Source: Parcubacteria group bacterium GW2011_GWA2_50_10b (lineage in GTDB: Bacteria > Patescibacteriota > Minisyncoccia > Phycocordibacterales > Zambryskibacteraceae). Taken from it: DNA of 21,125 nt. The DNA lies in the NCBI GenBank assembly GCA_001004085.1, contig LCQJ01000007.1:1-21125 (forward strand), read 5' to 3'. The notes below the pieces were generated by a model that did not search any database, was not told the origin of the DNA, and saw nothing but the letters and a program-made list of their open reading frames with translations. Positions 1 through 21,125 of this stretch are shown here, in pieces (position 1 is the first letter of the stretch; each line of letters begins with the position of its first letter). A program made the translations under genes and the position numbers.

Positions 1-451
1 CGTCAATGCCGGTGCGTTCTCTGCCACCGTCGGTCAATGCCTCCCACTTCCCCTCCCCCGTCTTTTTTGCCTCGACGGAAAGTACGATGCATTGCGGCCC
101 GTACACTTCTGCCGCTTTGCGGATGAATTCCGGATCTTTTATGGCGTAGGTATTAAGCGCTATCTTGTCCGCGCCGGAGCGAAGCGCCATCCCTATGTCG
201 TGGAGCGAGCGTATGCCGCCGCCGGCGGTAAGCGGAATAAAAACGTTCTCGGAAACAGACTTGAGCTGTTCGAAGTCCAGATTGCGCTGATAGAGGCTCG
301 CGACGATGTCCATGTACACTAGCTCATCCGCGCCCTCCGCGTAGTAGCGCTCGAAGAGATTCTTGGGCGTCCCCACAACGCGCAGGCCTTCGGTCCGCAC
401 CGTTTTGACCACATTGGGTCCTTTTATATCAAGCCGTGCAATAACGCGCAT
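1..451 (-). CDS. hisF: HisF paralog (imidazole-glycerol-phosphate synthase cyclase-like), 3' end outside window
   Basis: 150 codons are visible from ATG at 451. The (beta/alpha)8 barrel of HisF is clear: VIARLDIKGPNVVK at the N-terminus, ADELVYMDI around residues 41-49, and FIPLTAGGGIRS around 71-82 (phosphate site). The first catalytic Asp is present (D8, matching Asp11 of Thermotoga HisF). The second catalytic position (Asp130, usually in IDAK) appears as Glu (VEAK, E127). Known HisF paralogs in O-antigen loci (HisF2/WbuZ type) work with a HisH-like glutaminase and a WbpG/WbuX-like amidotransferase to make acetamidino sugars. The surface-glycan neighbourhood and the D-to-E change favour that role over histidine synthesis, but this is inference and partner genes would lie beyond the left edge. 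It starts 16 bp after the previous gene, with AAGGG across that gene's stop as a possible ribosome site. Confidence 0.85.
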   Translation of the reverse strand, partial: MRVIARLDIKGPNVVKTVRTEGLRVVGTPKNLFERYYAEGADELVYMDIVASLYQRNLDFEQLKSVSENVFIPLTAGGGIRSLHDIGMALRSGADKIALNTYAIKDPEFIRKAAEVYGPQCIVLSVEAKKTGEGKWEALTDGGRERTGID

Positions 452-467
452 ATGTTTATCATAGCCC

Positions 468-2360
468 TTATCGCGGCTTTACAGACGCGAGCGCGGTAAT
501 GAGCGCCGCGGCGCGCTCACTCGCCTTGCCGTCGAAAGCGTACTCTTTTTCGAGAAAGACGGTAGCCGCGCGGGACATTTGTTCGCGTGCTTTCGGATCT
601 TTTGCGAGCGCATGCATGCTACGCGCAAGTTCTTCTCTCGTCTTTACGATTATCAACGCGCCATTTTGCGCGTAGGGAGCCAGGTGGTATTCAGCCATAC
701 GTTCAAACCCAGGAGAAACGCCAAAGTAGATAAGCGGCTTGCCGCATTGCAACGCTTCAAGCGTGGTGGTCGAATAATGCGACACTACGATATCCGCCTG
801 CGAAAAAACTCCGGCAAGCGGCTCAAATTGAGCTATTGCGTACGGCACTCCCTCAAATGCGCGGGATATTGCTGTTTCATAAAAAGACTGTCTGGAGTAC
901 CCCGCTCTTAGTTTGACGACCACCGAAACGTTTGCTGCCCCCCGCGCGGCTGCGGCAACGGCGGAAAAGTATTCTTCAATATCGTAGGTGTCAATTGTGC
1001 CGGGCTTAATCGGCGGCGCAATACAAAGCACCGTCAGGCCAGCGTGCGAAGCAGCTGGTTTGGCGCGATACGTTTCGGCAATAGACGCGTAGACGTCAAA
1101 GCGCGGAGAGCCGATCACATGCGTAGCGATTGAATCTTCCGCCGTCTGAAGCTCTCTTTGCGTGAGGAGTCCATATACGCCCATGTGTTCGGCGCTGTGG
1201 CGCCGGTCCATCGATCCGGGACCGTAATACTCTATTCCGTGCTGCATTTCCAGAGAGGGTATTCTCATCTCCCGCGCAACCCGCGCAAGAATAACAAAAT
1301 GCGTCTGGCCGCTCATCGTCGAGCGCAACTCAACCACGTCGGGCTTCAAACGCGCCAAAAGCGCGTAGGTATCGTCAATGTCTTTCAAAACATGCGAGAC
1401 AAAGTCGGCAACAACCGTGTCAAGCGCTTTGACCATTAAAGGCTGGAGAGAAAAGCCCCGAAATAGAAATGCCGGCATGGCAGAATCATTTTTGATTGAT
1501 TGCCACATCTCTATAATTTTTTTTAGAGCGGTATCTCTTTCAGAAGAAGCACCGCTTGCGTACGCGTCCATATGCACAAAACGCATGCGGAACCTCCAGA
1601 TATTAAAAAGACCCGCATAAAACGCTTGCCTTCTGTCAAGAAGAAAAACCTCGGCCGAATTGATAGTTTTTAGGTACGGTGCAAGATTGTCCCAATAATC
1701 GCTTGCGAGTATCCGCAGGCTCCGCTTGCGGCGCGCGCATGAAACCGCCACATTTAAAAGACCTAAACCAAGACTGAACAACATCTGTTTGGCTTTAAAG
1801 GACGCGGCGGATGTCTGCGCGCGCATCGGCGACGCACTTTCCGGAATGAGCGCCTCTATGCCGTTCTTTACCGCCAGATACGCCACCACGTCAACAACTG
1901 TTTTAATACTGTGAACCTCTAAACAAAACCCGCGCGGCGGCACTACTGTTGTCGAAGAAAATACGATACATCGCGTGAGCCCGGAATGCCGCGCAAGAAC
2001 ATTTGCAACGATATCAAAATAATAGATAAGCGGGGTGAGGTACGCCTGTATAGGAAAGAAATAGAGGCGCGAGAGCGATACTCCGCGGTAACTGAAGAAC
2101 TTCCATCGTTCGTCATCGAATAGATCGGTAAGCCATTTTTCACCAAGAGTCATCGGCTCGGTGGTGCGGGTACGGTAGTCTCTGCCAGACCGGAACGGTA
2201 TTTTTTTTTCACTCAGAGCGTGTTCTATTTCTGCATCTAAAGAAATCGCCAGATACCCCTCTTTTTGCAAATCTGGATGCTGTGAGAGAAATCCTGCAAG
2301 CAGGTCTGCGTGCTTCAATTCTGAAAGGAATATAATATTTTTTTCATTACGCGGAGACAT
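468..2360 (-). CDS. Large GT-B-like surface-carbohydrate transferase
   Basis: A 630-residue protein if started at ATG 2360 (MSPRNEKN). A longer in-frame start at 2456 would run 65 bp into the upstream gene and is less likely. No signal peptide or strong membrane segment is seen. The C-terminal half (about residues 370-630) looks like the nucleotide-sugar domain of GT-B transferases of the CDP-glycerol glycerophosphotransferase/KpsS type: LEMQHGIEYYG, a VIGSPRFDVY segment, and near the end ADIVVSHYSTTTLEALQCGK followed by PLIYF. The N-terminal half is not recognised. It lies 31 bp after a GT2 gene and 16 bp before the HisF paralog, so it is probably co-transcribed. Likely role: cytoplasmic transfer of a sugar or polyol-phosphate to the growing glycan. 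Donor and acceptor cannot be read from the sequence. Confidence 0.65.
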   Translation of the reverse strand: MSPRNEKNIIFLSELKHADLLAGFLSQHPDLQKEGYLAISLDAEIEHALSEKKIPFRSGRDYRTRTTEPMTLGEKWLTDLFDDERWKFFSYRGVSLSRLYFFPIQAYLTPLIYYFDIVANVLARHSGLTRCIVFSSTTVVPPRGFCLEVHSIKTVVDVVAYLAVKNGIEALIPESASPMRAQTSAASFKAKQMLFSLGLGLLNVAVSCARRKRSLRILASDYWDNLAPYLKTINSAEVFLLDRRQAFYAGLFNIWRFRMRFVHMDAYASGASSERDTALKKIIEMWQSIKNDSAMPAFLFRGFSLQPLMVKALDTVVADFVSHVLKDIDDTYALLARLKPDVVELRSTMSGQTHFVILARVAREMRIPSLEMQHGIEYYGPGSMDRRHSAEHMGVYGLLTQRELQTAEDSIATHVIGSPRFDVYASIAETYRAKPAASHAGLTVLCIAPPIKPGTIDTYDIEEYFSAVAAAARGAANVSVVVKLRAGYSRQSFYETAISRAFEGVPYAIAQFEPLAGVFSQADIVVSHYSTTTLEALQCGKPLIYFGVSPGFERMAEYHLAPYAQNGALIIVKTREELARSMHALAKDPKAREQMSRAATVFLEKEYAFDGKASERAAALITALASVKPR

Positions 2361-2391
2361 TATGATTGTAACAGTTATGGAACGGGTATAG

Positions 2392-3273
2392 TTACCGCAG
2401 CGGCTCGCGCAACGTACTGTATCGCAACAGCGCCCGAAGCGCTTGGTCAACGGCAAAAATGGCGTAGAAGAGAGGAAAAAACGCCGGATAATGCTTTCTA
2501 AAATAAAACTTGATACTGCGGTTGTACACGCGCCGCCGCCAAGAACTGTCCCTCCTGCCGTAAGAGGTTGATTTAAGATGGGTCGCTACGGCGTCCGGAA
2601 CGAGATATATCTTATATCCGAGGTCATAGAGCCGTTTGCACATGTCTACATCCGTAAACTGAAACGCGAGCCTTGGGTCAATAATACAGTCGCCGACCGC
2701 GGCCCTCCTCCATATGAGGCACGGTATAGCCGGCTGCTCTATTTCGCAGACGCGGCTTACATCCAATCCGTCGTACCGGTAGCGTTTAAAGTAGCGCAAC
2801 CCGAGCAGATACTTATCGATAATTCTTCCAATAAGGGTGGTAAAAAAGAAAAATGCCGGCGTCATTATCCGGCGATAATACATCTGCGCCGAGCCGTCCT
2901 TATTGCGCAAATTTGCGGTAGCGGCACCGGCATTTGGAGTGCTGTCCATAAATGCAACCAGAGCCTGCATGGCGCCCGTGTGGAGCACTGCATCCGGGTC
3001 GAGGGTCAATATATATCTTCCTTTTGTCTCAAGCATTATATTTACCGTTGCCCACCCGGCATTTTTTTCGTTCTGCACAAACCTAAACCGCGCGTCACTT
3101 TTGTACACAGAATCAACGCGAGAAAATCCGCCATCAGACGACGCATTATCAATAACCGTCACCTCTATTTTCAAATCACCCGCGGTAGACGCTATAGAGC
3201 GGAGCGCGCCATTAAGCAGGTCAGAGGTGTTGTAATTTAAAACAACAATGGAAATATCAGATTTTTCTTTCAT
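2392..3273 (-). CDS. GT2 family glycosyltransferase (rhamnosyltransferase/WbbL-like)
   Basis: A 293-residue GT-A fold transferase. Visible motifs, in order: ISIVVLNYNTSDLL near the N-terminus; VIDNASSDGGF (nucleotide site); NEKNAGW; LTLDPDA (metal-binding DXD-type site); and FTDVDMCKRLYDLGYKIYLV then H, the late signature of WbbL-type enzymes. The order and spacing match the family. The usual GAFLLIRR segment is replaced by PCLIWRRAAVG, so the acceptor pocket may differ. A basic, aromatic C-terminus could sit against the membrane. The start overlaps the end of the upstream nucleotidyltransferase by 17 bp, which suggests translational coupling. Beside Rml-type genes, transfer of an NDP-deoxysugar is the natural guess, but the donor is unproven. 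Confidence 0.85.
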   Translation of the reverse strand: MKEKSDISIVVLNYNTSDLLNGALRSIASTAGDLKIEVTVIDNASSDGGFSRVDSVYKSDARFRFVQNEKNAGWATVNIMLETKGRYILTLDPDAVLHTGAMQALVAFMDSTPNAGAATANLRNKDGSAQMYYRRIMTPAFFFFTTLIGRIIDKYLLGLRYFKRYRYDGLDVSRVCEIEQPAIPCLIWRRAAVGDCIIDPRLAFQFTDVDMCKRLYDLGYKIYLVPDAVATHLKSTSYGRRDSSWRRRVYNRSIKFYFRKHYPAFFPLFYAIFAVDQALRALLRYSTLREPLR

Positions 3274-4006
3274 TGTTTGACTTTTTCCTCATAAATACCG
3301 ACGCTTCGTGGAGGCTATGTATGGTACCGATATCAAACCATTCTTTTTTTAGAACATGCGAGTTCAGAGTACCTTCCTTAATATACAAATTGTTCAAATC
3401 AGTAATCTCATATTCGCCCCTTTTGCTCTTTGGGATCTGCCGGATCTTTTTAAAAACAGTGTTGTCATAAATATAGAGCCCAGTGACCGCGAGATTGCTT
3501 TTAGGCTTTACCGGTTTTTCTTCGATACCAGTTACCTTACCCTTGCTATCGATGGTTGCAACGCCAAACCGCTCCGGATCACGGACTTTCTTCAAAAAGA
3601 CCGACGCGCCTTTTTTGAATTTCTTTATAGAGGGAGCGATGTTATCCATAATGATATTATCTCCGAGGAACAACACACAGTTATCATTACCTATATAATC
3701 CTCGGCAAAGTACAGTCCGTGGGCAATGCCGCTTGGTTCGTTTTGTATTGCATACACTATCTGTATCTGTTTCCCTTTTTTTGTTCTAGACCTGAAATGC
3801 TGTCCGGAGCCGAGAAGCTTCACGAATGAGTCGATATGGTGCGGCGACGTTACAATCATGATTTTTGATATACCGGCATCAACCAGTTTTTCAATAGCGT
3901 GATAAATCACCGGCTTATCAAACACAGGCAATAGGTGCTTGTTTACAGCAAGAGTCAACGGGTGAAGCCTGGTACCGGTGCCGCCGGCTAAAATAACCGC
4001 TTTCAT
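3257..4006 (-). CDS. rmlA: Sugar-1-phosphate nucleotidyltransferase (RmlA-like)
   Basis: 249 residues, opening with MKAVILAGGTGTRLHPLT, the nucleotide-binding signature of the RmlA/GlmU nucleotidyltransferase fold. Other marks: HLLPVFDKPVIYHA, GIAHGLYFAEDYIG, LFLGDNIIMD (metal site), PERFGVATID, IEEKP, and GEYEITDLNN near residue 200. It is about 40 residues shorter than typical RmlA (about 290) and lacks the C-terminal dimerisation extension, like the short RmlA class. It most likely condenses glucose-1-phosphate with dTTP to feed the RmlB/C/D-like enzymes nearby, though short-class enzymes can use other sugars. ATG at 4006 overlaps the upstream stop as ATGA. Confidence 0.85.
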   Translation of the reverse strand: MKAVILAGGTGTRLHPLTLAVNKHLLPVFDKPVIYHAIEKLVDAGISKIMIVTSPHHIDSFVKLLGSGQHFRSRTKKGKQIQIVYAIQNEPSGIAHGLYFAEDYIGNDNCVLFLGDNIIMDNIAPSIKKFKKGASVFLKKVRDPERFGVATIDSKGKVTGIEEKPVKPKSNLAVTGLYIYDNTVFKKIRQIPKSKRGEYEITDLNNLYIKEGTLNSHVLKKEWFDIGTIHSLHEASVFMRKKSNNERKI

Positions 4007-4947
4007 GCCCTTATCCTATCTATGAGCTCTTGTACGCGCAAGCCTTCAGCGAAAGAGGGGGCCATCTGCTGCCGGCGCGTACACGCGCGGACGAACCTTT
4101 TTGCAAGTATCCTTACAATCTTTACCCGTTCGTCTTCTTTTTTTAGTTGCTTATCTTTTGGCACTTTCACGCGATTCTCTCCACCGGCGCTGTATGTTTT
4201 GACGATAAAATTGTCAACTACCGCGTCTTTATTTTCGAGCACGATTACACCGCGTTCGCATATAAAGACAAGCCTGTGCGATACTTGACCGCGAGAGTCG
4301 GACGACAGATGCACGCTACCCGTTACTCCTTTTTTAAATTTTAAGTTCAAATCAAAGCCAGACTCTCCGTCATACGGATTGCCTTTTGCGTACAAGAACA
4401 AAACTTCGGCATCGATAATTTTACCGGCAAAATTTTCAAGATAATATAAACCGTGAGAAAAATAGAAAGACAGCGCGCCGCCGCCTTCTTTAATTTTAGT
4501 TCTCCACGACCACCGCCTAAGGCATATATCACGGCTCTGCCATTCCCATTGCACCGAGATGTGCTTCAGCTTGCCGAACCGCTTTGAGTCGAGTAGCTGT
4601 TTGACCTTCTTCCACTCGGCAATTTCTGGAAATATAAAATCAATGCCGTGCGTAATATTTTTCTTGCGAGCCAGAGCGTATAACTCCCGCGCCTGCGCGC
4701 TTGTAGCAGTAAGCGGCTTTTCAGCAAACACGTGCAGCCCTTTTTTTACAGCTGCTTTTGCAATGAGGTACTGCGCCTGCGGCGGAACGGCAATAGCAAC
4801 GGCATCGAGGTCTGCCCGCTTAAGGAGTGCGGGCCACTGTGAGCGGTTAGTGCATACAGCGACAACCCTACAGCCTTTAACCGACTTAAAAGCCGGGAGC
4901 AGCCCAACCGCGCCAAAACCGGAACCGATGATGCCGATGTTAAACAC
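4003..4947 (-). CDS. Gfo/Idh/MocA-family oxidoreductase, apparently with a short N-terminal gap
   Basis: 314 residues from the GTG at 4947, one base after the upstream stop. That start puts the Rossmann strand at residues 3-8, as usual for the family; an in-frame TTG at 4998 would add 17 unlikely residues inside the upstream gene. Visible: FNIGIIGSGFGAVG (NAD(P) binding), DLDAVAIAVPP, the family EKP motif (E76-P78) and KEGGGALSFYFSH. Oddity: between VCTNR and WPALLKRADLDAV (near 4836) the usual helix plus 'KYGI...D' strand, about 18 residues, is absent. Members oxidise or reduce nucleotide-sugar hydroxyl/keto groups. The likely role is modifying the NDP-deoxysugar made by this operon. If the gap is real, activity is doubtful. 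Confidence 0.8.
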   Translation of the reverse strand: MFNIGIIGSGFGAVGLLPAFKSVKGCRVVAVCTNRSQWPALLKRADLDAVAIAVPPQAQYLIAKAAVKKGLHVFAEKPLTATSAQARELYALARKKNITHGIDFIFPEIAEWKKVKQLLDSKRFGKLKHISVQWEWQSRDICLRRWSWRTKIKEGGGALSFYFSHGLYYLENFAGKIIDAEVLFLYAKGNPYDGESGFDLNLKFKKGVTGSVHLSSDSRGQVSHRLVFICERGVIVLENKDAVVDNFIVKTYSAGGENRVKVPKDKQLKKEDERVKIVRILAKRFVRACTRRQQMAPSFAEGLRVQELIDRIRA

Positions 4948-4948
4948 G

Positions 4949-6229
4949 CTATACTTTTGAGTTTTTAACGATGCGGAAGTCGGGCAGAGGTATGACAAAG
5001 TCGGATTTAAGTCCCGCTTTTTTCAACCGCTTCATAATAAACTCGCCGTAGTGCCACGCGAGCATTACCACATACGCGGGCTTATCTTTAAAAAGTATGC
5101 GCTCGTGCACGATGGGTATATGTTTGCCCGGCAGATACATGCCTATCTTAAGGCCCTTATCGACTTCGGCGATATAAGGAATCATCTCCTTATCAACGCC
5201 GTAGTAGTTAAGCAGTGTTACGGCTCGCCCGGGAGATGACTTGCCCACTATCGACTTCCCCGACTTTTTGGTCTTGATGAGAAAGTCCATGAACTCCAGA
5301 CGTGCCACCTTGACGCGCCGAGCGAATTTTTCATACGTTTGTATATTGCCCAACCCTGCGGCTTTTTCTTCTTTCAGCAGATTTGTGACATTTTTGCTTA
5401 CCGTACGCCCCTTGCCTTTAGTGACGTGCACGCGGATATTTCCGCCGTATCGGCTCCCGCGCTCCACATCGGTCACGGTAAAGTCGTATTGCTTAAAGAG
5501 AGCCATAAGTGACCGCAGTGAGTACGTCCGCAAGTGTTCATGATAGATAGTGTCAAATTGACCGCCTTTTATAACGTCGAGCAGATAGTGCGTTTCAGAA
5601 ATAAACACACCGTCATCTTCCAGTAGGTTGTAGACGCCCATGATAACTTCACCGATGGTCTGCATGTGGGCAAAGACATTCGTCGTGGTAATGACCGCTG
5701 CCTTGCCGTATTTTTTCTTTATTTTTTCGGAGGTTTTTATATCAAAAAAAGACTGAAGCGTTTTAATGCCGTGCGCGTTCGCGTACTTGGCGATATTGGT
5801 CGGCTCGACGCCCAGCGTCCTGATGCCCTTCTTCTTAAAACCGCTGAGCAGCGTGCCGTCGTTGGAGCCGATATCAATGACGAGGTCATTTTTATTTAAA
5901 TTATATTTTTCGATGAGCGAGTGGCTAATCAGCCGTTGATAGTCGGCCAAGGGCTTGGAAATGCCGCTCCGGTACGGATACCCCGGATGATAGACATCCT
6001 TCCCGTCGACGCAATAATCTATCTGCACGCCGGTGCAGGACTCGCACCATATCATGCGCAGTGGGTATGTCTTTTCGGCTTCATTCAGCATGCTCTTAGT
6101 AAGCAGGGTGTCGCAGAGCGGCTGATGCCCAAGGTCAAGAACGGTATGCAACTTAAACGAATTGCATATTTGGCAGCGCGTAATCGGCCCTGTTTTGACT
6201 AGATGATGCTTCGGATATATCAATTTCAT
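4949..6229 (-). CDS. NDP-sugar C-methyltransferase with N-terminal zinc domain
   Basis: 426 residues in three parts seen in the TylC3/TcaB9 family. First, an N-terminal zinc-binding segment (CQIC around residues 19-22 and a CESC pair near 59) with LGHQPLCD. Second, a SAM-binding Rossmann domain (LVIDIGSNDGTLL, then VEPTNIAKYA, TTNVFAHM). Third, a C-terminal sugar C-methyltransferase domain (IYHEHLRTYSL; GKSSPGRAVTLLNYYG; YIAEVDKGLKIGMYLPG). Known members methylate C3 of an NDP-4-keto-6-deoxy sugar after the 2,3-dehydratase or RmlB step to give branched sugars. Length and motifs look complete. It lies 18 bp after the RmlB-like gene, so a 4-keto-6-deoxy substrate from RmlB fits. The stop is followed after one base by the oxidoreductase start. 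Confidence 0.88.
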   Translation of the reverse strand: MKLIYPKHHLVKTGPITRCQICNSFKLHTVLDLGHQPLCDTLLTKSMLNEAEKTYPLRMIWCESCTGVQIDYCVDGKDVYHPGYPYRSGISKPLADYQRLISHSLIEKYNLNKNDLVIDIGSNDGTLLSGFKKKGIRTLGVEPTNIAKYANAHGIKTLQSFFDIKTSEKIKKKYGKAAVITTTNVFAHMQTIGEVIMGVYNLLEDDGVFISETHYLLDVIKGGQFDTIYHEHLRTYSLRSLMALFKQYDFTVTDVERGSRYGGNIRVHVTKGKGRTVSKNVTNLLKEEKAAGLGNIQTYEKFARRVKVARLEFMDFLIKTKKSGKSIVGKSSPGRAVTLLNYYGVDKEMIPYIAEVDKGLKIGMYLPGKHIPIVHERILFKDKPAYVVMLAWHYGEFIMKRLKKAGLKSDFVIPLPDFRIVKNSKV

Positions 6230-6247
6230 ATAGGCTCGAGTTTAGCA

Positions 6248-7153
6248 CTAGATATGCGCGTTTGCCACACCTGCGCGTTTAAGCGCGCGCTTAACCCATG
6301 AGCCATTCTTTAGGTACCATTCGACTGTCATCTTGAATGATTTATTTAGGTAGTGTCTTGGCTTCCATCCGAGAGCTTTCCGCGCCTTTGAAGCGTCTAT
6401 GGCATATCGGCGGTCATGGCCGGGGCGGTCTTTTACGTAAAGAACGTCCGACTCGCTTTTTTTAAAATACGCCAGCATTCTGCGCGCGAGCGCGATATTG
6501 CTCACTTCGTCATCGGCGCCGATATTGTAAACTTCTCCTGGCTCTCCGCGCAGTAATGCGAGTACAAGCGCCGAGCAATGGTCGTCTACATGAATCCAGT
6601 CGCGCACATAGAGCCCGTCGCCGTATATCGCTATCGGCTTTCCTTCCATAAGATCAGCGGCGGCTTTGGACGAGGCGTATGGCGAGTTGGGCAGTAGGGG
6701 CGAGGTTTCGGTAAATTTCTTTTTTGAGTGCAGAGGCAGGGCGCCGTAGACCTCGTCGGTGCTTACTTGTACGAATTTTTTGAGCGACTTCGCATCCCGG
6801 AGCGCGCCGAGCAATACCGCGGTGCCCAGCACATTGGTCCGGACAAACTCCTCCGCATTGCCATGGATGCTCCTATCTACATGAGACTCCGCCGCAAAGT
6901 TGATACCGTATGACGGCTTATATTTTTTGACCAGTCGCGCCATAAGCGCTTTGTTGGCTATGTCGCCCTTGATAAAAATAAGGCGTCTTGCGGGCAAGCC
7001 CTTGAGATTCTCTTTATTACCGGCATAAGTAAGCGCATCAACGCACACGACCCTCGCTTTTGGATGCCCAGCGAGCAGCTGCCGAATAAAATTGGAGCCT
7101 ATAAACCCGGCTCCACCGCACACTACAATGGTTGACCTGCCAAAACTTTGCAT
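6248..7153 (-). CDS. rmlB: dTDP-glucose 4,6-dehydratase (RmlB-like) lacking an internal block of about 39 residues
   Basis: 301 residues against about 340 usual. Nearly all RmlB motifs are present: GGAGFIG (residues 13-19), VDALTYAGN, AESHVDRSI, STDEVYG with catalytic T132-D133-E134, Y159-xxx-K163, then YGDGLYVRDWIHVDDHC and RPGHDRRYAID. At residues 168/169 (DNA 6649/6650) the text passes directly from SSKAAADL to MEGKP. RmlB normally has about 39 residues here, including a beta strand and the SNNYGPYQFPEKLIP loop that helps hold the nucleotide sugar. The frame is kept, so the deletion is close to 117 bp. A protein without this strand is unlikely to fold or work. Alternatives are an assembly loss or a decaying gene. 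ATG 7153 is 40 bp after the TylF-like stop. Confidence 0.88.
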   Translation of the reverse strand: MQSFGRSTIVVCGGAGFIGSNFIRQLLAGHPKARVVCVDALTYAGNKENLKGLPARRLIFIKGDIANKALMARLVKKYKPSYGINFAAESHVDRSIHGNAEEFVRTNVLGTAVLLGALRDAKSLKKFVQVSTDEVYGALPLHSKKKFTETSPLLPNSPYASSKAAADLMEGKPIAIYGDGLYVRDWIHVDDHCSALVLALLRGEPGEVYNIGADDEVSNIALARRMLAYFKKSESDVLYVKDRPGHDRRYAIDASKARKALGWKPRHYLNKSFKMTVEWYLKNGSWVKRALKRAGVANAHI

Positions 7154-7193
7154 TGCGTGATGTTACTTTAAAAATGCAGTTTAATCAAATTGA

Positions 7194-8003
7194 CTAGGAC
7201 TTTTTCCAATACACTCCCTCTCCGTCAATAGGAATAATCTTATCGGTAATACCGTGCTCACGCCGGTAATCATCTACGGCTTTGCGGCAGTTTAGTATCT
7301 GCCCGTAATCATCGATAATGCAGAAACCGCCCACGGATAGCTTGGGGTAGAGGTTTTTAAGGATGTCTTGGGTGTATGAGTACATATCTCCGTCAGCTCG
7401 GAGGAGTGCGAGCTTTTCAAAAGGGGCTGTTGGGAGGGTGTCTTTGAACCAGCCCTTGAGGAATTTTACCCCTTCGTCCAGCAAGCCGTATTTGGCGAAG
7501 TTCTCTTTGACCGTTTCCAGTGGGACAATCATCTCATAAAAGATGTAGTGGTGGTCGTCTTTCTCAAACTCTCCTTGAGGTTTGGGTAGTCCGGCGAAGC
7601 TGTCAGCAACCCACACCGTCTTATCCAACTCAAGCTCGTCCACGAGAGCTTTCATGAATATGGTGGCTCCACCCCTCCACACTCCGCACTCAATCAAATC
7701 CCACTCGATGTTGTTGCTGGCAATCTCCCTTACGCAGTGCTCGATATTATCCATCCGGCGCAGCCCTATCATGGTCTCCGCCTGCGCGGGTCCCCACTTG
7801 CGCAAGTAGTCTTCCGGTCGCGCATACGTATTTTGGCGCACCACCGCAAACCCTTTAGTACGGAGGTACTTATCCAGCAGTTTGAGCAACCGCGTCTTCC
7901 AGTGATGGTCGAAAGTTCGGAGCGGCTTGTACTCCATCCCCGTCCGATGATAATCGAGTAGGACTTTTTTAAGCAGATCAATATACGTTTCTTTTTCAAT
8001 CAT
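7194..8003 (-). CDS. TylF/MycF-family O-methyltransferase
   Basis: 269 residues from ATG 8003 (MIEKETY). An in-frame ATG at 8024 would leave only 6 bp before the divergent gene and is not preferred. Family motifs are dense: LIECGVWRGGATIFMK (SAM binding), VWVADSFAGLP, YGLLDEGVKFLKGWFKDTLP, LLRADGDMYSYT (metal-binding Asp cluster), GGFCIIDDYGQI, and CRKAVDDYRREHGI through to GVYWKK at the C-terminus. Length is usual and no gap is seen. TylF/MycF enzymes are Mg-dependent and methylate hydroxyls of sugars, in antibiotic pathways on macrolide-attached deoxysugars. In surface loci the target is presumably a glycan or nucleotide sugar. It is the first gene of the leftward unit and is divergent from the RmlC-like gene. 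Confidence 0.88.
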   Translation of the reverse strand: MIEKETYIDLLKKVLLDYHRTGMEYKPLRTFDHHWKTRLLKLLDKYLRTKGFAVVRQNTYARPEDYLRKWGPAQAETMIGLRRMDNIEHCVREIASNNIEWDLIECGVWRGGATIFMKALVDELELDKTVWVADSFAGLPKPQGEFEKDDHHYIFYEMIVPLETVKENFAKYGLLDEGVKFLKGWFKDTLPTAPFEKLALLRADGDMYSYTQDILKNLYPKLSVGGFCIIDDYGQILNCRKAVDDYRREHGITDKIIPIDGEGVYWKKS

Positions 8004-8030
8004 ATTATAGTATTGTACCTGCATCTTCTC
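8004..8030. promoter_or_regulatory. 27-bp divergent spacer with -10-like hexamers
   Basis: This AT-rich spacer separates the divergent TylF-like and RmlC-like genes, so at least one promoter of each unit should lie here or in the adjoining 5' coding ends. Seen: TATAAT on the minus strand at 8009-8004, directly against the TylF-like ATG, and TATTAT/TATAGT on the plus strand at 8003-8011. No convincing -35 box is found at the right distance for either. No Shine-Dalgarno precedes either start, so very short leaders or leaderless starts are possible. Confidence 0.3.
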
Positions 8031-8672
8031 ATGAAAATACTGTCTGTTAAAACCTTGGCTCTGCCCGAAATAAAGACTGTGCAGTTTGCCTTATTTAAGG
8101 ACAATCGCGGATACTTTACCGAGAGCTTCCGCAAGAGCGACCTCGCTGCACACCCCGCGCTCGCGCCACTTGCCGGCACCGAGTTTGTACAACAAAACGA
8201 GAGTTACTCGCTCCCGCACACGTTGCGCGGACTCCATTTCCAGTGGAATCCGTATATGGGCAAACTCATCCGCGTACTGTTTGGGCACATGATAGACATA
8301 GTCGCGGATATCCGTGTGGGCTCACCCACATTTGGTAAAGCAATTTTGTACGACATGCGACACAGCCCCGCGGCAGAGAGCGGCGAGTGGATTTGGGTGC
8401 CGCCCGGCTTTACTCACGGCAATTTATTTTTGGAACCTACGGCGATTGAGTACCTTTGCACCGGTGAGTACAGCCAAGGCTGCGAAGCGGGCATCTCCCC
8501 GCTCGCCCCCGACCTCGATTGGACCTTGGCCGACAAAACACTTAAGGCAACTTTTGACACGACTGTGGCATCTCCGGCATTGATTATTACCGAAAAAGAC
8601 CGCATGGGACTGGGCGTAAAAAACTGGGCCGCCGATGCGCGCTCGGGCAATTTTATATATGGCAAAGTTTAA
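8031..8672 (+). CDS. rmlC: dTDP-4-dehydrorhamnose 3,5-epimerase-like cupin (RmlC-like)
   Basis: 213 residues from ATG 8031 (a TTG 18 bp upstream is an unnecessary alternative). The RmlC cupin signature is plain: FKDNRGYFTESF, FVQQNESYS, TLRGLHFQWNP (catalytic-type His69), K78, DIVADIRVGSPTFG, WVPPGFTHG, then IEYLCTGEYS with a Tyr (Y141) that lines up with the RmlC catalytic Tyr, and APDLDW. RmlC epimerises C3 and C5 of the dTDP-4-keto-6-deoxy sugar produced by RmlB. It is about 30 residues longer than usual at the C-terminus, with a divergent WAADARSGNFIYGKV tail. The usual acidic residue of the pair is less clear, so C3-only epimerisation or another 4-keto sugar is possible. Its last 14 bp overlap the next gene. 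Confidence 0.85.
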   Translation: MKILSVKTLALPEIKTVQFALFKDNRGYFTESFRKSDLAAHPALAPLAGTEFVQQNESYSLPHTLRGLHFQWNPYMGKLIRVLFGHMIDIVADIRVGSPTFGKAILYDMRHSPAAESGEWIWVPPGFTHGNLFLEPTAIEYLCTGEYSQGCEAGISPLAPDLDWTLADKTLKATFDTTVASPALIITEKDRMGLGVKNWAADARSGNFIYGKV

Positions 8673-9384
8673 CCAACAGAAGGTACTCTGCACCGGCGGC
8701 AGTGGGCTTTTAGGCAAAGAGCTCAAAAAGTTGCTCCAGAAAGCGACCTTCCCTACCTCGGCGGAGTTTGACGTTACCAACAAGCGTCAGATGGAGAAAT
8801 ATATCCGTGCCCATCGCCCTTCGCTTATTATACACGCCGCCGCATTTACCTCGCCGCCTCGTATAGATAAAGACCCGGCAAAAGCCATAGCAGTAAATAT
8901 TATAGCCACCGCGTACTTATCTGCGCTGTGTTTGCAGCACAATATAAAATTGATATATATCTCCACCGACTACGTGTTTGACGGCAAGAAGGGTAATTAC
9001 AAAGAAGATGGCCCGATGTTCCCTGCAAACAAATACGCGTGGTCAAAACTCGGCGGCGAATGCGCGGTCCGTATGCTTGACGACTACTTAATAGTCAGAA
9101 CTTCTTTTGGGGAAAAGGTGTTTCCTTTTGAAAAGGCGTTTGTCGACCACTATACGAGCCGCGAAACCGTAGATGTGATAGCAAAAAAAATAATTACCGT
9201 ACTCAAAGCCGGCATACACGGTACTATTCATCTGGGGCACGCCCGTCGCTCGCTGTATACTTACGCCAAAGCGCTGGGTGGGGAAAAAACTATCGGCAAG
9301 ATGTCTACTGCAGACGTGAGCTTTTCGGTCCCTAAAGACACCTCTCTCAATACCGCGAAGTATAAAAAATATGAAAAAAAATAA
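8659..9384 (+). CDS. rmlD: dTDP-4-dehydrorhamnose reductase-like SDR (RmlD-like, short form)
   Basis: 241 residues from ATG 8659 (MAKFNQQKV). An upstream in-frame ATG at 8635 lies inside rmlC and adds nothing conserved. Visible: CTGGSGLLG (residues 11-19, NAD(P) binding), FDVTN, IIHAAAFT, ISTDYVFDG (101-109), and Y126-xxx-K130 in YAWSKLGGE, the RmlD version of the SDR catalytic pair. It is shorter than classical RmlD (about 290) and ends with SLNTAKYKKYEKK, similar to the SLDTSK end of short RmlD relatives; no internal gap is obvious. It probably reduces the C4 keto group of the product made by RmlC. It overlaps its neighbours on both sides by exactly 14 bp, so the three plus-strand genes are tightly coupled. 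Confidence 0.8.
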   Translation: MAKFNQQKVLCTGGSGLLGKELKKLLQKATFPTSAEFDVTNKRQMEKYIRAHRPSLIIHAAAFTSPPRIDKDPAKAIAVNIIATAYLSALCLQHNIKLIYISTDYVFDGKKGNYKEDGPMFPANKYAWSKLGGECAVRMLDDYLIVRTSFGEKVFPFEKAFVDHYTSRETVDVIAKKIITVLKAGIHGTIHLGHARRSLYTYAKALGGEKTIGKMSTADVSFSVPKDTSLNTAKYKKYEKK

Positions 9385-10390
9385 AAAGATTCTGGTAGGC
9401 GGCGGCGCGGGATATATCGGCGCGCAACTCGTTCCATTGCTTGTCGATGCGGGCTACGAGGTTGAGGTCATAGACCTGCTGTGGTTCGGAAATCACTTGC
9501 CTTCCAATATTAAAGTCACAAAAAAAGATTTGTTTGAGTGTACTCAAGCGGATATGGCGGGTTTTAACGCTTTTATCTTCTTGGCCGGCCTCTCCAACGA
9601 CCCTATGGCCGAGCACAGCCCTTCGAAGAACTTTATCTTCAACGCGGCTCTGCCTTCCTACTTGGCCTACACGGCAAAGCGGGCGGGGGTAAAGCGTTTT
9701 ATATATGCCTCTTCGTGCTCGGTATACGGCTATACCGAGGATAAAGTGTTTGATGAAGAGTCGCCCGCCTCTTCAAACTATCCCTACGGGCTCTCCAAAC
9801 TCCAAGGCGAGCGCGGTGCGCTCGAGCTCCAGGATGAACATTTTTCGGTCATCAGCCTGCGCCAAGGCACCGTCTGCGGCTATAGCAAACGGATGCGCAT
9901 GGACCTCATCGTCAATGCCATGTATAAAACCGCTATGGTTGACGAAAAAATTACCGTCAACAACCCGGACATTTGGCGGCCTATCTATGACATCCGGGAC
10001 TGCGCGCGAGCTTTTGTGTTGGCACTCGAAGCGCCCGAGGATTTAAGCGGCATCTTTAATGTTTCGTCCGGCAATTACACCGTGGGAGATGTCGGCGAGC
10101 GAGTTAGACAAAGAGTGGAGAAGCTTTCGGACAAAAAAATAGACTTAGAAATAAAACATGTCGCCGATATGCGAAATTATAAAGTTTCGACAACAAAGGC
10201 GGAAACAGTCTTGGGTTTTAGGCCTGTGCATTCTGTAGAGGATATCGTTGCCAGCCTGCACGAACATCAAGGAGATATGGGTAACCTTAATCAGGATAAT
10301 TACTACAATATCAGGATATTCAAAGAAATAGCGAAACGCGAGGAATTGCGCAATAAGCGCCTTTCCGAAATAGACGATTTCAAATACTAA
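9371..10390 (+). CDS. Extended-SDR NDP-sugar epimerase/dehydratase
   Basis: 339 residues with a full extended-SDR layout: ILVGGGAGYIG (residues 7-17), VIDLLWFGNH, FLAGLSNDPM, ASSCSVYG (113-120), Y139-xxx-K143 in PYGLSKLQGE, ISLRQGTVCGYS, WRPIYDIRDCARAF, and FNVSSGNYTVGDVGE. The FLAGLSNDPMA segment and C-terminal arrangement match a group of SDRs common in deoxysugar clusters beside TylF-type and C-methyltransferase genes, where they act as epimerases or 4-ketoreductases. The exact reaction cannot be assigned. It could finish either the NDP-glucose route here or the GDP route made by Gmd and the PLP enzyme further right. Its stop shares bases with the stop of the converging GT4 gene. Confidence 0.82.
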   Translation: MKKNKKILVGGGAGYIGAQLVPLLVDAGYEVEVIDLLWFGNHLPSNIKVTKKDLFECTQADMAGFNAFIFLAGLSNDPMAEHSPSKNFIFNAALPSYLAYTAKRAGVKRFIYASSCSVYGYTEDKVFDEESPASSNYPYGLSKLQGERGALELQDEHFSVISLRQGTVCGYSKRMRMDLIVNAMYKTAMVDEKITVNNPDIWRPIYDIRDCARAFVLALEAPEDLSGIFNVSSGNYTVGDVGERVRQRVEKLSDKKIDLEIKHVADMRNYKVSTTKAETVLGFRPVHSVEDIVASLHEHQGDMGNLNQDNYYNIRIFKEIAKREELRNKRLSEIDDFKY

Positions 10391-11433
10391 AGCTGTTCAA
10401 TAATCTTCTGCATACGCGGCACTGCTACTTCATAGGACTCCTCCTCGCGGATTGTTTTTTGCCCCGCCGCCCCAAGCTGTGCGCGCAGCTCTCTGCTCTC
10501 GAGAAGTTTGGCCAGCTTTTCTACCCACTCATCGACACTGTCGGCGAGATAACCGTTTACACCATCGTGCACCACATGGGTAATCTCGCCCACCGCGCTG
10601 GTAATCTGCGCGAGTCCGCAGGCCATATACTCGTACGGCTTGTAAGACGAGCGCGACATATTCCACTCACCTTTCTCCACCAATGGGTTCACCCCAATAT
10701 CAAAACTCTGGATAGTCGGTGCCATCTTGCCCGGAGGCAGATACTCTACAAACTCAACATTGAGACCGGCAATCGGTTCAAAAAGTTCTTTAATCTTTGG
10801 AAACCCCCACACTCCTATGAGCAAAAATTTAAAGGGTACTGCTGTACGCGCAGGCAACTTTTTAAACACCTCCGCGAGGAGTGAAAGGTTTTTGTAATGA
10901 TCCCGTGCGGTGCCAACCCAGCCAATGATAAGCGGGCTCTGGGGCACAGAGTAGTCTTTGGTGTACTTTGCGTAGTCTGCGAGCTTAACCGTGGTGTGAA
11001 AGATATGCACATTTTTGTTGTATTGCCGCACCCATGTTTGGAGCGCCCGGCTGCACACAAACACGACATCGGCCATCTGTACCAACTTTTTTGTCTTATA
11101 AAAGTCGTGCATATAAATAGCGTCGTCAAAATCAAAAATCATCTTCCGCCGGAAGAGCGTCAGGTACGCGACTATGATGGCAAAAAAAAATTTGTTACCG
11201 ATAGTCCTTTGTAAAAACACAATATCTCTTTTTTTGATTGAAAAAAGCGAGAGTATGGTCGTTACAATAAGGAAAAATTTCTTCGGCCAGCGCGTAGTCG
11301 AAATAAGGACCACCGGCGGCCAATGCACAACCGTGTCTATACCGCGCTCCCGCAGTTCATCGGCAATACGCATCGCCCGCTGGCGGGAGTCGCCGATCTT
11401 CTCGTCCCCTTTAGTATAAAAATGTATCTTCAT
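10387..11433 (-). CDS. GT4-like GT-B glycosyltransferase
   Basis: 348 residues. The N-terminal half starts directly with MKIHFYTKGDEKIGDSRQRA, the first Rossmann strand and acceptor loop. The inter-domain region has PLIIGWVGTARDHYKNL. The donor-binding part has FDIGVNPLVEKGEWNMSRSS followed by YKPYEYMACGLAQITSAVGE, an EX7E-type donor site. A hydrophobic patch around residues 55-95 suggests membrane contact, usual for enzymes working on lipid-linked acceptors. It is the last gene of the leftward unit and starts inside the upstream gene's stop (ATGA). It converges on the SDR gene with stop codons sharing bases, leaving no room for a terminator. Donor sugar unknown. Confidence 0.83.
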   Translation of the reverse strand: MKIHFYTKGDEKIGDSRQRAMRIADELRERGIDTVVHWPPVVLISTTRWPKKFFLIVTTILSLFSIKKRDIVFLQRTIGNKFFFAIIVAYLTLFRRKMIFDFDDAIYMHDFYKTKKLVQMADVVFVCSRALQTWVRQYNKNVHIFHTTVKLADYAKYTKDYSVPQSPLIIGWVGTARDHYKNLSLLAEVFKKLPARTAVPFKFLLIGVWGFPKIKELFEPIAGLNVEFVEYLPPGKMAPTIQSFDIGVNPLVEKGEWNMSRSSYKPYEYMACGLAQITSAVGEITHVVHDGVNGYLADSVDEWVEKLAKLLESRELRAQLGAAGQKTIREEESYEVAVPRMQKIIEQL

Positions 11434-12455
11434 AATGCAGACATAATTTCAATAAACTGCCTTGCGTTTTCGTCCCATGAAAATTGCCTAGCGCGAAGCA
11501 TGCCATTTTCTTTAAGATCTGCGCGCAGCAAAGCATCGGAGGCAATACGGCTCATCGCCGCGGCTATGTCCCTGGGCGCGGAAGGGTTTACCAAGAGCGC
11601 CGCATCCCCCGCCACTTCCGCAAGCGCACCGTTATTGGACGCGATGACCGGCAGCCCCGCGTGCATAGCCTCAAGCACCGGCATGCCGAAGCCCTCAATA
11701 AAACTCACGAAAACAAGCGCTTGCGCTTTGTTGTACAAATACTTCAGCTGTCCGTCTGTTACATATCCTAAAAAACGCACGCGCTTCTCCATCCCAAGCT
11801 CGCGCGCCAACACAACGAGAGAATCGGCATACGTTCCACTCTGCTTGCCGGCGATGAGTAGTTCGTGGGTTGTATTATTTCTTGCAAAGAGCCCGAAAGC
11901 CTTTATGATGCCGGCAACATTCTTGCGCTCCTTGAGCACCCCGGCAAATAGAAAGAAATTATCCGGAGCAGGTATAGGCTCCGGCGTTCCATCCAAAGCA
12001 ATGAAGCCGTTATAGATAACTTTTATTTTGTCCGGATTGGTTCCAAAATGCCGTATAGTACTTTCTTTTGCAGTGTTTGATACAGCAATTATTTTTGTCG
12101 CTTTCCGGAGCGAGAGCGCGTGGGCGCAATACAAAACCGCTCCGTTTATCTTTTGTAAAAGAGAGCGTCCGGGCAACTCCAGGTACGCGAAATCGTGCAC
12201 GACCACGATTGCCCGCTTGGGGAACAGGAACAGCGGCACTATCGGATTAAAAAAAATATACAGGTCTAAATTGCGGTCCATCTTTCGCGCTCCCTGCAAA
12301 AACAACGAGGTAACTCCCATCGCGTTTTTTGTATACACCACATAGCTGTTTTTGCGGTCTGCCGCACGGATTCCCCGCGCCATCTCAAATACCGCCCGGC
12401 CCAAGCCTCCCGGACTCTTCTCCCCGTATGGGTCAAGTAACAGGCCTATGTTCAT
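11430..12455 (-). CDS. GT4 glycosyltransferase (mannosyltransferase-like)
   Basis: 341 residues from ATG 12455 (MNIGLLLDPYGEKSPGGLGR). That start makes a 4-bp ATGA overlap with the upstream stop and aligns the glycine-rich loop as in GT4 enzymes. Motifs: VVHDFAYLELP, KIIAVSNTAKESTIRHFG, KIKVIYNG, FLFAGVLKERKNV, VRFLGYV, and EGFGMPVLEAMHAGLPVIAS, the EX7E donor-binding signature near the C-terminus, then VAGDAALLVNP. It resembles the WbaZ/MtfB-type mannosyl and rhamnosyl transferases. Near residue 73 the step from LQGARK to DRNLDLYIFFNP is shorter than I expect for the family, perhaps 15-25 residues missing, but that region is variable. Confidence 0.87.
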   Translation of the reverse strand: MNIGLLLDPYGEKSPGGLGRAVFEMARGIRAADRKNSYVVYTKNAMGVTSLFLQGARKMDRNLDLYIFFNPIVPLFLFPKRAIVVVHDFAYLELPGRSLLQKINGAVLYCAHALSLRKATKIIAVSNTAKESTIRHFGTNPDKIKVIYNGFIALDGTPEPIPAPDNFFLFAGVLKERKNVAGIIKAFGLFARNNTTHELLIAGKQSGTYADSLVVLARELGMEKRVRFLGYVTDGQLKYLYNKAQALVFVSFIEGFGMPVLEAMHAGLPVIASNNGALAEVAGDAALLVNPSAPRDIAAAMSRIASDALLRADLKENGMLRARQFSWDENARQFIEIMSAL

Positions 12456-13312
12456 ACTTTGGAGGACAGTTTGCGGACGTAGTACTTTATTGTACGAACA
12501 ATCCATTTAGAGCTCACTCCGGATGGATAGGTGCGGCGGTGCGCGGTGAGAACTTGTATATCTTCCTGTTTTATCGGCAGGTTATGCCAGAATAATTTTT
12601 TGTACCCGTCGAGGACAAGCGTCCCGTCATAGAGTTGAAAGAGTCGTGTATAGCAACTCGTGTCTGAATTCATCTTATCAATTGAAGCGTCGTCTATGCC
12701 GAGTTTAGAAAATAACTCATCGAGCGCAAAAAAGGCGTTTACACCCGCGACAGCGGCCAGGCGATACCCCTTTTTTCTGCCAAGTTCGACTAACGCAAGC
12801 AGAGAAGAGCCTTGTTGAACCGACCTGTCGCGCGGTTGTATGAACGAAATATCGTTCGGAATGGTTTGATTGAATTCAATGACAACGAGCCGCGGACGGT
12901 ACTGCGAAAGTGAGTTCCATATGTGATAGTCATTGCCGTCTATGTCAACGGAGAGCAGGTCGAAGTCCCGCGGTATCGATGTACGCGCGAGAATGGAGTC
13001 GAGCGAATGCTCTCCCTCAAACTCTACAAACTCGTTGAAGCAACGCGCGCGCGGGGTGTTTTTATAAACCTCCTTCAATTTTTCGGCATAGGTCGGGTCG
13101 GCTTCTATAAGCACACCCGACCAACCGTCCTGCATGATGAGTTTCCAAGTATTACTGTGATGCGTGCCGTTGAGCGCGCCGAATTCGACACACCACTTAT
13201 TTTCCGCACCCATCCGGCGGAATATCTCCGCAATGATGCCGTCTTCTCCGTGTTGGGAGGTAATGTTTTTTTTATATTCTTCAAGTCTGCCGTTTTTTAT
13301 TTGCGTATCCAT
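12452..13312 (-). CDS. FkbM-like SAM-dependent methyltransferase
   Basis: 286 residues. The core (about residues 18-150) has the methyltransferase Rossmann pattern: SQHGEDGIIAEIFRRMG, WCVEFGALNGTHHSNTW (SAM loop), GVLIEADP (acidic end of strand 2), and DLLSVDIDGNDYHIWNSL, the FkbM-type strand 4 Asp cluster, followed by RPRLVVIEFN. FkbM members methylate hydroxyls of sugars or lipids. Sequences of this sort often sit in surface-glycan loci without an assigned substrate, so the reaction is open. The C-terminal part (about 150-286) is not recognised and ends in a basic stretch. It begins 3 bp after the upstream GT4 stop and overlaps the next start by 4 bp. Confidence 0.7.
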   Translation of the reverse strand: MDTQIKNGRLEEYKKNITSQHGEDGIIAEIFRRMGAENKWCVEFGALNGTHHSNTWKLIMQDGWSGVLIEADPTYAEKLKEVYKNTPRARCFNEFVEFEGEHSLDSILARTSIPRDFDLLSVDIDGNDYHIWNSLSQYRPRLVVIEFNQTIPNDISFIQPRDRSVQQGSSLLALVELGRKKGYRLAAVAGVNAFFALDELFSKLGIDDASIDKMNSDTSCYTRLFQLYDGTLVLDGYKKLFWHNLPIKQEDIQVLTAHRRTYPSGVSSKWIVRTIKYYVRKLSSKV

Positions 13313-13315
13313 ATA

Positions 13316-14443
13316 TCACTTTTGCATAAACTCCTTTATCCGCTCTGCGCGCGCTTTCCAAGATATCCCACGACCCTTGCGCTCCGCAGCGGCTACGCGC
13401 CCGGCTACGTCGGCGCCGTGACCTATAGCATACGCCGCTTTATCCGCAAGGTCTTTTGCGTTGTCGGGCTCGTAAAAAAGCACCTCCTGTTCGGAGACAA
13501 TCTGCCGTATCGCTGGCGTTCCGCTCGCGACGATAGGCCTGTCGGAGAGCAAATACTCAAACAGCTTCATGGGCGAGGTGTATAAGCGGGACTGCGTATC
13601 CCGCTTGGTGCCAAGCACCACCAGCGCATCGGCGGCCGCATACCAGAGCCGCATTTCATCATGCGGACGGCTTCCTGCAAAGTACATAGCATCAGGAAGC
13701 GGCTCGCGGACAAGCTCCGCAAAGCGCTCCTTATCACCACCCACCACATACCAGCGTATATCCGGAGTCAGGACAGCCGCATGAGGCAAAATTTCCAGGC
13801 CTTTCCAATCAAAAAAACGCCCGGCATACAGGACAATGCGCTCCTCCTGCGGGAGTCCGAGCCGCTTGCGCGCCTCTTTTTTATCCGCCGGAGCGAAGCC
13901 GGCGTTGTCAACGCCGTTAGATTCCGCGCAATACCGCGCCGGCGAGGAAGGAAAAGTCTTTTTAAGCTCCTCGACGATAATTGGGTTGATGGCGATAATT
14001 CCCCGCACAGAACGAAACAGGAAACGCTGCGCGAAAGTGTTTGGCTTCCCCCCGTGCATCTCCGAGAAAAGAGGAACACTAACAAGCGGCAGCGCCGAGG
14101 AAGAGAAATTATCCAGGTCGACCGTGTAGACGATAAAGTTTTCTCCTTTTATTTTTTTCCGCCACAAAAAAACAACAGATGCCGCCATAAAAAAATACGA
14201 GCTTATCCGATACCCTAAACGGCCCCATGTGTACAGGTCGGGCACCGGCAGGAGGCGGATGGTGGGCACCGAAACGCGGAGCGCGTAGAACTCCTGTATC
14301 GACTGCATTGCGGTAGCGCGCGACGGCACCACGAGGCTTACATCAATACCGGCTTCGATAAAAGCTTCGCACATCTTGGCTATTTGTATGCCGTGCGCCT
14401 TTTCGGTTGGCATGCGCGCGTTGGCTATATAATACAGTTTCAT
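13316..14443 (-). CDS. GT4-like GT-B glycosyltransferase
   Basis: 375 residues. N-terminus MKLYYIANARMPTEKAHGIQIAKM is the GT4 first strand with the acceptor loop. It is followed by VSLVVPSR, a hydrophobic segment near residues 80-95 (likely membrane-facing), and FSEMHGGKPNTFAQRFLF. The donor domain has RIVLYAGRFFDWKGLE, WYVVGGDKERF, MYFAGSRPHDEM, then RLYTSPMKLFEYLLSDRPIV, the SPxKxFEY version of the GT4 donor site, and FYEPDNAKDLADK. Length is normal and no gap is seen. ATG 14443 overlaps the upstream exostosin-like stop as ATGA. Substrate unknown; probably one of the chain-building transferases. Confidence 0.87.
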   Translation of the reverse strand: MKLYYIANARMPTEKAHGIQIAKMCEAFIEAGIDVSLVVPSRATAMQSIQEFYALRVSVPTIRLLPVPDLYTWGRLGYRISSYFFMAASVVFLWRKKIKGENFIVYTVDLDNFSSSALPLVSVPLFSEMHGGKPNTFAQRFLFRSVRGIIAINPIIVEELKKTFPSSPARYCAESNGVDNAGFAPADKKEARKRLGLPQEERIVLYAGRFFDWKGLEILPHAAVLTPDIRWYVVGGDKERFAELVREPLPDAMYFAGSRPHDEMRLWYAAADALVVLGTKRDTQSRLYTSPMKLFEYLLSDRPIVASGTPAIRQIVSEQEVLFYEPDNAKDLADKAAYAIGHGADVAGRVAAAERKGRGISWKARAERIKEFMQK

Positions 14444-15585
14444 TGCGGGCCAAGCGCGCGAAGCCTGTTGAACTCGCGTATGATGTGCGGCATTTGGGCG
14501 TCGATGCGGAAGTAATTGACAAATGCAGCGCGAGCTTCGCGTTGCATTGTTTCGAACTGTTCATTCGAAAGTGATTTGTGAAAGTCCGCGATTATTTGTG
14601 GGAGACGCTTAATGTCTCGAAAATCTACAATGAGCGAAAATTTATGCCAATCAACAACATCGCTAAAAGGGAAGTAGCGCTCGGTGTCAATAATGACGGG
14701 TATGCGCCCGAGCGAAAGTATTTCATACAGGCGGTACGATGCGTTGCCGTACCCGCGCACATCAAGCGCGTAGTCGCTCTCAAGAATCATCTCCGCGAAC
14801 CCGCGCCGGAACTCTTTCATTTCGTCATATGACCGCCGCGGAGATAAAGGAGAAAAAAACTGTCCCGTAAGCTTGCATACGAGCTTATCGGAACGCTCTA
14901 GGATGCGAAGAGCCTTAGTGCGCAAGAATATGCCGTTGCTCATTGCAAAGTAGCGGTCGTCCAAGAGTCCGCGTAGGTAAAGGGGGCTCTCGTCAAGCCT
15001 TTGATGCACCGTATTTTTGAACGTTGTTTTTACCATACCGGCAAAGCTGACCACCGGCTTCCCCTCTCCTTTGCGGCGTACCCGCACTACTCCGTCCGTG
15101 CATCGCAACAGAAGGTCGTCTACCTGCGTCGGAACTTGAATTCTCGTGTGAGGAGACTCAAAGCGCAGGTGTACTGGGAGCCGATTTCTCCACCACTCCT
15201 CCCCCAAAGTACGATACCCTCCATACCGCATGATGTATGCGTTATCGATACCGAGAGGAGTTTCCCCGTCGCCAAGACCATCAACTAACAGCGGCAACCC
15301 GGCGCTCTTTGCCGTTTGCGCGCACTCTGTTAAAAGCGCGGGGTCATGCCGCATGAGTGTCGCTTGGCGATAAGGCGCAAAGACCGCATCGGCTTTTGTT
15401 ATATCGTCGGTAATGCCGTAAAAGCGGGTATCAAAAGAAAAAGAGTTAAAAAATTCCCTCGAAAGAAAAGATGATTCCGGTATCAAATTGCCCCAGAACG
15501 GAAAGAGGAGGGTGCTCGGTACGTCTTTTATCCTCCGCCACGCCGGATCCACATAGAGCCTCAAAAATGTAATCGGCTGTTTCAT
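14440..15585 (-). CDS. Exostosin-like (GT47-type) glycosyltransferase
   Basis: 381 residues. The C-terminal third carries the exostosin signature: ESDYALDVRGYGNASYRLYE, ILSLGRIPVIIDTERYFPFSD, VVDWHKFSLIVDFRDIKRLP. This matches the family pattern 'cl.p.G...S.R.yEa...G.IPVii.d...PF.d..dW..fs'. The N-terminal part (FLRLYVDP, then ADAVFAPYRQA near residue 67) is consistent with the acceptor-side domain of GT47 proteins but is weakly conserved. The family was defined on animal heparan-sulphate polymerases and also occurs in plants and in some bacterial glycan loci. No signal or membrane segment is seen, so it is probably cytoplasmic. Both ends overlap neighbours by 4 bp. Donor unknown. Confidence 0.75.
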   Translation of the reverse strand: MKQPITFLRLYVDPAWRRIKDVPSTLLFPFWGNLIPESSFLSREFFNSFSFDTRFYGITDDITKADAVFAPYRQATLMRHDPALLTECAQTAKSAGLPLLVDGLGDGETPLGIDNAYIMRYGGYRTLGEEWWRNRLPVHLRFESPHTRIQVPTQVDDLLLRCTDGVVRVRRKGEGKPVVSFAGMVKTTFKNTVHQRLDESPLYLRGLLDDRYFAMSNGIFLRTKALRILERSDKLVCKLTGQFFSPLSPRRSYDEMKEFRRGFAEMILESDYALDVRGYGNASYRLYEILSLGRIPVIIDTERYFPFSDVVDWHKFSLIVDFRDIKRLPQIIADFHKSLSNEQFETMQREARAAFVNYFRIDAQMPHIIREFNRLRALGPQ

Positions 15586-17354
15586 AGGGGTAAGCGATAT
15601 AACTCATAACGCCCGTCGCTGTAAACAAGTTTCGCACGGAGCTCTTCAGGATGCCAGTTAGGATTAAGGATAACATCTTTTAGTATGTATGAGACGTGAT
15701 ACTTGCGCAGATAGCTTTTGATCTGCGGCTGTATGTCATCGGTAAATGTTCGTGCGAGCGAGTTAAAAAACGGGTCGCCGAGCAGCTCTGCAGAGGTCGG
15801 CGTCGCGCCGCAGTCGCGGGCTTTGTCCCAAAAAAAGAAGAAGCGGCAGAGCTTTGCTTTGCGCTCTATAGTCTTGGCGCGATGAAATACATCCTGCCGC
15901 CCCAGATACGCCCCCATATCGGACTGCAAGTCTGCCGCTGTCGGATTGTTAAAATACTGCGATACCAAGTACCGCTCGATAAGCTCCTTCGTGGAAACCA
16001 GGTGCCACATACCAATCGGTGTGTAGAGCGTGAAGTGGCGTGTAAATATCGGCAGAGTGGAGGTAATCTCGTCGCGCGGATCGCTCCAAACAACTACAGC
16101 GCTCTGCTCGTGCGCCTGCAACCACTCAAATGGTTTTGTAAAATTCTGTTCCTCAATCCACGCGTCGCGCCGCGATTCGGGCATAGCGACAAACGACATA
16201 AAATAATACTGTGTATAGTACGCGCTTGCCAGCGCAAGTATTCCGATTGCCGCGACCGAGAGAGCGCGTACCGGGAGCGCAAGATCAGCGCGCCGTCTCC
16301 AAAGGTACGAACCGAGCATAACGGTTACAAACAGAACCCACGGCAAAATAAGCATCCGCACGTGTTCGCCGGTCTCTACCAAGATACCGGTCAGCGCATT
16401 GCTTCCTTGCGTAATCCACAGCCCAAGACCGCCGACCGCGGCAAATAAACACAGACGGCGGAACTCTCTGGTACGCAGCGCCGGCGAGCGCCAATAGAGC
16501 ACCGCCAAGAGCGCGAGTATCGCTCCTATCCATCCTCCTGAATACAGGATTTCCGCCATGGGAATGCGCGTATATACGAGCCCGAAGCGCGCGATACTTT
16601 CCCAAAAGTAAGGAGATGTGTGCGACAGCCAGAATGTATAGAGTACCGCCGGCAGACCAAGAATGCCGCTTAAAACGGTGGTTATCAGCGCTGACTTAAA
16701 AAACTGCCAATCACGCCGGACGAGTGCGTATAGCACGAGCAGCCCGAGAGTAACCGCCACCGCCTGCCACAGATAAGAAAAAAGGTAGAAGGTAGAGGCT
16801 GAAACAGCGGAAAGCAACAATATGTTTGTTTTGCTCTGCTCGCGCATAAACCGCGCGAGCGCCAGATAGAAAAGAAAGTAAAAAGGATATACCGGCTGGA
16901 GATTGGCCGGCCGGAAGATGTGCGGGTAGCATTGCATATACAGCGCGACTACGCCCGCAACACTTATCCACGGCGGAACCGCGAACTCCCGATAGAGCAG
17001 GTAGGCAACAGCGGCAAACGCAAGACTCCAAAGAACAAGATTAATAAGCATCGCGGCATTAAACGGTAGCCCAAGGAAGAGCGGAAGCGCGTTGAGCCAC
17101 GCGCCGCCGAATATGACGAGAGGCGGATCAAATCGGTGTTCAAAAAAGTACGGATTGCCGTCATTATAGTATCCTTCAGCGATAGTTTGCACATGCGCAT
17201 AATAAAAGCCCTCATCGCCGAACATCGGGGTAAATCCTTGCCATTTAACTCCCAGCACAGAGGCTACCTCTACAGCCGGAATCATGCTGAGGAGCAGAAT
17301 AATGCCGAGGAGCACAGCGATTGGAAGCCTTTTTAGTTGTGAGGTTGCCCGCAT
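15582..17354 (-). CDS. Multi-pass GT-C-type membrane glycosyltransferase
   Basis: 590 residues. About ten or eleven hydrophobic helices fill residues 10-400, starting with a signal-anchor-like first helix. Between helices 1 and 2 is FGDEGFYYAHVQTIAEG, with D47-E48 in the first external loop, the place and type of the acidic catalytic/metal motif of GT-C enzymes; NPYFFEHRFDPPLV follows. A soluble domain of about 190 residues is at the C-terminus, outside the membrane in GT-C proteins. These enzymes transfer sugars from polyprenyl-phosphate donors on the outer face. Its position directly after a DPM1/GtrB-like GT2 and close to a GtrA-like gene supports a Gtr-type role. ATG 17354 lies 4 bp after the GT2 stop. 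It is not alignable by eye with a named subfamily. Confidence 0.72.
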   Translation of the reverse strand: MRATSQLKRLPIAVLLGIILLLSMIPAVEVASVLGVKWQGFTPMFGDEGFYYAHVQTIAEGYYNDGNPYFFEHRFDPPLVIFGGAWLNALPLFLGLPFNAAMLINLVLWSLAFAAVAYLLYREFAVPPWISVAGVVALYMQCYPHIFRPANLQPVYPFYFLFYLALARFMREQSKTNILLLSAVSASTFYLFSYLWQAVAVTLGLLVLYALVRRDWQFFKSALITTVLSGILGLPAVLYTFWLSHTSPYFWESIARFGLVYTRIPMAEILYSGGWIGAILALLAVLYWRSPALRTREFRRLCLFAAVGGLGLWITQGSNALTGILVETGEHVRMLILPWVLFVTVMLGSYLWRRRADLALPVRALSVAAIGILALASAYYTQYYFMSFVAMPESRRDAWIEEQNFTKPFEWLQAHEQSAVVVWSDPRDEITSTLPIFTRHFTLYTPIGMWHLVSTKELIERYLVSQYFNNPTAADLQSDMGAYLGRQDVFHRAKTIERKAKLCRFFFFWDKARDCGATPTSAELLGDPFFNSLARTFTDDIQPQIKSYLRKYHVSYILKDVILNPNWHPEELRAKLVYSDGRYELYRLPL

Positions 17355-17358
17355 GCGC

Positions 17359-17957
17359 TTAGTGTACCCGCATTAGTCTTTTTGGTAAAAACCGATTATG
17401 CAGGCCGACGCGGATGTATGCTAGCAGGTCTTTAGACTTGGCGCGTCCGGTAGAGGATTTGCGCGTTATAAAAATCTCCCACGGCGCGTCTACCTCGGCA
17501 ATGCGGTAGCCGAGCCGCAAGGGTTTTAACATCGTTTCAAAAAAGAACGGATGCCTCGGCTCCTCCCAGCGGATGCTTTTGACAACCTCGGTGCGGAATG
17601 CGCGGTAGCCGTAGGTCAGGTCGCTCAGACGCGTGAGATATATAACACGGAAAACCTGCTGGAACAAAAAGTTAAGCGTCATTTTTACCGGATTGTATCC
17701 GTTGAGCGCAAACCCCTTCCGCCAGCGTGTGGCGGTCGCCATGTCATAGCCCTCCTCAAGTTTTTTAATTCAATCTTATTGCCGTAGCGCGCCACAAGCT
17801 CAGCAATCGCTGTCCTGGTCTCACGCGTCGTAAGACGAGCCGAGGCGGCGATAACGACCCGCAGGTCGTGGCCCTGTAATTTCTCAAAAACCGCCCTGAC
17901 CGTCTCCGTCAAGAGCGGTCCCTCGTCAAGCGTCGGCAATACGACAGTTACACGCAT
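17359..17957 (-). pseudogene. DPM1/GtrB-like GT2 polyprenyl-phosphate glycosyltransferase, internally deleted and frame-broken
   Basis: The N-terminal part starts at ATG 17957 (MRVTVVLPTLDEGPLL) and is in the right frame as far as about 17765. The C-terminal part is in another frame (17742-17359): GYDMATATRWRKG, NGYNPVKMTLNFLFQQ, LSDLTYGYRAFRTEVV, HPFFFETMLKPLRLGYRIAEV, a full match to the second half of this family. Besides the frame change, about 40-45 residues are missing, including the G-G-A loop and the 'M.sDlET.P' metal-binding site, so the loss is near 120-135 bp. Even with the frames joined, the product would lack its catalytic metal site. Members charge polyprenyl phosphate with a sugar. 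An AGGAGG at 17756-17751 sits 8 nt before ATG 17742 and could start the C-terminal piece alone. Confidence 0.85.
17760..17766 (-). other. A AAA AAC slippery heptamer at the GT2 frame break
   Basis: In the N-terminal frame of the broken GT2 gene the codons read TTA AAA AAC, giving A AAA AAC in the exact X XXY YYZ phase. A -1 slip makes the next codon CTT at 17760 and enters the C-terminal frame as L-E-E-G-Y-D-M, the family text. A 6-A run is also a common site of sequencing error. No clear downstream hairpin was identified. Because about 40 residues of the domain are also missing, programmed frameshifting is only one reading. Confidence 0.4.
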
Positions 17958-17986
17958 AATTCCATAAAAAGGTACCCCATAGTATC

Positions 17987-18448
17987 ATGAACGACAAGCT
18001 CATATCTATGCCCGAATTTGCGACACGCGCCATTTATAGAGCCTCGCGCTCTCGCATCATGCGGGTGGCGTTTTTTGGCGGGTTCGGCGTTATTGTCCAG
18101 ACTATTGTTTTTGAGATTGTGGGGATTTGGCTCGGGCTCCTGCGCCCGTCGCTCGCCACTTTGTTGGGAGCCGAGTTCGGCATTATCACGAACTTCTTTC
18201 TCAATAACCGGTTTTCGTTTAACGACCGTACGCACGCGCCGCTGCCTATGCGCTTGCTGCGATTTCATGCGGTGGTGTCAGGCTCGCTTTTTATACAGTG
18301 GCTGTGCGTGTTTACCGCGGAGTCGCTTACCGCAAATACTTGGGTGATACACGGCGCCTATGCGGGAGGTATTTTGCTCGGGTTTATCTCCAACTACACC
18401 GGCTACCGGCTCTGGGTGTGGAAGCATCACGAAGAGCCTGCAGTATAA
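17987..18448 (+). CDS. gtrA: GtrA-like polyprenyl-phosphate-sugar flippase
   Basis: 153 residues with the GtrA layout: a short basic N-terminus (ATRAIYRASRSRIMRVAFFG), then four hydrophobic helices at about residues 33-50, 55-75, 95-113 and 123-140. The family mark FGIITNFFLNNRFSF is at residues 64-78 between helices 2 and 3, and the end reads ISNYTGYRLWVWK. GtrA proteins are thought to flip polyprenyl-phosphate-linked sugars across the membrane for a GT-C transferase. It is divergent from the broken GT2 gene with only 29 bp between starts, and it converges on the PLP-enzyme gene with a 22-bp overlap. Its promoter must lie mainly in the GT2 5' end; no good match was found. Confidence 0.85.
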   Translation: MNDKLISMPEFATRAIYRASRSRIMRVAFFGGFGVIVQTIVFEIVGIWLGLLRPSLATLLGAEFGIITNFFLNNRFSFNDRTHAPLPMRLLRFHAVVSGSLFIQWLCVFTAESLTANTWVIHGAYAGGILLGFISNYTGYRLWVWKHHEEPAV

Positions 18449-19546
18449 AAGAACTCCATAAACACCGAGACAATACGCTCGCGGTCTTTTGGCGTGAGCA
18501 TTTGGTGCGAGCCGATGTAAAAGCCGTTGTTGTTAATCCACTTAGCGACAGGGTACTGCGCCTCGAGGTCGCCGTACAGCTCTTTATAAAACGGCTGGTT
18601 GATAAGCGGAAGCATGTCGCGGGTTTCGATGTTGTGCTCCTCGAGATACTGGACCATGTCGGCTTTCTGTATTGGTGAAGATTTTTTAATAACAATCGGG
18701 TACATCATAAACACATGCTCCGCGCCGGGAGCGGTCGTCGGCAACTGAAGATGCCCGCCAAACTGAGCGAGATGTTTGTTAAAATACGCGCCGTTTTCCT
18801 TGCGTTTTGCGATGGTCGCTTCATACCGCTCCAGCTGCGCGCAGCCCAGCGCCCCCTCCATCTCGGTGACGCGGTAGCTGTATCCCCTGCGGATAAAATT
18901 AAACCTCCGGGAAATGATTTCTTTAAGGTCTTGGCCCTTCGCCTCTTTGCCGTCGTCAATCGAAATGTAAATATTGTCCCGCCCGTGGTTGGCGAGGCTG
19001 CGCAGGCGCTCCGCGAGCACCGGGTTGTTGGTCATGGCGATGCCTCCAACCCCCGTCACCAAAATATGCGCCACGTAGGTCGAAAAGCATGCGATATCGC
19101 TCATAACGCCGACCGAGGTCCCCTTATATTTTGCAAACATCGTCTCGCACCGGGTCGATATTGTAAGTCTGCGCGTCTATGTCTACAAAAACAGGCTTTA
19201 GATTATTAGCCAAAATAACGTTGCTTGAGGCGACAAAGGTGACCGCCGGACACAGTATCTCATCATTGTCCCGCCAACCGTGCACCTCTTTGAGGCAAGC
19301 GACCGCCATCTCAAGCGCCGAGGTACCGCTGTTAACCATGATTGCGAAGCGCGCGTCGTGCGCCGCAGCGAACTCACGCTCGAAGCGTTTGATAAACGGA
19401 CCTTGAGAGAGGCGGCCAGACTCGAGCACCTCGTTTACATAGCGCTTTTCTATATCGGTGATTTCGAGACACCCGACACCTATTTGCGTATCAATTTTTG
19501 ATGCTTTTGGCTGTATGGTTACTTTTGAAAGCTCACTGTCCATCAT
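18427..19546 (-). pseudogene. DegT-fold PLP enzyme with His in place of the catalytic Lys (ColD/RfbH-like), internally deleted and frame-broken
   Basis: The N-terminal part is in frame with Gmd and begins about ATG 19546/19543 (GGAG at 19553-19550 lies just upstream): IDTQIGVGCLEITD, GRLSQGPFIKRFE, VNSGTSALEMAV (PLP phosphate loop), ILCPAVTFVASSN and FVDIDAQTYNIDP. The rest is in another frame from CETM at 19149: FAKYKGTSVG, FSTYVAHILVTGVGGIAM, NHGRDN, YRVTEMEGALGCAQLERYE, VFMMYPIVI, and IETRDMLPL to the end. The usual S-F-x-x-x-K-x-L-x-x-G-x-G-G lysine is His (19068-19066), as in ColD and RfbH 3-dehydratases. About 45 residues (about 134 bp) are missing at the break, including the Asp before S-C-E-T-M that binds the pyridine nitrogen, so the gene as written cannot be functional. 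Confidence 0.82.
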
Positions 19547-20539
19547 AATCTCCACAAGTTTTGTAAAGGTAGTGCGCGGTTTCCATCCGAACGACACAAA
19601 GGCCTTGCCGGCGTCGCCGCATAGATAATCCACTTCGTTGGGGCGAAAATATTCCGGGTCAATTTTTACCAGCGTCTTGCCGCTTGCCGCGTCAATACCG
19701 ACCTCATCGGCTCCGGCACCCTCCCACCGGAGAGTGATGCCGGCGCGCGCGAAAGCCGCTTCGGCAAATTCGCGCACGGTATGAGTCTCGCCCGTGGCTA
19801 TGACGAAGTCTCCCGGTGTTTGCTGCTGAAGCATTTCCCACGCAGCCTCCATATACTCCGGCGCGTAGCCCCAGTCGCGGGAGGCGTCAAGATTGCCGAG
19901 CTCAATATACCCGCGCTTCCCCGCCGCAACCTCGGCGACGCCGTGGACTATCTTGCGGGTTACGAAGTTCATTCCGCGCCGCGGCGACTCGTGGTTAAAA
20001 AGAATGCCGTTGACGACAAACATGCCGTAGCTCTCGCGGTACACCCGCGCTATTTCAAACGCGTAGAGCTTGGCAACTCCGTATGGACTGCGCGGATGAA
20101 ACGGCGTGCGCTCGTTCTGCGGAGCCTCTTTTCTGTCCCCGCTGTACAGCTCGGAGGTGGACGCCTGATAGATTTTTGAATTGAGACCCAACAGCCGCAC
20201 GGCTTCGAGCAGCGAGAGTACGCCGAGCGCGTCGGCTTGCGCGGTGTAGGACGGCACCTCGAAGGATATTTTGACGTGCGACTGCGCCGCGAGGTTGTAT
20301 ATCTCATCGGGCTGCACTTTTTTTAAAATAGACATGAGGGAGTTCATGTCGGCCATGTCGCCGTAATGCAAGTGCCGGTGGCGCCCGGTATCGGTGGTAA
20401 AAATATGGTCGATATTGTGCCGGTTAAAGGTGCTCGAGCGGCGCACGAGGCCGTGCACCTCGTACCCCTTTTTAATAAGCAGCTCCGCCAAATAGGAGCC
20501 GTCCTGGCCGGTAATGCCGGTAATAAGGGCTTTTTTCAT
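19124..20539 (-). CDS. gmd: GDP-mannose 4,6-dehydratase, open frame running into the PLP-enzyme gene
   Basis: Residues 1-336 are a complete Gmd: ALITGITGQDGSYLAE (NADP binding), VRRSSTFN, LHYGDMADMNSL, AAQSHVKISFE, ASTSELYSG, PRSPYGVAKLYAFEI (Y-xxx-K), VNGILFNHESPRRG, FVTRKI, LGNLDASRDWGYAPEY, VKIDPEYFRPNEVDYL and GDAGKAFVSFGWKPRT. It converts GDP-mannose to GDP-4-keto-6-deoxymannose. No stop follows the usual Gmd end (TKLVEIMMDSEL): the frame continues for about 135 residues into the N-terminal part of the DegT-fold enzyme and stops at 19124, where that gene's frame breaks. This is either a true fusion, an overlap with an internal start at 19543, or a further lost segment. It is the first gene of a leftward unit, with a promoter candidate at 20588-20560. 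Confidence 0.9.
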   Translation of the reverse strand: MKKALITGITGQDGSYLAELLIKKGYEVHGLVRRSSTFNRHNIDHIFTTDTGRHRHLHYGDMADMNSLMSILKKVQPDEIYNLAAQSHVKISFEVPSYTAQADALGVLSLLEAVRLLGLNSKIYQASTSELYSGDRKEAPQNERTPFHPRSPYGVAKLYAFEIARVYRESYGMFVVNGILFNHESPRRGMNFVTRKIVHGVAEVAAGKRGYIELGNLDASRDWGYAPEYMEAAWEMLQQQTPGDFVIATGETHTVREFAEAAFARAGITLRWEGAGADEVGIDAASGKTLVKIDPEYFRPNEVDYLCGDAGKAFVSFGWKPRTTFTKLVEIMMDSELSKVTIQPKASKIDTQIGVGCLEITDIEKRYVNEVLESGRLSQGPFIKRFEREFAAAHDARFAIMVNSGTSALEMAVACLKEVHGWRDNDEILCPAVTFVASSNVILANNLKPVFVDIDAQTYNIDPVRDDVCKI

Positions 20540-20559
20540 AGCGGTAAAAACGCTCCAGC

Positions 20560-20588
20560 ACTATACCGAAGAGCCTTTACCTTGTCCA
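20560..20588 (-). promoter_or_regulatory. Candidate sigma70 promoter for gmd
   Basis: On the minus strand, TGGACA (20588-20583) and TATAGT (20565-20560) are separated by 17 bp. Transcription would start near 20553, leaving a leader of about 13 nt before the gmd ATG at 20539, with no Shine-Dalgarno site. Both boxes are close to consensus but not perfect. Confidence 0.45.
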
Positions 20589-20608
20589 TATTTGTACGAT
20601 GCATGGAG

Positions 20609-20636
20609 TTGATAAAATTTCAAAGTATGATATAAT
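20609..20636 (+). promoter_or_regulatory. Near-consensus extended -10 promoter for the IMPase-family gene
   Basis: TTGATA at 20609-20614, a 16-bp spacer, then TGA-TATAAT at 20628-20636 (perfect -10 with the TG extension). Transcription should start near 20643, about 32 nt before ATG 20675. This is the best promoter in the window. It is divergent from the gmd promoter within a 135-bp intergenic region that holds nothing else I can identify. Confidence 0.65.
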
Positions 20637-20662
20637 TTTTTCAGATACAGAATATGCCAAGT

Positions 20663-20666
20663 GGAG
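20663..20666 (+). promoter_or_regulatory. Shine-Dalgarno that selects the IMPase-family start
   Basis: GGAG lies 8 nt before ATG 20675. An in-frame ATG at 20654 has no such site, so the downstream ATG is chosen. Clear ribosome sites are rare elsewhere in this window. Confidence 0.6.
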
Positions 20667-20674
20667 ACTTTCTA

Positions 20675-21125
20675 ATGGACCTACGTAGAATCGAACAAAC
20701 TGCGCGGAAAACGGCGCTATCGGTTGGGAAGATGCTCCTGGAGATGCAGCCGCGGGCGACCGCCCTCGCTCAATCCTACAAGGATTTCGTCACAGACGCC
20801 GACCTCAAGGCAGAAGAAATGATTGCCAGAGAGTTGTGGCAAGAATTCCCCGCTATACCGATGTATGCGGAAGAAGGCGGTGGAGTCGCAAGCACCAAAG
20901 GGCCACTGTGGGTCATCGACCCCATTGATGGTACGGTCAACTTCTTCCGTCAGGATGATCATTATGGCGTGTCAATCGCTTTCGTGATGGACGGAGAAAC
21001 GCAGGTCGGCGTTGTGTACTTTCCGGGCAAAAAAATACTCTTGCAAGCGACGGCCGATACTATCCCGGTTGCAGGAGTCAACAAGCATGGCGACATGAAA
21101 ACCGCACAGGTATGGATTGACTGGA
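20675..21125 (+). CDS. Inositol-monophosphatase-family phosphatase, 3' end outside window
   Basis: 150 codons are visible from ATG 20675 (MDLRRIEQTARKTALSVGKM). Motifs of the Mg/Li-dependent phosphatase family: KDFVTDADLKAEEMI (residues 36-50), YAEEGGG with metal ligands E66-E67, WVIDPIDGTVNF with D82 and D85, and YGVSIAFVMDGETQVGVVYFP. Family members hydrolyse inositol phosphates, histidinol phosphate, PAP or sugar phosphates, and the visible half does not separate these. It has its own strong promoter and a proper Shine-Dalgarno, unlike the operons on its left, so it is probably regulated separately and may be a housekeeping gene at the edge of the glycan locus. Confidence 0.88.
   Translation, partial: MDLRRIEQTARKTALSVGKMLLEMQPRATALAQSYKDFVTDADLKAEEMIARELWQEFPAIPMYAEEGGGVASTKGPLWVIDPIDGTVNFFRQDDHYGVSIAFVMDGETQVGVVYFPGKKILLQATADTIPVAGVNKHGDMKTAQVWIDW

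Follow-up and report, generated by a model that had tools for sequence, protein, structure and literature searches.

Assembly loss very probably accounts for the 39 residues missing from an RmlB-like dehydratase in a Parcubacteria draft genome

An RmlB-like gene in the window, by which we mean the whole stretch of 21,125 nucleotides from Parcubacteria group bacterium GW2011_GWA2_50_10b analysed here, lacks an internal block of coding sequence and nevertheless keeps its reading frame, which raises the question of whether this organism carries a damaged or a novel dTDP-glucose 4,6-dehydratase or whether a piece of the gene is missing from the draft. The comparisons reported below make it highly probable that the contig as assembled lacks 117 nt which the organism itself possesses, the gap in RmlB being an artefact of assembly. 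The 301-residue frame contains no internal stops, and the solved relatives that match it best by sequence are dTDP-glucose 4,6-dehydratases (6bi4, 2hun and 1r66), aligned as two stretches separated by a gap. The family model TIGR01181 (dTDP-glucose 4,6-dehydratase) also matches the protein in two stretches, at 331.9 bits and thus below its curated cut-off of 365.1; the public 340-residue protein P0001 matches the same model in one stretch, at 425.1 bits and above the cut-off. The short protein has in common with this family the Gly-rich NAD motif, the TDE and YxxxK motifs and the C-terminal part, but differs from it by the 39 missing residues and by its score. A 16-sequence alignment (A1) confirmed the earlier note's observation that TDE and YxxxK, which we take to be the catalytic motifs, are retained: T132, D133, E134, Y159 and K163 are invariant, as is the GxxGxxG motif (GGAGFIG, residues 13-19), presumably the NAD motif of RmlB. 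Absent from the 301-residue protein are the strand and the substrate loop that follow the YxxxK helix.

Coordinates of the genes and junctions discussed in the text (positions without a locus name are those of the window)
Feature	Position	Strand	Sequence missing or state of the frame	Basis
RmlA-like glucose-1-phosphate thymidylyltransferase	3257..4006	-	single uninterrupted frame	best family below curated cut-off
RmlB-like dTDP-glucose 4,6-dehydratase gene, 301 aa	6248..7153	-	internal 39 residues missing	open reading frame and homolog comparison
Junction in the RmlB-like gene, cut after residue 167 or 168	6649..6653	-	117 nt missing	P0001 identical on both sides
RmlC-like dTDP-4-dehydrorhamnose 3,5-epimerase	8013..8672	+	single uninterrupted frame	below curated cut-off
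Short RmlD-like reductase, 249 aa	8635..9384	+		
Family 2 glycosyltransferase, two frames	17359..17957	-	127 nt missing near 17769/17770	
DegT/DnrJ/EryC1-type aminotransferase, two frames (about 19124-19498 and 18427-19149)	18427..19498	-	about 131 nt missing near 19149/19150	
GDP-mannose 4,6-dehydratase	19498..20539	-	runs in frame into the aminotransferase	
AsnB	L088 2750-4409		about 134 nt missing, frame broken	one reference genome
Class B penicillin-binding transpeptidase	L089 1080-2692		about 127 nt missing, frame broken	three references: 127, 127, 118
YbeY	L093 8218-8434		about 113 nt missing, frame broken	one reference genome
RuvB	L094 1213-2162		about 88 nt missing, frame broken	one reference genome

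An otherwise identical intact copy of the protein exists. P0001, the best match, is encoded on another contig, of 2,437 bases, and at the protein level, to which this identity refers, it contains all 301 residues of the window RmlB unchanged, plus a block of 39 residues; it is listed at 89% identity because the gap is counted. The match of P0001 residues 1-168 to the contig stops at 6650 and the cut falls between 6653 and 6649, which agrees with the position 6649/6650 that the earlier note had assigned to a single loss. That note had also estimated the loss, from 301 against about 340 residues, at about 39 residues in frame; comparison with the 340 residues of P0001 and with the 120 homologs listed out of 8000 scored puts the largest internal gap at exactly 39 residues, or 117 nt. 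Since the identity is exact on both sides of the cut, a chance gap can be excluded. The full block is found in 119 of the 120 listed homologs, the remaining one (P0111, 202 residues, on a contig of 1,071 bases) being a fragment that ends within the block and has 35 of its 39 residues, and it is complete in all 133 loci listed, 53 viral and 80 from genomes. In a search of 383 genomes of the class, 82 matched at 1e-90 or better, the genome under study included, and in each of the 81 others the match crosses the block, the lengths of query and subject differing by -12 to 7 residues. Homologs that are naturally short in this way, which the earlier note had named as evidence against a recent deletion, were thus encountered neither among the 120 listed homologs, nor among the 133 listed loci, nor in these genomes.

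Some of the public RmlB proteins P0001-P0007 are mosaics of one another. In P0007 the 5' part agrees with P0002 (166/167 residues), the block with P0001 (39/39) and the 3' part with P0003 (134/134), and long stretches identical to P0001 occur in P0003 (over 171-255) and in P0007 (over 151-255). These mosaics, close to the window RmlB, could have arisen by real recombination or by chimeric assembly, and that of P0007 could be a case of real recombination.

The short protein might conceivably work without the strand, the end of the helix and the substrate loop, in which case it would be the structurally novel dehydratase that the earlier note had envisaged; the preserved frame and the remaining TDE and YxxxK motifs speak in its favour. 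Structure models, both built from shallow alignments (21 and 22 sequences) and used here as supporting evidence, point the other way. In the model of P0001 (mean pLDDT 80.6), whose leading structural neighbours in the PDB include 2hun, 6bi4, 1keu and 1r66 with TM-scores near 0.8 and rmsd of 6-7 Å, the block comprises the second half of the YxxxK helix (158-177), a strand (181-186), a loop and most of the next helix (199-208). In the model of the 301-residue protein (mean pLDDT 71.6) the YxxxK helix is reduced to 163-168 and pLDDT drops below 50 over 133-143 and 145-169; over residues 131-170 its means are 32-44, compared with 62-88 in P0001, where the block means of 66, 64, 62 and 88 indicate that the region is partly weak in the intact form too. 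The poor model around the catalytic helix, together with the lack of a short form in the homologs, loci and genomes mentioned above and with the frame-breaking losses of the same kind in other genes described below, leaves a working short RmlB with a vanishingly small likelihood.

Two further genes within the window are split, both by losses that are out of frame. The first encodes the aminotransferase; residues 1-135 of P0122 match its first piece, starting within the tail of the preceding dehydratase, and residues 181-411 match the second, while the second piece, from 19149 on, is identical to P0121 over 240 residues, with P0121 continuing for 7 residues into the missing part. The other encodes the family 2 glycosyltransferase, which we presume to be dolichol-phosphate-mannose-synthase-like, and each of five relatives (P0241, P0242, P0243, P0245 and P0246) gives the same loss for it. 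Among its 101 homologs, 94 carry all 42 gap residues, one carries 40 and six short ones (137-166 residues) carry 1-30, and P0250 is identical to its second piece (136 residues), with 16 additional residues extending into the missing part. For these two genes the identical matches are therefore fragments, as against a whole intact copy for RmlB; nonetheless, identical fragments longer than the assembled pieces also favour a loss during assembly. The first residue of both P0121 and P0250 is a Leu, which looks like the edge of a contig and suggests that assemblies other than this one may have been interrupted within these blocks. P0122 and P0243 are unbroken; for both, the longest contig is given as 16,186 bases, perhaps the same one.

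Losses of this kind extend to the rest of the draft genome. We scanned the window and a sample of eight stretches from eight other contigs (132,518 bases) against open frames drawn from portions of 10 relatives; at 40% identity or more, 86,995 bases were covered. Four additional frame-breaking losses were found in this sample, in genes for AsnB, a class B penicillin-binding transpeptidase, YbeY and RuvB; Pfam families were assigned to both pieces of AsnB and to the first pieces of the other three, and Pfam returned no family for the second transpeptidase piece, the loss in this gene taking in what we presume to be the region of the KTG motif. In all, seven losses, of 88, 113, 117, 127, 127, 131 and 134 nt, were found in 153.6 kb, hitting unrelated genes regardless of frame, as six of the seven break it. 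Among losses that are blind to frame, the in-frame loss in RmlB is a one-in-three chance event. Over the 86,995 covered bases, the genome under study showed a single further frame change, affecting one base, which argues that its genes are not generally decaying. Gaps of 15-32 residues that keep the frame make up nine of the 13 clusters in this genome, and some of the genes concerned presumably resemble AlaRS, GltX or MltG; they were dropped as losses because the controls show such gaps too, although the one near 9954 of L088 (32 residues, one reference) could be a further loss.

As controls we used portions of eight other genomes, with 689,758 bases covered; they yielded 16 clusters, with no consistent frame-breaking loss longer than 55 nt among them, and one of the clusters, in G013, was self-contradictory, its values ranging from -91 to 98. 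A first version of the scan, on six controls (574,202 covered bases), returned a single frame-breaking loss of 15 residues or more, in G016 (18 residues); in G001 and G004 it also picked up four gaps, 84-175 residues long, that leave the frame unchanged and may represent domain differences. In-frame gaps of at least 15 residues were not commoner in the genome under study than in the controls, whose total clusters numbered 9, 12, 1, 7, 4 and 3, and counts of in-frame stops (21-70 clusters in every genome, probably from spurious frames) did not discriminate between genomes.

The gap in RmlB is thus far better explained by assembly than by biology, given the identical intact protein, six more out-of-frame losses of similar size and controls in which no consistent loss exceeds 55 nt. 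Of the two readings that the earlier note had offered, the dropping of sequence by the assembly is well supported, with P0001 and the six further losses behind it. A dead dehydratase whose route is fed from elsewhere is unsupported: the RmlA-, RmlC- and RmlD-like frames are uninterrupted, and no second rmlB was found in the genome (77.65% complete), where the weak matches at other places reach at most 36% identity. A related proposal is that a real in-frame deletion killed RmlB in one strain, the intact copy belonging to a sister strain and the sugar route being dead or supplied otherwise. Both the deleted and the intact forms are indeed present in the data, and the lack of a second rmlB would agree with a dead route, but the proposal requires six further losses, independent of one another and similar in size, in the AsnB, transpeptidase, YbeY, RuvB, aminotransferase and glycosyltransferase genes, in a genome with hardly any point frameshift elsewhere (the one single-base change), and nothing comparable was seen in the parts of the eight control genomes; we consider it improbable. 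Less probable still, and by our estimate very unlikely, is that the losses are real and reflect a process in the organism or its population that excises segments of about 90-135 bp from numerous genes, with no long repeats at their ends and both forms coexisting.

How an assembly loss would come about can be outlined from the junctions. At the sites of loss the assembler or scaffolder may have been unable to settle on a path, so that the two flanks would have been butted together and the piece with no settled path dropped. Such tangled paths are plausible at rmlB because its block lies within a stretch that two related public sequences, P0003 and the mosaic P0007, share with the intact copy, and the composition of P0007 is what such paths would lead one to expect. 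The nucleotides shared at the RmlB cut, as deduced from the flanking residues of P0001, number about four at most, which places the loss outside a long repeat and argues against a collapsed repeat. Direct repeats of at least 8 nt were absent from the 121-base stretches at the three window junctions, but that search is blind to a copy within the lost piece and so carries little weight. The three junctions in the window (RmlB, glycosyltransferase and aminotransferase) contain no N. Scaffolding gaps do occur in this assembly, since the sampled contigs contain one run of N, of 91 bases (L093 1264-1354), at which a frame that we take to be gyrase/topoisomerase-like ends. The idea that one constant length, for instance that of a k-mer, was lost each time was considered and rejected, as the sizes of 88-134 nt are close without being equal, and no single assembler parameter would therefore explain them. 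Within the artefact, the joins might alternatively be chimeras generated by whole-genome amplification of single cells and not by the assembler; template switching would allow for the few nucleotides shared at the RmlB cut, but such chimeras would need to prevail among the reads at no fewer than seven sites, and we regard this variant as unlikely.

For local assembly errors we refer to PMC7111523, which we take to be Chen et al. 2020. In the passages of that paper considered here, such errors are described as a general problem of metagenome-assembled genomes that leads to incomplete or incorrect protein genes, with 13 of them in one CPR case (PMC7111523). The losses reported here resemble them in being short internal errors that spoil protein genes, a small CPR genome being among the published cases, but their size class of 88-134 nt, with no N at the joins in the window, is not described in those passages (PMC7111523).

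Among the neighbouring nucleotide-sugar genes, the RmlD-like one was considered as a further truncated gene and rejected, its short form being natural: RmlD-like open frames in eight other matched genomes, of 365 others searched, have 234-248 residues. On the minus strand, 19124-20539 holds the GDP-mannose 4,6-dehydratase and the DegT-type aminotransferase in one frame. Of 366 genomes, 74 others gave a match, and in all of these it stops at or before residue 368 of the 471-residue query. G212 has a long open frame that was considered as the same fusion and rejected because a separate aminotransferase gene of 409 residues adjoins the dehydratase there, and G105 yielded no frame of at least 400 residues. 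The N-terminus of P0122 resembles the tail of GDP-mannose 4,6-dehydratase, and the two enzymes may be naturally fused in this lineage or may have been brought together by a further assembly join.

Our findings carry a warning for the drafts of uncultured bacteria, in which clean in-frame internal losses can occur and mimic novel forms of an enzyme. Where losses fall without regard to frame, one third of them will keep it and escape gene callers. A cheap test that dispenses with reads is to search for an identical protein with the missing piece and to tally the frame-breaking losses that affect housekeeping genes in that assembly. As for the organism itself, the locus would harbour the ordinary RmlB gene of a bacterium with a small genome, a patescibacterium to judge from what its relatives are called, and the cell would make a normal RmlB of 340 residues that feeds the neighbouring RmlC- and RmlD-like steps.
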